Source of the DNA: Rahnella sikkimica | GTDB taxonomy: Bacteria; Pseudomonadota; Gammaproteobacteria; Enterobacterales; Enterobacteriaceae | Reading direction: 5' to 3' | NCBI RefSeq assembly: GCF_002951615.1 | Contig: NZ_CP019062.1 | Coordinates: forward strand, 1,984,001 to 2,048,000 | Length of the DNA: 64,000 bases | Part shown: in pieces, positions 1 to 64,000 of the stretch | Position numbering within the stretch: the first letter of the stretch is position 1 | How the letters are laid out: each line of letters begins with the position of its first letter | Notes under the pieces: generated by a model | Seen by the model: the letters and a program-made list of their open reading frames with translations, nothing else | What the model was told of the DNA's origin: nothing | Databases searched by the model: none | Translations under genes and position numbers: made by a program

Positions 1-1339
1 CGGTCAGCGCTGCGGCCAGGTCGTCTTCCGCCTTAGTCCACATTTCGTCAGTACCAATGCGCTTCTCCGGACGGGTGGACAGTTTCACCACAATCTTTTC
101 GAAACCAAAAGTGCTGTACATGTCATAGACCATGCGGATGCAGCTGTTCACTTCGTCACGCACCTGCTCTTCAGTACAGAAGATGTGGGCGTCGTCCTGA
201 GTGAAGCCACGAACACGCATCAGGCCGTGCAATGCACCTGAAGGCTCATTACGGTGGCAACTGCCGAACTCGGCCATACGCAATGGCAGATCACGGTAGG
301 ATTTCAGACCCTGGTTGAAGATTTGTACATGCCCAGGGCAGTTCATCGGTTTGATGCAATATTCACGGTTTTCAGAAGAAGTCGTGAACATCGCTTCTTT
401 GTAGTTTTCCCAGTGACCGGTTTTTTCCCACAGTACGCGGTCCATCATGAACGGGCCTTTGACTTCCTGATAGTCATAAGACTTCAGTTTCATACGTACA
501 AAGGCTTCCAGCTCACGGAAAATAGTCCAGCCGTCGTTGTGCCAGAACACCATACCTGGCGCTTCTTCCTGCATGTGATACAGGTCGAGTTGCTTACCGA
601 TTTTGCGGTGATCACGCTTGCCGGCTTCTTCCAGACGCTGAATGTAGGCATTCAGCTGTTTTTTATCTGCCCAGGCGGTGCCGTAGATACGTTGCAGCAT
701 TTTGTTATCGCTGTTGCCACGCCAGTAAGCACCGGAAGTTTTCTGCAGTTTGAAATGATGACAGAAACGCATATTCGGTACATGCGGACCCCGGCACATA
801 TCCACATATTCTTCGTGATGATACAGACCCGGACGATCATCATGACTGATGTTTTCATCCAGAATCGCCACTTTGTATTCTTCACCACGGCTTGCAAAGG
901 TATCACGCGCTTCCTGCCAGCTGACTTTCTTTTTAATAACGTCGTAATTCTTTTCAGCCAGTTCGTGCATGCGCTTTTCAAGCAGTTCGATGTCTTCCTG
1001 AGTGAGCGTGCGATCTAAATCGACGTCATAATAGAAGCCATTATCGATAACCGGGCCGATAGCCATTTTGGTGTCTGGCCACAATTGCTTGATGGCATGA
1101 CCCAAAAGGTGCGCACAGGAGTGGCGCAGGATTTCAAGACCGGCTTCGTCTTTAGCGGTGATGATCGCCAGTTGTGCATCCGTTTCAATCAGATCAGTCG
1201 CATCTACCAGTTCGCCGTTAACGCGACCCGCGATACAGGCTTTCGCCAGACCAGGACCGATATCGAGAGCAACATCAAGAGGTGAAACGGGGCGATCAAA
1301 AACGCGCTGGCTTCCATCAGGAAGAGTAATGACAGGCAT
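1..1339 (-). CDS. thrS: Threonyl-tRNA synthetase, 5' part (runs off the window)
   Basis: This cytoplasmic enzyme charges tRNA-Thr with threonine. About 446 N-terminal codons are visible of roughly 640 usual for the family; the rest lies left of the window. The protein starts [11 protein letters not shown], the TGS domain. It continues through the editing domain with the zinc-binding HxxxH (HSCAHLLGH) and the class II core with [10 protein letters not shown] and PMNCPGH. The start is the ATG at 1337-1339, preceded by AAGGAATTAAC on the minus strand. In E. coli, thrS is followed by infC-rpmI-rplT and is autoregulated by ThrRS binding its mRNA leader. The upstream 1340-1628 region could hold such a leader, but no operator stem-loop was confirmed. 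Identity is very secure. Confidence 0.97.
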
Positions 1340-1628
1340 GTTAATTCCTTAATCTACAGTGGTGCCCCACACGACAGAGCACATCTAGAAAAATATTTGA
1401 GTTTAATTTCATATAGTTATCCACGCTATTCAGCTTTACTTTGCCAAATATAGGCACCCTGTAATACATCACGTAATTGTATCGGGATGCGACGCGAAAA
1501 CAGACAGCGAGTTTACCACCCGTAAAGTGCGAATTTCCAGCAACCTGTGTTGCTTATTATGGATATTTTTCGTGTAATCCCTCCGGACACGCTAAGGTAA
1601 ACAGAGACGCTTTTCAAAAGGGAAATTT
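1340..1628. promoter_or_regulatory. Divergent intergenic region between thrS and marC
   Basis: This 289-base gap holds the promoters and leaders of thrS (minus) and marC (plus). On the minus strand the sequence just before thrS contains short inverted repeats around GTGGGGCACCAC that could belong to the ThrRS-binding leader known from E. coli. This is not a firm match. No additional gene is supported. Confidence 0.4.
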
Positions 1629-2312
1629 ATGTCAGAAGTCAGTCTGTTATTTCAGGCCATAGGATTGGGTTTAGTGGTGATTCTTCCGCTGGCGAATCCT
1701 TTAACTACCGTCGCCCTGTTGCTGGGGCTATCCGGAAATATGACGGCGCAAGAGCGGAATCAGCAGTCGCTGATGGCCTCGGTGTACGTTTTCATCATCA
1801 TGATGGTCGCCTACTACGCCGGACAACTGGTGATGAATACCTTCGGAATTTCGATTCCCGGTTTACGTATTGCCGGTGGCCTGATTGTAACGTTTATCGG
1901 TTTCCGGATGCTTTTCCCTCAGCCGCATGTTGAAGAAAAAGTGCTGATGGAAAACAAAACTGAAGAGATGAAGCGGCAGGATTCACCGAATATCGCGTTT
2001 GTGCCGCTGGCGATGCCAAGCACTGCGGGGCCGGGTACGATTGCGATGATTATCAGCAGCGCATCGACTATCCGTGAGGGCTCAGATTTTCCCCACTGGG
2101 TGATCCTGGTTGCGCCGGTGCTAATTTTCTTTCTGGTCAGCCTGATTCTGTGGCTCACATTGCGCAGTGCAGGCGGAATCATGCGTCTGGTCGGGAAAAG
2201 CGGGATTGAAGCGATTTCGAGGCTGATGGGATTCTTGCTGGTCTGTATGGGAGTGCAGTTTGTGATTAATGGCGTGACTGAGATTATTTCTCATTTCCCG
2301 CCAGCGGCCTGA
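1629..2312 (+). CDS. marC: MarC family inner-membrane protein
   Basis: A 227-residue polytopic membrane protein of the MarC/UPF0056 (NAAT) family, about six membrane segments. It matches E. coli MarC closely: [20 protein letters not shown] near the N-terminus, [20 protein letters not shown] in the second segment, and the hallmark [20 protein letters not shown] near residues 122-141. Despite its name, MarC has not been shown to confer multiple antibiotic resistance; its transport substrate is unknown. The ATG at 1629 follows AAGGGAAATTT. The gene stands alone; the next gene, emtA, converges from the other strand only 23 bases after its stop. Confidence 0.93.
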
Positions 2313-2335
2313 TGGCTACTGGCGGAAAACGGGAC

Positions 2336-2971
2336 TTAACGCATCGCCAGATAGGCGCTGTTCACTTTCCACAGATAACGCGGAGCCTGAGGCGCCGGGT
2401 GTTTCTGCTGCACATGCTGGTAAAACTCTTGCGGAGACATCTGATTAATTTTCGCAATCGCATAGGTTTTATCTTTCGCGAAAGTTCTCAGTAATGCCCC
2501 TGCCCCGTTAACGTAGGCCACCGTCGTTGCATAACGACGGGTTTCCGGGTTGCTGATCCCTGCCAGTTGCTGTTGCAGGATACTCAGATAAGCCGTACCC
2601 AAATCGATATTCATCGCCGGGTCTTTCAGTTCATGAGCGCTCGGTTGCCCGTAACGTCCTTTCATCCGGTAGGCATCGCGTCCTGCCGTTGAGGCCTTTA
2701 GCTGCATTAACCCAATCGCATTCGATTTGCTGACAACGGTTGGGTTATATCCAGATTCAACCTGAATGATTGCTTTAACAAGTGTTTCGTCGACGCCGTA
2801 AGTATTTGCCGCCTGGTGAATAACATCACCATAAGGCCCCGGATGCATTAATGAAGTTTCGCTCTGTAGTGGCGGCGATGGATTCAAAAAATGTGTAGTT
2901 TTAACCGGTGTTTCTTTAGCGCAACCCGCCAGTAAAAGCGCGGCCATCAAATAAAGAATTTTTGGTTTCAC
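2336..2971 (-). CDS. emtA: Membrane-bound endo-lytic murein transglycosylase EmtA (MltE), lipoprotein
   Basis: A 211-residue peptidoglycan-cleaving lytic transglycosylase of the SLT family. The GTG start at 2969-2971 is chosen because it follows GAGAGAG and puts a lipoprotein signal (KPKILYLMAALLLAGC) at the very N-terminus; an upstream ATG at 3025 would bury it. The catalytic glutamate is in IIQVESGYNP. The motifs SKSNAIGLMQLKAS and AYVNGAGALLRTF, and the C-terminal HPAPQAPRY, match E. coli EmtA. After lipidation at the cysteine the protein should sit on the inner face of the outer membrane. It converges with marC. Confidence 0.92.
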   Translation of the reverse strand: MKPKILYLMAALLLAGCAKETPVKTTHFLNPSPPLQSETSLMHPGPYGDVIHQAANTYGVDETLVKAIIQVESGYNPTVVSKSNAIGLMQLKASTAGRDAYRMKGRYGQPSAHELKDPAMNIDLGTAYLSILQQQLAGISNPETRRYATTVAYVNGAGALLRTFAKDKTYAIAKINQMSPQEFYQHVQQKHPAPQAPRYLWKVNSAYLAMR

Positions 2972-3293
2972 GTTTTCTCTCTCGCGACTGGGACGAGGGG
3001 TAGCATATACATCTTCTTCCCACACCTGAATATATTTTTAGTCTATTATTATTATTGTTTTGTGAAACAAGGGGGTTAGAGGTATGTCGATAAGACAATT
3101 CTGCATATAAAACCTCTTTCACGTCACATATTCTGAAATTAATAGATTCATTGATTACACTCTCAGTTCAACCACGTCGTCATTCGCATAAATTAACAGC
3201 ATCATCTGATTCAGCCGTGCGCGGGATCGGGTTTTTGAACCAAAAAAAACGCTAACTTAATGAATTATCGGGCCAGTCAGAAGGGGTGATACC
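2972..3293. other. Divergent intergenic region emtA / yniA
   Basis: About 320 AT-rich bases between two divergent genes. It presumably carries both promoters. No convincing gene, RNA gene or operator was recognised in it. Confidence 0.4.
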
Positions 3294-4163
3294 ATGTGGC
3301 AAGCCGTCAATCGTTTGTTGAGTGAACACCTGGGCAGTGCTGAAATCCGCGAACGTGTTGAGTTGCCGGGAGGAGAAATTCACCCAGCCTGGCGGTTAAG
3401 CTACGGCGACAGGGATGTATTTGTGAAGTGTAATGCGCGCGAAATGCTTCCTATCTTCGCGGCGGAAGCCGATCAGCTCGCCCTGCTTGCCCGAAGTCAG
3501 ACAGTTCGCGTGCCTGAGGTTTATGGCGTTGGCAGCGATCGTGACTACAGTTTTCTGCTGCTGGAATACATCCCGCAAAAGCCTCTGGATGCCCATAACG
3601 CCTACATCCTGGGGCAGCAACTTGCCGCGTTACATCAGTGGAGCGAGCAACTGCAATTTGGTCTGGATTTCGATAACGAGCTGGCGACGCTGCCGCAACC
3701 CAACAGCTGGCAGCGGCGCTGGGCGACATTCTTTGCGGAACAGCGTATCGGCTGGCAGCTGCAACTGGCAGCCGAGAAAGGAATGACGTTCGGCAATATC
3801 GAAGATATCACCGCAATGGTTCATGCCCGCTTACAGAACCATCAGCCTCAACCTTCTTTATTACACGGCGATTTGTGGCCACACAACTGTGGTCTTTCGG
3901 CACAGGGTCCGGTCATTTTCGACCCCGCCTGTTACTGGGGCGACAGGGAATGCGATCTGGCAATGCTTCCGCTGTATCCTAATGTTCCGCCACAATTATA
4001 TGACGGTTATCAGAGCAAAACGCCGCTTCCAGATGACTTCATTTCAAGGCAGCCAATCTACCAGTTATATTACCTGCTAAACCGCAGTAATTTATTCGGC
4101 GGGCAACATCTTGTTGTCGCTCAACGCGCTGTTGAAAGGCTTCTCCACGACGATATTCATTAG
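3294..4163 (+). CDS. yniA: Fructosamine kinase family protein YniA
   Basis: A 289-residue protein of the fructosamine/ketosamine-3-kinase family, close in length and sequence to E. coli YniA. The kinase-like fold shows the catalytic-loop motif LLHGDLWPHN and the metal-binding FDPACYWGDRECDLAM. Family members phosphorylate sugar adducts on lysines and so repair glycated proteins; the physiological substrate of bacterial YniA is less certain. The ATG at 3294 follows AGAAGGGGTG. yniA, yniB and hxpB form a conserved neighbourhood in enterobacteria; here yniB lies convergently downstream. Confidence 0.93.
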   Translation: MWQAVNRLLSEHLGSAEIRERVELPGGEIHPAWRLSYGDRDVFVKCNAREMLPIFAAEADQLALLARSQTVRVPEVYGVGSDRDYSFLLLEYIPQKPLDAHNAYILGQQLAALHQWSEQLQFGLDFDNELATLPQPNSWQRRWATFFAEQRIGWQLQLAAEKGMTFGNIEDITAMVHARLQNHQPQPSLLHGDLWPHNCGLSAQGPVIFDPACYWGDRECDLAMLPLYPNVPPQLYDGYQSKTPLPDDFISRQPIYQLYYLLNRSNLFGGQHLVVAQRAVERLLHDDIH

Positions 4164-4194
4164 TCTGATAGATGTTTTGATGTTTAAACAAATG

Positions 4195-4228
4195 AGGCCT
4201 GAATAATGAAAAACTTCAGGCCTTATTT
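4195..4228. terminator. Hairpin between convergent yniA and yniB
   Basis: Inverted repeat AGGCCTGAA (4195-4203) and TTCAGGCCT (4215-4223) followed on the plus strand by TATTTAT. It is placed to end yniA; its symmetry may also serve yniB. Confidence 0.7.
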
Positions 4229-4269
4229 ATCAGAAAAATGAGTCAGATGTTAAAACCAGTAATCTCAGC

Positions 4270-4821
4270 TTACCCTGCAATTAAACCCAGTAATTTCAAA
4301 ACGAAATACGCAACCACGGCAATAACGATAGGCAGGATATACAACGGGAAATACTGCACCAGAATCGTATGTCTTGGAATCACAATACGTTCTTCAATCT
4401 GTGGCCGGGTTCGCCCTTCTGCACCTTTCGCCTGTTCAAGGATCAGTTGGTCCTGAATACCTTCACGGATATGTTTCACCTGACGAGACATTCTTGCGCC
4501 GGATGCCTGTAATGCCAGACCGACAAAAATCAGCCAGTAGATAATAAAGAATACGATGTTGGCCGTGGTCACGCCCTGACCCAGTGCAGGTACAGGCGAG
4601 TTGAACCAAAAAACGTTAAGAAACGAGGTATTGAACTTCACCATATCCACCATTACGTGAACAAAATCCAGCATAACGGCATTGATGCCCTGCTCAGTTT
4701 TAGTGTGTTCATTAATAAAATTAAGCAATGAAATCAGTGTTGAAAGCAGCGCAGGGATAAAAATAATCCATCCTGCAATCCGTTTAATCACTGCCACGCG
4801 TCCGGCTTGTTGGTACGTCAT
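4270..4821 (-). CDS. yniB: YniB family inner-membrane protein
   Basis: A 183-residue membrane protein of the YniB family, function unknown. Hydrophobic segments occupy about residues 15-36, 88-107 and 158-182. Between them lies a soluble, charged stretch with GARMSRQVKHIREGIQDQL. The ATG at 4819-4821 follows CAAGGGGAATTC on the minus strand. It is divergent from hxpB and convergent with yniA, as in related genomes. Confidence 0.88.
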   Translation of the reverse strand: MTYQQAGRVAVIKRIAGWIIFIPALLSTLISLLNFINEHTKTEQGINAVMLDFVHVMVDMVKFNTSFLNVFWFNSPVPALGQGVTTANIVFFIIYWLIFVGLALQASGARMSRQVKHIREGIQDQLILEQAKGAEGRTRPQIEERIVIPRHTILVQYFPLYILPIVIAVVAYFVLKLLGLIAG

Positions 4822-5027
4822 GAATTCCCCTTGTTAGGACACCTAAAGCAACACGTAAGTTTACCCACAGAAAGTATTTTGCGCCCAATGTTTTAATCAG
4901 TTACTGACGTCGTCTGCCGGAAACAGAGCGCACGTGGATATTTTTTGGCGTGCCATATCAGATTTCACCCGCAGAACAGGCGGTGTTAGAGTAAAGCGTC
5001 AATTCACTTTTTACGGAGTCCACTTTC

Positions 5028-5693
5028 ATGGCTTATGTTCGCCCTGTTAATGCAGCAATTTTCGATATGGATGGTCTGTTAATTGATTCTGAACCGCTTT
5101 GGGTTCAGGCAGAACTGGACGTTTTCAGTAGTCTGGGCGTGGATATTTCTCAGCGACATTTACTGCCGGATACCCTTGGGTTGCGTGTCGATCAGGTTGT
5201 CAGAATGTGGTATCAGACGCTGCCATGGCAGGGGCCGACGCAGGACGACGTGTCCAAAATGATCATCGCGCGCACCATCGAACTGGTGGAGCAAACCCGC
5301 CCTTTGCTGCCGGGTGTGAACCAGGCGCTTGAGATGTGTCGGGACAACGGATTGAAGGTTGGCCTCGCCTCCGCGTCGCCTTTATTTATGCTCAGGGCCG
5401 TTCTGGAGATGTTTAACCTGCAATCCTATTTCCAGGTGATTACCTCGGCAGAAAACCTGCCGTACAGCAAACCTCATCCTGAAGTGTATTTGCTCGCCGC
5501 CGGAGAATTGCAGTTTGACCCTCTGAATTGCGTAACGCTGGAAGATTCCTTTAACGGAATGATCGCGACAAAAGCTGCGCGCATGCGTTCGATTGTTGTT
5601 CCCGCCAGCGAGTATCGCGATGACCCTCGCTGGGCGCTTGCCGACACGAAGCTCGAGACCCTTGAAGCTTTAGTGCCTGCACATATTCTCTGA
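5028..5693 (+). CDS. hxpB: Hexitol / 2-deoxyglucose-6-phosphate phosphatase HxpB (YniC), HAD family
   Basis: A 221-residue haloacid-dehalogenase-like sugar-phosphate phosphatase. Motif I is FDMDGLLIDSEP (nucleophile and acid/base aspartates), motif II is in VGLASASPLFML, motif III lysine is in LPYSKPHPEVY, and motif IV is LEDSFNGMIATKAA. E. coli YniC/HxpB dephosphorylates 2-deoxyglucose-6-phosphate and several hexitol phosphates. Length and motifs agree with that enzyme. The ATG at 5028 follows ACGGAGTCCACTTTC. A hairpin follows the stop. Confidence 0.94.
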   Translation: MAYVRPVNAAIFDMDGLLIDSEPLWVQAELDVFSSLGVDISQRHLLPDTLGLRVDQVVRMWYQTLPWQGPTQDDVSKMIIARTIELVEQTRPLLPGVNQALEMCRDNGLKVGLASASPLFMLRAVLEMFNLQSYFQVITSAENLPYSKPHPEVYLLAAGELQFDPLNCVTLEDSFNGMIATKAARMRSIVVPASEYRDDPRWALADTKLETLEALVPAHIL

Positions 5694-5714
5694 GACATCT
5701 CTCCGGTTAAACTG

Positions 5715-5739
5715 GCGCAGAAGCTTTCCGCTTCTGCGC
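5715..5739 (+). terminator. Strong stem-loop after hxpB
   Basis: Perfect ten-base stem GCGCAGAAGC / GCTTCTGCGC around a five-base loop, 21 bases after the hxpB stop. There is no long T run after it, so it may stabilise the 3' end rather than be a classic intrinsic terminator. Confidence 0.55.
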
Positions 5740-5831
5740 ATTAGCCTGCCTCCGACGTACTTCGCATTTTCCCTGCCACATTTCCCCAGCCCGCGTTTAA
5801 TTTCGTGAACCTTGAACTGCCTCATGAAATA

Positions 5832-5850
5832 AATAAAACGTTATTTCATT
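5832..5850 (+). promoter_or_regulatory. KdgR operator upstream of kduI
   Basis: AATAAAACGTTATTTCATT is a near match to the KdgR box (consensus about AATGAAACANTGTTTCATT), with three differences by eye. It lies about 150 bases before kduI, and kdgR itself lies in the same window at 10034-10825. Direct repression of kduID by KdgR is well established in pectinolytic enterobacteria. Confidence 0.75.
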
Positions 5851-5998
5851 TTTATTGAATTCATATGCCAATGAACCTATGCTTTGTTTACAAGGACGAG
5901 CCGGGAGCTCTCCTGCTTCTGTACGCTGTCACTGCCACGCAACGGTCAGACTCCCCCGGCAAGTCCTCCTTTATTGCAATCCAATGAGAGGCACCGAC

Positions 5999-6835
5999 AT
6001 GCAAGTTCGTCAAAGCATTCACAGCGACCACGCCAAAACGCTTGATACCGCACAATTACGTCGCGAATTTCTCATCGAGAAAATTTTCGAGAAAAATACC
6101 TATACCATGACCTATAGCCACATCGACCGCATTATCGTCGGTGGCGTAATGCCAGTGGAAAAATCAGTCTCGGTGGGCGATGAGGTCGGTAAACAACTGG
6201 GCGTGAGCTATTTCCTAGAGCGCCGCGAACTGGGTGTGATCAACATCGGCGGACCGGGGCTTATCGTGGTTGACGGAACGACTTATGAGATTGGTCATGA
6301 AGAAGCGTTGTACGTCGGCAAAGGCGCTAAAAACGTCGAGTTCAGCAGCGTTGATACGGGTAAGCCCGCCAAGTTCTATTACAACAGCGCCCCTGCGCAC
6401 ACGACGTTCCCCAACAAAAAAATCACGCTGGCCGAAGCGTCGCCGCAAACTATTGGCGATGTTGCCACCAGTAACCGCCGCACCATCAATAAATTTATCG
6501 TGCCTGCCGTTTTGGAAACCTGCCAGCTGACGATGGGATTAACCAAACTCGAAGAAGGCAGCCTGTGGAACACCATGCCTTGTCACACACATGAGCGCCG
6601 GATGGAAGTGTACTTCTATTTCAATATGGAAGAAGAAACCGCCGTGTTTCACATGATGGGACAGCCACAGGAAACGCGTCATTTACTCGTTCATAACGAA
6701 CAAGCGGTCATCTCACCGAGCTGGTCAATTCATGCCGGTGTAGGCACCAAAAACTATACCTTTATCTGGGGAATGGTCGGCGAAAACCAGGTATTTGACG
6801 ACATGGATCACGTCAAAGTCAGCGAACTGCGCTAA
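5999..6835 (+). CDS. kduI: 5-dehydro-4-deoxy-D-glucuronate isomerase
   Basis: A 278-residue enzyme that isomerises 4-deoxy-L-threo-5-hexosulose uronate (5-keto-4-deoxyuronate) to 2,5-diketo-3-deoxygluconate in pectin/uronate breakdown. The cupin-like fold shows the zinc-ligand region [16 protein letters not shown] and a later ligand histidine in [13 protein letters not shown]. The ATG at 5999 follows GAGAGGCACC and gives the standard family length; the longer upstream reading frame has no homology. kduD follows after 76 bases, so the two form an operon under the KdgR box at 5832. The product of KduI is the substrate of KduD. Confidence 0.96.
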
Positions 6836-6911
6836 TCCTTGTGCTCTGCTGCACGGCGGCAGAGCAAATCATCTTTTATGGCGAACGTGCCGTGCAAAAG
6901 AGACTTCGAAT

Positions 6912-7673
6912 ATGATCCTCAACGCGTTTGAATTAAGCGGCAAAGTCGCCATCGTGACCGGCTGCAACACCGGGCTGGGCCAGGGTATGGCGTTGGGACT
7001 TGCGCAGGCAGGTTGCGATATCGTGGGTATCAACGTTTCGGCACCGAACGAAACGGCCGAAAAAATCACGGCGACAGGCCGCCGGTTCCTCGACCTTCGC
7101 GCTGATCTGAGCAGCATTAAAGGCATTCCCGAACTCATCGAAAAAGCGGTCAGCGAGTTTGGTCATATCGATATTCTGGTGAACAATGCCGGTATTATCC
7201 GCCGCGAAGACGCTATCGAGTTCAGCGAGAAAAACTGGGACGACGTGATGAACGTGAACAGCAAGACGCTGTTCTTTATGTCTCAGGCCGTGGCTAAGCA
7301 GTTCATTGAACAAGGTACGGGCGGTAAGATTATTAACATTGCCTCCATGCTTTCTTATCAGGGCGGCATCCGCGTTCCTTCTTATACGGCATCAAAAAGT
7401 GCCGTCATGGGGATCACGCGGCTGATGGCGAATGAGTGGGCGAAACACAACATCAATGTTAATGCCATCGCGCCGGGTTATATGGCGACCAACAACACCG
7501 AACAACTTCGTGCTGACGGAGATCGCAGCAAAGAAATTCTTGATCGCATCCCCGCCGGTCGCTGGGGTTTGCCGGAAGATGTCATGGGGCCGGTGGTATT
7601 TCTGTCGTCAAAAGCCTCGGATTACGTTAACGGCTACACGATCGCCGTTGATGGCGGATGGCTGGCGCGATAA
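6912..7673 (+). CDS. kduD: 2-dehydro-3-deoxy-D-gluconate 5-dehydrogenase, SDR family
   Basis: A 253-residue short-chain dehydrogenase that reduces 2,5-diketo-3-deoxygluconate to 2-keto-3-deoxygluconate with NAD(P)H, the step after KduI. The Rossmann motif is TGCNTGLGQG, the NNAG motif is present (LVNNAGII), and the catalytic YxxxK is YTASK. The C-terminus NGYTIAVDGGWLAR is typical of KduD. The ATG at 6912 gives the family length exactly; earlier codons in frame lie within the kduI end and spacer. The product then enters central metabolism via KdgK and Eda, which are not in this window. Confidence 0.96.
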   Translation: MILNAFELSGKVAIVTGCNTGLGQGMALGLAQAGCDIVGINVSAPNETAEKITATGRRFLDLRADLSSIKGIPELIEKAVSEFGHIDILVNNAGIIRREDAIEFSEKNWDDVMNVNSKTLFFMSQAVAKQFIEQGTGGKIINIASMLSYQGGIRVPSYTASKSAVMGITRLMANEWAKHNINVNAIAPGYMATNNTEQLRADGDRSKEILDRIPAGRWGLPEDVMGPVVFLSSKASDYVNGYTIAVDGGWLAR

Positions 7674-7694
7674 CCGTTCAATAAGTGACAGTGG

Positions 7695-7725
7695 AAAGGC
7701 GTATTTTTATACGCTTTTTCCTTTT
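7695..7725 (+). terminator. Intrinsic terminator of kduID
   Basis: Stem GCGTAT / ATACGC with a T-rich loop, followed by TTTTTCCTTTTTT, 20-50 bases after the kduD stop. Confidence 0.75.
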
Positions 7726-7787
7726 TTATCATATCGTTGACAATTAGTTACAGGGTGTCTCTTCCAAGATTATGACAGTTTCACTTA

Positions 7788-7807
7788 TACTGGATAAAAT
7801 AACAGTT
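7788..7807 (+). promoter_or_regulatory. LexA (SOS) box upstream of ydjM
   Basis: TACTGGATAAAATAACAGTT has the invariant CTG-N10-CAG of enterobacterial SOS boxes and overlaps a TATACT that could be a -10 element. It is 19 bases before the ydjM start. E. coli ydjM is a known LexA-regulated gene. Confidence 0.85.
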
Positions 7808-7825
7808 ATCCAGTTCGGACGCGTC

Positions 7826-8383
7826 ATGACGGCGGAAGGCCATCTCATTTTTTCAATTGCCTGTGCAGTATTTGCCAAAAAGGCACAGCTTTCTCCGGAA
7901 CTGGCGCACGGTGACTGGTGGCATATTATTCCGGGGTCACTGCTGACGTGCCTGCTGCCTGACATTGATCATCCCAAATCCCTGATTGGCCAGCGACTGA
8001 AATGGATTTCCGCCCCGATTGCTCGGGCTTTCGGACATCGCGGATTCACGCACAGCCTGCTCGCCGTCGCGGGGGGAATTTTCCTGCTGCGCACGCATTT
8101 CCCTCACGACTGGGTGATTCCTATCGATGCCTTTCACGCCATGATTATTGGTTATCTGAGCCATATTCTGGCCGATATGCTGACGCCTGCAGGCGTTCCT
8201 TTATTGTGGCCGTGTCGCTGGCGTTTCCGTCTGCCGCTGATTAACAGCCAAAAAGGCAATCAGCTGGAGCGGACACTGTGTCTGATGCTGGTTGGGCTGA
8301 CCCTTTTCTGGCCGGACTGGACGCCCATTATTGGTGCAATCAATCCCGATATTTTTAACCATATTCTAAAACTCTTCATTTGA
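7826..8383 (+). CDS. ydjM: LexA-regulated inner-membrane metal-dependent hydrolase YdjM
   Basis: A 185-residue membrane protein of the YdjM/YfhO metal-dependent hydrolase family (DUF457). The first conserved block is MTAEGHLIFSIA; potential metal ligands occur in LLPDIDHPKS, FGHRGFTHSLLA and GYLSHILADMLTPAGVPLLWP. The start at 7826 is chosen because homologues begin MTAEGH; an upstream ATG at 7772 would overrun the LexA box. Induction in the SOS response is expected from that box. The biochemical substrate is unknown. Confidence 0.93.
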   Translation: MTAEGHLIFSIACAVFAKKAQLSPELAHGDWWHIIPGSLLTCLLPDIDHPKSLIGQRLKWISAPIARAFGHRGFTHSLLAVAGGIFLLRTHFPHDWVIPIDAFHAMIIGYLSHILADMLTPAGVPLLWPCRWRFRLPLINSQKGNQLERTLCLMLVGLTLFWPDWTPIIGAINPDIFNHILKLFI

Positions 8384-8564
8384 GCAGCATAAAAACCCGA
8401 CAATCTGGCGTAATTTGATACGAATTTCGCATAAAAGTTATAATGCATTCCTTTTGGATATAAATGATCGGGCACCCAACTGATATTCTTCACGCCAATG
8501 CTATGGGATGGTGCAATCCCTTCCGGGAACACCCGTTTGAAAAATTATAAGTTTGGAGTCTGGT

Positions 8565-9956
8565 ATGAATTTTCCGCTCGTGATTAACGTAGTGGTTTTC
8601 GTTGCCCTCCTTTTGCTGCTGGGGCAAACCCGCCACAAGCAATGGAGTCTGGCAAAAAAAGTTTTAGCAGGTCTGGCACTGGGTGTTTTATTTGGGCTGG
8701 CACTGCAACTGATTTATGGTTCTGACGACCCGGTTCTGAAAACCTCTATTACCTGGTTCAACATCGTGGGTAACGGCTATGTTCAGCTGTTGCAAATGAT
8801 TGTGATGCCGCTGGTTTTTGTCTCGATCCTGAGCGCCGTGGCGAAATTACATAATGCCTCTTCGCTGGGTAAAATCAGCTTCCTGACCATCGGTACACTG
8901 CTGTTTACTACGCTTATCGCCTCTCTGGTAGGGATTTTCGTCACCGGTCTTTTCGGCCTGACGGCGGACGGTCTGGTACAGGGAACGCAGGAAACCGCGC
9001 GCCTGGCTGCTATCCAGTCCAACTACGTAGGCAAAGTGGCTGACCTGAGCGTTCCTCTGCTGATTCTTTCCTTTATTCCTAAGAACCCGTTTGCTGATCT
9101 GACCGGTGCAAGCCCGACGTCCATCATCAGCGTGGTGATTTTCGCGGCCTTTGTTGGCGTTGCGGCGCTTCAGCTGGTTAAAGATGATGCGGAGAAAGGC
9201 CCCCGCGTTCTGGCATTCATCGATACCCTGCAAGCCTGGGTGATGAAACTGGTTCGCCTGGTCATGAAACTGACCCCTTACGGCGTTCTGGCACTGATGA
9301 CCAAAGTGGTTGCCGGTTCTAACATTCAGGACATCATGAAACTGGGCAGTTTCGTGGTGGCGTCTTACCTCGGCCTGGGTATTATGTTCGTGGTTCACGC
9401 CGTGCTGTTGTCTTTCACCGGCGTTAACCCGGCGAAATTCTTCCGTAAAGTCTGGCCGGTGCTGACCTTCGCATTCACCAGCCGTTCCAGCGCCGCCACC
9501 ATTCCCCTGAGTGTTGAAGCGCAAACGCGCCGTCTGGGTATCCCGGAGTCGATCGCCAGCTTCGCAGCATCCTTTGGTGCCACTATCGGTCAGAATGGCT
9601 GTGCCGGTTTATACCCGACAATGCTGGCTGTGATGGTCGCGCCGACTGTCGGCATCAACCCGTTTGATCCGGTCTGGATTGCCACGCTGGTTGGGATAGT
9701 GACCCTAAGCTCGGCCGGTGTTGCCGGCGTGGGCGGCGGCGCGACTTTCGCAGCACTTATCGTGTTACCCGCGATGGGCCTGCCGGTCACGCTGGTCGCG
9801 CTGTTGATCTCCGTCGAGCCACTGATTGATATGGGCCGAACTGCTCTGAACGTAAGTGGTTCTATGACTGCCGGAACGATCACCAGCCAGTTACTGAAAC
9901 AGACAGATAAAACGGTAATGGACTCTGAAGAAACAGCTGAACTGGCTCATCGCTGA
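8565..9956 (+). CDS. tcyP: L-cystine:cation symporter TcyP (YdjN)
   Basis: A 463-residue dicarboxylate/amino-acid:cation symporter (DAACS) family transporter importing L-cystine across the inner membrane. It is nearly collinear with E. coli YdjN/TcyP. It shows the HP1-like [14 protein letters not shown] serine-rich motif, [18 protein letters not shown], and the C-terminal [14 protein letters not shown] sodium/substrate-site motif. The ATG at 8565 follows TTTGGAGTCTGGT and gives the family length. In E. coli the gene is under CysB; no CysB site can be identified by eye here. It ends at a bidirectional terminator shared with kdgR. Confidence 0.95.
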
Positions 9957-9975
9957 TCCCGGTTCGCTGATAACA

Positions 9976-10008
9976 AAAAAACCGAAGCCATCTGGCTTCG
10001 GTTTTTTT
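9976..10008. terminator. Bidirectional terminator between tcyP and kdgR
   Basis: CCGAAGCC / GGCTTCGG stem with A7 before and T7 after, so it can terminate tcyP (plus) and kdgR (minus). Confidence 0.92.
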
Positions 10009-10033
10009 ATATCTGCATTATTTATGCAAAAAC

Positions 10034-10825
10034 TCAGAACGGATAGTCGTGAAAACCAATTTGTTCTGAGATGTTGCGCGCAGCGGTATGCAGCATTTCG
10101 ACGTAATGCGCTTTGCTTTCCTCTGAAAAACGGATCGTTGGGAAAGAAATACTCAGGCCAGCAATCACCACGCCAAAACGGTCAAACACGGGAACCGCGA
10201 TGCAGCGAAGCCCCTGCTCCTGCTCTTCATTATCTTCGCCATAACCCTGCACGCGCACCTGATCGAGCGCCGTCTGCAAATCATCGGCATTCATGATGGT
10301 ATTTTCAGTGCTGCGGGTGAATTCAATTTCCTGCAACAACTCGCTGACTTCGGCTTTATCGCCCCAGGCCAGAAGCACTTTACCGATAGCGGTGGTGTGC
10401 AGCGGATTTCGGCGGCCAATGCGCGAATGCATGCGCAGGTTGTACATCGAATCGATTTTATGAATGTAGACAATACCGTCTTCATCCAGCGCGCCAAGGT
10501 GAATTGTTTCGCGTGTCAGGCGGGACAATTCACGCATCTGAATATCCGCACTGCGGATCAGATCCACATTTTGCAGCGCTTTCGCGCCCAACTCGAATAG
10601 CTTTAGAGTGAGCGAATACTTTTCAGACTCCCCCTCCTGCGCCACATATCCCAAAGACTTCATCGTCTGCAAAAAACGATAAACCGTACTTTTGGACATC
10701 ATTACGCGCTGAGAAAGTTCAGTAATACCAATCTCGCGCTCTTCGCCCAGCGCCTGCAAAATGCCAAAAACCTTCAGAACGGAAGAAACAGAATCGGGTT
10801 GCTTATCAAGATCTGCGATAGCCAT
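10034..10825 (-). CDS. kdgR: Transcriptional repressor KdgR, IclR family
   Basis: A 263-residue IclR-family regulator that represses uronate and pectin catabolic genes and is released by 2-keto-3-deoxygluconate. The N-terminal winged HTH covers about residues 15-75 (GITELSQRVMMSKSTVYRFL). The C-terminal effector domain includes IHKIDSMYNLRM and NEEQEQGLRCIAVPVFDRFG. The sequence is almost identical to E. coli KdgR. The start at 10825 matches MA-ADLDKQPDSVSSV of homologues; an in-frame ATG at 10912 has no homology. It lies 2.4 kb from its target operon kduID, which carries a KdgR box. Confidence 0.96.
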   Translation of the reverse strand: MAIADLDKQPDSVSSVLKVFGILQALGEEREIGITELSQRVMMSKSTVYRFLQTMKSLGYVAQEGESEKYSLTLKLFELGAKALQNVDLIRSADIQMRELSRLTRETIHLGALDEDGIVYIHKIDSMYNLRMHSRIGRRNPLHTTAIGKVLLAWGDKAEVSELLQEIEFTRSTENTIMNADDLQTALDQVRVQGYGEDNEEQEQGLRCIAVPVFDRFGVVIAGLSISFPTIRFSEESKAHYVEMLHTAARNISEQIGFHDYPF

Positions 10826-10990
10826 AGGATGAATTACCTGCTCGCGTAAGTTTTGTTTCAAAAAAAATAGAACGTGGTTTTTATTATAGGGGTAAGCGTC
10901 GCGGAGAAGCAATCGGCCCGAAGCCTGAGAATGTAAGAACTGTTAACCCAGTTTCATAACAAAGATATCGATAAAAAATTCATTACATCA

Positions 10991-11006
10991 TGTGACAATT
11001 GTCACT
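10991..11006. promoter_or_regulatory. CRP-like palindrome between kdgR and yebQ
   Basis: TGTGACAATTGTCACT contains a perfect 14-base palindrome (10992-11005) and fits TGTGA-N6-TCACA in nine of ten positions. It is 59 bases before yebQ and 166 bases before kdgR. Catabolite control of one or both genes is an inference. Confidence 0.5.
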
Positions 11007-11064
11007 TTAACTTCATTAGCGTAGTAATATTCCCCTCTCTGATGACTACGCACTGACATAACTC

Positions 11065-12459
11065 ATGACTCCTACACCCAATGACGGGCTTCCCGTTCCA
11101 CAACGTTATGGCGCAATCCTCGCAATCGCTCTGGGTATTACCGTTTCGGTGCTGGACGGCGCAATCGCGAATGTCGCGTTGCCCACTATTGCCAATGATT
11201 TTCATGCCAGCCCGGCGGCCTCCATCTGGGTCGTCAATGCCTACCAGTTGGCGATCACCATTTCACTGCTTTCGCTGGCGTCTTTGGGTGATATTTTTGG
11301 CTATCGCCGTATCTATCAGACCGGCCTGCTTGTGTTCAGTATCACTTCTCTGTTTTGCGCCCTCTCCGATTCGCTGCTGACGCTGACCGTAGCGCGGGTG
11401 TTGCAGGGGTTCGGGGCGGCGGCGATCATGAGCGTCAATACCGCGCTGATACGTATCATTTATCCGCAACGATTTCTTGGCAGGGGTGTGGGAATTAACG
11501 CGCTGATTGTGGCCGTTTCTTCCGCCGCAGGGCCGACGATTGCGGCGGGGATCCTGTCTGTCGCGTCGTGGCAGTGGTTGTTTGCGATTAACGTCCCGAT
11601 AGGTATTGTCGCGCTGATCCTGGGTCTGAAATTTCTTCCAGCCAACTCAACCCGCAGTCAGGGGCAGCGTTTTGATATCACCAGCAGCGTGATGAATGCA
11701 CTGACGTTTGGCCTGCTTATCAGTGCAATCAGCGGATTTGCGCAAGGTATGAATCATATGCTGATTTTGGGCGAGGTCGTTGCGCTGCTGATTATCGGCT
11801 GGTTCTTCGTGCGTCGTCAGTTGTCGAAGCCGTTCCCGTTATTGCCCGTGGATTTACTGCGCATCCCTATTTTCAGCCTGTCTCTGGGCACATCACTGTG
11901 CTCTTTCAGTGCTCAAATGCTGGCATTCGTTTCACTGCCCTTCTTCTTGCAAAATACGCTGGGGCTTAACTCCGTAGATACCGGCCTTTTGCTGACGCCG
12001 TGGCCGCTGGCTACGATGGTGATGGCACCGATTGCCGGCCGTCTGGTCGAACGTTTTCATCCGGGGATGCTCGGCGGCATCGGGTTGATTGTCTTTTCGT
12101 TCGGGCTATTTTCACTCTCTTTACTGCCACCAGAACCTTCGCATCTGGATATTATCTGGCGCATGTTGTTGTGCGGCGCAGGCTTCGGTTTGTTCCAGTC
12201 TCCCAACAATCACACCATCATCACTTCCGCACCGCGTAACCGCAGCGGGGGCGCGAGCGGGCTACTGGGAACCGCCCGCCTTTTGGGGCAGACAACCGGT
12301 GCGGCAATGGTCGCCCTGATGTTTAACCTGTTCCCTTCTCACGGAACGCATGCATCATTAATTCTGGCAGGTACACTCGCCGGTACGGGGGCTCTGGTCA
12401 GTCTGATGCGGATGACGCAAAAAACCAGCAGCCAGAAAGCGGCAGAAAGTTCTAAATAG
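11065..12459 (+). CDS. yebQ: MFS transporter YebQ (DHA2-like, drug/proton antiport type)
   Basis: A 464-residue major facilitator with the DHA2-type motif VLDGAIANVALPTIANDF in the first helix and the antiporter motif C region GPTIAAGILS. It aligns along its length with E. coli YebQ, which also lies beside kdgR. Conserved blocks include FQSPNNHTIITSAPRNRSGGASG. Family members export drugs or metabolites; the YebQ substrate is unknown. The ATG at 11065 gives the expected N-terminus (DGLPVPQRYGAI). A terminator follows. Confidence 0.9.
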   Translation: MTPTPNDGLPVPQRYGAILAIALGITVSVLDGAIANVALPTIANDFHASPAASIWVVNAYQLAITISLLSLASLGDIFGYRRIYQTGLLVFSITSLFCALSDSLLTLTVARVLQGFGAAAIMSVNTALIRIIYPQRFLGRGVGINALIVAVSSAAGPTIAAGILSVASWQWLFAINVPIGIVALILGLKFLPANSTRSQGQRFDITSSVMNALTFGLLISAISGFAQGMNHMLILGEVVALLIIGWFFVRRQLSKPFPLLPVDLLRIPIFSLSLGTSLCSFSAQMLAFVSLPFFLQNTLGLNSVDTGLLLTPWPLATMVMAPIAGRLVERFHPGMLGGIGLIVFSFGLFSLSLLPPEPSHLDIIWRMLLCGAGFGLFQSPNNHTIITSAPRNRSGGASGLLGTARLLGQTTGAAMVALMFNLFPSHGTHASLILAGTLAGTGALVSLMRMTQKTSSQKAAESSK

Positions 12460-12475
12460 CCGCCTCCTGAAAGTA

Positions 12476-12506
12476 AAATGCCTGGCACAAGCCAGGCATT
12501 TTTTTA
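12476..12506. terminator. Terminator between yebQ and htpX
   Basis: ATGCCTGGC / GCCAGGCAT stem (12478-12486 and 12491-12499) with T7 after it and A4 before it. It serves yebQ and probably also htpX from the other strand. Confidence 0.9.
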
Positions 12507-12525
12507 CGCATAAACCAACGGACGT

Positions 12526-13404
12526 TTATTTAATATACTGACCGCTGCGCAGCGCTTCGATACGTTTGTCCAGCGGCGGGTGAGACATAAACAGCTCACT
12601 GAAAGACTTCGATTTGCCGTTGATACAAAACGCCATCATGCTGCCCGCTTCCTGCGGTTCATGGCTTGTTTTCAGACGCTGCAATGCTGCAATCATCTTT
12701 TCACGCCCCACCAGTTTCGCCGAACCGGCATCCGCGTAGAACTCACGGTGACGCGAGAACCACATGGTGATAATGCTCGCCAGAATACCAAAGACCAGCT
12801 CAAGCACCGTCGCCACGGCAAAGTAAATCATCGGGTTGCCGTTGCTCTCTTCGCCGTCACGGTTGCCGGACAGAAAACCAGAAGCCACCTGCGCAATCAG
12901 ACGCGAAATGAAGATCACGAAGGTGTTCACAATCCCCTGAATCAACGTCATGGTGACCATATCGCCGTTAGCAATGTGGCTGATTTCGTGGGCGATAACC
13001 GCTTCGGCTTCGTCCTGATTCATGCTTTGCAGCAAACCGGTGCTCACTGCCACCAGCGAGGCGTCGCGACGCGCGCCGGTTGCGAACGCGTTAATATCTG
13101 GCGCGTGATAAATCGCGACCTGCGGCATGGCAATGCCTGCCTGCTGAGACTGGCGACGAACCGTTTCCATCAACCAGCGCTCAGTTTCATTTCGTGGCTG
13201 CTCAATAACTTCACCACCCACCGAACGCAACGCCATCCACTTCGACATCAGCAACGAGACAATAGCACCACCGAAGCCAAACAGCCCGGCCATGATCATC
13301 AGCCCCGGCACGCTGCTGGACTGGATGCCCGTCAGGCTTAACACCAGCCCAAAGACCAGCATAACCGCCAGGTTTGTCAGCAGGAACAACGCTATACGCA
13401 TCAT
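12526..13404 (-). CDS. htpX: Membrane zinc metalloprotease HtpX
   Basis: A 292-residue M48-family inner-membrane protease that degrades misfolded membrane proteins together with FtsH. There are two N-terminal membrane segments (about 4-27 and 33-54), the zinc site HEISH at residues 139-143 and downstream ligand glutamate in [16 protein letters not shown], plus two further hydrophobic stretches (about 155-185 and 195-220). It is nearly identical to E. coli HtpX. The gene is transcribed alone, between terminators. CpxR control is known in E. coli, but a CpxR box was not identified here. Confidence 0.96.
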
Positions 13405-13638
13405 AAAATTTCACTTCCTCATTGTTATTTCTTTGTTATTGATTGAGTCACACCACCGGCACATAGCCTGCCCGGCTGTAGTGATCCTATGGGCTTCTTG
13501 CCCAGATTCAAGAGTCCCTGCCCGCTAAAGGCCCAAAATCACAATACTTTACATTTTGAAGGGTTTTATTTCACAACCACTGCTGAAATCTATGGAGTTT
13601 CCACGCCCCCGACGCGCTTCCGGGCTCGTTTTGGCACA

Positions 13639-13666
13639 TAAAAAAAGCGCACCGGAGTGCGCTTCT
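13639..13666 (-). terminator. Intrinsic terminator of prc
   Basis: AAGCGCAC / GTGCGCTT stem; on the minus strand it is followed by a run of seven T. It is about 25 bases after the prc stop. Confidence 0.9.
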
Positions 13667-13689
13667 TCATCTGACCACCGGGTGAAGGA

Positions 13690-15762
13690 TTACTTCGCCG
13701 CGGCCTGGTCGCCCTGAGCTTTTTCCAGATTGCCCAAGTCAACGGCAATGTGGTCAGCTTCATCGAGATAAGGGTCCGGTGCCACATAGTCTTTCGGCAA
13801 ATCATCGAGAGATTTCAGTGGTTTCTTACCTTCGCGTTTGAAGCGTTCGTTCAGGCGGCTCAGACGTAATGCATCATCCTCTTTGTCCTCTTTATCACGC
13901 TGGGCGTAATTCAGGGAGGCGGTATCACGTTTGTCCTTCAATGCTTTATAACGGGCGATATCTTGCTGGATATACTGGAACTCAGGATCCTGCGCGATAC
14001 GGGCTTCATGATCTTTCAGTAATTCAGGCAGGAACGGTTTCATGTCGCCCAATTTGCTGTAAGTCGCCGCGTTAATACTGTCCCACGGAAGCGCGTTATC
14101 TTCGAATTTTTCACCCGTTTCAATCGATTCAATACCGGTTGGCATCAGAATATCCGGGGTAACCCCTTTACGCTGAGTACTGCCACCGTTGATACGATAG
14201 AATTTCTGGATGGTGTACTGCACAGAGCCCAACGCAGGCCATTCCGGACGCAGCATCTGATCATAGATGCGGTTCAGTGAACGGTATTGCTGAACGGTCC
14301 CTTTGCCGAAGGTTGGCTCACCGACAATCAGCGCACGGCCATAATCCTGCATGGCTGCTGCAAAGATTTCCGATGCTGACGCACTGAAGCGGTCAACCAG
14401 CACCACCAGCGGACCTTTGTAGTACACGACGCCATCGGTATCGCTATCCTGGCGGATACGACCGTTGTTATCGCGAACCTGAACAACAGGGCCACTTGGA
14501 ATAAACAGACCTGACAGAGAAACCGCTTCAGTCAGTGCACCGCCGCCATTAGTGCGCAGATCGATGACCAGACTGTTCACGTTTTGCTTCGCCATTTTCT
14601 GCAACTGGACTTTGACATCATCTGTCAGCCCCACGTAGAACCCAGGAATGTCCATCACGGCCACTTTTTGAGCGCCGACATTTTTGATGGTCATTTTGAC
14701 CGCGCGATCTTCCAGACGGATTTTTTCACGAGTCAGGGTAATGACGTGGTTTTTAGCATTTTTGCCCGCAGGCAGGATCTGCAGGCGCACTTTGCTGCCT
14801 TTAGGTCCTTTGATGAGCGCGACAACGTCATCGAGACGCCAGCCGATCACATCGACGATAGGGGTAGGTTTGCCGGCCTGAACCTGGCCCACACCGACAA
14901 TACGATCACCCACAGCAATGGCTTTACTCTTGGCCGCCGGGCCTCCAGCTACCATTGAATTGATGACAGTATAATCATCGTCCCCCTGCAGAACGGCACC
15001 GATACCTTCCAGAGACAGGCTCATTTCGGTATTGAACTGCTCAGTGCTACGAGGAGAGAGATAATTGGTGTGCGGGTCAATTTCATGCGCAAAGGCATTC
15101 ATCACCAACTGGAACACGTCTTCGCTGTTGCTCTGAGTCAGACGTTTCATCGCAAAATGATAACGTTTGGAGAGCACATCACGAATTTCCTGATCGTTTT
15201 TACCGGTCAGTTTGAGGTTCAGCTCGTCATATTTGACTTTTGCATCCCACAATTTATCCAGCTCAGCGCGGTCTTTCGGCCACGGTGCTTTACTGCGATC
15301 AAGTTCAATCGTGTCGTTGCCAGTGAAACTCATCGGACGCTCAAGCACTTTCAACGCATAGTCATAGCGTTCAAAGCGACGTTTTTGCGCCAGATTGAAT
15401 AAGGCATAAGGCGTGGTTAACTGACCGGATTTCAGTTCCTCACCCAAAGTGGCTCGCTTATCACTAAACTGCGCCACGTCGGAAGCCATGAGTACGTTAT
15501 GGCCATAATCGAGCATGTTGAGGTAACGGTCGAAGATTTTCGCTGAGAAATCTGAATTAAGGTCGAACTGACGATAATGTGAACGGGTAAAGCGTGCCGT
15601 AACACGCTCGCTTACCGTTGCATCTTGCGGATCTTGCGTTAAGTTAGGGAGTTGAGCGAGAGTTACCGGTGCACTCTCGTTCGCTGCAAAGCTGGTATTC
15701 ACCAGCCCTGCCCCTGCCATTAACAGACCCGCGATAACGCTTAATCTGACAAATTTGTTCAT
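13690..15762 (-). CDS. prc: Periplasmic carboxy-terminal (tail-specific) protease Prc/Tsp
   Basis: A 690-residue S41-family protease that trims FtsI and degrades SsrA-tagged and other periplasmic proteins. A signal peptide spans about residues 1-26 (ending NTSFA). The PDZ domain lies around 245-330. The catalytic Ser-Lys dyad is Ser462 in DRFSASASE and Lys487 in GEPTFGKGT, 25 residues apart as in E. coli. The C-terminal part is rich in charged residues. The gene follows proQ by 19 bases on the same strand, the usual proQ-prc operon. It ends at the terminator at 13639. Confidence 0.97.
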   Translation of the reverse strand: MNKFVRLSVIAGLLMAGAGLVNTSFAANESAPVTLAQLPNLTQDPQDATVSERVTARFTRSHYRQFDLNSDFSAKIFDRYLNMLDYGHNVLMASDVAQFSDKRATLGEELKSGQLTTPYALFNLAQKRRFERYDYALKVLERPMSFTGNDTIELDRSKAPWPKDRAELDKLWDAKVKYDELNLKLTGKNDQEIRDVLSKRYHFAMKRLTQSNSEDVFQLVMNAFAHEIDPHTNYLSPRSTEQFNTEMSLSLEGIGAVLQGDDDYTVINSMVAGGPAAKSKAIAVGDRIVGVGQVQAGKPTPIVDVIGWRLDDVVALIKGPKGSKVRLQILPAGKNAKNHVITLTREKIRLEDRAVKMTIKNVGAQKVAVMDIPGFYVGLTDDVKVQLQKMAKQNVNSLVIDLRTNGGGALTEAVSLSGLFIPSGPVVQVRDNNGRIRQDSDTDGVVYYKGPLVVLVDRFSASASEIFAAAMQDYGRALIVGEPTFGKGTVQQYRSLNRIYDQMLRPEWPALGSVQYTIQKFYRINGGSTQRKGVTPDILMPTGIESIETGEKFEDNALPWDSINAATYSKLGDMKPFLPELLKDHEARIAQDPEFQYIQQDIARYKALKDKRDTASLNYAQRDKEDKEDDALRLSRLNERFKREGKKPLKSLDDLPKDYVAPDPYLDEADHIAVDLGNLEKAQGDQAAAK

Positions 15763-15781
15763 GCCTGAGTTGGCCTCCGTA

Positions 15782-16471
15782 TCAGAACTGCAAGTGTTCT
15801 GCGCGCACGATCATCGCCAGACCCGAAGAGAGCTGAACGCGAACACCGTCTTTGGCAATTTCCAAAACGGTGGCATCCATCGCACTCTGACCTGCTCTGA
15901 CTTTGATTTCCTGGCCAATTTGCAGTTTTGAAATGTCTGTTACTGGCACCTGACGCGGTTCACGTTTTTCCTCACGCGGTGGGCGAGGTGTACGTGGTTT
16001 GCGATTTTCCTGACCAGCCACAGCTGCGGGCGCATTTTCACGACGCGGCGCAGGTTTTTTAGCAGCCGGACGTGGGCGACGTGGCTCAGTGGTTTCACCG
16101 GCTTCACGACGTTTAGCCTGTTGTTCTGCACGTTGTGCCTGAACGCGGGCTTTTGCTTCTTCCAACTGTTTACGGGCATGTTCGACGTGCTGCTCTTCGA
16201 GAACGCCACATGAGTTACCATCAAGGTCAACGCGTTCAGCGCCAACTTTAACGCCGTACAGATAGCGCCAGCTTGAGGTATACAGACGCAGAGCAGAGCG
16301 TAACTGAGTTTTGCTCAGATTCTCTTCACCTTGCACGCGCTCGACCAAATCCGCAAAGATACCGATCTTTAATGGGCGTGCTTCGCCTTCGGCGGTAAAA
16401 CAGAGCGGGAACCGCTCAGCCAAAAAGGCGATGACTTCTTTACTACTGTTCAACTTAGGTTGATTTTCCAT
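15782..16471 (-). CDS. proQ: RNA chaperone ProQ
   Basis: A 229-residue global RNA-binding protein with an N-terminal FinO/ProQ domain (about 1-120; [15 protein letters not shown] and [13 protein letters not shown]). A long basic, proline/arginine-rich linker spans about 125-175, and a C-terminal KOW/Tudor-like domain about 180-229 ends [15 protein letters not shown]. ProQ binds 3' ends of sRNAs and mRNAs. It was first identified as needed for ProP osmosensor activity. The gene heads the proQ-prc unit; TATAAT at about 16534 on the minus strand is a plausible -10 element. Confidence 0.96.
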
Positions 16472-16566
16472 GAAATTTCCTGATTACAACGGGTTTGCCA
16501 ACCGGCGCAGGCATGAACAGGCGCCATTATAATGACGCCATTATTAAATGCCACGTTATCCGACGA

Positions 16567-17064
16567 TCAACTTACGATCAGATTGACATATTTTTCAGCA
16601 TCGCAGTTTTCGAGATGCTGGCAAAGCCCGCTGACTAACTCTGTCAGCCCCTGTTCATCGGCTTCATCGAAGCGCTGATAAACGGTGCTATCAATGTCTA
16701 ATACGCCGATAACTGTGCCTTTCACCGTGACGGGAAGGACAATTTCGGCATTACTTGCAGCGTCACAAGCGATGTGGCCCGGGAAGGCATGTACATCACC
16801 GACACGCTGAACGGCATTTTCCGCAGCTGCGGTACCGCAAACGCCTTTTCCTACCGGAATACGCACGCAAGCGATTTTACCCTGGAATGGCCCCAGCACC
16901 AGCGATGAGCCGTCCATCAGATAAAAACCTACCCAGTTCACGCCGTCAAGACGTTCAAAAAGTAAGGCACTGGCGTTCGACAGAGTCGCAATAAAATTGT
17001 TTTCTCCGCCGATCAACGCGCTCAAATCACGTTTTAATTCCGTGTAGAATGCTTCTTTATTCAT
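16567..17064 (-). CDS. msrC: Free methionine-(R)-sulfoxide reductase MsrC, GAF domain
   Basis: A 165-residue single GAF-domain enzyme that reduces free methionine-R-sulfoxide in the cytoplasm (E. coli YebR/MsrC). Conserved cysteines sit in KIACVRIPVGKGVCGTAA and HIACDAASNAEIVLPV, the redox-active positions of the family. The C-terminus is DIDSTVYQRFDEADEQGL followed by a short helix. The ATG at 17062-17064 gives family length. It lies upstream of proQ on the same strand, separated by 95 bases that include a promoter-like TATAAT, and is divergent from letA. Confidence 0.94.
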   Translation of the reverse strand: MNKEAFYTELKRDLSALIGGENNFIATLSNASALLFERLDGVNWVGFYLMDGSSLVLGPFQGKIACVRIPVGKGVCGTAAAENAVQRVGDVHAFPGHIACDAASNAEIVLPVTVKGTVIGVLDIDSTVYQRFDEADEQGLTELVSGLCQHLENCDAEKYVNLIVS

Positions 17065-17320
17065 GTAGTAACCAATAATAACCTAAGGGCACTGAGCCGT
17101 TCTGGTGTGCTTAACCTCTCTAAAATAAGCATTAAATGCCCATATGAACAAGGTTAATCCTGTGTGACATCAAAAAGACTCACCTACAATAACTGTTTGC
17201 CGACCGCATAATACGTTATTTTGTCAAAAAAACCTGGCTGATATTGGCTCAATGGCCTCGCCTGCCCCCGCTGGGGATGCGTAATTGTAACAACAGGTAT
17301 TCTTTATTATTCCAGGTACT

Positions 17321-18568
17321 ATGAAAATACACACAATTTCAGCCCAACTGCCGCACGTTCGCTACCAGCGCTGCAGTGAATGTGACTACCTTTTTGCGCT
17401 TCCTGCGCTGCTGCGGACGCAAACGGCGCACTGTCCCCGCTGCAATGCCAAAGTTGAAAAGGGCCGGGTTTGTTCTCTGCCCCGGCTGATCACCATCGCC
17501 ATCAGCATTTTATTGCTGATGCCGTTCGCCTATTCCGAACCGCTCATCAGCATTCGCCTGCTCGGCACACGCATTGACGCCAGCCTGCTGGAAGGCATAT
17601 GGCAAATGTCGCGCCAGGGTGATCCGGTCACCGCCAGCATGGTCGCGTTCTGTACCATCGGCGCGCCGCTGACGCTGGCCCTCTCCATTCTTTATCTGCA
17701 TTTTGGCAGCAAACTGGGGATGAACCTGAGACCCGTTTTGCTGATGCTTGACCGTCTGAAAGACTGGGTAATGCTCGATATTTATCTGATTGGCATGGCC
17801 GTCGCCAGTATCAAAGTGAAAGAATATGCCGACATCAATGTCGGCATCGCGCTGACGGCCTATCTGATGATGACCCTCATGGTCACACTGACGATGATTA
17901 ACCTGAATATCGAACAGCTGTGGGAAGAATTTTATCCGCAGCGCCGGCCCAAAGGCGTGCCTTCTTCGCTGCGTTTGTGTCTGGCCTGTAAATTTACCGG
18001 ACAACCTGATGAACGCGGCCGCTGTCCGCGTTGCCATGTGCCGATGCGTCTGCGCTATAAGCACAGTTTGCAAAAAACCTGGGCGGCGCTGATCGCGGCA
18101 ATTATCTTTTTGATCCCCGCGAACTTGTTGCCCATTTCAATCATTTACGCCAACGGGCAACAACTGAAAGACACCATTTTTACCGGCGTCGTATCGCTTG
18201 CCACGTCAGGTAACGTGCCGATTGCCGCCATCGTTTTTATCGCCAGCGTGCTGGTGCCTTTTACAAAGGTTATCGTGATGCTGACGTTACTGCTCAGCAT
18301 CCATTTCAAAGCGATTCAGGGATTGAAAACGCGTATTCGTCTCTTACGGCTGGTGACCTGGATCGGACGCTGGTCAATGCTCGATTTGTTTGTTATTTCA
18401 TTGATGATGTCGCTGGTAAATCGTGACCAGCTTTTGTCTTTTACAATGGGACCGGCCGCCTTTTATTTTGGCTCTGCCGTGATCCTCACCATTCTTGCCG
18501 TTGAATGGCTTGATAGCCGCTTGATTTGGGATGCACATGCAACAGGAAACGCCGAATACACCGACTGA
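17321..18568 (+). CDS. letA: Lipid transport membrane protein LetA (YebS, PqiA family)
   Basis: A 415-residue inner-membrane protein of the PqiA/LetA family that works with the MCE protein LetB in lipid movement across the envelope. It has two related halves. Each begins with a zinc-ribbon-like cysteine set (CSECDYLF with CPRCNAK near residue 20-45; CLACKFTG with CPRCHVP near residue 215-245). Each is followed by a block of membrane helices. The letB start overlaps the 3' end of letA, a conserved arrangement that implies translational coupling. A 256-base gap upstream separates it from divergent msrC. Confidence 0.94.
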
Positions 18569-21167
18569 AGCACGGATAAAACACAGGCGCCGGATTTCAC
18601 CCTTCTGGCTACTGCCATTTATTGCTTTACTCATCGCCGGATGGTTGATTTACAGCAACTATCAGGAGCGGGGAACAACTGTCACTATCGATTTCCAGTC
18701 AGCGGCGGGCATCGTTGCGGGCCGAACGCCGGTGCGTTATCAGGGCGTTGAAGTGGGTTCAGTCGAATCCATCAGCCTGAGCAAAGATCTTCGTACCATT
18801 CAGGTGAGGGTCAGCATCAAAAGCGATCTGTCCGACGCGCTGCGTGAAGGGACACAATTCTGGCTGGTGACGCCAAAAGCGTCGCTGGCGGGCGTGTCTG
18901 GCCTCGATGCACTGGTGGGCGGTAACTACATCGGTATGATGCCCGGCCCTGGCAAAGAAAAAGATCACTTCGTCGCCCTGGATACGCAGCCGAAATTTCG
19001 TCTGAATACCGGCGAGCTGATGATTCATCTGCACTCGAAAGATCTGGGTTCACTGAGCACCGGTTCGCTGGTGTATTACCGTAAAATTCCTGTCGGCAAA
19101 GTCTACGATTACGACATAGAAAGCGGTAACGACGGCGTGACGATTGATTTGCTCATCGATAAACGCTTCGCCAATCTGGTCAAAGACAATACCCGATTCT
19201 GGAATGTCTCCGGCTTTAAGGGCGATTTCAGCCTGAGCGGCGCAAAGGTTCAGATGGAAAGTCTGGCGGCACTGGTTAACGGCGCGATCTCGATGGATTC
19301 TCCGGATGACGGGCATCCGGCAAAAGCCGATCAGTCTTACGTACTTTATCCTGATCTGGCGCAAAGCCAGCGCGGTGTGGAAATCGATCTTGATTTACCA
19401 AACGGCAACGGCCTTTCCGAAGGGCAAACACCACTGATGTATCAGGGTTTGCAGGTCGGGACGCTGACAAAAATCACCTTGCAGCCGGATAATAAAGTCA
19501 CCGGGAAACTGACCGTCGATCCTTCCGTGCTGGATATGATGCGCACCGGTACGCGTATTGAAATGAACAGCCCGAAACTCAGCCTGAATAATGCCAATAT
19601 CAGCCAGTTGCTGACCGGTAATACGCTGGAACTGATCCCCGGCGACGGCGATGCGCAGAAACACTTCATCGTTCTCGACAGCAACCAGCGCCTGCTTCAG
19701 GATCCGGGCACCAGCAAGATTCAGCTGATCGCGCCGCAAAGCTATGGCATCGATGCGGGTCAGCCTATCAAATTGTATGGCATTACCGTCGGTCAGGTTA
19801 TCGACCGCACGCTGACAGATGAAGGTATTTTGTTTAATGCCGCCATCAAACCGGAATACAAAAACTTACTGCATAAAGACAGCAAGTTTGTGGTGAACAG
19901 TCGCGTTGACGTGAAACTGGGTATCGACGGTATGGAAGTGCTGGGTGCCAGCGCGCAGGAATGGGTCGATGGTGGCATCCGCATTATTCCGGGCACCAAA
20001 GGCGAACCGGCACAGAAATATCCGTTGTACAGCAACGCGGAAAAAGCGGCTGAAGGTATTCAGGGCGACCAGCCCGGCGCAACACTGACGCTGACGGCGA
20101 AAAGTCTGCCAGACATTCAGGCCGGCTCCATTGTGCTTTACCGTAAATTCCAGGTGGGCCAGATTGTTAACGTACGCCCGAAAGCCAGTGAATTTGACGT
20201 TGATGTCTATATTTTGCCGCAATACCGCAACCTGCTGACGGAGAAAAGTATTTTCTGGGCAGAAGGTGGCGCGAAAGTTCAACTTAACGGCAGCGGCCTT
20301 ACCGTTCAGGCATCACCGCTCGACCGCGCACTGAAAGGGGCGATCAGCTTCGATAATTTTGAAGGCGTGCTGACCAGTAAGGGGACCAAGCGCATCCTTT
20401 ATGCTTCAGAAACCTCAGCACGCGCCGTAGGCAGCCAGATCACGCTCAATACCTACGATGCCAGCAAACTCTCAGCGGGCATGCCGATCCGTTATCTGGG
20501 GATAAATATCGGTCAGGTCGAATCCCTGAAACTGGATCCTCAGCTCAATCAGGTTGCCGCTAAAGCCGTGCTTTATCCGGAATACGTCGACAGTTTTGCC
20601 CGCCGTGGCTCGCGTTTCTCGATTGTTTCGCCTGAGATTTCAGCCGGAGGCGTTAGCAATCTCGATACGCTTCTCCAGCCGTATATTAACGTTGAAGCCG
20701 GTAAAGGCGTGCCAGCACGTAACTTTGATTTGCAGGAATCCACCATTACGGATTCCCGCTATACCGACGGGCTGGGTATCGTGGTGGACGCAGCAGAAGT
20801 CGGCTCACTGCAAATCGGTACACCGGTGCTGTTCCGGGGCATCGAAGTGGGTACAGTTTCGGGCTTCTATCTGGGCGCGATGGCCGATCGTGTGAATGTG
20901 ACCTTGCGGATCAGTAAAAAATACCAGTATCTGGTACGCGAGAATTCCGTGTTCTGGCTGGCATCGGGTTACGACTTACAGTTCGGCCTGACCGGTGGTG
21001 TATTTAAAAGCGGGACATTCCAGCAGTTTATCCGTGGCGGGATTGCCTTCGCGACGCCGCCGACCACACCGCTGGCACCGAAAGCCGCTAACGGTAACCA
21101 CTTCCTGCTCAATCCGGAAGCGCCAAAAGACTGGCAAAAATGGGGAACGGCGATCCCAAGAACTTAA
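18537..21167 (+). CDS. letB: MCE-domain lipid tunnel protein LetB (YebT)
   Basis: An 876-residue protein anchored by one N-terminal membrane helix (about 23-41, [19 protein letters not shown]) and containing seven tandem MCE domains. The repeats are recognisable by recurring [75 protein letters not shown] and [11 protein letters not shown]. In E. coli, LetB forms a stacked hexameric tube spanning the periplasm. The ATG at 18537 is chosen because it aligns with the E. coli start (M-QETP) and has GGG six bases upstream; an ATG at 18531 is also possible. It overlaps letA by 32 bases. Confidence 0.95.
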
Positions 21168-21183
21168 ACGTTTTCCCCCTTTC

Positions 21184-21210
21184 AGAGGCCACCTTCGGGT
21201 GGCCTCTTCA
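21184..21210 (+). terminator. Stem-loop terminator after letB
   Basis: Ten-base perfect stem AGAGGCCACC / GGTGGCCTCT closed by a TTCG tetraloop, 16 bases after the letB stop. Only a short T tract follows. Confidence 0.8.
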
Positions 21211-21299
21211 TTGCATCACGGTAACGTGCGCGCCTTCCTCTGCGTGTAAATATGGTAAACTCACCGGCAGAAAACATCTTCAGTTCTGGAACCCTACTC

Positions 21300-22769
21300 T
21301 TGTCAAAACTCACCACTGCCAGCGATTTCGCTGATAAATTACCCGCCGCCTTTCTGGACGCCACGCGCGCAATCATGCCAGCCAGCCTGACCATGGAAGA
21401 TTTTATTGCGATATGCCAGCGACCTCTCCGCCCCAGTCTGCGGGTCAATACCCTGAAAATCAGCGTGGCGAATTTTCTCGAAATGGCGTCAGGCTATCAG
21501 TGGGCGTTAGAGCCGGTGCCATGGTGCGCGGAAGGTTTTTGGATCAACCGGCACGCGCTGGATGATTCCCGTTTAGGGAATGCGCTGGCGCATCTCGCCG
21601 GGCTTTTCTACATTCAGGAAGCCAGTTCCATGCTGCCCGTGACCGCTTTGTTTGCTCACGACACGCAACCCACGCTGGTGATGGACGTGGCCGCCGCGCC
21701 GGGGTCAAAAACCACACAAATTGCCGCGCAGATGGAAAATCGGGGTGGCATCGTTGCCAATGAATATTCGGCCAGCCGTGTGAAAGTGCTGCATGCAAAC
21801 GTCAGCCGCTGTGGCGTGAGCAATACCGCCCTGACCCACTTCGACGGACGCGTATTCGGTGCTGCGTTGCCCGAAACGTTTGATGCCGTTTTGCTTGATG
21901 CACCCTGCTCCGGCGAAGGCGTCATTCGAAAAGACCCCGATGCCATGAGCAACTGGTCAGAAACCAGCGTGGCAGAAATTGCTGCGACCCAGCGCGAACT
22001 CATCGACAGCGCGTTTCACGCATTAAAACCGGGCGGCGTTCTGGTGTATTCCACCTGCACCCTGAATGCGCTGGAAAATCAGCAGGTTTGCCAGTGGTTG
22101 ATGGAAACCTATGCGGGCGCCGTGGAAACGGAATCACTTGGGGATTTATTTGATGGCGCGCAAAAAGCGATAACGCAGGAAGGCTATCTCCACGTATTCC
22201 CTCAAATTTATGACAGCGAAGGTTTCTTTGTTGCCCGTTTTCGTAAAACAAACTCCGTACCACGCCTGCCTGTTCCCGGATATAAAGTCGGCCGCTTCCC
22301 GTTCTCGCCGCTTTCGCGTCAGGACAGCGCCGAAATCATCAAAGCCGCCGCCAGCTCAGGACTTTCATGGCCGGAAAAACAATACACCTTGTGGCAGCGC
22401 GACAAAGAAATCTGGATCTTCCCGGCCGTGCTGGAACCCCTATTTGGCAAAGTCAGATTTTCGCGAATTGGCATCCGCCTGGCAGAACGCTTTCCAAAAG
22501 GTTTCCGCTGGCAACACGAAGCCGTGGTCGCTTTCAGCGTTAATGACGCCAGCAACCGCTTTGATGTAGATGACGAACTGGCACAAAACTGGCTGCGTGG
22601 CGTCGATATTTATCCTGAAAACACGCCGACGACGGATGAATGCCTGGTGACATGGGCTAATCAGCCGCTGGGGCTTGCAAAAAAGATCGGGAGCCGTATC
22701 AAAAACAGCCTGCCACGTGAACTGGTCAGAGACGGAGCAACGCGACACCACACGCTATCGAACGATTAA
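21300..22769 (+). CDS. rsmF: 16S rRNA m5C1407 methyltransferase RsmF (YebU)
   Basis: A NOL1/NOP2/Sun-family SAM-dependent methyltransferase that makes 5-methylcytidine 1407 in 16S rRNA. The SAM-binding motif is [15 protein letters not shown]. The two catalytic cysteines lie in [16 protein letters not shown] and [15 protein letters not shown]-terminal RNA-binding part follows (KVGRFPFSP to [15 protein letters not shown]). The start is uncertain. The TTG at 21300 gives MSKLTTAS and a 489-residue protein, close to the family length of about 480, with GGAA upstream. The ATG at 21252 would add 16 residues. Confidence 0.92.
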
Positions 22770-23140
22770 TGACTTAAACTCTTTTCGTGATTTTCTGTGC
22801 CACAGGGTCCTCCTGCTGGCGCAGATTATTCTAATAACGCTTCCTTAAATTCCACAAAAAATAATTCAGCGGCGCATTTGAACCGATGCTGTGCAGGTAC
22901 ATTTTTAGGTGAAATCGGAATGACAAACTTCACAGAACAAATGACTGTGAAAAATTTTGTGCTGCATATATTGGATATCTGTTTATTTTATCCAGAAAGG
23001 TGAATGGAATTATAAGTAGGAAAAATCCTAGCCTGACATGTATTATTGCCCTCAAGATAACATTGCCAGTGATATATCATTTGTAGATATAAATCATCGA
23101 GCCTGATGTTGAGTAAAGACCTGCCAGTCGGAGAAGTATC
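22770..23140. other. Intergenic region rsmF / diguanylate cyclase
   Basis: About 370 AT-rich bases. A short open frame from 22921 (MTNFTEQMTVKNF, 27 residues) has no supporting homology or codon pattern. The region most likely contains the promoter of the downstream cyclase. No RNA gene was recognised. Confidence 0.4.
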
Positions 23141-24862
23141 ATGTCGGATGAAATGAAACTCGAATCAGCAGATGGCCTGCTTTTACAGCAAATGGCCAGT
23201 CTGCGGGATATTATCGATAACAATTCTGACTGGATCTGGGAAGTCGATGCACAAGGACGTTACGTCTTCTCCTCAAACAAGTGCATCGAGTTTCTTGGCA
23301 TTCCGCCCGAACAAGTTTTAGGCAAAACGCCCTTTGACTTCATGCCGCCTGATGAAGCCAAACGCGTAGGTGAACAGTTTGCTGCGATTGTTGAACGTCG
23401 CGCCCCTTTTGGCGGATTGCTTAACCGTAATATCCGCCCGGATGGCACAGAAGTTATTCTGGAAACCAGCGGGGTTCCGTTGTTTGATAACGACGGTAAT
23501 TTTCGCGGCTACCGGGGTATAGATCGCAATCTGACCAGCCTGGATCAGTCGCCGGGACAGCGCCTTTTTCAGCTCGAAACCATTTATTCCAATGCCCCCG
23601 TGGGCCTGTGCTTCATTGATTTGCAAATGCGTTATGTCACCGTGAATGATGCGATGGCCAATATTATTGGCCTGCAACCCTATGAAGCCATTGGGCGCAA
23701 AATCGGCGTATTTCTGCCAGGCCTTTCGCCTCTGCTCAGTAATGCACTGGAGCTGGCGATGCGTAATGAAACCACGCCTGACCGTGAATTCTCCGTTCCG
23801 GGCAAGAATCAGGTTTTCTTCGTGCGCATCAAAGCGGCCTGCGACGGCCAAAACCAGCTGAACGGTCTTTCTGTGGCGATGACGGACATCACCAGTCTCA
23901 AACGTATGGAGCGGGCTCTGCGCGAAAGTCAGGAGCACTACCGCAATATGGTGGAACTGAACCCGCAAATCCCGTGGACCGCCGATCCGCGTGGCATGCT
24001 CAATGACGTCAGCTCGCGTTTTCAACGCATCACCGGTATGACGCGTCAGGATATTCTGGCGGATAAATGGATCCAGAGTATGCATGTCGAAGACCGCCGC
24101 GCTGCGGTTCAGACCTGGGAACAATGCCTTAAAACCGGCGCGCCTCTGGATATTGAAGTCCGCTTTTGCCACGTTGATCGTGGCTGGAACTGGATGCGTA
24201 TCCGAGCAGCGGCCAGTTATGCGCCAGACGGCTCAATTCAGCGCTGGTACGGCACCGCGGAAGACGTTCATGAACGTAAATTGCTCGAACTGAAACTGGT
24301 TAAAGCCAACCGTCGTCTTGAAATTCAGGCGCGTACCGACTCATTGACCAAGCTGCCGAACCGCCGCGAATTTAAAAAAGTGCTTAGCCACGAATATATG
24401 CGCGCAAAACGTAACCGTACCCCGCTGACTGTAGTGATGATCGACATCGATTATTTCAAGCATTTCAACGATCATTACGGTCACCTTTCAGGTGATGCCT
24501 GCCTGCGCCTTGTTGCCAGGACATTGCGAAAATCGCTGAAACGCAGTACCGACGTGGTGACCCGTTTTGGCGGCGAAGAATTTGCGGCGATATTGCCGGA
24601 TACCGATTTGAAAGGTGCCTGGATTGTCGCTCAACACATCATGGAATCAATTGAAACGCTGGGCATCAAGCACAGTTTCAGCGAGTTTAACCGCGTGACC
24701 ATCAGTCAGGGCATTGCGACCTACAGGCCAGATCAGGATCCGGATATCGAAGATCAGTCGGATATTGTCAGTGCAGCGGATGAAGCGCTGTATCTGTCCA
24801 AAAATAATGGCCGTAATCAGATCAACGCAATGCCGGTCTCCATCAGATTCAATCCACTCTGA
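23141..24862 (+). CDS. PAS-sensor diguanylate cyclase (PAS-PAS-PAS-GGDEF)
   Basis: A 573-residue cytoplasmic protein, without membrane segments, that should make cyclic di-GMP. Three PAS units are visible: about 18-130 (NSDWIWEVDAQGRYVFSS, ending RGYRGIDRNLT), 145-255 (APVGLCFIDLQMRYVTVND) and 265-385 (IPWTADPRGMLNDVSS, ending WYGTAEDVHERK). The GGDEF domain covers about 400-565. It has DSLTKLPNRREF, the metal aspartate in VVMIDIDYFKHFNDHYGH and an intact active-site GGEEF near residue 477, so it is predicted active. The signal sensed by the PAS domains is unknown. The ATG at 23141 follows GGAGAAGTATC. The gene stands alone. Confidence 0.92.
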   Translation: MSDEMKLESADGLLLQQMASLRDIIDNNSDWIWEVDAQGRYVFSSNKCIEFLGIPPEQVLGKTPFDFMPPDEAKRVGEQFAAIVERRAPFGGLLNRNIRPDGTEVILETSGVPLFDNDGNFRGYRGIDRNLTSLDQSPGQRLFQLETIYSNAPVGLCFIDLQMRYVTVNDAMANIIGLQPYEAIGRKIGVFLPGLSPLLSNALELAMRNETTPDREFSVPGKNQVFFVRIKAACDGQNQLNGLSVAMTDITSLKRMERALRESQEHYRNMVELNPQIPWTADPRGMLNDVSSRFQRITGMTRQDILADKWIQSMHVEDRRAAVQTWEQCLKTGAPLDIEVRFCHVDRGWNWMRIRAAASYAPDGSIQRWYGTAEDVHERKLLELKLVKANRRLEIQARTDSLTKLPNRREFKKVLSHEYMRAKRNRTPLTVVMIDIDYFKHFNDHYGHLSGDACLRLVARTLRKSLKRSTDVVTRFGGEEFAAILPDTDLKGAWIVAQHIMESIETLGIKHSFSEFNRVTISQGIATYRPDQDPDIEDQSDIVSAADEALYLSKNNGRNQINAMPVSIRFNPL

Positions 24863-25070
24863 AAACAGATTGAGGAGTCTGGGCGTTATGCAAAAACCGG
24901 CTCCTAATCATCTCCTTTTTGTTTAGCGCCTTCTGAAACCCTCTTCTTCACTGACATGAAAAAATCCAGTGGCACTTTTTGTGCTGTCGGCTATTCTCAG
25001 ATCAGGCTGACCAACTGGTCATACCTGATGTTGCTGAAATCACCGGCGCTATCTTGGCAAGGAGTATCTG

Positions 25071-25313
25071 ATGGGAAAATCGAGTATCAGAATTGGCAGT
25101 TATGAAATTGACGATGCACATCTTTCAACGCCTGAAGCAAAGGGTGGCGATAAAGTACATATACCGTGCAAATCAGATCCTGATTTGTGTATGCAACTTG
25201 ATGCCTGGGATGACCTCACCAGTGTCCCGGCGGTTGTCGATGGCCGTCATTCTGTGTTGTACAAGGAAAAGTACGATAAGCAGAATGATGAATGGATTAT
25301 GCGACTGGAGTAA
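25071..25313 (+). CDS. yebV: YebV family small protein
   Basis: An 80-residue soluble acidic protein homologous to E. coli YebV: SIRIGSYEIDDAHL at the start, the conserved core IPCKSDPDLCMQLDAWD, and the end HSVLYKEKYDKQNDEWIMRLE. The function is unknown. In E. coli it also lies downstream of the rsmF region, so the neighbourhood is conserved with the cyclase gene intervening here. The ATG follows AAGGAGTATCTG, a strong ribosome-binding site. Confidence 0.88.
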   Translation: MGKSSIRIGSYEIDDAHLSTPEAKGGDKVHIPCKSDPDLCMQLDAWDDLTSVPAVVDGRHSVLYKEKYDKQNDEWIMRLE

Positions 25314-25317
25314 CACA

Positions 25318-25347
25318 GCATGGCGAACGGGATTGAGTTCGCCATGC
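25318..25347. terminator. Hairpin between convergent yebV and the C39-like gene
   Basis: Eleven-base inverted repeat GCATGGCGAAC / GTTCGCCATGC with an eight-base loop, located between two convergent stops. No T run follows on either strand, so its strength as a terminator is uncertain. Confidence 0.6.
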
Positions 25348-25356
25348 CGCTTGCGG

Positions 25357-26004
25357 TCAGTTTGTATTGGAAACCAGAGCAATTCCCCGCCCGGCAAAAA
25401 ATCGGGCAAAAGTTTCTACCGGCAAAGTCACATCCTGCTGCGTGGTGATATCGTGACCCGACGGGTTATGGAAAGTCACAAATCCGGCATTAGCCCGTGT
25501 GACCAGAACCAGATGTCCTCCCTTACCCGGCGGAACAGATTCAGGAATACGAATCGACGGATGCACTGAGGCAATAAAAAACCGGTGCAAATTCAGCTGT
25601 GAAGCAATATCTTCCGCAGAAATATCCACTTTAACCTGTGCGGTCAGCCCTAATTCCTGACGTAAATACTCAACAAACGGCGCATAAATCAGCCCTTTGA
25701 TATTATTCCCTTCACGGACATAAGCGCCATACGCCAGACTGCGCTGGGTTAGCTCAAGAATGGGCACAACGGTTCCTGAAACCGCCGCCAGCACCATTTT
25801 CAGGCAGCACATTCCGCAGACATGATTAGCCCATTCGATAAATTCTTCCTGAGAAGCCGCACCGGACTGACGCCAGAGGCGGATATCGCTGAGCGCAATA
25901 TCACCGGCGATAATCCCCGCGGCACAGGTCGGATCTTCCCACTGGCTGAAATACGGTATTTCCGGGGGTGAAAGCGTATGGGGGTTTGCTGAATTGGCGG
26001 ACAT
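25357..26004 (-). CDS. C39-like (papain-fold) cysteine peptidase family protein
   Basis: A 215-residue protein resembling the Peptidase_C39_2 family. Residues W-ANHVCGMCCLKMVL carry the candidate catalytic cysteine in the expected helix. The candidate histidine is in PPGKGGHLVLVTRAN, followed by the family-typical TFHNPSGHD. The N-terminus has IPYFSQWEDPTCAAG, as in these peptidases. There is no signal peptide, so the protein is probably cytoplasmic. The substrate is unknown. The next gene on the same strand is upstream (ASCH, 94 bases away). The assignment to the fold is reasonably firm; enzymatic activity is inference. Confidence 0.7.
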   Translation of the reverse strand: MSANSANPHTLSPPEIPYFSQWEDPTCAAGIIAGDIALSDIRLWRQSGAASQEEFIEWANHVCGMCCLKMVLAAVSGTVVPILELTQRSLAYGAYVREGNNIKGLIYAPFVEYLRQELGLTAQVKVDISAEDIASQLNLHRFFIASVHPSIRIPESVPPGKGGHLVLVTRANAGFVTFHNPSGHDITTQQDVTLPVETFARFFAGRGIALVSNTN

Positions 26005-26098
26005 GACTCATTCCTGAACGACAGATCGACAACATCAGGTAGATCTTATGCCTGGTGTTTTTTTGGCCTGATTTTCCTTATCAGGCCACGTGATGAGA

Positions 26099-26491
26099 TT
26101 AGAACTTTTCGATCATCCGGAACTTCATGAGCAACAGGGGCATCGTCGGCTCAAACATTTCGTACTCTTCGAAGAAACGCTGGTGCTCTTTACGCCAGTA
26201 TGCAAGCGTTCTGTCACCTTCACCTTCTTCCCAGGCATGCTGCTCGGTCACCTGATCAAACGGAACCTGTTTTACTTCCGTCAGTTGTACTGCACAAACC
26301 GGATTGTTACGGCCATCAACCACAACAAACACTTCGCCCGGTTCGGGTTCCGGATCGTCATCAAGATTTGAGCAGGTCGCTGTTTTAGTACCGGCGATAA
26401 CACGCTTGGCCAGCTCATCTGCTGACGATTCAGTATCACCGAACGACCAGCGTTCTGCGTCCCTGTATTTAAGCGGGATCTGCGGGATCAT
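26099..26491 (-). CDS. ASCH domain protein
   Basis: A 130-residue protein of the ASCH (PUA-like, DUF984) superfamily. Characteristic features are the VIAGTKTATCS motif with basic and polar residues of the presumed nucleic-acid or nucleoside cleft, PEPGEVFVVVDGRNNPVCAVQ, and AWEEGEGDRTLAYWRKEHQRFF. Members bind RNA or modified nucleosides or act as amidohydrolases on acetylated cytidine. No specific function can be assigned. The ATG at 26489-26491 is followed by MIPQIPLKYRDAERWSFGD. Confidence 0.82.
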   Translation of the reverse strand: MIPQIPLKYRDAERWSFGDTESSADELAKRVIAGTKTATCSNLDDDPEPEPGEVFVVVDGRNNPVCAVQLTEVKQVPFDQVTEQHAWEEGEGDRTLAYWRKEHQRFFEEYEMFEPTMPLLLMKFRMIEKF

Positions 26492-26544
26492 AATTTATCC
26501 TTTCAATTGAGATAGTTCACTGCCATTACAGTTAAACATTAGCA

Positions 26545-26570
26545 CAAAAAAACCCGCCGCCGCGGGTTTT
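26545..26570 (-). terminator. Intrinsic terminator of the WG-repeat operon
   Basis: AAACCCGC / GCGGGTTT stem; on the minus strand it is followed by T7. It is about 20 bases after the stop of the downstream WG-repeat gene. Confidence 0.9.
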
Positions 26571-26588
26571 GAACGCAAAGCATCAGGC

Positions 26589-29429
26589 TCAGGGCTTACA
26601 ATTATCCGGCATTTTCTGCGGCCACTGGCGCGCGCTACCGGCGCCGTATAAAACAGAAATACCGCATTCTTTGTCAACCCGCGCAAGCGGTTTGCCTGTC
26701 TTATCGAGCATCATCGACATTGCAGGTGTCGAGACAACGGCAACCCCACCGTCGAACGGGGAAACTGCACTGTAAACAGGTGCGATCACGTAGTTGCCCT
26801 GCATATCCACAAAGCCGTAAGCATTATCTGCTTTAGCAAATGCCAAACCGTCCTGAGGCAAACCGAGATCGGCGTAAGAAATTGCATCAGCCGGTTTCCC
26901 CTGCCCGTCAATCCAGGTTTTTGAGCCATCAGCGCGTGTCAGGACCGCATGTCCGTCAACCATACGGCTGGCGAAACCTGCCACAGTCAGAACCAGTTTG
27001 CCGGTATTATCGACATAGCGGGTTGCGGCTTCACTGTTTTGCGGATCATAAGAAACAGACCACGTACTGCCCGTAGGGATGTCCCATTTCCCTTCAGGCA
27101 TCGAGGCTAAACGCGCACCTTTGTCGTCAATCAGCTCAGATCCGGCAGCTGTTGAACGCAATGCGCGCCCTTGTACAAAACGGGATCCCTGAATATCGAT
27201 GGCGGGCTGGATCTGCCAGTCACCCTGCGCGGATAAATAACCTTCCTGCGGCTGACGGGATAGTTTCACCCAGTCGCCCAGCGCGCTGATACGGGTTTGC
27301 TGCTCGTGAAGCTCGATATTACCTTTGGCGTCCAGCAGCCAGGATTGTCCGGCGGCTGACGTTGCCAGAATACGGCCATCGCTAAACTGATTCACCGCTA
27401 ATCCTGCAGTCGGGGCAATTCGGGTTTTCGTATCGTTGCCGATAATTTCTGCAATTACGCCGGACTCAGGCTGACTGTCAGTCGCCGGTTGTGTCAGCAG
27501 CCAGAGAGCGGAATTGATGCGCCTAACGTTGGCATATTTAGCGTCCACCACCGTTTTGCCCTGACCGTCGAGTATTCCCCAAAGAGCATTTGGCGTCTGA
27601 ACAGCAACCTGATTGCTGGCATAATCACCCACACTCAGATAGGTAGGTTGAACGACCATTTTCTGATTGATGGCATCGCAAACTCCCCACAATGCTCCTT
27701 CCGCCGCCGTTTCGTGATAGCGGAACCAGCCGTTACCGACTGACTCGAGATCGAACACATCCGGCAGATTATAATGCTTACCCGCGTGGTCGAGCGCCGT
27801 CAGCTTGCCGTCCAGATAATCCAGCGCATAGCCTTGAACAAACGGAGAAATGTTATCTTCTGTCAGAGGAATGATCACTTTCCCTTGCGCATCAATCACC
27901 CCGGTGCCGTCAGCCGTTCTGACAATAAATTGCCCGATATCCGCGCTGCTGTCCGCTGATTCGATATCCTGCCATTTGTTGTCAATTTGCAGAGAGCCGT
28001 CAGGTTTAAGGAAACCTGCACCTGTTTTGCTGGTTCCTGCCTCAGGTCGAATCAGAGCCAGTGGCGACTGCGCGGTAACGTTTTCATCACCAGCGTTGAG
28101 CGGTTCAATCCGGCTATTTTCAAGCGCGCTGATCGTCTTCTGATTCAGCAGCGCCTTTCCGGTCGCATCAACAACATTGACGACATCGCCCCGATCATTG
28201 CGCAGCCACAGACGGTGACTGATCACTTCCGCACTAGAAATTTGCGCCAGCCAGCCGACATTCTGAGCACCACCAATCATTCCGCCTGAAGGCGAAATTA
28301 TCGCGTTCACTTTTTTCTGCTCACCGCGGGTAGTCAACAAAAACTCACCGGTGGTCTGCCCCCACGGTTCGCTGGCGATAGGTAATGTAAGAGGTTGTTT
28401 ACGACCGGGAACAAAAACGGTGAGAGTATCTTTTGCCGTTGGGTTGAGGACATAGTCACCCGAAACCCGCAGAGCGGCGGCGTCAGAATCGCTAAACGTT
28501 GCGATAACGACGGCGGAGTTATCCAGTAACTTCACGCCATCCGCCGTTTTTGCCAGCCAGAAAGCACCCGTCTCTTCGCTCACAGATAAATACTTGTGCT
28601 CATCCTGAACGCCGTCTGCCCGGATTAACGTAATTCCGTCGGAATTCTTCGCAAGTGCAACGGCAGGATTGCGCGGATCGAGAGTCATTGCGATGTACTG
28701 TGGCGCAACACGCCAGGTAAGATTTTCATCTACAATGCCGAAGCCTTTACTGGCATCGAATGCGATGAATAACCCCTGAGAACCAAAAGGCTCTGTCACT
28801 TCCATTTTGTCTGTTGCAACATGGCGGACACCATCGGGGGAAAGAAGCACGCTGTTAAACGACAACTGTAAGCGAGCCGGAAGACCATTACTCAAAATGG
28901 CCTCGTCCACGAGATCATCAAGCGCTTTACCAACCTGCACACCTTTACGATCGATAATCTGTGATTTCCCAGCCACGGTGACGACGGCTAAACCCGATTC
29001 AGTAAACGGTTGTACCGCATCGAAACCAGGCTGAATCAGCCAGTTCCCGTTGGTATCGATGAATCCCCACTTCCCCTGTTGTTTAGCCGCTGCGACGCCA
29101 TAGTGATAATCGCCGACATCGTCAAAGACAGGTTTAATGACCAGTTGCCCCTGATTATCCAGAAAGCCCCAGCGCTCTGAGGTTGCATCTGCTGCAGGCA
29201 AAAGCACTGCGGCACGTCCTTCGCGAACATCACGAATACACAGGTTTTGTACTACCGGCAGCGCATTACGCAGTTGTGCATCGTTTTGCGAAGCAGGCAA
29301 CGGAGTAAAGCAACCGGAGAACTCTGCCGCATTTGCAGAAGCTGTCAGCGTCAATAAGGCCAGTGCGCCACTGGTATTCAATGCGCAAATAAGTGCTGTC
29401 CGTAGCCTTGAAGGTTTGCTGACAATCAT
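26589..29429 (-). CDS. Exported WG-repeat protein, second gene of pair (946 residues)
   Basis: A very large protein with a cleavable-looking signal peptide (about 1-34, ending SANAAEF). The body is almost entirely WG-repeat-like units, recognisable by W-G-F-hD-x-x-G-x-hhI-x-P: RWGFLDNQGQLVIKP, KWGFIDTNGNWLIQP, ALWGILDGQGKTVVD, AYGFVDMQGNYVIAP. Such repeats probably form a propeller or solenoid for binding. Cysteines near both ends (GCFTPLP, VDKECGI, MPDNCKP) could form disulfides in the periplasm. The start codon overlaps the stop of the upstream paralogue (TAATG at 29427-29431, read on the minus strand), indicating translational coupling. The function is unknown. Confidence 0.85.
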   Translation of the reverse strand: MIVSKPSRLRTALICALNTSGALALLTLTASANAAEFSGCFTPLPASQNDAQLRNALPVVQNLCIRDVREGRAAVLLPAADATSERWGFLDNQGQLVIKPVFDDVGDYHYGVAAAKQQGKWGFIDTNGNWLIQPGFDAVQPFTESGLAVVTVAGKSQIIDRKGVQVGKALDDLVDEAILSNGLPARLQLSFNSVLLSPDGVRHVATDKMEVTEPFGSQGLFIAFDASKGFGIVDENLTWRVAPQYIAMTLDPRNPAVALAKNSDGITLIRADGVQDEHKYLSVSEETGAFWLAKTADGVKLLDNSAVVIATFSDSDAAALRVSGDYVLNPTAKDTLTVFVPGRKQPLTLPIASEPWGQTTGEFLLTTRGEQKKVNAIISPSGGMIGGAQNVGWLAQISSAEVISHRLWLRNDRGDVVNVVDATGKALLNQKTISALENSRIEPLNAGDENVTAQSPLALIRPEAGTSKTGAGFLKPDGSLQIDNKWQDIESADSSADIGQFIVRTADGTGVIDAQGKVIIPLTEDNISPFVQGYALDYLDGKLTALDHAGKHYNLPDVFDLESVGNGWFRYHETAAEGALWGVCDAINQKMVVQPTYLSVGDYASNQVAVQTPNALWGILDGQGKTVVDAKYANVRRINSALWLLTQPATDSQPESGVIAEIIGNDTKTRIAPTAGLAVNQFSDGRILATSAAGQSWLLDAKGNIELHEQQTRISALGDWVKLSRQPQEGYLSAQGDWQIQPAIDIQGSRFVQGRALRSTAAGSELIDDKGARLASMPEGKWDIPTGSTWSVSYDPQNSEAATRYVDNTGKLVLTVAGFASRMVDGHAVLTRADGSKTWIDGQGKPADAISYADLGLPQDGLAFAKADNAYGFVDMQGNYVIAPVYSAVSPFDGGVAVVSTPAMSMMLDKTGKPLARVDKECGISVLYGAGSARQWPQKMPDNCKP

Positions 29430-32191
29430 TAATTACCCCCGGTACCGCATGATGGCGCTTTAACAGGCCAGAGATAAGCGCCTTTTACGTCCACGATTAC
29501 GCGCTGATTACAACGCACCTGAATTTTCGCCTGAACGGCACCTTCCGCGTTCAGCAGACTGACTACACCTTTGCCGCCCGCCCAGGCATGTTTCTCGCTG
29601 AAATCATCAGCCCAATCAAATTTAGGCAAAATAGCGAAACGGCCGGTTGTGGTGATATAACCGAACAGGTTTCCGTAAGTCGATTTTTTCATGGCCGTGG
29701 CAAAGTTATTATTCATTGCGCCAACCTGATCAAAATAAGAACCGATCAGCTTCTTACCTTGTTGATCAACGAAACCATAAAGCCCTTTGTTATCACGTAA
29801 CGGAATAACACCGGCACTGGCTTTGTTTGCCTGCAAACTGTCGAGCCCGGCAAAACGCTGGATCTCATTGCCTTCATTGTCATAAAGCACGGTTTCGCCG
29901 GTCACGTCATCATTCATAGTCAGACGCACCAGCGAATTAAGCGGTAAAGCTTGTTCAAAACCATCCAGCGGAACAGCACCGTGATCATTGATCAGTGTGG
30001 TGTGACCGTCGCTGACCGCACGGCTCCAGTTCAGGGGTGAAATGAAATTGAATTCTGCCGTATAAAGAGGCTGAATTTGCCAGTCACCCTGCACGTTAAT
30101 CGCGCCAAAGTGGGGGGAGAAACTCAGCATTACCCAGTCGCCTTGCACTGAGCTTGATGAAGCTGCAATCGCTTTACTGACAGGATAACGGCCCGCGCTG
30201 TCTAACAGCGCCACGCCTCCTTCTGAAGGCTGAACCAGCCAGTGCCCCTGTCCGACGGATTGTGGCCTCGCAAGCAGATCTTCAACGATAACCTGACCGC
30301 TGTTTGCGCTGTAAAGGCTGTAATGACTGGAGAGATCGCTGCGTTCGCCCGGTTGATCATTATCAGATAAAGTGAAAACGTCCTGCCCGATATATTGGAA
30401 TTTACCGCCGCGGCTCGAATCCGGAGTAATTGCCCATGTGCCGTTGGTTCCGATAACCCCCCATCCGGCATCGTCTTTCGCCAGAGCATATCCCTCATTG
30501 AAAGACTCGATTTGAGTAAACTGAGGGACGGCTTTGATACTCTTGCTCGCAATATCCCACAAGCCCCAGCGGCGGGCATCGTTCGTGCCTTCGGTGTAAT
30601 ACAGCAGTCCGCCGGAAATACGCTGAGCGTTTTGTAGAATATCCTCAGGCACATCGGTTGCATTGCCATTACGATCAATTAAACGTTTGGTGTCGGTATT
30701 ATTACTGTTTTCTACGGCCCAGGTGTAATCACCACTAAACGTGTTGATCTGCTGATAAACCGGCTGGATAACCCATTTACCCGCACCGTCTACTGCACCC
30801 ACTTTTTGAGTTTGTGTATGGATGATCAGTGGAGCCTGGGAAGCATCAGCATCGATTGCCGCCCACTGAGGGTCAGAAAGAACATTACCCTGCGAAGTCA
30901 GTATTGCCGGTGGTTTTGCGGTATCGGCAGGTGTCAGAATCGCCCATGGCAGTGTGTGCGATGCATCTGCAGTAGCTTCCGGTAGTGCGGCGATATCTTC
31001 TGCCAGCACTGATGTACCGAGCGGCTTCGCCTGATAATCTTTCAGTGCTGCGAGCGTGGCATCATTAAGTAACGCAACGCCATTATTGTCATAAACCTGA
31101 ACAACCTGCGGCACCTTGCTCTCTGTCTGCATAATCCATAGGCGGTTATCCTGTTGCAGGAATTGAGGTTTATTCACTTTCAGGGAAACAATCTGGTTAT
31201 CGGCTCCAACAATGATGATGCCTTTGCTGCCCGTTCCCAGCGTGGCCTTTCCCCAGACGATAATCTTCTCGGACTGATCGGCAGCAATATCCTGAATTTT
31301 TTCCAGTTTTCTGCTGAGCAATTGTTTCGAATTATCGCTGCCGGTTACCAGCCAGCTACCGGAGGAAAGAGGACGTACCGATTTATACTGTTCTTTGTTT
31401 AATGAAACGCCCTGACGATCAACAAAGCTCCACAGACTTTTGATTTTGACCGCGACTACGTCGCCACTGAGCTGGGGTTCATCACGGGTTTTCAGGATCA
31501 TGGGATCAATGACCCAGTCACCGTTTTCGTCCAGATATCCCCAGTAACCGTCGTTTGCTGAATCACGCTTTTTCGCCGGGATAAGCCCTGACTGCGGCAA
31601 ATCAAGTGCCATAACATCGTCAGGCAGCGAAAGAGAACGGTCCGTAGCAGCATTCCACAACGCCGGGGAGACCTGCGTTTGTACGCTGGCCAGCGCCTGT
31701 CCGCCTGCAAAACCCTGGCTATCCAGGGAAACGGCAAACGGCAGCGTTTTCACAACTGCGCCTTTACGGTCAATTAATGCCAGGCGATTATCCGTGACGA
31801 CCAGCGCTGTACCCTGTGCATTGAAATCAGTGGCGCGGGTAAAACGGGGTTCAATAACCCAGTGCCCTTTCTTATCGATATAGCCGTACTGATCGCCTTT
31901 TTTCACAACGGCGAGATCATTAACAAATCCACGGGCGTCGCTGAAATCGGGTTTGATTGCCATGTGCCCGGAGGTATCGAGATAACCCCACTGTGCCTCA
32001 CGTGATAACCCAACCAGTACAGCGGAAAGTCCCTGTTGAAAAGGTAACTGGCACTCTTTGGCCGTTTTTGCATTGCCACATGCCCGTAACGGTGAGTCAT
32101 CCGCGTGTACCGGCAGGCTAAAAGTCGCATTCAGAACCAGGGCTAATGCGCTGAAGTTACTGAGATGTTTGAATTTTTCGGAGCAAATCAT
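29429..32191 (-). CDS. Exported WG-repeat protein, first gene of pair (920 residues)
   Basis: This is a paralogue of the downstream gene with the same layout. A signal peptide ends near residue 30 (SLPVHADDSP), followed by WG-type units such as QWGYLDTSGHMAIKP, QYGYIDKKGHWVIEP, YWGYLDENGDWVIDP, GWGVIGTNGTWAITP and LYGFVDQQGKKLIG. Cysteines lie near the N-terminus (RACGNAKTAKECQLP) and C-terminus (VRCNQR, APSCGTGGN), a pattern shared with its partner. The pair probably acts together in the periplasm or at the cell surface. The ATG at 32189-32191 follows GGGCATCGG on the minus strand. No enzyme domain is recognised. Confidence 0.85.
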   Translation of the reverse strand: MICSEKFKHLSNFSALALVLNATFSLPVHADDSPLRACGNAKTAKECQLPFQQGLSAVLVGLSREAQWGYLDTSGHMAIKPDFSDARGFVNDLAVVKKGDQYGYIDKKGHWVIEPRFTRATDFNAQGTALVVTDNRLALIDRKGAVVKTLPFAVSLDSQGFAGGQALASVQTQVSPALWNAATDRSLSLPDDVMALDLPQSGLIPAKKRDSANDGYWGYLDENGDWVIDPMILKTRDEPQLSGDVVAVKIKSLWSFVDRQGVSLNKEQYKSVRPLSSGSWLVTGSDNSKQLLSRKLEKIQDIAADQSEKIIVWGKATLGTGSKGIIIVGADNQIVSLKVNKPQFLQQDNRLWIMQTESKVPQVVQVYDNNGVALLNDATLAALKDYQAKPLGTSVLAEDIAALPEATADASHTLPWAILTPADTAKPPAILTSQGNVLSDPQWAAIDADASQAPLIIHTQTQKVGAVDGAGKWVIQPVYQQINTFSGDYTWAVENSNNTDTKRLIDRNGNATDVPEDILQNAQRISGGLLYYTEGTNDARRWGLWDIASKSIKAVPQFTQIESFNEGYALAKDDAGWGVIGTNGTWAITPDSSRGGKFQYIGQDVFTLSDNDQPGERSDLSSHYSLYSANSGQVIVEDLLARPQSVGQGHWLVQPSEGGVALLDSAGRYPVSKAIAASSSSVQGDWVMLSFSPHFGAINVQGDWQIQPLYTAEFNFISPLNWSRAVSDGHTTLINDHGAVPLDGFEQALPLNSLVRLTMNDDVTGETVLYDNEGNEIQRFAGLDSLQANKASAGVIPLRDNKGLYGFVDQQGKKLIGSYFDQVGAMNNNFATAMKKSTYGNLFGYITTTGRFAILPKFDWADDFSEKHAWAGGKGVVSLLNAEGAVQAKIQVRCNQRVIVDVKGAYLWPVKAPSCGTGGN

Positions 32192-32706
32192 CCGATGCCC
32201 TTATAACTGGAGAAAATAAGAAAATGTAGCGCACGTTTTTTTTCATCACCCGCATTTTGCGCAGGTGAGACGGTAAAAATCCGATAATAATCAATTTCAA
32301 GCGCACGCCTATGCTATACACCTATAGGGTGTCAGCTTGTGAAAGAAAAAGCAGCTATTTTATTACCCTGTAACGAATGAATGCACTCCATCGCTGCATA
32401 GAAAGATAATCTTCAGATGTTACCATCCAAAAAAATTTCCCACCGGTTATTAACCGCGCAACTACATTTACGCTGCATCAGCAAAAGTATGATCGTTTTC
32501 ATTTACAGATGTATGACTGGCGAATAATTAATCTCCAAAAGAATCTAACAAGTTTTGATTAAAGTCATTATTCCCCCTGCTTTAGTCTGGTTTTATAGGG
32601 TAAAGAGCGTTATGTGACCAAAATCACTCCCGGTCTGGGTGGCGTAAAACCAGGTTGTGTTCGGTTACAGCGTATTTCAGGTACTTTATCTTCATTGGGG
32701 AAAGTC
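32192..32706. other. Divergent intergenic region with an inverted repeat
   Basis: About 515 AT-rich bases upstream of the WG operon (minus) and the small DUF1883-like gene (plus). It contains a short hairpin, ACACCTATAGGGTGT near 32316-32330. No gene is supported unless the downstream protein starts earlier (32614). Confidence 0.4.
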
Positions 32707-32964
32707 ATGCCTATCGTTCGAGCCAGATTGAGTCTGTTTGGTGGCGACACCGTCGTCATTCGTTGTTCAGAAAAATGCCACATCCATCTGATGTGTGAAA
32801 ATGATATTGAGCGAAATGGACGTCACTCAGGTTTCGGCGATATTTTGATGGTTAACGATCAGAATACAGCCTACGTTGGCATCCCTTATAAAGGGACCTG
32901 GAATGTGCTGATCGATTCCCAATGTGATTCTCTGGAGCATTCCATTAGCTACATGCCTGCATAA
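32707..32964 (+). CDS. Small conserved protein, DUF1883-like
   Basis: An 85-residue beta-rich protein beginning MPIVRARLSLFGGDTVVIRC. The pattern L-F-G-G-D-TVVI, a central HIHLMCENDIERN and GIPYKGTWNVLIDSQ resembles DUF1883-type small beta-sandwich proteins, some of which accompany TIR or signalling proteins. That likeness is by eye only. The ATG at 32707 follows TTGGGGAAAGTC, a good ribosome-binding site; an earlier in-frame start at 32614 would add 31 residues without recognisable homology. The gene stands alone. Confidence 0.6.
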   Translation: MPIVRARLSLFGGDTVVIRCSEKCHIHLMCENDIERNGRHSGFGDILMVNDQNTAYVGIPYKGTWNVLIDSQCDSLEHSISYMPA

Positions 32965-33325
32965 TCCTGATTATCTCCTCTTTGACACTCTTACTCTCTT
33001 GAGACGTCGTATCAGGCGGATGCATAACATTTGCCTGATATTTCTGAACATTGCCTGTTCCGTTACACGCAACACAACGGTATAGGCATGCCGCCAAACC
33101 GTCCAGAGTCAAAATCATTAATTGCGTAACATCGCGTAAAAACTTTAGCTTGTTACATCAATTACATATCGTGATTGAATTGAACATTCCATAATTTTAA
33201 AAACTCAGTTTTTACTCTTATTAATTGATTGCCAGCCAGGTTTTCACATTGCATTCTGTTCCCTGCAATGACGTGGCACCGGTCATCCAGGCCGGATATC
33301 TTCCAGGCAAAAACAGATCCTCATA
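32965..33325. other. Intergenic region upstream of the M20 gene
   Basis: About 360 bases rich in A and T with several short repeats (CAGGCGGAT...GCCTGATAT). It presumably carries the promoter of the downstream hydrolase. No gene or known regulatory site was recognised. Confidence 0.4.
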
Positions 33326-34507
33326 ATGAATAATAAATCATTTTGCACCATCGCTGACGTGGCCGACCTTATTCCTGGGCTGCGTGAAGTTCGTCAACAC
33401 CTGCATCAGAATCCTGAACTTTCCAATGAAGAATCTGATACCGCCGCTTTAGTCGCCGATAAACTTCGGGCACTGGGCTATCAAGTGACCTCTGGCGTCG
33501 GCGGTCACGGAGTTATCGGATCAATGACACTGGGAACAGGCAAACGCAGCATCGGCATTCGTGCAGATATGGACGCCCTGCCCATCACTGAAATGACGGG
33601 AGTTAGCTATGCAAGTCAGTTGCCGGGCAAAATGCACGCCTGCGGCCATGATGGACATACCGCAATGCTTCTGGGAGCCGCCGGGCAACTGGCGCGCAGT
33701 AAAAATTTCTCAGGCACAGTGAACCTGATTTTCCAACCCGCTGAAGAAATTGGTTTCAACAGTGGCGCAGAGCGTATGCTGGCCGAACAGCTATTCGAGC
33801 GCTTCCCTTGCGACGCCGTCTACGGTCTTCATAATCATCCCGGCTACCCGATCGGGAAGATGATGTTCCGCTCAGGCCCGTTTATGGCAGCCTGCGATAC
33901 AGTAAATATCACTGTTCACGGCAAAGGCGGGCATGCCGCACGCCCTCATATGACTGTTGATCCGATTCTGGTCGCCAGCAGCCTCGTTGTGGCGCTGCAA
34001 TCCATTATTTCCCGTAATATCGATCCCAATGAAACTGCCGTTATCACCATCGGCTCATTACATTCAGGGCATGCCTCCAACGTGATCCCGGAAACTGCGC
34101 GCCTTGAAATGAGCGTCCGTTCATTCGATGCAGGAGTACGCAAAATACTGGAAGAGCGTATCCGTACGCTGGTATCTAACCATGCCGCGGGCTATGGCGC
34201 GCGCGCTGAAATTGAATATGTACCGGGATATCCGGTGCTGGTTAATCATGATAAGGAAACGGCGTTCGCACTGGAGGTGGCAAAAGAGCTGATCGGTGCA
34301 GATAATGTGGTTGAAAATCTTGCGCCTATTTCCGGCAGTGAGGATTTTGCGTATTTCCTGCAACAAAAACCCGGCTGTTTCCTGCGCCTCGGAAATGGCG
34401 ATAGCGCCGTACTGCACAACCCCGCCTACAACTTTAATGACGAAAGCCTGAGTTTCGGTGTCGCATACTGGACGCGTCTCGTTGAGCGTTATTTAACTGA
34501 TGAATAA
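33326..34507 (+). CDS. M20 family amidohydrolase (hippurate hydrolase / N-acyl amino acid hydrolase type)
   Basis: A 393-residue cytoplasmic metallopeptidase of the M20D group. Metal-binding motifs are IRADMDALPI, MHACGHDGHTAMLLGA, NLIFQPAEEIGF and YGLHNHPGYPIG. The dimerisation domain follows (HGKGGHAARPHMTVDPI), and the last ligand is in ISGSEDFAYFLQQKPG. It should hydrolyse an N-acyl amino acid such as hippurate, N-acetylated or indole-3-acetyl-amino acids; the exact substrate cannot be read from sequence. No partner transporter is adjacent. The ATG at 33326 is used because the metal core then falls at normal positions. Confidence 0.88.
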   Translation: MNNKSFCTIADVADLIPGLREVRQHLHQNPELSNEESDTAALVADKLRALGYQVTSGVGGHGVIGSMTLGTGKRSIGIRADMDALPITEMTGVSYASQLPGKMHACGHDGHTAMLLGAAGQLARSKNFSGTVNLIFQPAEEIGFNSGAERMLAEQLFERFPCDAVYGLHNHPGYPIGKMMFRSGPFMAACDTVNITVHGKGGHAARPHMTVDPILVASSLVVALQSIISRNIDPNETAVITIGSLHSGHASNVIPETARLEMSVRSFDAGVRKILEERIRTLVSNHAAGYGARAEIEYVPGYPVLVNHDKETAFALEVAKELIGADNVVENLAPISGSEDFAYFLQQKPGCFLRLGNGDSAVLHNPAYNFNDESLSFGVAYWTRLVERYLTDE

Positions 34508-34589
34508 CCAACCGGACTGTTACATGTTGCAGAATAAACTTACTTAGGTTTGACATAAATCGACACTGAGTTTGTTACCTTTATTTCCG

Positions 34590-34691
34590 AGGAAAACATT
34601 TCTTCTCCTGTGTCCACTATGAACTGTCCTTCATAGTGTGTAAGACCCTCGCATTACCCCTTTCAGCCCGCCCCGAGCGGGCTTTTTTTTA
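34590..34691 (+). ncRNA. Candidate small RNA or structured 3' UTR
   Basis: Downstream of the M20 gene stand a perfect nine-base-pair hairpin (CACTATGAA 34615-34623, TTCATAGTG 34630-34638), a pyrimidine-rich single-stranded stretch, then a strong terminator (34665-34690). A TTGACA at 34550-34555 could be a -35 element but no good -10 follows. The layout (hairpin, open region, GC hairpin with T8) is typical of Hfq- or ProQ-bound RNAs. It could equally be the 3' untranslated region of the M20 transcript. Confidence 0.35.
34665..34690 (+). terminator. Intrinsic terminator downstream of the M20 gene
   Basis: AGCCCGC / GCGGGCT stem, five-base loop, followed by T8. Confidence 0.92.
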
Positions 34692-34778
34692 TTCGCAGAT
34701 TAGCCAGCATTATCTTGATAACATGCCGTGAGTGACGCCGGAGTGTTTGTCGTAAGCGTCACCCATCTGATGGAAATT

Positions 34779-35792
34779 TTACTTGTGAGTAAAATCGATC
34801 ACCATTCTGCCTTTAATTTTGCCCTGTTCCATTTCGTGGAAAATAGCATTGATATCACCCAATGGACGTTTAGTGACTTTGGGTACAACTTTACCTTCAG
34901 CGGCAAACTGGAATGCTTCCGCAAGATCTTCACGAGTCCCTACCAGTGAACCTACAACCTGAATGCCATCCAGCACCAGACGAGGAATATTCAGGCTCAT
35001 GGATTCAGGAGGCAGGCCGACAGCGACGATACGGCCACCGGCACGCATGGCGTCAACCGCAGAGTTAAATGCCGATTTCGCTGTGGCCGTAACAACAGCA
35101 GCGTGAGCACCCCCCACTTTTTCCTGAATGATTTTTGCTGCATCTTCTTTCAGCATATTGATGGTCAGATCTGCGCCCATTTCAGCGGCAAATTCCAGTT
35201 GAAGATCGTTCACATCGATAGCGATAACCTTGGCATTGAACACATTCTTAGCATACTGCAACGCCAGATTGCCCAGACCACCCAGACCATAAATAGCAAT
35301 CCATTTACCTGGTTGAATGCCTGAAACCTTGACCGCTTTATAGGTTGTCACACCCGCGCACGTCACGCTGCTGGCGGCGGCAGATTCCAAACCGTCCGGG
35401 ACTTTCACCGCATAATCAGCTGAAACGATACATTCCTCTGCCATACCGCCATCAGCGGTATACCCCGCATTTATAACCTGACGACAGAGTGTTTCATTAC
35501 CGGTGGTACAGTATTCGCAATGCCCGCAGCCTTTGAAGAACCAGGCGACGCTCGCACGATCACCCACTTTCAGCGCTGTGACGCCCGGACCAATTTTCTT
35601 AACGATACCAATGCCTTCATGGCCCAGTATCACGCCAGTTTTGTCACCAAAATCCCCATTTTTTACATGTAAATCCGTATGACAAACACCACAGCACTCC
35701 ATCTGTAAAAGTGCTTCACCATGCTCTAATGCACGAAGAGTTTTCTCAACGACATCAACAGAATGGTCTTTATTGACAACAGCAGCTTTCAT
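34779..35792 (-). CDS. adhP: Propanol-preferring alcohol dehydrogenase AdhP
   Basis: A 337-residue zinc-dependent medium-chain alcohol dehydrogenase, close to E. coli AdhP. The catalytic zinc region is [19 protein letters not shown] with HEGIG. The structural zinc cysteines are [15 protein letters not shown]. The NAD-binding motif is [15 protein letters not shown]. It interconverts ethanol or propanol and the aldehydes. The start is the ATG at 35790-35792, with GAAAGGGAAATG context on the minus strand. It is divergent from the PAP2 gene; an inverted repeat lies 89 bases upstream. Confidence 0.95.
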
Positions 35793-35880
35793 TTCCCTTT
35801 CCTCTCATTGTGGCGGAATATCAAAGTTAAAACTGTCACTCTATAACTGCAATACAAATAATAACTATTTCAGAAAATAC

Positions 35881-35899
35881 AATACATTATGAATGTATT
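35881..35899. promoter_or_regulatory. Palindromic operator candidate upstream of adhP
   Basis: AATACATTATGAATGTATT is a perfect seven-base inverted repeat with a five-base spacer, 89 bases upstream of adhP and 112 upstream of the PAP2 gene. The binding protein is unknown. Confidence 0.4.
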
Positions 35900-36010
35900 C
35901 TCAGTTTGGCAAATTGTGCAATCCCCCCACAAACCGGGATACAGTCCTAAAATAATCCCCGGTCAGATAATATTGTTCGTTCGAGAACGCCCTGCTGATA
36001 CACTTTCCTA

Positions 36011-36664
36011 TTGATTTTTCGAAAGAATTTATTATTGATCGTCGAGGGCTACATCTTGCTTTGGAATCTCCTGACCTATTTTGGCGACAGCATGCTCATA
36101 TTGCCCACCGGATTAACCCTCGCGTTGTTTATCGTATGGAAGGTTAAAAGCCCCGCCACAGCGTTAACCTGGCTGATTACTCTTGGGATCTCTGGCCTAA
36201 CGGTGAGCATCTCAAAGCTGTTGTTTCTCGCCTGGGGGATTGGCAGCAGTACATTTAATTTTACAGGCTTTAGCGGACATACCACGATGTCCGCCACTTT
36301 ATGGCCAGTGATGTTCTGGTTAATAGGCCAACGCTTTCAACCTGACAGACGCAAGTTGATGGTTACTGTTGGGTATATTATTGCCTTCATGGTGGGTATC
36401 AGCCGGCTCGCATTGCATGTTCATTCAGTGAGCGAAGTGGTCTCAGGGTTTATTCTCGGGAGTATCTGCAGTGGAATCTTTTTATATACGCAACGCGACT
36501 GCGACATGCGCTATTTCACATTCACTCCTTTGGTTTTCCTGCTTATTCTTCCTCTGTCCCTGATGAGTTATGGCAAGAAAGCACCGACGCAACAACTGAT
36601 CGAACAGATCGCCTCACAAATCACAGGCAAACAACCCTGGACGCGGGCAAAACTGCTTGAATAA
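36011..36664 (+). CDS. PAP2-family membrane phosphatase
   Basis: A 217-residue polytopic inner-membrane protein with the phosphatidic-acid-phosphatase type 2 signature. Its motif 2 is FSGHTTMSA and motif 3 is SRLALHVHSVSEVVSG; motif 1 is degenerate (KLLFLAWG). The family dephosphorylates lipid phosphates such as undecaprenyl-pyrophosphate or phosphatidyl-glycerol-phosphate; the substrate here is unknown. The start is uncertain: the TTG at 36011 keeps the first membrane segment, while an ATG at 36089 would truncate it. It is the last clearly chromosomal gene before the prophage. Confidence 0.75.
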   Translation: MIFRKNLLLIVEGYILLWNLLTYFGDSMLILPTGLTLALFIVWKVKSPATALTWLITLGISGLTVSISKLLFLAWGIGSSTFNFTGFSGHTTMSATLWPVMFWLIGQRFQPDRRKLMVTVGYIIAFMVGISRLALHVHSVSEVVSGFILGSICSGIFLYTQRDCDMRYFTFTPLVFLLILPLSLMSYGKKAPTQQLIEQIASQITGKQPWTRAKLLE

Positions 36665-37150
36665 GTGGCGAAATCCACTGGGAAAAGGCTGTTGCTATCA
36701 GAGCTGATTTGCAGTTATGGAAGAAGCAGGAGGAGATGCAACTTACTGATTTAAAAAACAGGCAAAAAAAAGACCGAATACTAATTAAACCAATATTAAT
36801 CAATGGATTAAAAACTAGTTGGCGACATAATGGCGACAGTTCCCCCCATCTGACGCGTAATCAGCTTTTTGTGATGAACCAATTTGCGTTGATTTAATCC
36901 GCACGCTTGAAGCCTGATAAGCCCGCTTCATTCTCCAAGCCGCCTTTGATGTTTCAAGAAGCAGTTAAATTTCTGAAGCGGACGTTGATGAAATCAGGTT
37001 GCATTAGCTGTCATATAGTTGAAAGATACGCAACTTTGTCTAATAGCTTTTCTCAAAATGGCATCGTACTTCCAAGGCAGTTTAAGTGACTGTTGTGAGG
37101 ATTTTTATTACAAATAAATTAATATTGATGCGGGATTTAACCCACTATTT
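36665..37150. other. Host/prophage boundary region without a recognisable gene
   Basis: About 490 AT-rich bases between the chromosomal PAP2 gene and ptuB. P2 and 186 carry attL and the leftward int gene at this place, but no integrase can be read on either strand. Two copies of TGGCGACA lie at 36820-36838. Two small plus-strand open frames (from 36709, 62 codons; from 36907, 60 codons) have no recognisable homology. The exact junction is unknown because the right end of the prophage is outside the window. Confidence 0.5.
36820..36838. repeat. Tandem TGGCGACA repeat near the presumed left attachment region
   Basis: TGGCGACA at 36820-36827 and again at 36831-36838, spaced by TAA. Such short direct repeats can be recombinase arm sites or lie beside an att core. 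Function here is unproven. Confidence 0.3.
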
Positions 37151-37813
37151 TTATTTAAGAATAGCTATTATTCTACTCTCCATTTGATTGATTGTACATT
37201 TAACCATAGCTGAATACTCCGCAGATTGACTAGCTTCATTTGTTATTAAATCATCGTAGATAATTCTTCGAGTCGCTAGGGGGATAGTAGAATCGAGAAT
37301 ATTTTGGATTATTAGAAGTATCTTTTCAATTCTTTCCTTTCTTTGCTCGATTAACTCTGTCCTGTTTAATTTCAATATTTTCTCAGTTGACAAACCTTTG
37401 CTATCAAGTCCAAAAACAAGTGGGCCTGCAAACATCAATATGTTCTCTGGGTGTCCAACATACGGATCCTGAATGTCAAGCATGAGAGGATCTAAATTAG
37501 ATTTGTTCTGATTACAAACCTCACAAGCTAATGTTAGATTTACCCATTCAAATCTTTTTGACTCATCTAAAGACTTAGGATAAATATGTTCAATATCACC
37601 ATGATGTATATGCCGCAACTTACTCTCGCAATAAGCGCACTTCCCATATGTTTCTTTAACTATCTGTTCTTTAATTTCTTTATGATTGTACCTTGACTTT
37701 AAGTAAGTAGTTGATTCAATATTATTAGAAATGTTTGCCAAATGTATTTTGGTCCATTCAGCACCATTATCAGTAAGCACTTTAGGCTCAGTAAGCTTAG
37801 TTAACTTAATCAT
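37151..37813 (-). CDS. ptuB: Septu-type HNH endonuclease PtuB-like
   Basis: A 220-residue HNH nuclease. The zinc cysteines are Cys59 and Cys62 (GKCAYCE) and Cys97 and Cys100 (ACEVCNQNKSN). The catalytic segment is GDIEHIYPKS, with the general-base histidine at 76, then FEWVNLTLACEVC. This is the signature of PtuB and retron-associated HNH effectors (TIGR02646-like). The start overlaps the end of the ATPase gene by eight bases, so both are translated from one leftward mRNA. In Septu, PtuA and PtuB form a complex that degrades DNA on phage infection. No reverse transcriptase is present, so this is not a retron. Confidence 0.82.
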   Translation of the reverse strand: MIKLTKLTEPKVLTDNGAEWTKIHLANISNNIESTTYLKSRYNHKEIKEQIVKETYGKCAYCESKLRHIHHGDIEHIYPKSLDESKRFEWVNLTLACEVCNQNKSNLDPLMLDIQDPYVGHPENILMFAGPLVFGLDSKGLSTEKILKLNRTELIEQRKERIEKILLIIQNILDSTIPLATRRIIYDDLITNEASQSAEYSAMVKCTINQMESRIIAILK

Positions 37814-39062
37814 GATAATTATTACCCATGATATTACTCAAAGCCTCAGGGTAAAATTCACTTAAACCAACGACTTCTAATTCCTGACGTAATTCCTCTA
37901 ACCTATCAGCAGTTATTTTTTCTCCTGAAAATCCAGCACAAATACGTTGAAGTTCATCATCAGCCCACTGAGGTATCGTAACAGGAACACCTAGAACCTC
38001 CCTAAGAATTTTATTTGCTGTTGCGGCCTTTTGTCTTAAATCCAACTGAAAAGAATTAACTTTTTTCAGATCATTAACTGCATCATATTGCAACGCGTAT
38101 ACGTTCGATTCTTTTATTGAAGATATTATAAATGGGCTATGAGTAACAACTATAAACTGCACGTTTGGAAAGGCAGAGACCAAATTATTAAGTAAAGTTC
38201 TTTGCATAGCAGGATGAAGATGATTCTCAGGCTCATCAATAACAACGGTAAATAAATCAATATCTTGTGCGTATAAAAGTATTTGCCATGCAATATCAAT
38301 TAATGCCATTATCCCACCAGAAGTGGAGTCTAATATGAAATCCCCCGATTTAGTTTCAAGCACTACGTTGGGCATTTCAATTTTAATATTTTTGAAACCT
38401 ATTTCAGCAGGCAGTAATTTTTTCAATATATCAATGAATCCAAGGAATGTATTTTCTATCTTTTCGTTTTTCTTAACAAAACTATTTCCTATACCGAATG
38501 ATGCCATTGAAATTAAGGACTCTTTCATCATCGTAATTGGGCTACCATTGAAGGATTTATCTTCAAGATGCTGTTTGTAAGCACTAGTGTGTTTTTTATA
38601 AGAATCATAAGGATTGATAACCGTAGCAGGGATACTCGTCACTTCGGAGTAACTATTTGAAGCACGATGGGAATGTATGAACACCCCTTTTATTTGATTG
38701 TTTTTATTTTCAACATTTATCTCATATTCTATTTTATTAAGATTTTTATTAATAGAAAGAGTTGATTTCTCATCATCTGAATATGTTATGCATCCTATTT
38801 CATGTATACTACCCCCATGTGTTCCATCACTTTTACTAATTCCATCGTCATGGTTTTTAAATACATACTCATCAATTTTTTCATCATAAGTAGGAACAGC
38901 CAAGAATTTATGACTCCACTCCAAATGCTGTGCTAAAATTTTCAGTATTGTCGATTTCCCTGAACCGTTAGCCCCTGTAATGATTGTCACTCTCTCATGA
39001 AAATCAATATCAATTAAATTAAACTGACGCCAGTTAGATAAATAAATTTTTTTAAATTTCAT
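37806..39062 (-). CDS. ptuA: Septu-type ATPase PtuA-like
   Basis: A 418-residue SMC/ABC-like ATPase. The Walker A is GANGSGKST (residues 30-38) and the Walker B with D-loop is VVIDEPENHLHP near residue 275-285, followed by the switch histidine in FIVVTHSPFIISS. A C-terminal extension of about 90 residues (KILREVLGVPVTIPQW onward) is typical of PtuA. The start at 39062 follows AAAGAGGCTTAAA and gives the normal N-terminus MKFKKIYLSNWRQF; an upstream in-frame ATG at 39137 has no homology. A TATAAT at 39127-39132 (minus strand) could be its own promoter. It lies downstream of the repressor gene, where P2-type phages have int. Confidence 0.82.
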   Translation of the reverse strand: MKFKKIYLSNWRQFNLIDIDFHERVTIITGANGSGKSTILKILAQHLEWSHKFLAVPTYDEKIDEYVFKNHDDGISKSDGTHGGSIHEIGCITYSDDEKSTLSINKNLNKIEYEINVENKNNQIKGVFIHSHRASNSYSEVTSIPATVINPYDSYKKHTSAYKQHLEDKSFNGSPITMMKESLISMASFGIGNSFVKKNEKIENTFLGFIDILKKLLPAEIGFKNIKIEMPNVVLETKSGDFILDSTSGGIMALIDIAWQILLYAQDIDLFTVVIDEPENHLHPAMQRTLLNNLVSAFPNVQFIVVTHSPFIISSIKESNVYALQYDAVNDLKKVNSFQLDLRQKAATANKILREVLGVPVTIPQWADDELQRICAGFSGEKITADRLEELRQELEVVGLSEFYPEALSNIMGNNYHD

Positions 39063-39178
39063 TTTAAGCCTCTTTACTTTTAAATAAAAATAACACTTTA
39101 TCATTGTGCAATAGCCAATGTATAAAATTATATCCATCTATAGCGCTCATAGAAACTGATACGCTTTAACCACCACGG

Positions 39179-40045
39179 CTATATGTAATTTTTTAATAGG
39201 GCTACAACTAAACCTTTTGCTATAACTTCATTAGTTGAACACTCAAATTCGCCATCTTGACCGATAACGCGCAATTTACTCCCTGGACGCCTAGAAACCG
39301 CGTACACGTCTAAAATACCATCAATGTCTAACAGCCATGAGCCATTCGATATTTCGCTAATACCCATTTCAATCAACCACGCTGATTTACCACTTCGCAC
39401 AAAGTTCAAGTTATTAAGGTTGACACCATCTGGAACGAACGTCTCATCGATATAGCAAAAACCATCCTCATCAAGTTTCCCGGCCAGGAGTAATTTCTTG
39501 CTGATCATTGGTATTCCCGAGGCGGCAGTTTCCACTTGCGAGGCTATGCCCATTTCGCCCGTAGCTAACCATTCGAGGGAGGCACCGGTGTCCAATGCAC
39601 AGGTAATCACAACGTCGCCAGGAAAGTATTCTCTACGAACCCATGTACTAATCGTTCCTGTAGAAATCTCTAAATATTCACTTAATTCTTTTTGAGTCGT
39701 GAAACCGTAAGCGTCCAAAATTCGTTTAAGAACTGACTTCCCACCTGCAGATAACATTTTTTTTAACAATGTTTTACCGCTGTCTGTTCTCGCACTTTTT
39801 GAGATATTAGTATTTTTTAGATTTGCATTTGCAAATAAACCAGTTACTAGCCACTTTAGGTCTGCACCAGTGTCTAATGCGCATTTGATGATAGCGTTGC
39901 CGGGAACGCTTCCCCTCTGCACCCAGGCACTGACGTTGCCAGGAGAGATTTCCAGACACACAGCCAGCTCTTTCTGTGTTGAGACGCCATAAGAGGAAGA
40001 TAAACGATCAAGTACTTCCGACGCATTAGGTTTAGATTCAGACAT
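39179..40045 (-). CDS. P2/186-type CI repressor with duplicated HTH domain
   Basis: A 288-residue repressor. Residues 11-71 and 105-165 are two copies of the phage CI-type helix-turn-helix domain (TQKELAVCLEISPGNVSAWV and TQKELSEYLEISTGTISTWV), about 34 identities in 61 by my alignment, joined by a 33-residue basic linker. The C-terminal part (about 180-288) resembles the 186 CI oligomerisation domain, which is LexA-like but not self-cleaving. 186 CI has one HTH and about 190 residues, so this is a duplication. It faces the Cox-like gene across an operator region with three TACAAA half-sites. It probably keeps lysogeny by repressing the early promoter. Confidence 0.85.
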   Translation of the reverse strand: MSESKPNASEVLDRLSSSYGVSTQKELAVCLEISPGNVSAWVQRGSVPGNAIIKCALDTGADLKWLVTGLFANANLKNTNISKSARTDSGKTLLKKMLSAGGKSVLKRILDAYGFTTQKELSEYLEISTGTISTWVRREYFPGDVVITCALDTGASLEWLATGEMGIASQVETAASGIPMISKKLLLAGKLDEDGFCYIDETFVPDGVNLNNLNFVRSGKSAWLIEMGISEISNGSWLLDIDGILDVYAVSRRPGSKLRVIGQDGEFECSTNEVIAKGLVVALLKNYI

Positions 40046-40060
40046 TGCCCACCTGAAAAA

Positions 40061-40091
40061 TACAAAAGCATTTTACAAATCTAAGTTTGTA
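40061..40091. promoter_or_regulatory. Operator cluster between the CI repressor and cox
   Basis: TACAAA half-sites at 40061-40066 and 40074-40079 and the inverted copy TTTGTA at 40086-40091. The last two form the dyad TACAAATCTAAGTTTGTA. Spacing is 12-13 bases. The position between divergent repressor and early genes makes CI and/or Cox binding likely. Confidence 0.55.
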
Positions 40092-40159
40092 TTCTAAAGT
40101 GACAACACACCACATGTTACACAGTAGAACTCAAACTGCTCAAAGGGAGATTTTGCTTT

Positions 40160-40576
40160 ATGTCTGACCAGAATGCAATTCAAGTGGCCATTGATAAGAA
40201 AGCCGTTTCTAAGGAACTGTTAAACTCTGTTGTTTCCCAACTCCTGCCTGCATTGGAGTCAGCCCTATCTGCAACCATCGTGAACTCAATAAGTTTGCAA
40301 CTGACTACGCTCGCCAATTCCCCAACAATTTCTAAAAAAGATTTTGCTGCAATTAACGGCATCAGCTCCGCTGTCCTCGAAAAGTGGATCGCTAACGGCG
40401 TTGTCCTGCTTGCACCGACGCCTTCGACCACTATCACCCAGCAACGCAAAAACCGAAAAACAGGTCAAATGCAAACTGTTGTAATGGAACGTCATGGCAA
40501 TGCCCTGATCAATCTTGAGGCCTGGCGTGAAAAAAACCGTCAGCAAGCCATCAAGTGCCGCTACATAAATCGTTGA
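40160..40576 (+). CDS. Cox/Apl-like phage DNA-binding regulator
   Basis: A 138-residue protein. Its C-terminal 80 residues resemble P2 Cox: a winged-helix DNA-binding pattern KKDFAAINGISSAVLEKWIANGVV and the end NLEAWREKNRQQAIKCRYINR. The N-terminal 50 residues form a predicted helix without clear homologue. In P2 and 186, Cox/Apl controls the lysogeny-lysis switch and acts as excisionase. Its place as first gene of the rightward early operon, divergent from the repressor, supports this. The ATG at 40160 follows AAAGGGAGATTTTGCTTT. Confidence 0.72.
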   Translation: MSDQNAIQVAIDKKAVSKELLNSVVSQLLPALESALSATIVNSISLQLTTLANSPTISKKDFAAINGISSAVLEKWIANGVVLLAPTPSTTITQQRKNRKTGQMQTVVMERHGNALINLEAWREKNRQQAIKCRYINR

Positions 40577-40607
40577 GTCAGATTATTCAAACTAGCAGGG
40601 ACTAACA

Positions 40608-41114
40608 ATGTTTGATTATCGCGTTTCCAAACACGCTCACTTTGACGATGCATGTAAGGCATTTGTGAATCGTCATAACCTTACCGAACTTGCCGCGCTG
40701 ATGGGAACTAAACCCCAAATCCTGCGCAATAAGTTTAATCCTGAGCAACCTCATAAACTTACCTGTGAGGAAGTTCTTTTAATCACTGATCTGACTGAGG
40801 ACGCAACTCTTCTCGATGGCATGCTTGCACAGATAAATTGCCTGCCGTCAGTACCGGTCAATGAAATTGCTACTTCTAATCTTTCAACCTACGCACTACA
40901 GGCAACTGCCGCCGTAGGTTCTATTGCAGCTGATGCAGTGAAAGGTGGTGCGGTCAGTTCTCAGCGTCGAATGTCCTTACTCGAAGGTGTAAATGCCGGT
41001 ATTCGCCATCTATCGCTGATCGGTTTAGTTGTTCAAGGCCGAGTACAGGCATCGCCTGCCCTGGCATCCGCAGTTGGTGCTATTGCAAGCGTCACGACAA
41101 ATGGGCTGATGTGA
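40608..41114 (+). CDS. Phage regulatory protein CII (186 family)
   Basis: A 168-residue protein of the 186 CII / Phage_CP76 family. The N-terminal HTH reads ELAALMGTKPQILRNKFNPEQPHKLT; the middle and C-terminal helices include GSIAADAVKGGAVSSQRRMSL. In 186, CII activates the promoter that first makes CI and so promotes lysogeny. It lies second in the early operon as in 186. It is followed after two bases by the small fil gene. Confidence 0.85.
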   Translation: MFDYRVSKHAHFDDACKAFVNRHNLTELAALMGTKPQILRNKFNPEQPHKLTCEEVLLITDLTEDATLLDGMLAQINCLPSVPVNEIATSNLSTYALQATAAVGSIAADAVKGGAVSSQRRMSLLEGVNAGIRHLSLIGLVVQGRVQASPALASAVGAIASVTTNGLM

Positions 41115-41116
41115 CT

Positions 41117-41287
41117 ATGGCTGTTTCTATCGCTCCATTTTTAAAACAGCAAAGTCCATCTCGCCATTTCGGCCATGGTTGCATTGAATTACCAGGCGGA
41201 AAGCGTTGGAACCCTTCAATGTCACAAGCCACTGCCCCGCAGGCCGTGAGAAATCCAAAACCGCTTTTAAAGCGTCTGTTTAGTTGA
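41117..41287 (+). CDS. fil: Fil family small phage protein
   Basis: A 56-residue basic protein directly after cII, in the same place as fil of phage 186. It begins MAVSIAPFLKQQSPSRHFGH and contains ELPGGKRWNP and a basic end KPLLKRLFS, typical of the phage filamentation (Fil) family. 186 Fil causes host cells to filament during early infection. The start ATG is two bases after the cII stop, implying coupled translation. Confidence 0.65.
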   Translation: MAVSIAPFLKQQSPSRHFGHGCIELPGGKRWNPSMSQATAPQAVRNPKPLLKRLFS

Positions 41288-41294
41288 GGTGATT

Positions 41295-41597
41295 ATGTCT
41301 TTAGTGAATGAAGAACATATTCAAATAGGCAAGAAGCATCTTTCCAGAATTAAAGAGATGTTTGATTTCAGAAAGAATGTAGCGCAGGAAACATTTGATA
41401 CTCAACCGCTGCACATGCGTAGAACAATCTGTTTTCATGCTGGCTTATCTCGCCGCCATCTTGAGATGAAGTTTGCTGAATTAACGCCGACGGAAAGGCA
41501 TCAAGTAGTTGCGGCGCTAAATTCTTTGCTTGGTTTAACTGAATCACTGCCCAAATTTATCAGTGATGATGATTGCAAGATAAATATTAAACACTAA
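41295..41597 (+). CDS. Small early phage protein, DUF5347-like
   Basis: A 100-residue helical protein whose second half (MRRTICFHAGLSRRHLEMKF then AELTPTERHQVVAALNSLL) resembles DUF5347 proteins found at this place in 186-like phages. The function is unknown. The ATG at 41295 follows TTGAGGTGATT; a GTG six bases earlier is an alternative. It is part of the early operon between fil and the replication gene. Confidence 0.6.
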   Translation: MSLVNEEHIQIGKKHLSRIKEMFDFRKNVAQETFDTQPLHMRRTICFHAGLSRRHLEMKFAELTPTERHQVVAALNSLLGLTESLPKFISDDDCKINIKH

Positions 41598-41661
41598 CCC
41601 GTATTCAAACTAATTGGCGTCAACTCGCCGGGCATTCGTTTGCCCAAAAAAGGAGTTCTGC

Positions 41662-41940
41662 ATGAAAAATATGATTGATAACACCCGTCAGAATATTGTT
41701 GGTTTTCCAGTTATGGGCATCGATTTAGCTTCACCAGAACGCGATTACACATCAGTTCTTGATTTGTCGTTGATGCTCGACACTGCTCGTAATGAAGAAC
41801 GCGCTAATAGAGCGGTGGTGTTTGCCGGTCGCCTTGAAGCGATTGCCAGTTTCATTCTCAAACGTGAAATGACAGGAATTGAAGCTGCTGAAGCACTCCG
41901 CATCGAAGCTAACCGAATTCAAAGTGAAGCGGAAGCGTAA
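41662..41940 (+). CDS. Small early phage protein, DUF2732-like
   Basis: A 92-residue protein with a helical core LDLSLMLDTARNEERANRAV and the end GIEAAEALRIEANRIQSEAEA, resembling DUF2732 proteins of P2-like phages. The function is unknown. The ATG at 41662 has the strong site AGGAGTTCTGC; the longer frame upstream is non-coding by appearance. Two bases separate its stop from the next start. Confidence 0.65.
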   Translation: MKNMIDNTRQNIVGFPVMGIDLASPERDYTSVLDLSLMLDTARNEERANRAVVFAGRLEAIASFILKREMTGIEAAEALRIEANRIQSEAEA

Positions 41941-41942
41941 CT

Positions 41943-42167
41943 ATGGCTGATGTACTTGACGCCGCCCAGGAGCGCGCTGATCTCGTCCTTTCCGCCCAAA
42001 TCCAAGCCGCCCGCGCAACTGTTGCAGGCGTTTCAGCAATGTTCTGCATCGCGTGTAATCGTCCGATACCAGAGGAACGCCGTGCAGCTCTGCCAGGTGT
42101 TGAGCTTTGTGTCTACTGCAAAGAACTCGCCGAGTTGAACGCCAGACATTACAGAGGAAACAAGTGA
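41943..42167 (+). CDS. TraR/DksA-type zinc finger protein
   Basis: A 74-residue protein of the short TraR/DksA C4 zinc-finger group, common in P2-like phages (P2 orf82). An N-terminal helix (ERADLVLSAQIQAARA) precedes the finger FCIACNRPIPEERRAALPG then LCVYCKELAE, with four cysteines as C-x2-C...C-x2-C. TraR-like proteins insert into the RNA polymerase secondary channel and mimic DksA/ppGpp. The stop TGA overlaps the next small frame. Confidence 0.85.
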   Translation: MADVLDAAQERADLVLSAQIQAARATVAGVSAMFCIACNRPIPEERRAALPGVELCVYCKELAELNARHYRGNK

Positions 42168-42247
42168 TCGTTTTCTCAGTGGCATTACTCATCCTGGCCT
42201 GTATTAACGCTGGCTATCTGGTCATTGATATCAAAGACGGTATGTAA
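42164..42247 (+). CDS. Tiny membrane peptide between the zinc-finger gene and A
   Basis: A 27-residue frame starting GTG (GTGA overlap with the previous stop) and ending TAATG, whose ATG is the start of gene A. The peptide MIVFSVALLILACINAGYLV is one hydrophobic helix followed by IDIKDGM. The tight overlaps on both sides suggest it is translated and couples A to the upstream genes. No function is known. Confidence 0.45.
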   Translation: MIVFSVALLILACINAGYLVIDIKDGM

Positions 42248-44496
42248 TGCAGACCAGCCGTTTTACCCCTCAGATTAAAACGCCCGAAGTCTGGGCGTTT
42301 CCCTGGAACAAACCACGCCAGGCCGTTTCTGGCCTGGAAAGACCGCTTACCCGTGATGAATACGATCAGGGGCAAGCTGTTTTAATCAGAGTAAAAAACC
42401 TCTCTACGGATCTGCGGGAAATTTTCACAGGCCGCCATGCGTATCTGCTGAAAACGCAGGGCATTCACGCCGCAAATAAATATCTGGTTTATACCCTTGG
42501 TCGCAGCATTCTTCCCCGCGTCGAAGCGGTTAATGCCGCTCATGCGATGAATGTTAAAGCCTCCATGAAATTCATGTCTGAGGCAGACACTTATCACAAC
42601 CTGCCGAGCATGAGCGATAAACCGCTGCGCCGGTTCGCCCAGGACATTGTCGGACAGCTGAAAGAAATCTATGAAGACCGTTGTGATCAGCTTCTTGCTC
42701 AATACAACGGGGATAATTCGATTCTTTTTGAGAGTGATACCCAGTGCGAGCTGTACTGCGAAATTGCCGGTATGGCACAGGCTTTCAATGTCACGCCGAT
42801 GTATTGGACAAGGTATTGCAAAGATAAACTGGATGCTGTTTCCGCTATCGCTGCCATGTCGCGCCTGGTCAATCCAGACTGGTGGTTACTCCAGTTGAAA
42901 GGTCAGCGCACCCGCTGGCGTGAATCTTTACTGATCGCCATCGGCAAAGTGAACCGTGACGCTTCCCCGTACGCCAGTAAGCAGGCTATTCGTGAAGTGC
43001 GCGCGCGCCGTCTTTCCAATCTCGACTATCTCAAAAGCTGCGACCTGGAAAACATCGAAACCGGCGAGCGTTTCAGTCTGATCGACAAAGTAATGGCGAG
43101 TATTTCTAACCCTGAAATCCGCCGTATGGAGCTAATGAGCACGATCGCCGGCACTGAAAAATATGCTGCTGCAAATGGCGACGTCGGGATGTTCCTGACC
43201 ATCACCACCCCTTCCAAATATCACCCGACCCGCATGGTTGGCAAGGGCGATAAAAAACGCGTTCAGCGAAATCACGCCTGGGACAAAGAAGCCTATACCC
43301 CGAAAGATGCGCAGCGTTATTTGTGCGGGATCTGGAGCAAGATGCGCACCGCGTTCAAGGATAGCGGCCTGTCAGTTTATGGTATGCGCGTTGTCGAACC
43401 CCACCACGACGCGACGCCGCACTGGCACATGATGTTATTCACCAAGCCAGCTATGCGTCAGCCGGTGATCGATATCATGCGTAAATACGCTATGAAAAAA
43501 GATGGTGACGAGCGCGGCGCTGCTAAAAATCGCTTTGACTGTAAGCACCTGAACCGTGGCGGCGCGGCGGGCTATATCGCCAAATACATCGCAAAGAACA
43601 TCGACGGCTACGCGCTGGAAGGCGAGCGCGACCACGAAACTGGCGAGCTGCTGACAGATTCTGCTGCTGCTGTCACCGCCTGGGCTGCTACCTGGCGGAT
43701 CCCCCAGTTTCATCCTATCGGCCTGCCTACAATGGGTTCATACCGTGAGTGCCGCCGCATCCGTTCCATCAATTTGACTGAAACCTTTGACGAAGAAGTG
43801 GAAGCCGTTCGCGCTGCTGCTGATGCCGGTGACTTTATGGCGTACATGTCAGCCCAGGGCGGCGCGAATGTGCCTCGCGACGATCAGACTGTGCGTGTAG
43901 CCCGCCGAGTTGCTGACGAACTGAACGCCTACGATGAAGAAGTGAAAAAGGTTGTGGGTATTTTTGCGCCTCACCTCGGCGATTCCCGCGTTTATGAAAC
44001 CCGTACAACACAATGGCGCATCGTTTCTTCTGCCGTTAACGTTGAGGTTTTGACCTCCAAAAGCGCCTCCGGCGCGCCTCGGAGTCCTGTCAATAACTGT
44101 GGGTTAGGTGGAAAGAAACAGGCTACAAATTGGCGTGATAGCCAGGCTGGGAGCGCGCCTACAGCGTCTAATTCTGACAACCTGCGAGTTATTGACTGGA
44201 CAGACACAGCCGCCGTGAGGGCGATTGTGGCGCGTATACGAGAGGAAACACCGAGAGTCAGCAAGGCGCAGCGAGGTTTTGACCCAACAAAGGGGCGCGA
44301 TGTTGCTCCATCTGCAAGATTGACGCCTGAAGAACGGGCGCGATTGCCTCAGATTGAACAGGAATTGCTTAAAAACGATATCAAAGCTCAAAGATGGGAG
44401 CTGGAAGCATTAACCCGGGGAGCCAAAATCAGTTTTGGTGATGTTGTGATCCATCATCCCCCTCTTATGGACTGGCAGGAATTTTATGACGACTAA
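42247..44496 (+). CDS. Replication initiation endonuclease GpA (P2 A family)
   Basis: A 749-residue rolling-circle replication initiator. The metal-binding HUH motif is His392-Trp-His394 (PHWHMMLF), and the two active tyrosines are Tyr443 and Tyr447 (AGYIAKYIAKNIDG), four apart as in P2 A (Tyr450/454). P2 A nicks the phage origin, which lies within its own gene, and stays bound to the 5' end. The origin is presumably inside this gene too but was not located. The C-terminal third (after about 600) is less conserved. The start overlaps the preceding stop. Confidence 0.93.
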   Translation: MQTSRFTPQIKTPEVWAFPWNKPRQAVSGLERPLTRDEYDQGQAVLIRVKNLSTDLREIFTGRHAYLLKTQGIHAANKYLVYTLGRSILPRVEAVNAAHAMNVKASMKFMSEADTYHNLPSMSDKPLRRFAQDIVGQLKEIYEDRCDQLLAQYNGDNSILFESDTQCELYCEIAGMAQAFNVTPMYWTRYCKDKLDAVSAIAAMSRLVNPDWWLLQLKGQRTRWRESLLIAIGKVNRDASPYASKQAIREVRARRLSNLDYLKSCDLENIETGERFSLIDKVMASISNPEIRRMELMSTIAGTEKYAAANGDVGMFLTITTPSKYHPTRMVGKGDKKRVQRNHAWDKEAYTPKDAQRYLCGIWSKMRTAFKDSGLSVYGMRVVEPHHDATPHWHMMLFTKPAMRQPVIDIMRKYAMKKDGDERGAAKNRFDCKHLNRGGAAGYIAKYIAKNIDGYALEGERDHETGELLTDSAAAVTAWAATWRIPQFHPIGLPTMGSYRECRRIRSINLTETFDEEVEAVRAAADAGDFMAYMSAQGGANVPRDDQTVRVARRVADELNAYDEEVKKVVGIFAPHLGDSRVYETRTTQWRIVSSAVNVEVLTSKSASGAPRSPVNNCGLGGKKQATNWRDSQAGSAPTASNSDNLRVIDWTDTAAVRAIVARIREETPRVSKAQRGFDPTKGRDVAPSARLTPEERARLPQIEQELLKNDIKAQRWELEALTRGAKISFGDVVIHHPPLMDWQEFYDD

Positions 44497-44579
44497 GATT
44501 GTTTAAACATTCATCTAAGCTATTGGTTAAAATTTAACATTCAGTTTTTATTGGAATTTGTTAAGAAATGGTAATATTA

Positions 44580-44599
44580 TACTGTATAAATAAACAGTG
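44580..44599 (+). promoter_or_regulatory. LexA (SOS) box in the prophage
   Basis: TACTGTATAAATAAACAGTG has CTG-N10-CAG and an AT-rich centre, close to the ideal SOS box. A promoter is plausible: TTGGAA at 44551-44556, 18 bases, then TATTAT at 44575-44580. The box would block that promoter and sits 15 bases before the small gene at 44614. Confidence 0.82.
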
Positions 44600-44613
44600 C
44601 ATTGGAGTGAGTA

Positions 44614-44805
44614 ATGGAATCCTCTCATGAGCTAAAGATGGCTTTGATAAAAATCCGGCTTATGGCTGACATCGCACAGTCAGGCCAGTGCAGAAATGAT
44701 GAGTACGCACTGGTGATGGAAATGATCTCTGATATGGCAGATAGCGTTCTGGATGAAGAAGACACGCCGTCAGTGCCATTCTCTGTTTACGACGATGAAG
44801 AATAG
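44614..44805 (+). CDS. SOS-controlled small acidic phage protein (position of 186 tum)
   Basis: A 63-residue protein with a helical N-terminus (SHELKMALIKIRLMADIA) and a very acidic tail (SVLDEEDTPSVPFSVYDDEE). It lies between A and cos, directly behind a LexA box. This is where phage 186 has the LexA-controlled antirepressor gene tum. There is no clear sequence likeness to Tum (about 146 residues) or DinI, so an antirepressor role is inferred only from position and control. The ATG follows TTGGAGTGAGTA. Confidence 0.7.
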   Translation: MESSHELKMALIKIRLMADIAQSGQCRNDEYALVMEMISDMADSVLDEEDTPSVPFSVYDDEE

Positions 44806-44815
44806 CCAGGAACGC

Positions 44816-44883
44816 GGGCGATCTCACTTTAATAGCTCTGCATGCAGTGAGTGCATGATTTTGCATTGTGATCGCCCTGCTCT
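44816..44883 (+). terminator. Long stem-loop after the SOS-controlled gene
   Basis: Outer stem GGGCGATC (44816-44823) / GATCGCCC (44870-44877) followed by TGCTCTTTT, with further self-complementary TGCATG inside. It could end the early/SOS transcript just before cos. Confidence 0.5.
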
Positions 44884-44962
44884 TTTCTCCCCGCGACACC
44901 AGTGCTGACGTGGATCACAGTGGATCACGCAACTGCATTAAAAGCGACCTATAAAGCGGGCA

Positions 44963-44981
44963 GGCGTGGCGGGGATAGCAT
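44963..44981. other. Phage cos site (cohesive end)
   Basis: GGCGTGGCGGGGATAGCAT matches the 19-base cohesive end of P2/186-type phages (from memory, P2 GGCGAGGCGGGGAAAGCAC and 186 GGCGTGGCGGGGAAAGCAT), one base from the 186 form. TGCGCGCTG follows as in P2. A tandem repeat of GTGGATCACA lies just upstream (44910-44929) and may be part of the terminase-binding region. Confidence 0.85.
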
Positions 44982-45104
44982 TGCGCGCTGTGCAATCAAC
45001 TTCCACAGGTTCCTCTGATTCAACAAAAAAACACAAGAAAATTTTCTATTTATTTGATGATTTTCTTTTAAAAAAAACTTAGCATGTGAAAAAGGAGAGA
45101 ATAT

Positions 45105-46676
45105 ATGCTTGAATCTATTGGAGTAAACAACTTTAGAAGTTTTAAAACTGAGACTACCATTGAGCTTAAACCAATTACGGTTTTTGTTGGTAAAAACAGC
45201 AGTGGAAAAAGTTCTGTATTACGTACATTCCCTTTATTTCGACAGTCTCTTGAGTCCAATACTACCGGCCCAATATTATGGTATGGACGTTACGTTGATT
45301 TTGGTGATTTTGAGGAAGTTATCTCTAATAATTCATTAAAAGATACAATTGAATTTAAATTTATCCTTTCCATAAGTGAGGATAGAAATAAAAAATTCAA
45401 TAGGTATTCTCATCGAATCGCAAATACTGAGGACACTAAGTTCGACGTAAGACTAAAACTCAAGGCTAAAGATAAAAAAACAAAAGCGAATGAAATAGAA
45501 ATAAAATTACATGACGTCACTATAAATATATATATTGGAGACAATGACAACGCAAGCTTTAAGATTACTTCCGGCAAAGTTGTAATCGAGAAAGATGGCC
45601 TTGTGGCTACAAATCTTGGGCAGTTTATTCCTCGAGTTTTATTGAAAAAAAAAGAGGAAGTAATAAGTACGACGACCGGAATTAAGAACCAATATTATTC
45701 TAATAGACCATATCAACCAAACGAATTAGAGTTAACGTTCCTCCAGTCAGGTTTAAAAATCCTAAGAGAATATTTCCATACAAACACTGACACAGACAAG
45801 ATATTAAATGGCCTTGATAGGCTTGGTTTTGTCAAAAAAGACGTGTACAGATACCTTCTTGAGGGAGTATTTAAAGAACAAAGATTCTTTGTTAACAATT
45901 TCAATAAAGATCCAAGCGCCATCGTAGATAAAATTTATCCATACACTATTGCTTGGAACCTGAATTCCATATTGAACATTATTAACTCAGAGTTGACTGA
46001 AATATTTTCTTCAATTAGATATATAGCACCACTCAGGGCAACCTCTGAACGATTTTATAGATTCCAAGATTTACAAGTGGATGAAATAGACCATACAGGT
46101 TCTAACCTTGCAATGCTGTTAAACTCACTGAAACCAACAGAAAAAAATCAATTTGAACAATGGACAAAAGTCAATTTTGGATTTTTTGTAAAGGTAAAGC
46201 AAGATGGCCCTCATTTCGCTGTCAGAATTGTAACTGATAGTGATGACACAGAATATAATATTAGCGATATGGGTTTTGGGTATTCTCAAGTCTTGCCTAT
46301 TTTGACTGCTATTTGGATGGAAACAGAAAGAAAGAAAGCCATTAAAGATAAAAAAATTATTTTCATAATAGAACAACCGGAACTTCACTTACATCCCGCC
46401 TATCAACATACCTTAGCTAAAATTTTTGCAAAAGTTATCGCAAAAGCTAAAGAAAACTCGATCAATATTCAAATAATATTCGAAACCCATAGTCAAAACA
46501 TGATCGAGTCTCTTGGCGAGTGCATAGAAGATAAATCTATCGATATAACACCAGATGACATTTCAATTATTATTTTTGATAAAGAGAATGGAAAGTCCAC
46601 TAATACTTCCATATCAACATTTGATGACGATGGCATGCTAAACAATTGGCCTATTGGTTTCTTTTCAGGAAGATGA
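45105..46676 (+). CDS. AAA/ABC-type ATPase, DUF3696 (COG4938)-like, putative defence ATPase
   Basis: A 523-residue ATPase of the OLD/RecF-like group. The N-terminus is LESIGVNNFRSFKTETTIE and the Walker A is GKNSSGKSS at residues 29-37. A long AT-rich middle part varies. The Walker B region is IIFIIEQPELHLHPAYQH (about 418-435), with EQPE in place of DEPE as usual in COG4938 proteins, followed by IIFETHSQNMIESL. The DUF3696-like end is DDDGMLNNWPIGFF. The start follows AAAGGAGAGAATAT. The stop overlaps an upstream ATG of the next gene (ATGA). It lies between cos and the portal gene, a cargo position. It probably senses infection and controls the partner nuclease-like protein. Confidence 0.8.
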   Translation: MLESIGVNNFRSFKTETTIELKPITVFVGKNSSGKSSVLRTFPLFRQSLESNTTGPILWYGRYVDFGDFEEVISNNSLKDTIEFKFILSISEDRNKKFNRYSHRIANTEDTKFDVRLKLKAKDKKTKANEIEIKLHDVTINIYIGDNDNASFKITSGKVVIEKDGLVATNLGQFIPRVLLKKKEEVISTTTGIKNQYYSNRPYQPNELELTFLQSGLKILREYFHTNTDTDKILNGLDRLGFVKKDVYRYLLEGVFKEQRFFVNNFNKDPSAIVDKIYPYTIAWNLNSILNIINSELTEIFSSIRYIAPLRATSERFYRFQDLQVDEIDHTGSNLAMLLNSLKPTEKNQFEQWTKVNFGFFVKVKQDGPHFAVRIVTDSDDTEYNISDMGFGYSQVLPILTAIWMETERKKAIKDKKIIFIIEQPELHLHPAYQHTLAKIFAKVIAKAKENSINIQIIFETHSQNMIESLGECIEDKSIDITPDDISIIIFDKENGKSTNTSISTFDDDGMLNNWPIGFFSGR

Positions 46677-46678
46677 TC

Positions 46679-47788
46679 ATGATAATTAAAATAATAAATA
46701 TAGAGAAAATCAACTTCTCAAACATCTCTCACGCACAAGCAATTGAGAATGTCATTCGTTCTTTTGGAGAAAAAAAACACATAATAATTGCCAATAAGGA
46801 TTTTTTCGAAAATGTAATTACTGAAAAAAACGGTGTCTTTAGCAGAATATTAAAACAATCTGCGGAAGAGGCTCGTCGGGCTCAGATGGAATACTCGTCA
46901 TTACTAAAATTCGTCAATTTCAATGTAGTGCTTGATTTCAATATTAAAGGTAAAGATTATCTATGGAATCAATTGCACGACTCAGAAACATTGACTGTGG
47001 GGCCAGATTTTTTTGTTGATTCCGCATCTGTTCAGGATGCCTTAATCGTTTGCGAAGATGTAAATGATTCGGATTTTTATAAAGTAATTGCAAGCTACTA
47101 TTCAAAAAAAATAAAAGCCAACCTTTTAAATATAAAATTTCAAGCAATTAATGGTGGCGGAGGAAGCACTAAAAGAATTTTCGATAGAAAGGTAAACAAC
47201 CTCGAAGTAACTCTTTGCATACTTGATAACGACAAGAAACACCCCAAATACCCTGAGGGAGGTACTTGCAAAAATTTTAATGGTGAAGCCCATCTGAAAA
47301 CAGGAAGGATAATAGTCATTAACGCCCACGAAATTGAATCATTGATACCATTCGATTTATTAGAAAATATTCTTATTGAGGATAAGGCATCCGTTGAAAA
47401 AATAGAGTCTCTTGATAGATTCCGGAGGATTTGTTCAGAAGATCAGACGGCCAAATTCTTCTTTGACCATAAAAAAGGGCTGGATATAAAGACAGCATTT
47501 GATTTAGATAAAAAATATGGGAGTTATTGGCTTCCATTAATCAATAAAGCAAATTCAGATAGTTTTAGTGAGTGCGTTAATAACAATGAATGTGACTGTG
47601 ATTCGCCTTGTTTTACAATTGCTGGATTCGGTGACAGTTTACTCACTAAATCAACAGCATATATTAACAATAACAATCCAAAAAACTTCTCGCCCTCTCT
47701 CACTGGACACTTAGAAGAACTATGGAATTATATTGGTAAGTCTTTTTTCAGCTGGAGTTGTGCCCCAGCAAAAAAAGTAAGATTGTAG
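46679..47788 (+). CDS. Toprim-like partner protein of the ATPase (unrecognised family)
   Basis: A 369-residue protein. Residues about 119-225 look like a Toprim fold: ALIVCEDVNDSDFY (Glu126), NGGGGSTKRIF after the second strand, CILDNDKKHP (Asp183, Asp185) and IIVINAHEIESLIPF (Glu218/Glu220). This order matches the DUF4435-type Toprim proteins in PARIS-like systems and the nuclease half of OLD proteins. A cysteine group (ECVNNNECDCDSPC, about 298-311) may bind zinc. The ATG at 46679 is preferred: AGGA lies eight bases upstream, and the ATG at 46673 overlaps the ATPase stop. The family is not recognised; nuclease activity is inference. Confidence 0.65.
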   Translation: MIIKIINIEKINFSNISHAQAIENVIRSFGEKKHIIIANKDFFENVITEKNGVFSRILKQSAEEARRAQMEYSSLLKFVNFNVVLDFNIKGKDYLWNQLHDSETLTVGPDFFVDSASVQDALIVCEDVNDSDFYKVIASYYSKKIKANLLNIKFQAINGGGGSTKRIFDRKVNNLEVTLCILDNDKKHPKYPEGGTCKNFNGEAHLKTGRIIVINAHEIESLIPFDLLENILIEDKASVEKIESLDRFRRICSEDQTAKFFFDHKKGLDIKTAFDLDKKYGSYWLPLINKANSDSFSECVNNNECDCDSPCFTIAGFGDSLLTKSTAYINNNNPKNFSPSLTGHLEELWNYIGKSFFSWSCAPAKKVRL

Positions 47789-47804
47789 ATTCCTTGCACT
47801 TAAA

Positions 47805-48821
47805 TTAGTTAAAAGCATAATTTTTGAAGTTAACAATACAGTTCTTAACTATAGTATTAACCTCCTTCATCCTCTCCTGCAGCGGCGTCAGTTCGTTCCT
47901 CACAAACACTTGCGCCGCCTTCTCCACATCCCCAAACCCGCCTGCATTATCAGGAATGATCCCCATCATCTGCGGCGGAACGCGGTGTGCGCTCAGCAGG
48001 TCATCCCGGCTGGATTTCTTGATGTTGAAGAAATCATCCTTAGTGGCGACCTCACTCAGCGGCAGAATCTGAATGCCGTCTTTCTTGCCGTTCGGGGCAT
48101 ACATGAACAGGTTGCGGAAGTTGCCCAGACCTTTGGTATCCCTCATTGCCTTACGCATTGAATCAATATCACTGCTGCTTTGCGCGGCGTCGGTCATATA
48201 CAGGATGTAACCTGCGTGCGCACCGTTCTGGTAATACTTACGGCGGAACAACGTCGCAGCTTCATTCAGCCAGGCAGAGTTAAGTGCACTCAAGTATTCC
48301 GGCAAGCCATATATCTCCTGGTTAATGTCCGGTTCGATCAGGTGAAAAATGCTGCCTGGTGCGAACTGATGCGGTTCTTTCCATCCCTGCACAAACCAGT
48401 AAGTCCCCTCTTCCACTCCACGTCGCACATATTTAGCCGGTACAGCTTCAAAGCGTAACGGTTCGCCGAGCTGGTTGCGGATCAGTTCCAGGTACGCATT
48501 CCCGAACACCAGATAGTCCAGCGCGAATTTGCTGAACTCCTGCTGGCTCAGCAATGGATGCGGGATAAATGTCGAGGCGAGGATATTACGCTTCACGTAA
48601 ATCGGCGAGCTGTGATGAACGGCGGCGCGCAGGCTGCGAGCCAGACCGTCGAAACTGACCGGTGGTTCATACCAGCGGCCGTTGCCGGTGCATTCGATGT
48701 AATCCAGAATCTCACGGCGGTCTAAAACCGGCGTCGGATCACCGAAGCTGAATACCTCCGCGCCCTGCTGGTTTTCAGTGGTCGTGGTCTGTGTGGTTTT
48801 ACGGTATTTGCGCTTGCTCAT
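47805..48821 (-). CDS. Q: Phage portal protein (P2 Q)
   Basis: A 338-residue portal vertex protein, nearly the length of P2 Q (344). It begins with a polar N-terminal tail (SKRKYRKTTQTTTTENQQG). Conserved portal blocks include EPPVSFDGLARSLRAAVHHS, RKYYQNGAHAGYILYMTDAA and SRDDLLSAHRVPPQMMGIIP. It is transcribed leftward with P, as in P2. Its start adjoins the P stop. The convergent Toprim-like gene ends 16 bases beyond its stop, so the cargo was inserted very close to the portal gene. Confidence 0.95.
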   Translation of the reverse strand: MSKRKYRKTTQTTTTENQQGAEVFSFGDPTPVLDRREILDYIECTGNGRWYEPPVSFDGLARSLRAAVHHSSPIYVKRNILASTFIPHPLLSQQEFSKFALDYLVFGNAYLELIRNQLGEPLRFEAVPAKYVRRGVEEGTYWFVQGWKEPHQFAPGSIFHLIEPDINQEIYGLPEYLSALNSAWLNEAATLFRRKYYQNGAHAGYILYMTDAAQSSSDIDSMRKAMRDTKGLGNFRNLFMYAPNGKKDGIQILPLSEVATKDDFFNIKKSSRDDLLSAHRVPPQMMGIIPDNAGGFGDVEKAAQVFVRNELTPLQERMKEVNTIVKNCIVNFKNYAFN

Positions 48822-50585
48822 TTAGTAGAACTCCAGAATGTTCGGGCTTTGTCCGCCATTGGCGGCGGTCAGTGGTTCGTTTAACAGGGCGTGCATGATT
48901 GCCCACGCGACGTCGGCGTGGCTGGCCTCTTCACTGCGGCTGGCTTCGTAGGTTGAACGGTTGCCGCTGGCGGTCATCGTTTTGCGTATCGCCATAAACG
49001 ACGCGGTGATGTCGGTATGGCCGGTGTCGTACTCCAGACGGCCGGAGCTGATAGTGTCTTTTGCTTTAAGTACCAGTGCGGTTTTCACCTCGGGGCTGTA
49101 ACGGATCTCACGCGCCGCCGGAAAGAACTGCTGAACAAGCTGGAAAACACCCTGCCCGATGCCAGTCGCATCAATGCCGATGTATTCAACCGCATAGCGA
49201 TTGGTCAGTTCTTCGATGCTTTTAGCCTGTGCGGCAAAGTCCATGCCCTTCCACTGGTGACGCTCGAGCACGCGGAACTTGCCACCAGCCACCACCGGCG
49301 GAGCGATCACCGCACAGCCTGCGCTGTCGCCGGTGTGCGACGGGTCGTAACCAATCCACACGGGACGATAGGCAAACGGTCGTTTCAGGTACGGGTCGAA
49401 GTCTTCCCACTCGTCCAGACTGTCCACCATGCAGCCCTGCAGCTCGGCGAACGGGAACACCGACGCCTGATCGTCCACAAACTCACACATCAGCAGGTTT
49501 TCATATTCTGCGGGACTGTATTCCAGTTGCAGCTGATCCAGGTCGAACAGGTTACAGCCACCAGACAGCGCATCCTCCACCGTTACAATCTGTCGCCACT
49601 GGCCGTCATCGCACAGCACGCCTTTTGACAGGTGCGCATGCGTCAGATCCAGGTCAATTCTGTCTGCTTTATTGCGACGACCTTTGTTGAACAGTTCACC
49701 CGACCAGAACGGATAGGCGCTGTGTGCCAGGCTCGACGGCGTAGAAAAGTAGGTGCTTCGCCATTTCTTATGCAGTGACATACCGGAGGCGACTTTGCGC
49801 AGCTCCTGAAACTTGGGGATCCAGAAGTATTCGTCCAGGTACAGATTGCCTGTATAGCTCTGCGCAGTGCGGACGTTGGTACCGAGAAAAATCAGCCGTG
49901 CGCCGTTAGGCAGCACAATCGGGTCGCCTTTTAAATCGACGTCCACCTGTCGGGCAAAGTCGATAATGTAGTTCTTGAAGACGTGCGCCTGCGCCTTACT
50001 GGCCGACAGGAAAATCTGATTGCGGCCGGTGGTCAGCGCATCAATCAACGCTTCCCGGGCAAAGTAGAAGGTTGCGCCAATCTGGCGGGACTTGAGGATG
50101 TTGCGAATACGGTGTTGAAGTCCGGCCTGATGCCATCCGCGCTGATACTCAAACGACGTTTCAATGAAGATGTCGCCGAGTTTCTCAATGGCCTCATCGC
50201 TGAAAACATTCTTCTCCGGCGCTTTGCGTTCGCCCTTATTACGGTTGGCAACGTTCGGATTTAAATCAGCCTCGCTGCCGGTATGGTTGTAACGTTTTAC
50301 CCGTGCCAGGCGTTCAATCTGTCGGCCTAACAGGTCGATCTCTTTGTAGTCCTTCCCCTCCTTCACATCTTTCATGACGAGCTGGATAAGCCGCGCTTCC
50401 ATGCTGGTTTCCACGCGAGAAATGGGCGCAATGGCCTCCCACTGATCGCGAGTTTTCCAGCTCTGCACGGTCGGCGTTTTTTGGCTCAGCATCTCCCCGA
50501 TTTGCCGCACAGAAAAACCCTGCCAGTAAAGCAGTGCCGCCTGTCGGCGCGGGTCGCTGATGATGGTGGAGTTTGAAATATTCAT
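48822..50585 (-). CDS. P: Large terminase subunit, ATPase (P2 P)
   Basis: A 587-residue terminase motor. An N-terminal HTH-like part covers about 1-60 (YWQGFSVRQIGEMLSQKTPT). The ATPase Walker A-like segment is KSRQIGATFYFAREAL, with the acidic Walker B in TGNLYLDEYFWIP. The nuclease domain acidic residues include WIGYDPSHTGDSAG and EYIGIDATGIGQG. With the small subunit M it cuts at cos and packages DNA into proheads. It is leftward, first gene of the P-Q unit, divergent from O. Confidence 0.96.
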   Translation of the reverse strand: MNISNSTIISDPRRQAALLYWQGFSVRQIGEMLSQKTPTVQSWKTRDQWEAIAPISRVETSMEARLIQLVMKDVKEGKDYKEIDLLGRQIERLARVKRYNHTGSEADLNPNVANRNKGERKAPEKNVFSDEAIEKLGDIFIETSFEYQRGWHQAGLQHRIRNILKSRQIGATFYFAREALIDALTTGRNQIFLSASKAQAHVFKNYIIDFARQVDVDLKGDPIVLPNGARLIFLGTNVRTAQSYTGNLYLDEYFWIPKFQELRKVASGMSLHKKWRSTYFSTPSSLAHSAYPFWSGELFNKGRRNKADRIDLDLTHAHLSKGVLCDDGQWRQIVTVEDALSGGCNLFDLDQLQLEYSPAEYENLLMCEFVDDQASVFPFAELQGCMVDSLDEWEDFDPYLKRPFAYRPVWIGYDPSHTGDSAGCAVIAPPVVAGGKFRVLERHQWKGMDFAAQAKSIEELTNRYAVEYIGIDATGIGQGVFQLVQQFFPAAREIRYSPEVKTALVLKAKDTISSGRLEYDTGHTDITASFMAIRKTMTASGNRSTYEASRSEEASHADVAWAIMHALLNEPLTAANGGQSPNILEFY

Positions 50586-50628
50586 GCCGCCACGTTACCG
50601 GCCAGACAGCCGTTTTTCGCGCTGCCCA

Positions 50629-50650
50629 CGTTGTGCCATCGGGCAACAAC
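50629..50650. promoter_or_regulatory. Late-promoter activator (Ogr/Delta/B-type) box between P and O
   Basis: CGTTGTGCCAT followed by CGGGCAACAAC makes an imperfect dyad in the divergent P/O region. The same CGTTGTGCCAT occurs before V (57405) and FI (61563). In P2 and 186, Ogr or B activates late promoters from such sites about 55 bases upstream of the transcription start. Confidence 0.75.
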
Positions 50651-50727
50651 CCGCATCGGCTGGCGGCCAGTGGTGACTGTCTGGAAACTAACTCCTGTTC
50701 TCAACACTCATTACCGGAGTCAGTTAC

Positions 50728-51576
50728 ATGGCAAAGAAAGTATCAAAATGGTTCCGTATCGGGGTCGAAGGCGACACCTGCGACGGCCGCGAAATTGATG
50801 CTAACGACATCAAGCAAATGGCGGAGACGTACAGCGCGAAAGCCTACGGTGCCCGCGTCAATCTGGAACATATCAAAGGCGTCTTACCGACCAGTGATTT
50901 CCGCCGCTATGGTGACGTGATCCAGTTGAAAGCCGAACAGATTGATGATGCGGCTGAACCGCTGCTTCATTACAAATGGGCGCTGTACGCGATGATCAGC
51001 CCGACTGCGGATTTAACGCAGATGGTCGGCGACGGGCAAAAGGTTTACACCTCAATGGAGATCAAACGTAACTTCGCCAACTCCAATAAATCCTACCTGG
51101 TCGGTCTGGCCGTCACCGATGACCCCGCAAGCCTCGGCACTGAAATGCTCGAGTTCAGCCGTAAAGCCAGACAGAACCCGCTCGCCGGTCGTAAAACCGA
51201 TCCGGACAGCCTCTTCACTGTCGCCACCGAAGCACTGATTGAGTTTGAAGATGCGCCGGAAACTGCCCCTTCTCTTTTCGCCCTGGTGAAACAAAAGCTT
51301 TCACGTAAACAGGCGTCAGACGATGCCCGCCTGGCTGATGTTCATGAAGCTGTCAGCGAAGTTGCTCAATACGCTCAGACTGAACTGGATAAGCATGAAA
51401 CCAGCCTGACCGATCTGTTGAGCCGCGTCGATACCTTGGAAAAATCCACCGCTGCCGAACATGACGCCCTCACTGAACTGAAAGGCAAGCTTGCGCAGAC
51501 ACCGGCGCAGAACTTTAACCAGCGCCCGCACGCCACTGGCGGCACAGGCGCTGACGAGACAGTGACCGACTGCTGA
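50728..51576 (+). CDS. O: Capsid scaffolding protein with serine protease (P2 O)
   Basis: A 282-residue protein combining the prohead protease and scaffold. The N-terminal protease shows Asp19, His48 (VNLEHIKG) and Ser109 (VYTSMEIK), in agreement with the P2 GpO triad of Asp19, His48 and Ser107. The C-terminal half is a long coiled-coil-like scaffold (LADVHEAVSEVAQYAQTEL). It directs capsid assembly and cleaves itself and the capsid protein. The ATG at 50728 follows ACCGGAGTCAGTTAC. Confidence 0.95.
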   Translation: MAKKVSKWFRIGVEGDTCDGREIDANDIKQMAETYSAKAYGARVNLEHIKGVLPTSDFRRYGDVIQLKAEQIDDAAEPLLHYKWALYAMISPTADLTQMVGDGQKVYTSMEIKRNFANSNKSYLVGLAVTDDPASLGTEMLEFSRKARQNPLAGRKTDPDSLFTVATEALIEFEDAPETAPSLFALVKQKLSRKQASDDARLADVHEAVSEVAQYAQTELDKHETSLTDLLSRVDTLEKSTAAEHDALTELKGKLAQTPAQNFNQRPHATGGTGADETVTDC

Positions 51577-51611
51577 TCCGACACATTTAATTCACCCTCA
51601 GGAAATAAGTC

Positions 51612-52751
51612 ATGAAAAAAGAAACGCGCTTTAAATTTAATGCGTTCCTGTCTCAGCTCGCCAAACTCAACAACGTTGACGTCGGCACGCTGGACAAGAA
51701 ATTTAACGTCGATCCGTCCGTCACGCAGACGCTGATGACCCGATTACAGGAATCCTCAGAGTTTCTGACCCGTATCAACATCATTCCGGTGGACGAAATG
51801 ATGGGCGCGAAAGTTGGCGTCGGCGTCACCGGCACGATTGCCAGTACCACCAACACTGACGCGGGTGACGAGCGTGAAACCGCTGATTTCACCAAGCTCG
51901 ATCAGGAAGGCTATCACTGCACCAAAACCAACTACGACTTCCACTGGATGTACAGCAAGCTGGATTTGTGGGCGCGCTATAACGATTTTCAGACCCGTTT
52001 GCGTGACGCCATTATCAAGCGTCAGGCGCTGGATCGCATCCTGGTCGGCTTTAATGGCGTTTCACGCGCACCGACGTCTAACCGGGTTCAGAATCCGCTG
52101 TTGCAGGATGTCGGCGTGGGCTGGTTGCAAAAATACCGCCTGAATGCCCCAACCAAAGTGATGGGCATGATTGTCGCCGAAGACGGCACCGTGACCAATG
52201 AGGCGGTGAAAGTCGGTGGCGAAGGTGAGTACAAAAACCTCGACGCGTTGGTCTTTGATGCGGTGAATGAACTGATCGACCCCATCTATCAGGACGACAC
52301 CGAACTGGTGGTGATCTGCGGCCGCAAGCTGCTCGCGGATAAGTATTTCCCGCTGATCAACAAACAGCAGCCAAACACTGAGGCGATGGCCGCTGACCTG
52401 ATTGTCAGCCAGAAACGCATCGGCAATCTGCCCGCCGTGCGTGTGCCCGGCTTCCCTGCTAACGCCATGCTGATCACTCGTCTGGATAACCTGTCCATTT
52501 ACTGGCAGGACGGCACGCACCGCCGCCACGTTGAGGAAGTACCAAAGCGTGACCGTATCGAAAACTACGAATCCATTAACGAGGATTACGTGGTGGAAGA
52601 TTACGGCTGCGGCTGTCTGATCGAGAACATTGAAGTGACCGCCGGAGAAGACGACGCCGCTGAAAAGGCCGAACTCAGCAAATTCACCTCAGCGATCGTT
52701 GATGCCATCAAAACTGCATCAGGTACCACTGCACCGGCAGCTCAGGAGTAA
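51612..52751 (+). CDS. N: Major capsid protein (P2 N)
   Basis: A 379-residue major capsid precursor of the P2 family (P2 N is 357). Conserved blocks include TRFKFNAFLSQLAKLNNVDV, FLTRINIIPVDEMMGAKVG, WMYSKLDLWARYNDFQTR and IENYESINEDYVVEDYG. The extra length lies in the C-terminal tail after the conserved YGCGCLIENI (acidic then alanine/threonine-rich, ending TTAPAAQE). N-terminal processing by O is expected. The ATG follows AGGAAATAAGTC. Confidence 0.96.
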   Translation: MKKETRFKFNAFLSQLAKLNNVDVGTLDKKFNVDPSVTQTLMTRLQESSEFLTRINIIPVDEMMGAKVGVGVTGTIASTTNTDAGDERETADFTKLDQEGYHCTKTNYDFHWMYSKLDLWARYNDFQTRLRDAIIKRQALDRILVGFNGVSRAPTSNRVQNPLLQDVGVGWLQKYRLNAPTKVMGMIVAEDGTVTNEAVKVGGEGEYKNLDALVFDAVNELIDPIYQDDTELVVICGRKLLADKYFPLINKQQPNTEAMAADLIVSQKRIGNLPAVRVPGFPANAMLITRLDNLSIYWQDGTHRRHVEEVPKRDRIENYESINEDYVVEDYGCGCLIENIEVTAGEDDAAEKAELSKFTSAIVDAIKTASGTTAPAAQE

Positions 52752-52754
52752 GCC

Positions 52755-53411
52755 ATGACCAGCCCTGCCCGACGTCATTTGTTGCGGCAGTCAGCTATCG
52801 AAGCCGCGCAGCAGGATACCAGCCTGCTGCGTCATGCCACCGGCTATGAACTGCTGCTGCAAAAGCTTAATGCTGACCAGAAAGCCCTGAAGAAAGCCTA
52901 TTCCGCTGAGAAAAAGGCAGAACTCAAACGCAAGATGCTGCCCGAATATGCGCCTTGGGTGGCGGGCGTTCTCGCCGAGGGTAAAGGCGCACAGGACGCC
53001 ATCCTGATGACCATCATGATCTGGCGTATTGATGCCGGTGATTATACCGGTGCACTGGAAATCGCCCGCTATGCGCTGCATTACAAGCTGGCGATGCCGT
53101 TCGGCAAACGCCCTGCCGGTTATGCGCTGGCGGAGGAAATCGCCGACATGAGCACCCGCGCTCATGCCGCCGGTGAACCGGTCAGTCTCGATGTGCTGAT
53201 GACCACGATGGAACTGACTGACAGTGAGGATATGCCGGACCAGGTACGCGCCAAGCTGCACAAAATCACCGGCTACCTGTATCGCGACGCAGAAAAACTG
53301 CCGCTCGCCCTGCAACACCTAAAGCGCGCCTTCCAGCTGAACAGCAACTGCGGCGTTAAAAAGGATATTGAGCGGTTGGAGTCAGCCATCAAAAAGGCGG
53401 CCAACAGCTAA
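52755..53411 (+). CDS. M: Small terminase subunit (P2 M)
   Basis: A 218-residue terminase endonuclease-associated small subunit. The N-terminus TSPARRHLLRQSAIEAAQ and the block YAPWVAGVLAEGKGAQDAIL are typical of P2 M. Helical repeats near the end (KLHKITGYLYRDAEKLPLAL) follow. It binds cos DNA and guides the P subunit. It starts three bases after the N stop with AGGAGTAAGCC upstream. Confidence 0.93.
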   Translation: MTSPARRHLLRQSAIEAAQQDTSLLRHATGYELLLQKLNADQKALKKAYSAEKKAELKRKMLPEYAPWVAGVLAEGKGAQDAILMTIMIWRIDAGDYTGALEIARYALHYKLAMPFGKRPAGYALAEEIADMSTRAHAAGEPVSLDVLMTTMELTDSEDMPDQVRAKLHKITGYLYRDAEKLPLALQHLKRAFQLNSNCGVKKDIERLESAIKKAANS

Positions 53412-53507
53412 ACAGAACGCGCCCCGCGCCGGACGGCACGCCAGCCGCGACAGGTCAGTGACCTTGTTCAACGCTGGCGTCCACCGTCCACCTATTCAGA
53501 GGTCACT

Positions 53508-53978
53508 ATGTCTCTTGTTGTACCTGCACCAAAGCCGGACGCCGCGACGGAACCCGCGATCAAAAACACGCACTTCTGGCCGGATATCAGTCCGTTGGAG
53601 TTGCGCGACACGCTGCGCCTGGAAGGAACGGTCACCGCCAAACGTCTGCGAGCCGTCATTAAGTTCGCGCTGACCGAAGTGAATGCCGAGCTTTACAGCT
53701 ACCGCGTCGCACAGCTGGCTCAGGGATACAAAACCCTCGCTGATGTACCAGCTGACCAGATTGATGACGAAAGTATCAAAGTCTGTGCCTACCTGCGGGC
53801 GGTTTCATCCATTACAGCTGCCATTCTGGCGGAACGATATCCGAACAGTGATACCACCGATGCTGGCAGTAAAAAGGCGGAAATTGTCGAAAGTACGGTT
53901 GATGAACTGTGGCGTGATGGCCGCAATGCGATCAGCGATGTCGCTGGCGTGTCGCACTGTGTGATCGGGCTGCTCTGA
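53508..53978 (+). CDS. L: Head completion/stabilisation protein (P2 L)
   Basis: A 156-residue connector protein. Conserved blocks are FWPDISPLELRDTLRLEGTV and ALTEVNAELYSYRVAQLAQG. It closes the filled head at the portal. The stop overlaps the X start (TGATG). Confidence 0.93.
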   Translation: MSLVVPAPKPDAATEPAIKNTHFWPDISPLELRDTLRLEGTVTAKRLRAVIKFALTEVNAELYSYRVAQLAQGYKTLADVPADQIDDESIKVCAYLRAVSSITAAILAERYPNSDTTDAGSKKAEIVESTVDELWRDGRNAISDVAGVSHCVIGLL

Positions 53979-54181
53979 TGAAAGTCTATGCCGAACAAGG
54001 TGACACCGTTGATTCGCTCTGCTGGCGGTATTACGGGCGTACTGAGTCGGTGATGGAACAGGTTTACGCGGCTAACGTTGGCTTAGCCGCACAGGGGGCA
54101 ATTCTGCCCCATGGCTACGCGGTGGAGCTGCCGGACATAAGCCTGCCCGCAGTCAGCGAAACCGTCTCACTTTGGGACTGA
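53978..54181 (+). CDS. X: Tail protein X (LysM-like)
   Basis: A 67-residue protein with the P2 X signature: MKVYAEQGDTVDSLCWRYYG, a LysM-like fold, and ILPHGYAVELPDISLP. It is needed for tail formation in P2. It overlaps L upstream and the holin gene downstream (ATGA). Confidence 0.93.
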   Translation: MKVYAEQGDTVDSLCWRYYGRTESVMEQVYAANVGLAAQGAILPHGYAVELPDISLPAVSETVSLWD

Positions 54182-54396
54182 TGACCATGGAGCGCATCAC
54201 CTCGTTTATTTGTTATTGCATCGCCGTGTTTCTGGCCTGGCTGGGGGGCATGTCTTATCAGGATATCGCCTTTTTGGTGGGTGCCGCCGTCGGCGTCGCG
54301 ACCTTCCTGGTGAACTGGTACTACCGGCGCAAAACTTACCGCCTGCTGAAAGAAATGGGCGTAAGAGGGGACATTAATGCCGCCATCAATCGTTAG
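54181..54396 (+). CDS. Phage holin (HP1/186 type)
   Basis: A 71-residue small membrane protein with two helices (about 5-24, ITSFICYCIAVFLAWLGG; about 30-50, FLVGAAVGVATFLVNWYY) and a basic end (RRKTYRLLKEMGVRG). This is a class II holin layout; it replaces P2 Y at the same place. It releases or activates the SAR endolysin. The ATG at 54181 overlaps the X stop; a second ATG six bases later could give a dual start. Confidence 0.85.
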   Translation: MTMERITSFICYCIAVFLAWLGGMSYQDIAFLVGAAVGVATFLVNWYYRRKTYRLLKEMGVRGDINAAINR

Positions 54397-54886
54397 ACGC
54401 TGCGCCGTCGCCTCAGTACTTGCGATTGCCGCGCTGCTGCCACAAACGCCGACGTTGCAAACGTCCGCCGCCGGTCTGGCACTGATTGCCGATTTTGAAG
54501 GCTGCCGCCTGTCTGCCTACCAGTGCAGCGCAGGCGTCTGGACAAACGGTATCGGGCACACCGCAGGCGTGAAGCCGCAAACGCAAATCAGCGAACGGCA
54601 GGCCGCCGTTAGCCTGGTGGAAGACGTGATGCGGGTGGAGAAAGGCATTGCGCGCTGTATGCCGGTTGCCATGCCGCAGCCGGTGTATGACGCCGTGGTG
54701 TCGTTCGCGTTTAACGTCGGCGTGACGGCGGCCTGCAAATCAACGTTAGGGTTTTTCATCAACAAAGGGCGATGGCGTGACGCCTGCGAGCAGTTGCCGC
54801 GCTGGGTGTTTGTGAAGGGCGAGCGCGTCACCGGCCTGGAGCGCCGCCGCGCGAATGAGCTGGCCTACTGCCTGCGGGGTGTCTGA
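54377..54886 (+). CDS. SAR endolysin (lysozyme, glycoside hydrolase 24)
   Basis: A 169-residue muramidase with an N-terminal signal-arrest-release helix (VRRCAVASVLAIAALLPQ, about 6-24). The catalytic core is ADFEGCRLSAYQCSAGVWTN followed by GIGHT; the triad reads Glu-Cys-Thr, with cysteine instead of the usual aspartate, as in P22-like and related SAR enzymes. Conserved VSFAFNVGVTAACKSTL and ELAYCLRGV complete the domain. It replaces P2 K. It overlaps the holin by 20 bases and the lysB start by one base. Confidence 0.92.
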   Translation: MPPSIVRRCAVASVLAIAALLPQTPTLQTSAAGLALIADFEGCRLSAYQCSAGVWTNGIGHTAGVKPQTQISERQAAVSLVEDVMRVEKGIARCMPVAMPQPVYDAVVSFAFNVGVTAACKSTLGFFINKGRWRDACEQLPRWVFVKGERVTGLERRRANELAYCLRGV

Positions 54887-55311
54887 TGCGCATTGTGATT
54901 GTTTTATTGCTGGCAGCCTGCGCGCTGGCGGGGCTGCAAACCTGGCGTATCGGTGGCCTGAATGACAAGGCTGAACAGGCGCAGCGCATTATCGGCACAT
55001 TGTCCGCCGGTATTGAAAGCCGCGATAACACCATTAACCGCCTGAACGATGATGCCGTGATGCGGGAACGCCAGGAACAAAGCCTGCGCACCCAGCTCGT
55101 ACAGGCGGGGGAGCAGGCACGCGTCCGTGAAGTTCACATTCAAAGGTTACTCAATGAAAATCAGGAAATGCGCGACTGGTATGCAGCTCGTCTGCCTGAC
55201 GGTATTGGCCGGATGCACCAACGCCCCGCCTTTGCCAGCGCCGCAGATTATTTACGTTGGCTGTCCGGCGGTAACGAGTTGCCCGATACCAGCAAGCTCA
55301 CCGGCCACTAA
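54886..55311 (+). CDS. lysB: Inner-membrane spanin LysB (Rz-like)
   Basis: A 141-residue protein with an N-terminal membrane anchor (MRIVIVLLLAACALAGLQTW) and a long periplasmic coiled coil (NDKAEQAQRIIGTLSAGI to QRLLNENQEMRDWYAARLP). The end PAFASAADYLRWLSGG is typical of P2 LysB. With LysC it disrupts the outer membrane at lysis. The lysC gene is nested in its 3' half in another frame. Confidence 0.9.
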   Translation: MRIVIVLLLAACALAGLQTWRIGGLNDKAEQAQRIIGTLSAGIESRDNTINRLNDDAVMRERQEQSLRTQLVQAGEQARVREVHIQRLLNENQEMRDWYAARLPDGIGRMHQRPAFASAADYLRWLSGGNELPDTSKLTGH

Positions 55312-55444
55312 CGGCGATTTAAGCAGTGACGTCAGAAACCTGGAGGCCGCGCTGACCGCCTGCGGCCTCCAGGTGGAAGCGGTCAAACAATGCCAGGAGG
55401 AACACCGTGTTAAAACCCGCCCAACTGAGAAAAGCCTTAACTGA
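55154..55444 (+). CDS. lysC: Outer-membrane spanin lipoprotein LysC (Rz1-like)
   Basis: A 96-residue proline-rich lipoprotein encoded in the +1 frame inside and beyond lysB, as Rz1 in Rz. The lipobox is VCLTVLAGC; then TNAPPLPAPQ follows the lipidated cysteine. The ATG at 55154 has AAAGG upstream; the ATG at 55181 (MQLVCLTVLAGC) is an alternative. It overlaps the R start downstream by 38 bases. Confidence 0.87.
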   Translation: MKIRKCATGMQLVCLTVLAGCTNAPPLPAPQIIYVGCPAVTSCPIPASSPATNGDLSSDVRNLEAALTACGLQVEAVKQCQEEHRVKTRPTEKSLN

Positions 55445-55874
55445 CGCAGTGCCGGTGCTACAAACCAGCCCCGACCAGTTGCGCATGTTTGTGGATAACG
55501 GGCGCATCGTTTCCACGTTAGCCAGCTCGCTATCGTTTGAATACCAGTATCAGACCGAGCTGCTGATCACCAACTTTGCCCAGGACTGCGATCTGATTAT
55601 TGTGCCTATCCTGGCCTGGTTGCGTGAGAACCAGCCAGACATTATGGCGACACCGGAAAAGCAGCAGACCGGCTTTAAATTTAAGGCCGACATGCTCGAT
55701 GATGGTTCCTATGATATCGCGATTGACGTGCAGCTCACCGAGCGCGTGATCGTGAAACAGATTGATGCCGGTCTGTATGTGGAGCACTTTCCGGAACCGC
55801 CGCTGCCGGAGCCGGTGGAAAGGCCGCGTGAACTCTACCTGCACGGCGAGTTAGTGAGTCAGTGGCATGAGTGA
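55407..55874 (+). CDS. R: Tail completion protein R
   Basis: A 155-residue protein. The GTG start at 55407 follows CCAGGAGGAACACC, a near-ideal ribosome-binding site. Conserved blocks are LKPAQLRKALTDAVPVLQTS and DCDLIIVPILAWLRENQPD, ending with a proline/glutamate-rich tail. It joins tail and head in P2. The end overlaps the S start by eight bases. Confidence 0.93.
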   Translation: MLKPAQLRKALTDAVPVLQTSPDQLRMFVDNGRIVSTLASSLSFEYQYQTELLITNFAQDCDLIIVPILAWLRENQPDIMATPEKQQTGFKFKADMLDDGSYDIAIDVQLTERVIVKQIDAGLYVEHFPEPPLPEPVERPRELYLHGELVSQWHE

Positions 55875-56316
55875 GCTGTCAGCGTTTGATACCCGCCTGG
55901 CGGGACTGATTGCGGCGCTGTCACCGCAAAGCCGTAAGGCGATGGCGGCAACCATTGCGAAGCGTCTGCGCAAACATCAGCAGCAGCGCATTAAGCAGCA
56001 GGTTACACCCGACGGTAAACCCTTCACGCCCCGCCGCCCGCAGTCTTTGCGGGCAAAGAAAGGCCGCATTAAGCGGGAGATGTTCGCCAAACTGCGCACG
56101 GCAAAATACATGAAGGCCAAAGGCACCGCAGACGACGCCGTGGTGGAATTCACCGGCCAGGTTCAGCGCATGGCGAAGGTGCATCAGTTCGGGCTGCGGG
56201 ATCGTCCGTCTGTCCGTGCAAAAGAAATGCAGTATCCGGCGCGCCCGCTGTTAGGACTGGATGCGGAAGATATGAAGATAGTGGAAGATGTACTGATGGA
56301 GCTATTAAACCAATAG
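55867..56316 (+). CDS. S: Tail completion/virion morphogenesis protein S
   Basis: A 149-residue basic protein of the Phage_tail_S family: LSPQSRKAMAATIAKRLRKH, PFTPRRPQSLRAKKGRIKRE and the end YPARPLLGLDAEDMKIVEDV. It acts with R in head-tail joining. A small hairpin and the cargo gene follow, so S is the last structural gene before the insertion. Confidence 0.93.
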   Translation: MSELSAFDTRLAGLIAALSPQSRKAMAATIAKRLRKHQQQRIKQQVTPDGKPFTPRRPQSLRAKKGRIKREMFAKLRTAKYMKAKGTADDAVVEFTGQVQRMAKVHQFGLRDRPSVRAKEMQYPARPLLGLDAEDMKIVEDVLMELLNQ

Positions 56317-56372
56317 TATCAAGGCTTACTCTGCCTTATGATTTAAATAATTCATTTTGCGGGAGGCTGGTA

Positions 56373-57377
56373 ATGCAAGACGTTTTCTACCTTACGATGT
56401 TAATAACTTTGCCATTTATATTGCCTGTAATAGTAGCTATGTTTCTTTATGGAAATGGCTCGCCGTTCCTTTCAAGGCTTAAAGGGATTTTTGTTTTGCG
56501 TTTTGACGAGGGCTTGTCTGGACAATGTCTTTTATGGTTATCAATAACGATTCCTCTTTTGTATGCCATATGTCTTGCAATGATCGCATGGAATGGGTAT
56601 GAAATATCATTGACCTCTGAAGGCTTAAAAACATTTATTTCGATTAGTGCAATGCCGATAACAATAGCTTCACTTTCAATTCCATTGTCAGTTTTGGTTG
56701 CCAGATTTCACTCGTCGGGACAAACTGCAACCCAAATAAAAATTACTCGCCAAAAAAACAATGTCGACTTGTTTCACGCTCATAGAAAAGAACTTTTTTC
56801 TTACTTTAGCCAGATTGGAGAGATGAATTATCAAAGTGTATTTACGGCTAAATACAAAGTTCACCCAAGGCTACACCGCATTGCTTTCAAAGGTAAGCCA
56901 ATAGATGGTCAGCCTGTGTGCAATGAACGATACTTCAAGGATTTAAATATAGAAATAAATACTATAGCGAATTTTCTTGATAAGGTTGTCAAACATAAAA
57001 CCGAAGATGTTTTTTCATATTATGCATTAAATTTATCTCCAAAAATTTATCATGTAAGCATGCTTCTTGGATTGCCTGAAATATTTGAAGATATTGATTG
57101 TAAAAGTATCACTATTGAAGAGGATATTAAAGGGGTAACGAAAAAATTCACTACTATTGGAACGACCACGTTAGAAGCAATAGTTGCTTTAAGATATATT
57201 TACAACTTCTATTTAAATCTTTGTGATTTCGCAGACTATAAATATGATGATATTGATAAAGAATTTTCATATTTGTTTGGCGGGGATGAGTATAAAACGG
57301 CTTATGGATATTTGGTTATTGAATATTTACATGCAGAAGTTATAAGTCGAAGAAAAATCATCAAAATGCACTCATGA
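56373..57377 (+). CDS. Prophage cargo gene: three-helix membrane protein of unknown family
   Basis: A 334-residue protein. Three membrane segments occupy about 5-27, 52-75 and 87-112. A short coiled stretch follows (QTATQIKITRQKNNVDLFHAHRKE), then a cytoplasmic domain of about 200 residues. The N-terminal design (membrane helices, then a QT-QIK-T-QKNN helix and an FHAHRKELF block) recurs in membrane-anchored proteins of phage and defence loci. No catalytic motif is visible. The gene is clearly AT-richer than the tail genes on both sides and sits between S and the V promoter, a known cargo place in P2-like phages. The ATG follows GCGGGAGGCTGGTA. A defence role is inference. Confidence 0.7.
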   Translation: MQDVFYLTMLITLPFILPVIVAMFLYGNGSPFLSRLKGIFVLRFDEGLSGQCLLWLSITIPLLYAICLAMIAWNGYEISLTSEGLKTFISISAMPITIASLSIPLSVLVARFHSSGQTATQIKITRQKNNVDLFHAHRKELFSYFSQIGEMNYQSVFTAKYKVHPRLHRIAFKGKPIDGQPVCNERYFKDLNIEINTIANFLDKVVKHKTEDVFSYYALNLSPKIYHVSMLLGLPEIFEDIDCKSITIEEDIKGVTKKFTTIGTTTLEAIVALRYIYNFYLNLCDFADYKYDDIDKEFSYLFGGDEYKTAYGYLVIEYLHAEVISRRKIIKMHS

Positions 57378-57404
57378 TTCTTATCTAAAAAACTCTTCAT
57401 CTAC

Positions 57405-57426
57405 CGTTGTGCCATCGATAGTCAAC
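57405..57426 (+). promoter_or_regulatory. Late-promoter activator box upstream of V
   Basis: CGTTGTGCCATCGATAGTCAAC, 68 bases before V, shares CGTTGTGCCAT with the O/P and FI regions. It marks the late promoter for V-W-J-I-H-G. Confidence 0.75.
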
Positions 57427-57472
57427 CCGCCTCAAATTGTATGCCGCCTGACAGGGCGGCATTCTTTTATCC

Positions 57473-58114
57473 ATGAATACATCCATCCCAAACAGCGACA
57501 TTCCGCGCCTGCTGCGCAATCTGATCCGCATTGGCACCGTTGCCGAGGTGGATTTAGAGACGGCGACCTGTCGCGTCAATACTGGCGGCAACGTCACCGA
57601 CTGGCTGCACTGGCTGACGTCCCGCGCAGGACGTTCCCGTTCCTGGTGGGCACCGTCCGCCGGTGAACAGGTTCTGCTGTTCTGCCTGGGCGGCGAGCTG
57701 GATACCGCCTTTGTGATGCCTGGCATTTTTTCTAATGACTGTCCTGCACCGTCCGCGTCAGCCGATGCGCTGCATGTGTCATTCCCTGACGGCGCGGTGG
57801 TCGAATACGAACCAAAAACCGGCGCGCTGCTGGCAACCGGCATCAAATCCGCCACGGTAAACGCCTCGGACAAGGTGTCTGTCACTGCTCCGCTGATCAC
57901 CTGCACGGCGAAAACCCGCATCACGCTCGACACGCCTGAAGTGGTCTGCACCAACAGGCTCACGACGGGCAGCCTGGAGGTGAAACAAGGCGGCAGCATG
58001 ACCGGCAACATCACCCACTCAGGCGGCAGCCTTACCTCAAACGGCGTGGTTGTTCATACCCATAAACACGGCGGCGTCCAGACGGGCGGCGGCAGCACCG
58101 GCGCGCCTGCCTGA
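57473..58114 (+). CDS. V: Baseplate spike protein V
   Basis: A 213-residue spike of the GpV family. The N-terminal OB fold includes IRIGTVAEVDLETATCRVNT and RSRSWWAPSAGEQVLLFCLG. The C-terminal beta-helix ends in VVVHTHKHGGVQTGGGSTG, whose His-x-His motif binds iron at the tip in P2 V. The trimer pierces the outer membrane. The ATG at 57473 lies 46 bases downstream of the activator box. Confidence 0.95.
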   Translation: MNTSIPNSDIPRLLRNLIRIGTVAEVDLETATCRVNTGGNVTDWLHWLTSRAGRSRSWWAPSAGEQVLLFCLGGELDTAFVMPGIFSNDCPAPSASADALHVSFPDGAVVEYEPKTGALLATGIKSATVNASDKVSVTAPLITCTAKTRITLDTPEVVCTNRLTTGSLEVKQGGSMTGNITHSGGSLTSNGVVVHTHKHGGVQTGGGSTGAPA

Positions 58115-58130
58115 TAACGAGGAGTTTTGA

Positions 58131-58250
58131 ATGAATGTTTTCTTATCGGTTTTTTGTGCGTCAATTTCAGGGGGAATGCTGGCGAACGATACGGGCGGCT
58201 GGTGGCTGGTTGCCATTCTTGGCCTTATTTTCCTTTGCGCTCATGACTAA
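58131..58250 (+). CDS. Tiny membrane peptide between V and W
   Basis: A 39-residue frame with a good site (CGAGGAGTTTTGA) before its ATG. The peptide MNVFLSVFCASISGGMLAND then GGWWLVAILGLIFLCAHD has one strong hydrophobic helix. Its stop overlaps the W start. The strong ribosome-binding site argues it is translated, and it may couple W to V. The function is unknown. Confidence 0.55.
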   Translation: MNVFLSVFCASISGGMLANDTGGWWLVAILGLIFLCAHD

Positions 58251-58593
58251 CGCCAAATACATCGGCCTCGCTCGCGACACGGGGCGCAGCGTCGAAGACC
58301 TGGCGCACATTCAGCAGTCGGTCAGCGACATTCTGCGCACGCCCGTCGGTTCCCGCGTTATGCGCCGTGACTATGGTTCACTGCTATCGATGCTGACTGA
58401 CCGCCCGCAGAATGCGGCGCTGCGCCTGCAAATCATGGCGGCCTGCTACAGCGCGATCCTCAAGTGGGAGCCGCGCGTCAGCCTGACCGGCATCACCTTT
58501 GAAACGACGTTCGACGGGAAAATGGTGGTGGATATCACCGGCACCCGCAAAGACACGTCAGCCGCCATTTCATTAACCTTACCCGTGAGCTAA
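58243..58593 (+). CDS. W: Baseplate protein W (gp25-like)
   Basis: A 116-residue gp25-like baseplate wedge protein: MTNAKYIGLARDTGRSVEDL, then SVSDILRTPVGSRVMRRDYG and ILKWEPRVSLTGI. The length equals P2 W. The ATG at 58243 is used because the protein then begins at the conserved domain; it overlaps the stop of the small membrane frame. An open frame extends upstream but encodes no homology. Confidence 0.95.
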   Translation: MTNAKYIGLARDTGRSVEDLAHIQQSVSDILRTPVGSRVMRRDYGSLLSMLTDRPQNAALRLQIMAACYSAILKWEPRVSLTGITFETTFDGKMVVDITGTRKDTSAAISLTLPVS

Positions 58594-58595
58594 CC

Positions 58596-59504
58596 ATGGC
58601 AACTATCGACCTGAGCCAGTTACCCGCCCCCGACGTGGTGGAGGTGCTGGATTACGAAACCCTTCTGGCTGAACGCAAAACCACGCTGGTATCGCTGTAC
58701 CCCGAAGACCAGCAGGCCGCTATTGCCCGCACGCTTACGCTGGAATCTGAACCCATTGTGAAGCTGCTGGAGGAGAACGCCTACCGTGAAGTGATTTTGC
58801 GGCAGCGCATTAATGAGGCCGCCGAGGCGGTGATGGTGGCTTATGCCACCGGCGCAGATTTAGATCAGCTCGGGGCAAACGGCAACGTGCCCCGCCTGAC
58901 CGTCACCGCCGCCGATGATACTACCGTGCCCCCGACGGCGGCGGTGATGGAAGCAGACGGGGATTATCGCGGGCGCATTCCGCAGGCGTTTGAAGGGCTG
59001 AGCGTGGCGGGTCCGACGGGCGCGTATGAGTATCATGCCCGCAGCGCCGACGGACGCGTGGCGGACGCCTCGGCCATCAGTCCGTCACCGGCCAACGTCA
59101 CCATCACCGTGCTGTCCCGCGAGAACAACGGAGAAGCCAGCGCCGACCTGCTGGCGATTGTGTCGGCGGCGCTCAACGATGAAAACGTGCGCCCCGTGGC
59201 TGACCGCGTACTGGTGCAGTCGGCGTCCGTGGTGAATTACCGCGTTGACGCCACGCTGTATTTGTACCCAGGTCCGGAGGCTGAACCCATCCGCGCCGCA
59301 GCGCAAACGAAGCTGCAAGCCTACATCACCGCACAGTCACGCCTGGGGCGCGACATCCGCAAATCTGCCCTTTACGCCGCCCTGCACGTTGAGGGCGTGC
59401 AGCGGGTGGAGCTGGCCGCGCCTGCGGCGGATGTTGTCCTGGACAAAACCCAGGCCGCCTACTGCACCGGCTACCAGTTAACGCTCGGCGGCACCGATGA
59501 ATAG
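58596..59504 (+). CDS. J: Baseplate protein J
   Basis: A 302-residue baseplate wedge protein. The N-terminus TIDLSQLPAPDVVEVLDYET, the block YATGADLDQLGANGNVPRLT and YEYHARSADGRVADASAISP are typical of P2 J. It starts two bases after the W stop and overlaps the I start by eight bases. Confidence 0.96.
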   Translation: MATIDLSQLPAPDVVEVLDYETLLAERKTTLVSLYPEDQQAAIARTLTLESEPIVKLLEENAYREVILRQRINEAAEAVMVAYATGADLDQLGANGNVPRLTVTAADDTTVPPTAAVMEADGDYRGRIPQAFEGLSVAGPTGAYEYHARSADGRVADASAISPSPANVTITVLSRENNGEASADLLAIVSAALNDENVRPVADRVLVQSASVVNYRVDATLYLYPGPEAEPIRAAAQTKLQAYITAQSRLGRDIRKSALYAALHVEGVQRVELAAPAADVVLDKTQAAYCTGYQLTLGGTDE

Positions 59505-60105
59505 CCGCCTGCTGCCGGTGGGGTCGTCCTCGCTGGAAGTAGCCGCCGCGCAGGCGTGCGCCGCCATTGACGCGCTGCCGGTGCCGCTGCGTCAGCTCTG
59601 GAACCCCGACAACTGCCCGCTGCCGCTGCTGCCATATCTGGCGTGGGCGTGGTCGGTTGACCGGTGGGATGAAACCTGGCCGGAGTCCACGAAGCGCGGC
59701 GTGGTGCGGGCGGCGTATTTTGTACACCGGCATAAGGGCACCGTGGGCGCGCTGCGCCGCGTGGTGGAGCCGCTCGGCTATCTGATCCGCGTGAGCGAAT
59801 GGTGGAAAACCAACGACACGCCAGGCACGTTTCGCCTGGATGTCGGCGTGCTGGAAACCGGCATCACCGATGACATGTATCAGGAGCTGGAGCGCCTGAT
59901 TGACGACGCCAAACCGTGCAGCCGCCATCTGATTGGCCTGTCCATCAACCTCGACGTCAGCGGTGCGTTTCCCGTTGCCGCCGCAAGCTACAGCGGCGAC
60001 CTGCTGACCGTTTACCCCTACACCCCTGAAAACATCACCGTCTCCGGCAGCGGTTTCGCCGGTGCGGCGGTTCACCATATCGACACCGTGAGGATTAACC
60101 CGTGA
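59497..60105 (+). CDS. I: Tail protein I
   Basis: A 202-residue baseplate protein. The block LPYLAWAWSVDRWDETWPES and RAAYFVHRHKGTVGALRRVV are hallmarks of P2 I. It is slightly longer than P2 I (176) with an extra C-terminal part. It overlaps J upstream and H downstream by four bases. Confidence 0.95.
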   Translation: MNSRLLPVGSSSLEVAAAQACAAIDALPVPLRQLWNPDNCPLPLLPYLAWAWSVDRWDETWPESTKRGVVRAAYFVHRHKGTVGALRRVVEPLGYLIRVSEWWKTNDTPGTFRLDVGVLETGITDDMYQELERLIDDAKPCSRHLIGLSINLDVSGAFPVAAASYSGDLLTVYPYTPENITVSGSGFAGAAVHHIDTVRINP

Positions 60106-60746
60106 CAACCAAATACTTTGCCCTGCTGACGAACCAGGGGGCGGCAAAGCTGGCAAACGCCGCCGCCCTCGGCACGAAGGTACAAATCACCCAGATGGCC
60201 GTCGGTGACGGCGGCGGCACGCTGCCCACGCCTACCGGCACCCAAACGCAGCTTATCGGCGAAAAGCGCCGCGCCGTGCTCAACGCCCTGAGCGTGGACG
60301 CCGCCAACAGCAGCCAGATTATTGCGGAACAAATCATTCCCGAAAACGAGGGGGGATTCTGGATCCGTGAAATCGGTCTGTACGACAGCGACAATACGCT
60401 GATTGCCGTCGCCAACTGCCCCGAAACCTATAAGCCGCTGCTGGCCGAAGGCAGCGGTCGCACGCAGACCGTGCGCATGATTTTAATCATCAACAGCACC
60501 GATGCGGTGACGCTGAAAATCGATCCGGCGGTGGTGCTGGCAACCCGCCAGTATGTGGACGCGGCGGTGATTGAGGTGAAATCCTATGCCGATAAAGTCC
60601 TGGAAAAACACCTGAACGCCGTGAATCCCCATGCGCAATATGCATTGGCGGAGGCCGTAGCGACAGCCCTGACCGGTAAACTGGCAAAAGACCAGAACGG
60701 TGCGGACATTGCCGATAAGGCCAAATTTAATGCCAGCCTGGGCTGA
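60102..60746 (+). pseudogene. H: Tail fibre protein H, N-terminal part, frame broken
   Basis: The frame (214 residues, GTG start) carries the conserved P2 H N-terminus TTKYFALLTNQGAAKLANAA and GGFWIREIGLYDSDNTLIAV, which attaches the fibre to the baseplate. It stops at 60744 after KFNASLG. The homologous continuation (LSDIVLAGIMGG) is in the -1 frame from 60743, so one base seems missing around CTGGGCTGAG. Even rejoined, the fibre has only about 330 residues against about 670 in P2, so the central shaft is also lost. A sequencing error, a true indel or recoding are possible. Confidence 0.8.
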
Positions 60747-61099
60747 GTGATATTGTGCTGGCGGGCATCATGGGTGGAGGGCTGGCAGGCATTGGTCACA
60801 TTAAACTTCCCATTATTGTGGGGGGAGTAAAACGGACGGTGGTTATTCAATGGGGGGACTTTAGTGATTTTGCACATAGCTCAACGCCTGCAATCTATGA
60901 GATCGAGGCCGTATTACCCGTAACGCTCAGTACTGTTTTTCGTAATTTCGTTACATTTTACGACGATTCGGCTAAATCCGGTGTTGTTCCGTCCGTTGAG
61001 TTGAGAACAGGTTCTGCAACTACATCACGTATAGCGTGTCGGGCAATTAATGCCATTAACTCCACACGTATTAACTATCTGTCCATCGGATTATTATGA
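60743..61099 (+). pseudogene. H: Tail fibre protein H, C-terminal part in the -1 frame
   Basis: About 118 residues starting LSDIVLAGIMGGGLAGIGHI with the fibre-tip motif KRTVVIQWGDFSDF, and a beta-rich end SRIACRAINAINSTRINYL. It resembles the receptor-binding tip of short phage fibres. There is no good start of its own: a GTG at 60752 lacks a ribosome-binding site. The stop overlaps the start of the assembly gene (ATGA), so the fibre and chaperone remain coupled. Confidence 0.7.
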
Positions 61100-61500
61100 G
61101 GCTTACTATGTTTTATGCTGCGTCTACCAATTCTTATTACCTGCCGGAATCCCCCTGGCTGCCGGATGATTGCGTGAACATCACGGAGGAAACGTATCAG
61201 GCACTACTTGAGGGTGGCCGTTCCGGACAGGTGCTGACTACCGATGAAAAAGGCTATCCCGTGCTGGTTGCCCGTACCTGGTCGCCGGAGGAACTACAGG
61301 AGATTGCCGGATCCCAGCGCGTGGCACTTCTGGCTATGGCCGACGACGCCACCAAAACGCTGAGAACGGATCTGATGCTCGGGATAATCACCGACGACGA
61401 TAAGGCGAGGCTCACCACCTGGCAAACCTATATCAAAGCGCTGAAAGCGGTGGACACCGCCCGCACGCCGGATATTACCTGGCCTGAAATTCCCGCCTGA
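61096..61500 (+). CDS. G: Tail fibre assembly chaperone (P2 G-like)
   Basis: A 134-residue protein of the Caudo_TAP family: TNSYYLPESPWLPDDCVNIT, then WSPEELQEIAGSQRVALLAM and TARTPDITWPEIPA at the end. It helps fold the matching fibre. The first ATG overlaps the fibre stop; a second at 61108 begins MFYAAST. A terminator follows directly. Confidence 0.9.
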   Translation: MRLTMFYAASTNSYYLPESPWLPDDCVNITEETYQALLEGGRSGQVLTTDEKGYPVLVARTWSPEELQEIAGSQRVALLAMADDATKTLRTDLMLGIITDDDKARLTTWQTYIKALKAVDTARTPDITWPEIPA

Positions 61501-61505
61501 ATATT

Positions 61506-61525
61506 GCCCCGAAAGGGGCTTTTTT
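61506..61525 (+). terminator. Terminator after G
   Basis: GCCCC / GGGGC stem around GAAA, followed by T6, six bases after the G stop. Confidence 0.9.
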
Positions 61526-61562
61526 GTATCGAGCACAGTCATATCGGGCTGCGCTGCAACCA

Positions 61563-61573
61563 CGTTGTGCCAT
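61563..61573 (+). promoter_or_regulatory. Late-promoter activator box upstream of FI
   Basis: CGTTGTGCCAT, third copy of the shared motif, followed by TTCCCACACTT. It is 91 bases before FI and marks the tail-tube late promoter. Confidence 0.7.
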
Positions 61574-61653
61574 TTCCCACACTTCCCTCCCGCCGTGCCT
61601 GCGCGCAAACAACACGCGATGATTGACGTCACCCCAATCACAGGAAAAACACC

Positions 61654-62823
61654 ATGGCTGATTATCATCACGGTGTGCGCGTTGTTGAAATCAACGACGG
61701 CACCCGCGTTATCTCCACCGTTTCCACCGCCATCATCGGGATGGTCTGCACGGCATCCGATGCCGACGCCGACGCGTTCCCCCTCGATACGCCGGTGCTT
61801 ATCACCAACGTCCTGACCGCCGCCGGAAAGGCAGGCACCAAAGGCACGCTGTATCAGTCGCTGATGGCGATTGCCAACCAGGCAAAACCGGTTGTTGTCG
61901 TCGTGCGCGTCAAAGAAGGTGAAGACGACGCCGCAACCACTTCCAACATCATCGGCGGCACCGACGCCACCGGCATGTATACCGGCATGAAAGCCCTGCT
62001 GTCCGCGCAAACTGAACTCGGCGTAAAGCCGCGCATTCTCGGCGTGCCGGGGCTGGATAATCAGGACGTCGCCACCGCACTTGCCGCCGTCTGTCAGCAG
62101 CTGCGCGCCTTTGGTTACGTCAGCGCCTGGGGCTGCAAAACCGTGTCCGATGCCATTAAGTACCGCGACAATTTCAGCCAGCGTGAACTGATGGTTGTCT
62201 GGCCGGATTTCGTGTCCTGGAACACCACCACCAATGCCAGCGACATCGCGCCTGCCACCGCTTACGCGCTCGGCCTGCGTGCCAAAATCGACGCCGAAAC
62301 TGGCTGGCATAAAACCCTTTCGAACGTTGGAATCAACGGCGTCACCGGCCTGTCTGCCAGCGTGTACTGGGATTTGCAGACCACCGGCACCGATGCCGAC
62401 CTGCTGAACCAGGCGTGCGTCACCACCCTTATCCGCAAAGACGGCTTTAAGTTCTGGGGGCAGCGCACATGTTCTGACGATCCGCTGTTCCTGTTTGAGA
62501 ACTACACCCGCACCGCGCAGGTGCTGGCCGATACCATGGCGGACGCGCACCTGTGGGCGATGGACAGGCCAATGACCCCGACGCTTATCAAAGACATGAT
62601 TGCGGGCATTAACGCCAAGCTGCGCGAAATGAAAACCGCCGGTTACATCATTGACGGTAACTGCTGGTATGACGCAGAAGCCAACACCGTGGACACCCTG
62701 AAAGCGGGCAAACTCACCCTTGATTACGACTATACGCCGGTGCCGCCGCTGGAAGATTTAACCCTGCGTCAGCGCATCACCGACCAGTACCTGGCGACGT
62801 TCGCCACGTCCGTTAACAGCTAA
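61654..62823 (+). CDS. FI: Contractile tail sheath protein FI
   Basis: A 389-residue sheath subunit (P2 FI is 396). Conserved parts are YHHGVRVVEINDGTRVISTV, the block ELMVVWPDFVSWNT, GVTGLSASVYWDLQ and PMTPTLIKDMIAGINAKLRE near the end. The sheath contracts to drive the tube into the cell. The ATG at 61654 follows CAGGAAAAACACC. Confidence 0.96.
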   Translation: MADYHHGVRVVEINDGTRVISTVSTAIIGMVCTASDADADAFPLDTPVLITNVLTAAGKAGTKGTLYQSLMAIANQAKPVVVVVRVKEGEDDAATTSNIIGGTDATGMYTGMKALLSAQTELGVKPRILGVPGLDNQDVATALAAVCQQLRAFGYVSAWGCKTVSDAIKYRDNFSQRELMVVWPDFVSWNTTTNASDIAPATAYALGLRAKIDAETGWHKTLSNVGINGVTGLSASVYWDLQTTGTDADLLNQACVTTLIRKDGFKFWGQRTCSDDPLFLFENYTRTAQVLADTMADAHLWAMDRPMTPTLIKDMIAGINAKLREMKTAGYIIDGNCWYDAEANTVDTLKAGKLTLDYDYTPVPPLEDLTLRQRITDQYLATFATSVNS

Positions 62824-62836
62824 GAGGCGCTAAAAC

Positions 62837-63346
62837 ATGGCACTGCCTAAGAAACTGAAATACCTGAACCTGTTTAACGACGGAAACAGCTATCTCGGCC
62901 TGGTCAGCGCGCTGACGCTGCCGAAACTGACCCGCAAGCTGGAGAACTATCGCGGCGGCGGCATGACCGGCTCCGCCTCCGTTGATTTTGGCCTGGACGA
63001 CGACGCGCTGAGCTTTGAGTGGACGGTGGGCGGGCTGGATGAACTGGTGTTGCAGCAGTGGGGCGCGGTCGATGCCGTGCCGCTGCGCTTTGCCGGTTCC
63101 TTCCAGCGTGATGACACCGGTGAAACCTCCGCCGTGGAAGTCACGATGCGCGGCCGCCACAAGGAAATGGATTTCGGCGAGTACAAACAGGGCGAAGACA
63201 CCGAAACCAAAATCACCACCCAGTGCACCTATTTCAAGCTGGTGATTGACGGCAAAGACATGATTGAAGTCGATACCGTGAACATGGTGGAAATCGTCGG
63301 CGGCGTTGACCGCGTGGCGGAACACCGCAAAAACATCGGCCTGTAA
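62837..63346 (+). CDS. FII: Tail tube protein FII
   Basis: A 169-residue tube subunit (P2 FII is 172). It includes LPKKLKYLNLFNDGNSYLGL at the start and LTLPKLTRKLENYRGGGMTG, and ends with IVGGVDRVAEHRKNIGL. It lies 13 bases after FI with TAAGAGGCGC upstream. Confidence 0.96.
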   Translation: MALPKKLKYLNLFNDGNSYLGLVSALTLPKLTRKLENYRGGGMTGSASVDFGLDDDALSFEWTVGGLDELVLQQWGAVDAVPLRFAGSFQRDDTGETSAVEVTMRGRHKEMDFGEYKQGEDTETKITTQCTYFKLVIDGKDMIEVDTVNMVEIVGGVDRVAEHRKNIGL

Positions 63347-63404
63347 CCCGACCCCCGCGCCGGATTCCGGCGCGAAAACTCCCCTTTGAATAAGAGACAC
63401 CGTT

Positions 63405-63686
63405 ATGTCAGAACACAATGAAAACATCGTAATTCTGGAAGAACCGATTAAGCGCGGCGACACGCTGATTAACCAGATTGAAGTCATCAAACCCAATGCC
63501 GGACACCTGCGCGGCATTGGCCTGGCGGCGCTGGCGAATGCCGACGTTGACGCACTCACCGTCATTCTGCCGCGCATTACCGCCCCGAACCTGACCGCTC
63601 AGGACTGCAAAAGCCTGAACCTGCCCGACCTGATTGCCCTGGCGGGTAAGGTGATTGGTTTTTTATCGCCGAAATCGGAACAGTAA
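63405..63686 (+). CDS. E: Tail assembly chaperone E
   Basis: A 93-residue protein: ILEEPIKRGDTLINQIEVIK and LNLPDLIALAGKVIGFL. It binds the tape measure during tail building. Near the end it carries the slippery heptamer T-TTT-TTA (63659-63665), where a fraction of ribosomes shift to make E+E'. Confidence 0.94.
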   Translation: MSEHNENIVILEEPIKRGDTLINQIEVIKPNAGHLRGIGLAALANADVDALTVILPRITAPNLTAQDCKSLNLPDLIALAGKVIGFLSPKSEQ

Positions 63687-63841
63687 AACTTCCCCCGACC
63701 CTGACGGTCGATGACCTGATGGCGGATATCGCGGTGATCTTTCACTGGCCGCCGTCAGAAATGAACCCGATGACGCTGACCGAACTTTGCGCGTGGCGTC
63801 ATAAGGCCATGCAGCGCAGCGGAGCCACCGACAGTGAGTAA
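63405..63841 (+). CDS. E': Tail assembly protein E+E' by -1 ribosomal frameshift
   Basis: After a -1 shift at the heptamer TTTTTTA (63659-63665) the reading continues ATC GCC GAA and encodes DDLMADIAVIFHWPPSEMNP, ending HKAMQRSGATDSE at 63841. The P2 E gene uses the same device. The fused protein is the second tail chaperone. The E' frame has no start of its own and overlaps the T start by eight bases. Confidence 0.85.
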
Positions 63842-64000
63842 CTTAAAATTAGAGGTGCTGTTAAAAGCGGTTGACCAGGCGACCCGCCCGTTTAAAGCGG
63901 TGCAAAACGCCAGTAAAGCGCTGTCCGGCGATATCCGCAATTCACAAAACAGCCTCAAAGACCTGAACGCTCAGGCCGGGAGAATTGACGGGTTCAGAAA
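63834..64000 (+). CDS. T: Tape measure protein T, 5' end (runs off the window)
   Basis: The GTG at 63834 opens SNLKLEVLLKAVDQATRPFK and continues as the basic helical N-terminus typical of P2 T (KALSGDIRNSQNSLKDLN). Only about 55 codons are visible. It sets tail length. The GTG overlaps the E' stop, the usual arrangement. Confidence 0.88.
   Translation, partial: MSNLKLEVLLKAVDQATRPFKAVQNASKALSGDIRNSQNSLKDLNAQAGRIDGFR

Follow-up and report, generated by a model that had tools for sequence, protein, structure and literature searches.

The P2-like prophage in the window analysed here (64,000 nucleotides of the Rahnella sikkimica contig NZ_CP019062.1) raises the question of what two adjacent AT-rich genes are doing between its cos site and its portal gene. 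We consider it quite likely that this pair, called A and B below, is a split ABC-ATPase/Toprim anti-phage cassette, predicted as such from its protein families and its location, and carried as cargo of the prophage.

Position and layout of the gene pair

Gene A (45105..46676) and gene B (46679..47788) both lie on the + strand, with only 2 nt between the stop codon of A and the ATG of B, so that both are probably translated from a single message. Promoter-like matches around the pair are at chance level (14, compared with 12.5 ± 3.9 in shuffled sequences). The G+C content is 0.331 for A and 0.341 for B, compared with 0.529 for gpA and 0.544 for the portal plus terminase genes. On the left stands the gene for the P2-type gpA replication protein (42247..44496, + strand), which has relatives at other loci and takes its name from the one at locus L002, annotated in E. 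coli as ‘replication endonuclease’. On the right stands the P2-type portal gene Q (47805..48821, − strand), which is convergent with the pair and whose relative at L002 is annotated as a portal protein. Within positions 41001–48918, the closest match to the 19-nt P2 cosL is at 44963..44981 (+ strand, 16/19 identical), which places the pair between cos and the portal stop (47805), where the original prediction had put it. Apart from A and B, the gpA–portal interval contains no ORF above 87 aa.

In P2, the stretch from cosL to the end of Q covers positions 19..187, less than 200 bp, and has a terminator as its sole content. The claim that P2 has little or no coding DNA at this place is therefore correct for the cosL–Q stretch, but it left out P2 old and tin, which are placed just across cos on the side opposite to Q, as well as the standing of the gpA–gpQ interval as a defence hotspot. 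This P2 hotspot shows 1,650 gene arrangements in 18,150 occurrences (Rousset et al., PMC9122126); the same study reports anti-phage activity for several systems cloned from it and likewise finds partition systems in it. With gpA, cos, the pair and the portal gene in this order, the window pair is cargo of this hotspot, gpA and Q being its left and right anchors.

Gene A encodes an ABC-type ATPase with a glutamine in Walker B

Gene A encodes a 523-aa ABC-type ATPase of the AAA_15 family with a DUF3696 tail, as indicated by profile matches and an AlphaFold model (pLDDT 82.3). The motifs listed in the original prediction, which called the protein DUF3696-like and wrote its tail as NNWPIGFF, are all in place: GKNSSGKSS (Walker A) begins at residue 29, EQPELHLHP at 423 and NWPIGFF at 514. 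The key residues are Lys35 of Walker A, Glu423-Gln424 of Walker B, His462 and the C-terminal NWPIGFF. Against Pfam, A scores 114 bits with AAA_15 and 79.5 bits with AAA_21; against PADLOC, the best profile is NsnB (176 bits), followed by PDC-M55A (163 bits, E = 2.2e-48) and HEC-03B (129 bits). HEC-03 has been mentioned in a survey of the rumen (PMC13356809), and COG4938 is one of the COGs listed under the ATPase of GajA (PMC7251935). The structural matches of A are the heads of SMC, Rad50, retron Eco8 and GajA, with SMC and Rad50 the closest folds among the matches listed; AriA is absent from the best 50 structural matches listed, from which its exclusion does not follow.

A glutamine replaces the catalytic glutamate of Walker B in 119/120 A homologues among the matches listed. 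Walker B also reads EQ in the DUF3696-type ATPases of several candidate systems (loci L028–L036) and EN in two NsnB-type ATPases, whereas OLD- and AriA-type comparators carry a second acidic residue at the position of the A glutamine. This sequence pattern suggests that the family of A works as a slow-hydrolysing ATP clamp.

Gene B encodes a predicted Toprim nuclease

Gene B encodes a 369-aa protein for which AlphaFold gives a confident model (pLDDT 92.9, pTM 0.90), with an N-terminal α/β part (residues ∼1–115) followed by a Toprim core (∼116–362). In structure it comes closest to chains of OLD, PARIS, retron Eco2 (which contains a Toprim domain) and GajA. The Toprim motif region (47051..47353, + strand; residues 125–225) comprises Glu126/Asp130, the four glycines 159–162, Asp183-x-Asp185 and His217-Glu218-x-Glu220, and the ordered Glu, Gly and DxD motifs lie at the ends of successive strands in the model, as in a Toprim fold. 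In an alignment of 40 sequences (the window protein and 39 homologues), the six predicted active-site acids (Glu126, Asp130, Asp183, Asp185, Glu218 and Glu220) are invariant (40/40), as are Asp263, His264, Lys265 and Gly267 (DHKxG), and the acids are in register with the Toprim of a single-chain OLD-like protein. The ordered pattern and the Toprim fold put forward in the original prediction are thus confirmed at the level of the model, and B would be a two-metal Toprim nuclease, the predicted effector of the pair.

The cysteine cluster (Cys299, Cys305, Cys307 and Cys311; 47573..47611, + strand) is a possible metal site. It is present in the window protein, as originally noted, but Cys305 is absent from 8/40 sequences and the four-cysteine pattern as written from 9/40; these nine include one fragment (P0025) and the proteins of L004 and L008, which have cysteines in other spacing. 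The cluster is therefore dropped as an essential feature of B and, by the alignment, is lineage-specific.

Profile searches find little else. B matches no Pfam family and, at E ≤ 1, no DUF4435; across 37 B members, 16 scattered Pfam families each appear in one or two members, with a best E value of 0.0032. Neither the B sequence nor the B profile matches any PDB chain at E ≤ 10, and Foldseek of B against viral models gives zero matches at E ≤ 0.001. The B profile does not match P2 Old or four DUF4435 proteins or fusions, a weak test with single sequences on the opposite side.

A and B travel together

Starting from B, we found it immediately preceded by a same-strand A-type gene in all 32 loci (12 genome loci, 18 viral contigs and two annotated records). 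These loci are not independent: L048 is the window's own prophage, L062 seems to be the same contig as L015, L050 is identical to L051, and both L053 and L054 nearly duplicate L002. Some are damaged, with A cut at the contig end in L007 and genes interrupted in L013, L014, L056 and L065. Of 394 genomes from the order, seven contain B and six contain full-length A (at most three A candidates scored per genome, E ≤ 1e-20); the six coincide, each full-length A being followed directly by B. The original prediction had named separate occurrence of the two genes as evidence against itself, and the homologues are together in 32/32 loci from the B side and 6/6 from the A side.

The seventh B match in these genomes is the Toprim half of a single-chain OLD-like protein of 588 aa (L021, 136–1902), possibly a link between the split and fused ATPase/Toprim forms.

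The survey also returned nine weaker A-type ATPases that are paired otherwise, with partners scanned for all but L031. The partners are PDC-M55B-type in L028 and L033 (that of L028 matches the B profile at 8.8e-13), HEC-03A in L030 (clear) and L032 (weak, 3.5e-6) and NsnC in L034 and L035, while those of L029 and L036 have no PADLOC family. The wider DUF3696 ATPase group therefore swaps partners, whereas window-type A kept the same partner throughout this sample. Moreover, the pairwise distances of A and B are correlated (r = 0.967 for the 30 pairs in which A has 480 aa or more and B has 330 aa or more; 0.934 for the 25 pairs left once those with an A distance below 20% are removed), and neither value was reached in 10 000 permutations (0/10000 each, best permutation 0.40), although species relatedness and linkage feed into these values. 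The pair is one unit.

Genomic contexts of the pair

P2-type gpA and portal genes flank 11/32 loci, a count that takes in three near-duplicates and the prophage of the window itself. Relative to gpA and the portal gene, the cassette is reversed in L058 and L065, so that the same slot is used in both orientations. A distant DNA match occurs in 38/5,426 E. coli genomes, covering 31% of the query, essentially gene A; in the single E. coli match examined, A and B genes lie between gpA and the portal gene, adjoining a cos match. The pair is also found elsewhere: a 12.6-kb filamentous phage of Pseudomonas aeruginosa (L003, OR621022.1) devotes ∼2.6 kb to a relative, and in L009 and L010 the pair adjoins integrases. 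Housekeeping neighbours are also met at some loci (a transketolase and a transporter), and 6/10 flanking proteins scanned have no PADLOC match. On the viral contig L060, a full Kiwa system (1260–2896; KwaA 2.8e-100, KwaB 5.6e-155) lies directly upstream of the pair relative, and in Psychrobacter luti (L006, 289–1377) a gene with a match to Mad3 of MADS, and a weaker one to Mad8, lies ∼3 kb upstream of the pair.

Overall the pair is rare. A class-wide survey of 369 genomes finds it in its own genome only, 50,697 phage records hold one relative of each gene, both in the same record, and plasmids yield two weak partial B matches, in Planococcus.

Comparison with known systems and alternative readings

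The original prediction placed the pair among ATPase–Toprim systems, suggested an ATPase family different from the usual AriA and held that the system may be undescribed. The ABC ATPase and Toprim chemistry are shared with class 1 OLD (P2 Old) and class 2 (Gabija GajA), and P2 old occupies the same gpA–gpQ hotspot, across cos. OLD classes 1–3, however, join ATPase and Toprim in one chain, whereas here there are two ORFs with a stop between them, and B has no direct profile match to P2 Old. Gabija would have a GajB UvrD-like helicase beside the pair, where gpA and the portal gene are found instead. Retron type I-B (OLD class 3) would have an adjacent reverse transcriptase, for which the gpA–portal interval, with no further ORF of more than 87 aa, leaves no place; the likeness to retrons is structural, with Eco2 among the matches of B and the OLD ATPase head of Eco8 among those of A. 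With HEC-03 and Nsn-type systems the pair has a DUF3696-type ATPase in common, but their partners match HEC-03A or NsnC rather than a B-type Toprim protein, and B matches neither model at E ≤ 1.

PARIS (AriA plus AriB, proposed as class 4 OLD) is closer in layout, with an adjacent ABC ATPase and a separate Toprim protein, an AriB-like Toprim fold in B and an occurrence in P2/P4-type elements. In PARIS, AriA is the sensor, and AriB is a Toprim nuclease that cuts tRNA and is proposed to use two metal ions (PMC12409363). The published detection rule requires an ATPase with AAA_15 of at least 32 bits or AAA_21 of at least 27 bits and, adjoining it, DUF4435 (PF14491) of at least 27 bits (Rousset et al., PMC9122126). 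A passes the ATPase part on both profiles (114 and 79.5 bits), so that it does not clearly fall outside the AriA type, from which its DUF3696 tail and Gln-type Walker B set it apart. By profile score, the pair is not PARIS under this rule, failing on DUF4435, in agreement with the original expectation. The main difference lies in the B protein, above these features of A: B has an additional N-terminal part of ∼115 residues (in the PARIS chain, the match already starts at residue 13) and, in most members, the cysteine cluster. The pair could still be a divergent PARIS, with A as AriA and B as an AriB too diverged for DUF4435, sensing Ocr-type anti-restriction proteins and cutting tRNA. We find this unlikely: DUF4435 is absent at E ≤ 1 from 37/37 B members, yet the same Pfam profile scores 70–97 bits at four other loci, and the DUF3696 tail with EQ Walker B is absent from the two DUF4435-adjacent ATPases and two fusions examined. 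The N-terminal extension of B argues in the same direction. A somewhat less doubtful possibility, compatible with an anti-phage cassette, is that the pair simply belongs to the PADLOC candidate PDC-M55. A and B both match its models, PDC-M55B is the only PADLOC family of B and is matched by 19/37 B members, and the gene order is that of L028 and L033. The B match is weak, however (21.1 bits, E = 5.9e-5, residues 121–269, i.e. 149 residues, compared with 100 and 78 bits for the partners in L028 and L033), A scores higher against NsnB, and window-type pairs form a close group of their own, full-length A relatives reaching E values of 1e-118 or better compared with 1e-28 or weaker for PDC-M55A-type ATPases. 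By profile score, PDC-M55 is thus the nearest catalogued relative, from which B is far diverged. The literature presents PDCs as putative candidates obtained by guilt-by-embedding, most of which still await validation (PMC12988326, PMC11514479); a mention of PDC-M55 itself was not found in the open-licence PMC literature.

Two further readings leave defence aside. In a prophage maintenance or toxin–antitoxin module, B would be the toxin and A the antitoxin, which fits a coupled two-gene operon with a predicted nuclease and the presence of partition systems in the hotspot. We hold this to be distinctly unlikely, since defence genes adjoin two other loci and a large ATPase such as A is unlike common antitoxins. 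Rousset et al. (PMC9122126) also ruled out such behaviour for the analogous ariAB. Least probable is that the pair helps the phage with DNA repair or replication, a reading to which the SMC- and Rad50-like head of A and one record naming an A relative a Rad50 repair ATPase would lend themselves; the pair looks like dispensable cargo, is missing from the P2 cosL–Q stretch and from all but 6/394 genomes of the order, is inverted in two phages, and occurs in a filamentous phage and beside integrases.

The predicted folds, motifs, pairing, co-inheritance and hotspot location together make the pair a well-supported candidate for a split ATPase/Toprim anti-phage module. Calling it possibly undescribed was too strong: PDC-M55 is a distant relative, and ATPase–Toprim operons are already in print. 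Indeed, the combination of ABC ATPase and Toprim is already known as a kind of defence (PMC10568477, PMC9122126, PMC12839542), for which PMC12839542 credits earlier work by Aravind and colleagues. Within the open-licence PMC literature, we found neither a description of this gene pair nor a paper joining DUF3696 to phage defence. What the pair adds is a phage-borne, tightly paired lineage whose B protein current profiles barely detect (no Pfam family, 21 bits in PADLOC), to a group in which the work we found concerns the OLD, Gabija, retron and PARIS types.

Proposed mechanism

For the split anti-phage cassette, we infer nuclease activity, defence, trigger, substrate, abortive outcome and slow hydrolysis as follows. 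A would be an ATP-binding sensor and scaffold that, by analogy with AriA and AriB, holds B until a phage signal arrives; B, a two-metal Toprim nuclease, would stay inactive until A meets this infection signal. Once released, B would cut nucleic acid, either host tRNA (as AriB) or DNA (as OLD/GajA), and this cleavage would abort the infection. Since a glutamine takes the place of the catalytic Walker B glutamate, A would most likely remain loaded with ATP as a clamp, with ligand binding, and not rapid ATP turnover, acting as the switch. Whether a Toprim protein with an invariant DHKxG, an N-terminal extension and (in most members) a cysteine cluster cuts tRNA or DNA is a testable point, as is the behaviour of Gln-type Walker B DUF3696 ATPases as ATP-locked sensors. 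More speculatively, and rather doubtfully, the pair might represent a separate class of split ATPase–Toprim immunity, in which an EQ ATPase, unable to hydrolyse ATP at normal speed, would not be an ATP-driven motor but would cage the Toprim effector as an ATP-locked clamp until a phage signal frees it, and the DUF3696-type group (window type, PDC-M55 and HEC-03, with Asn in Nsn) would share the switch and swap effectors.

Finally, the same prophage carries a second AT-rich ATPase–nuclease pair (37151–39137, − strand), which PADLOC profiles assign to Septu (PtuA 3.2e-168, PtuB 5.1e-76) and which adjoins a gene (39179–40045) that we take, from its look only, to encode a putative repressor.
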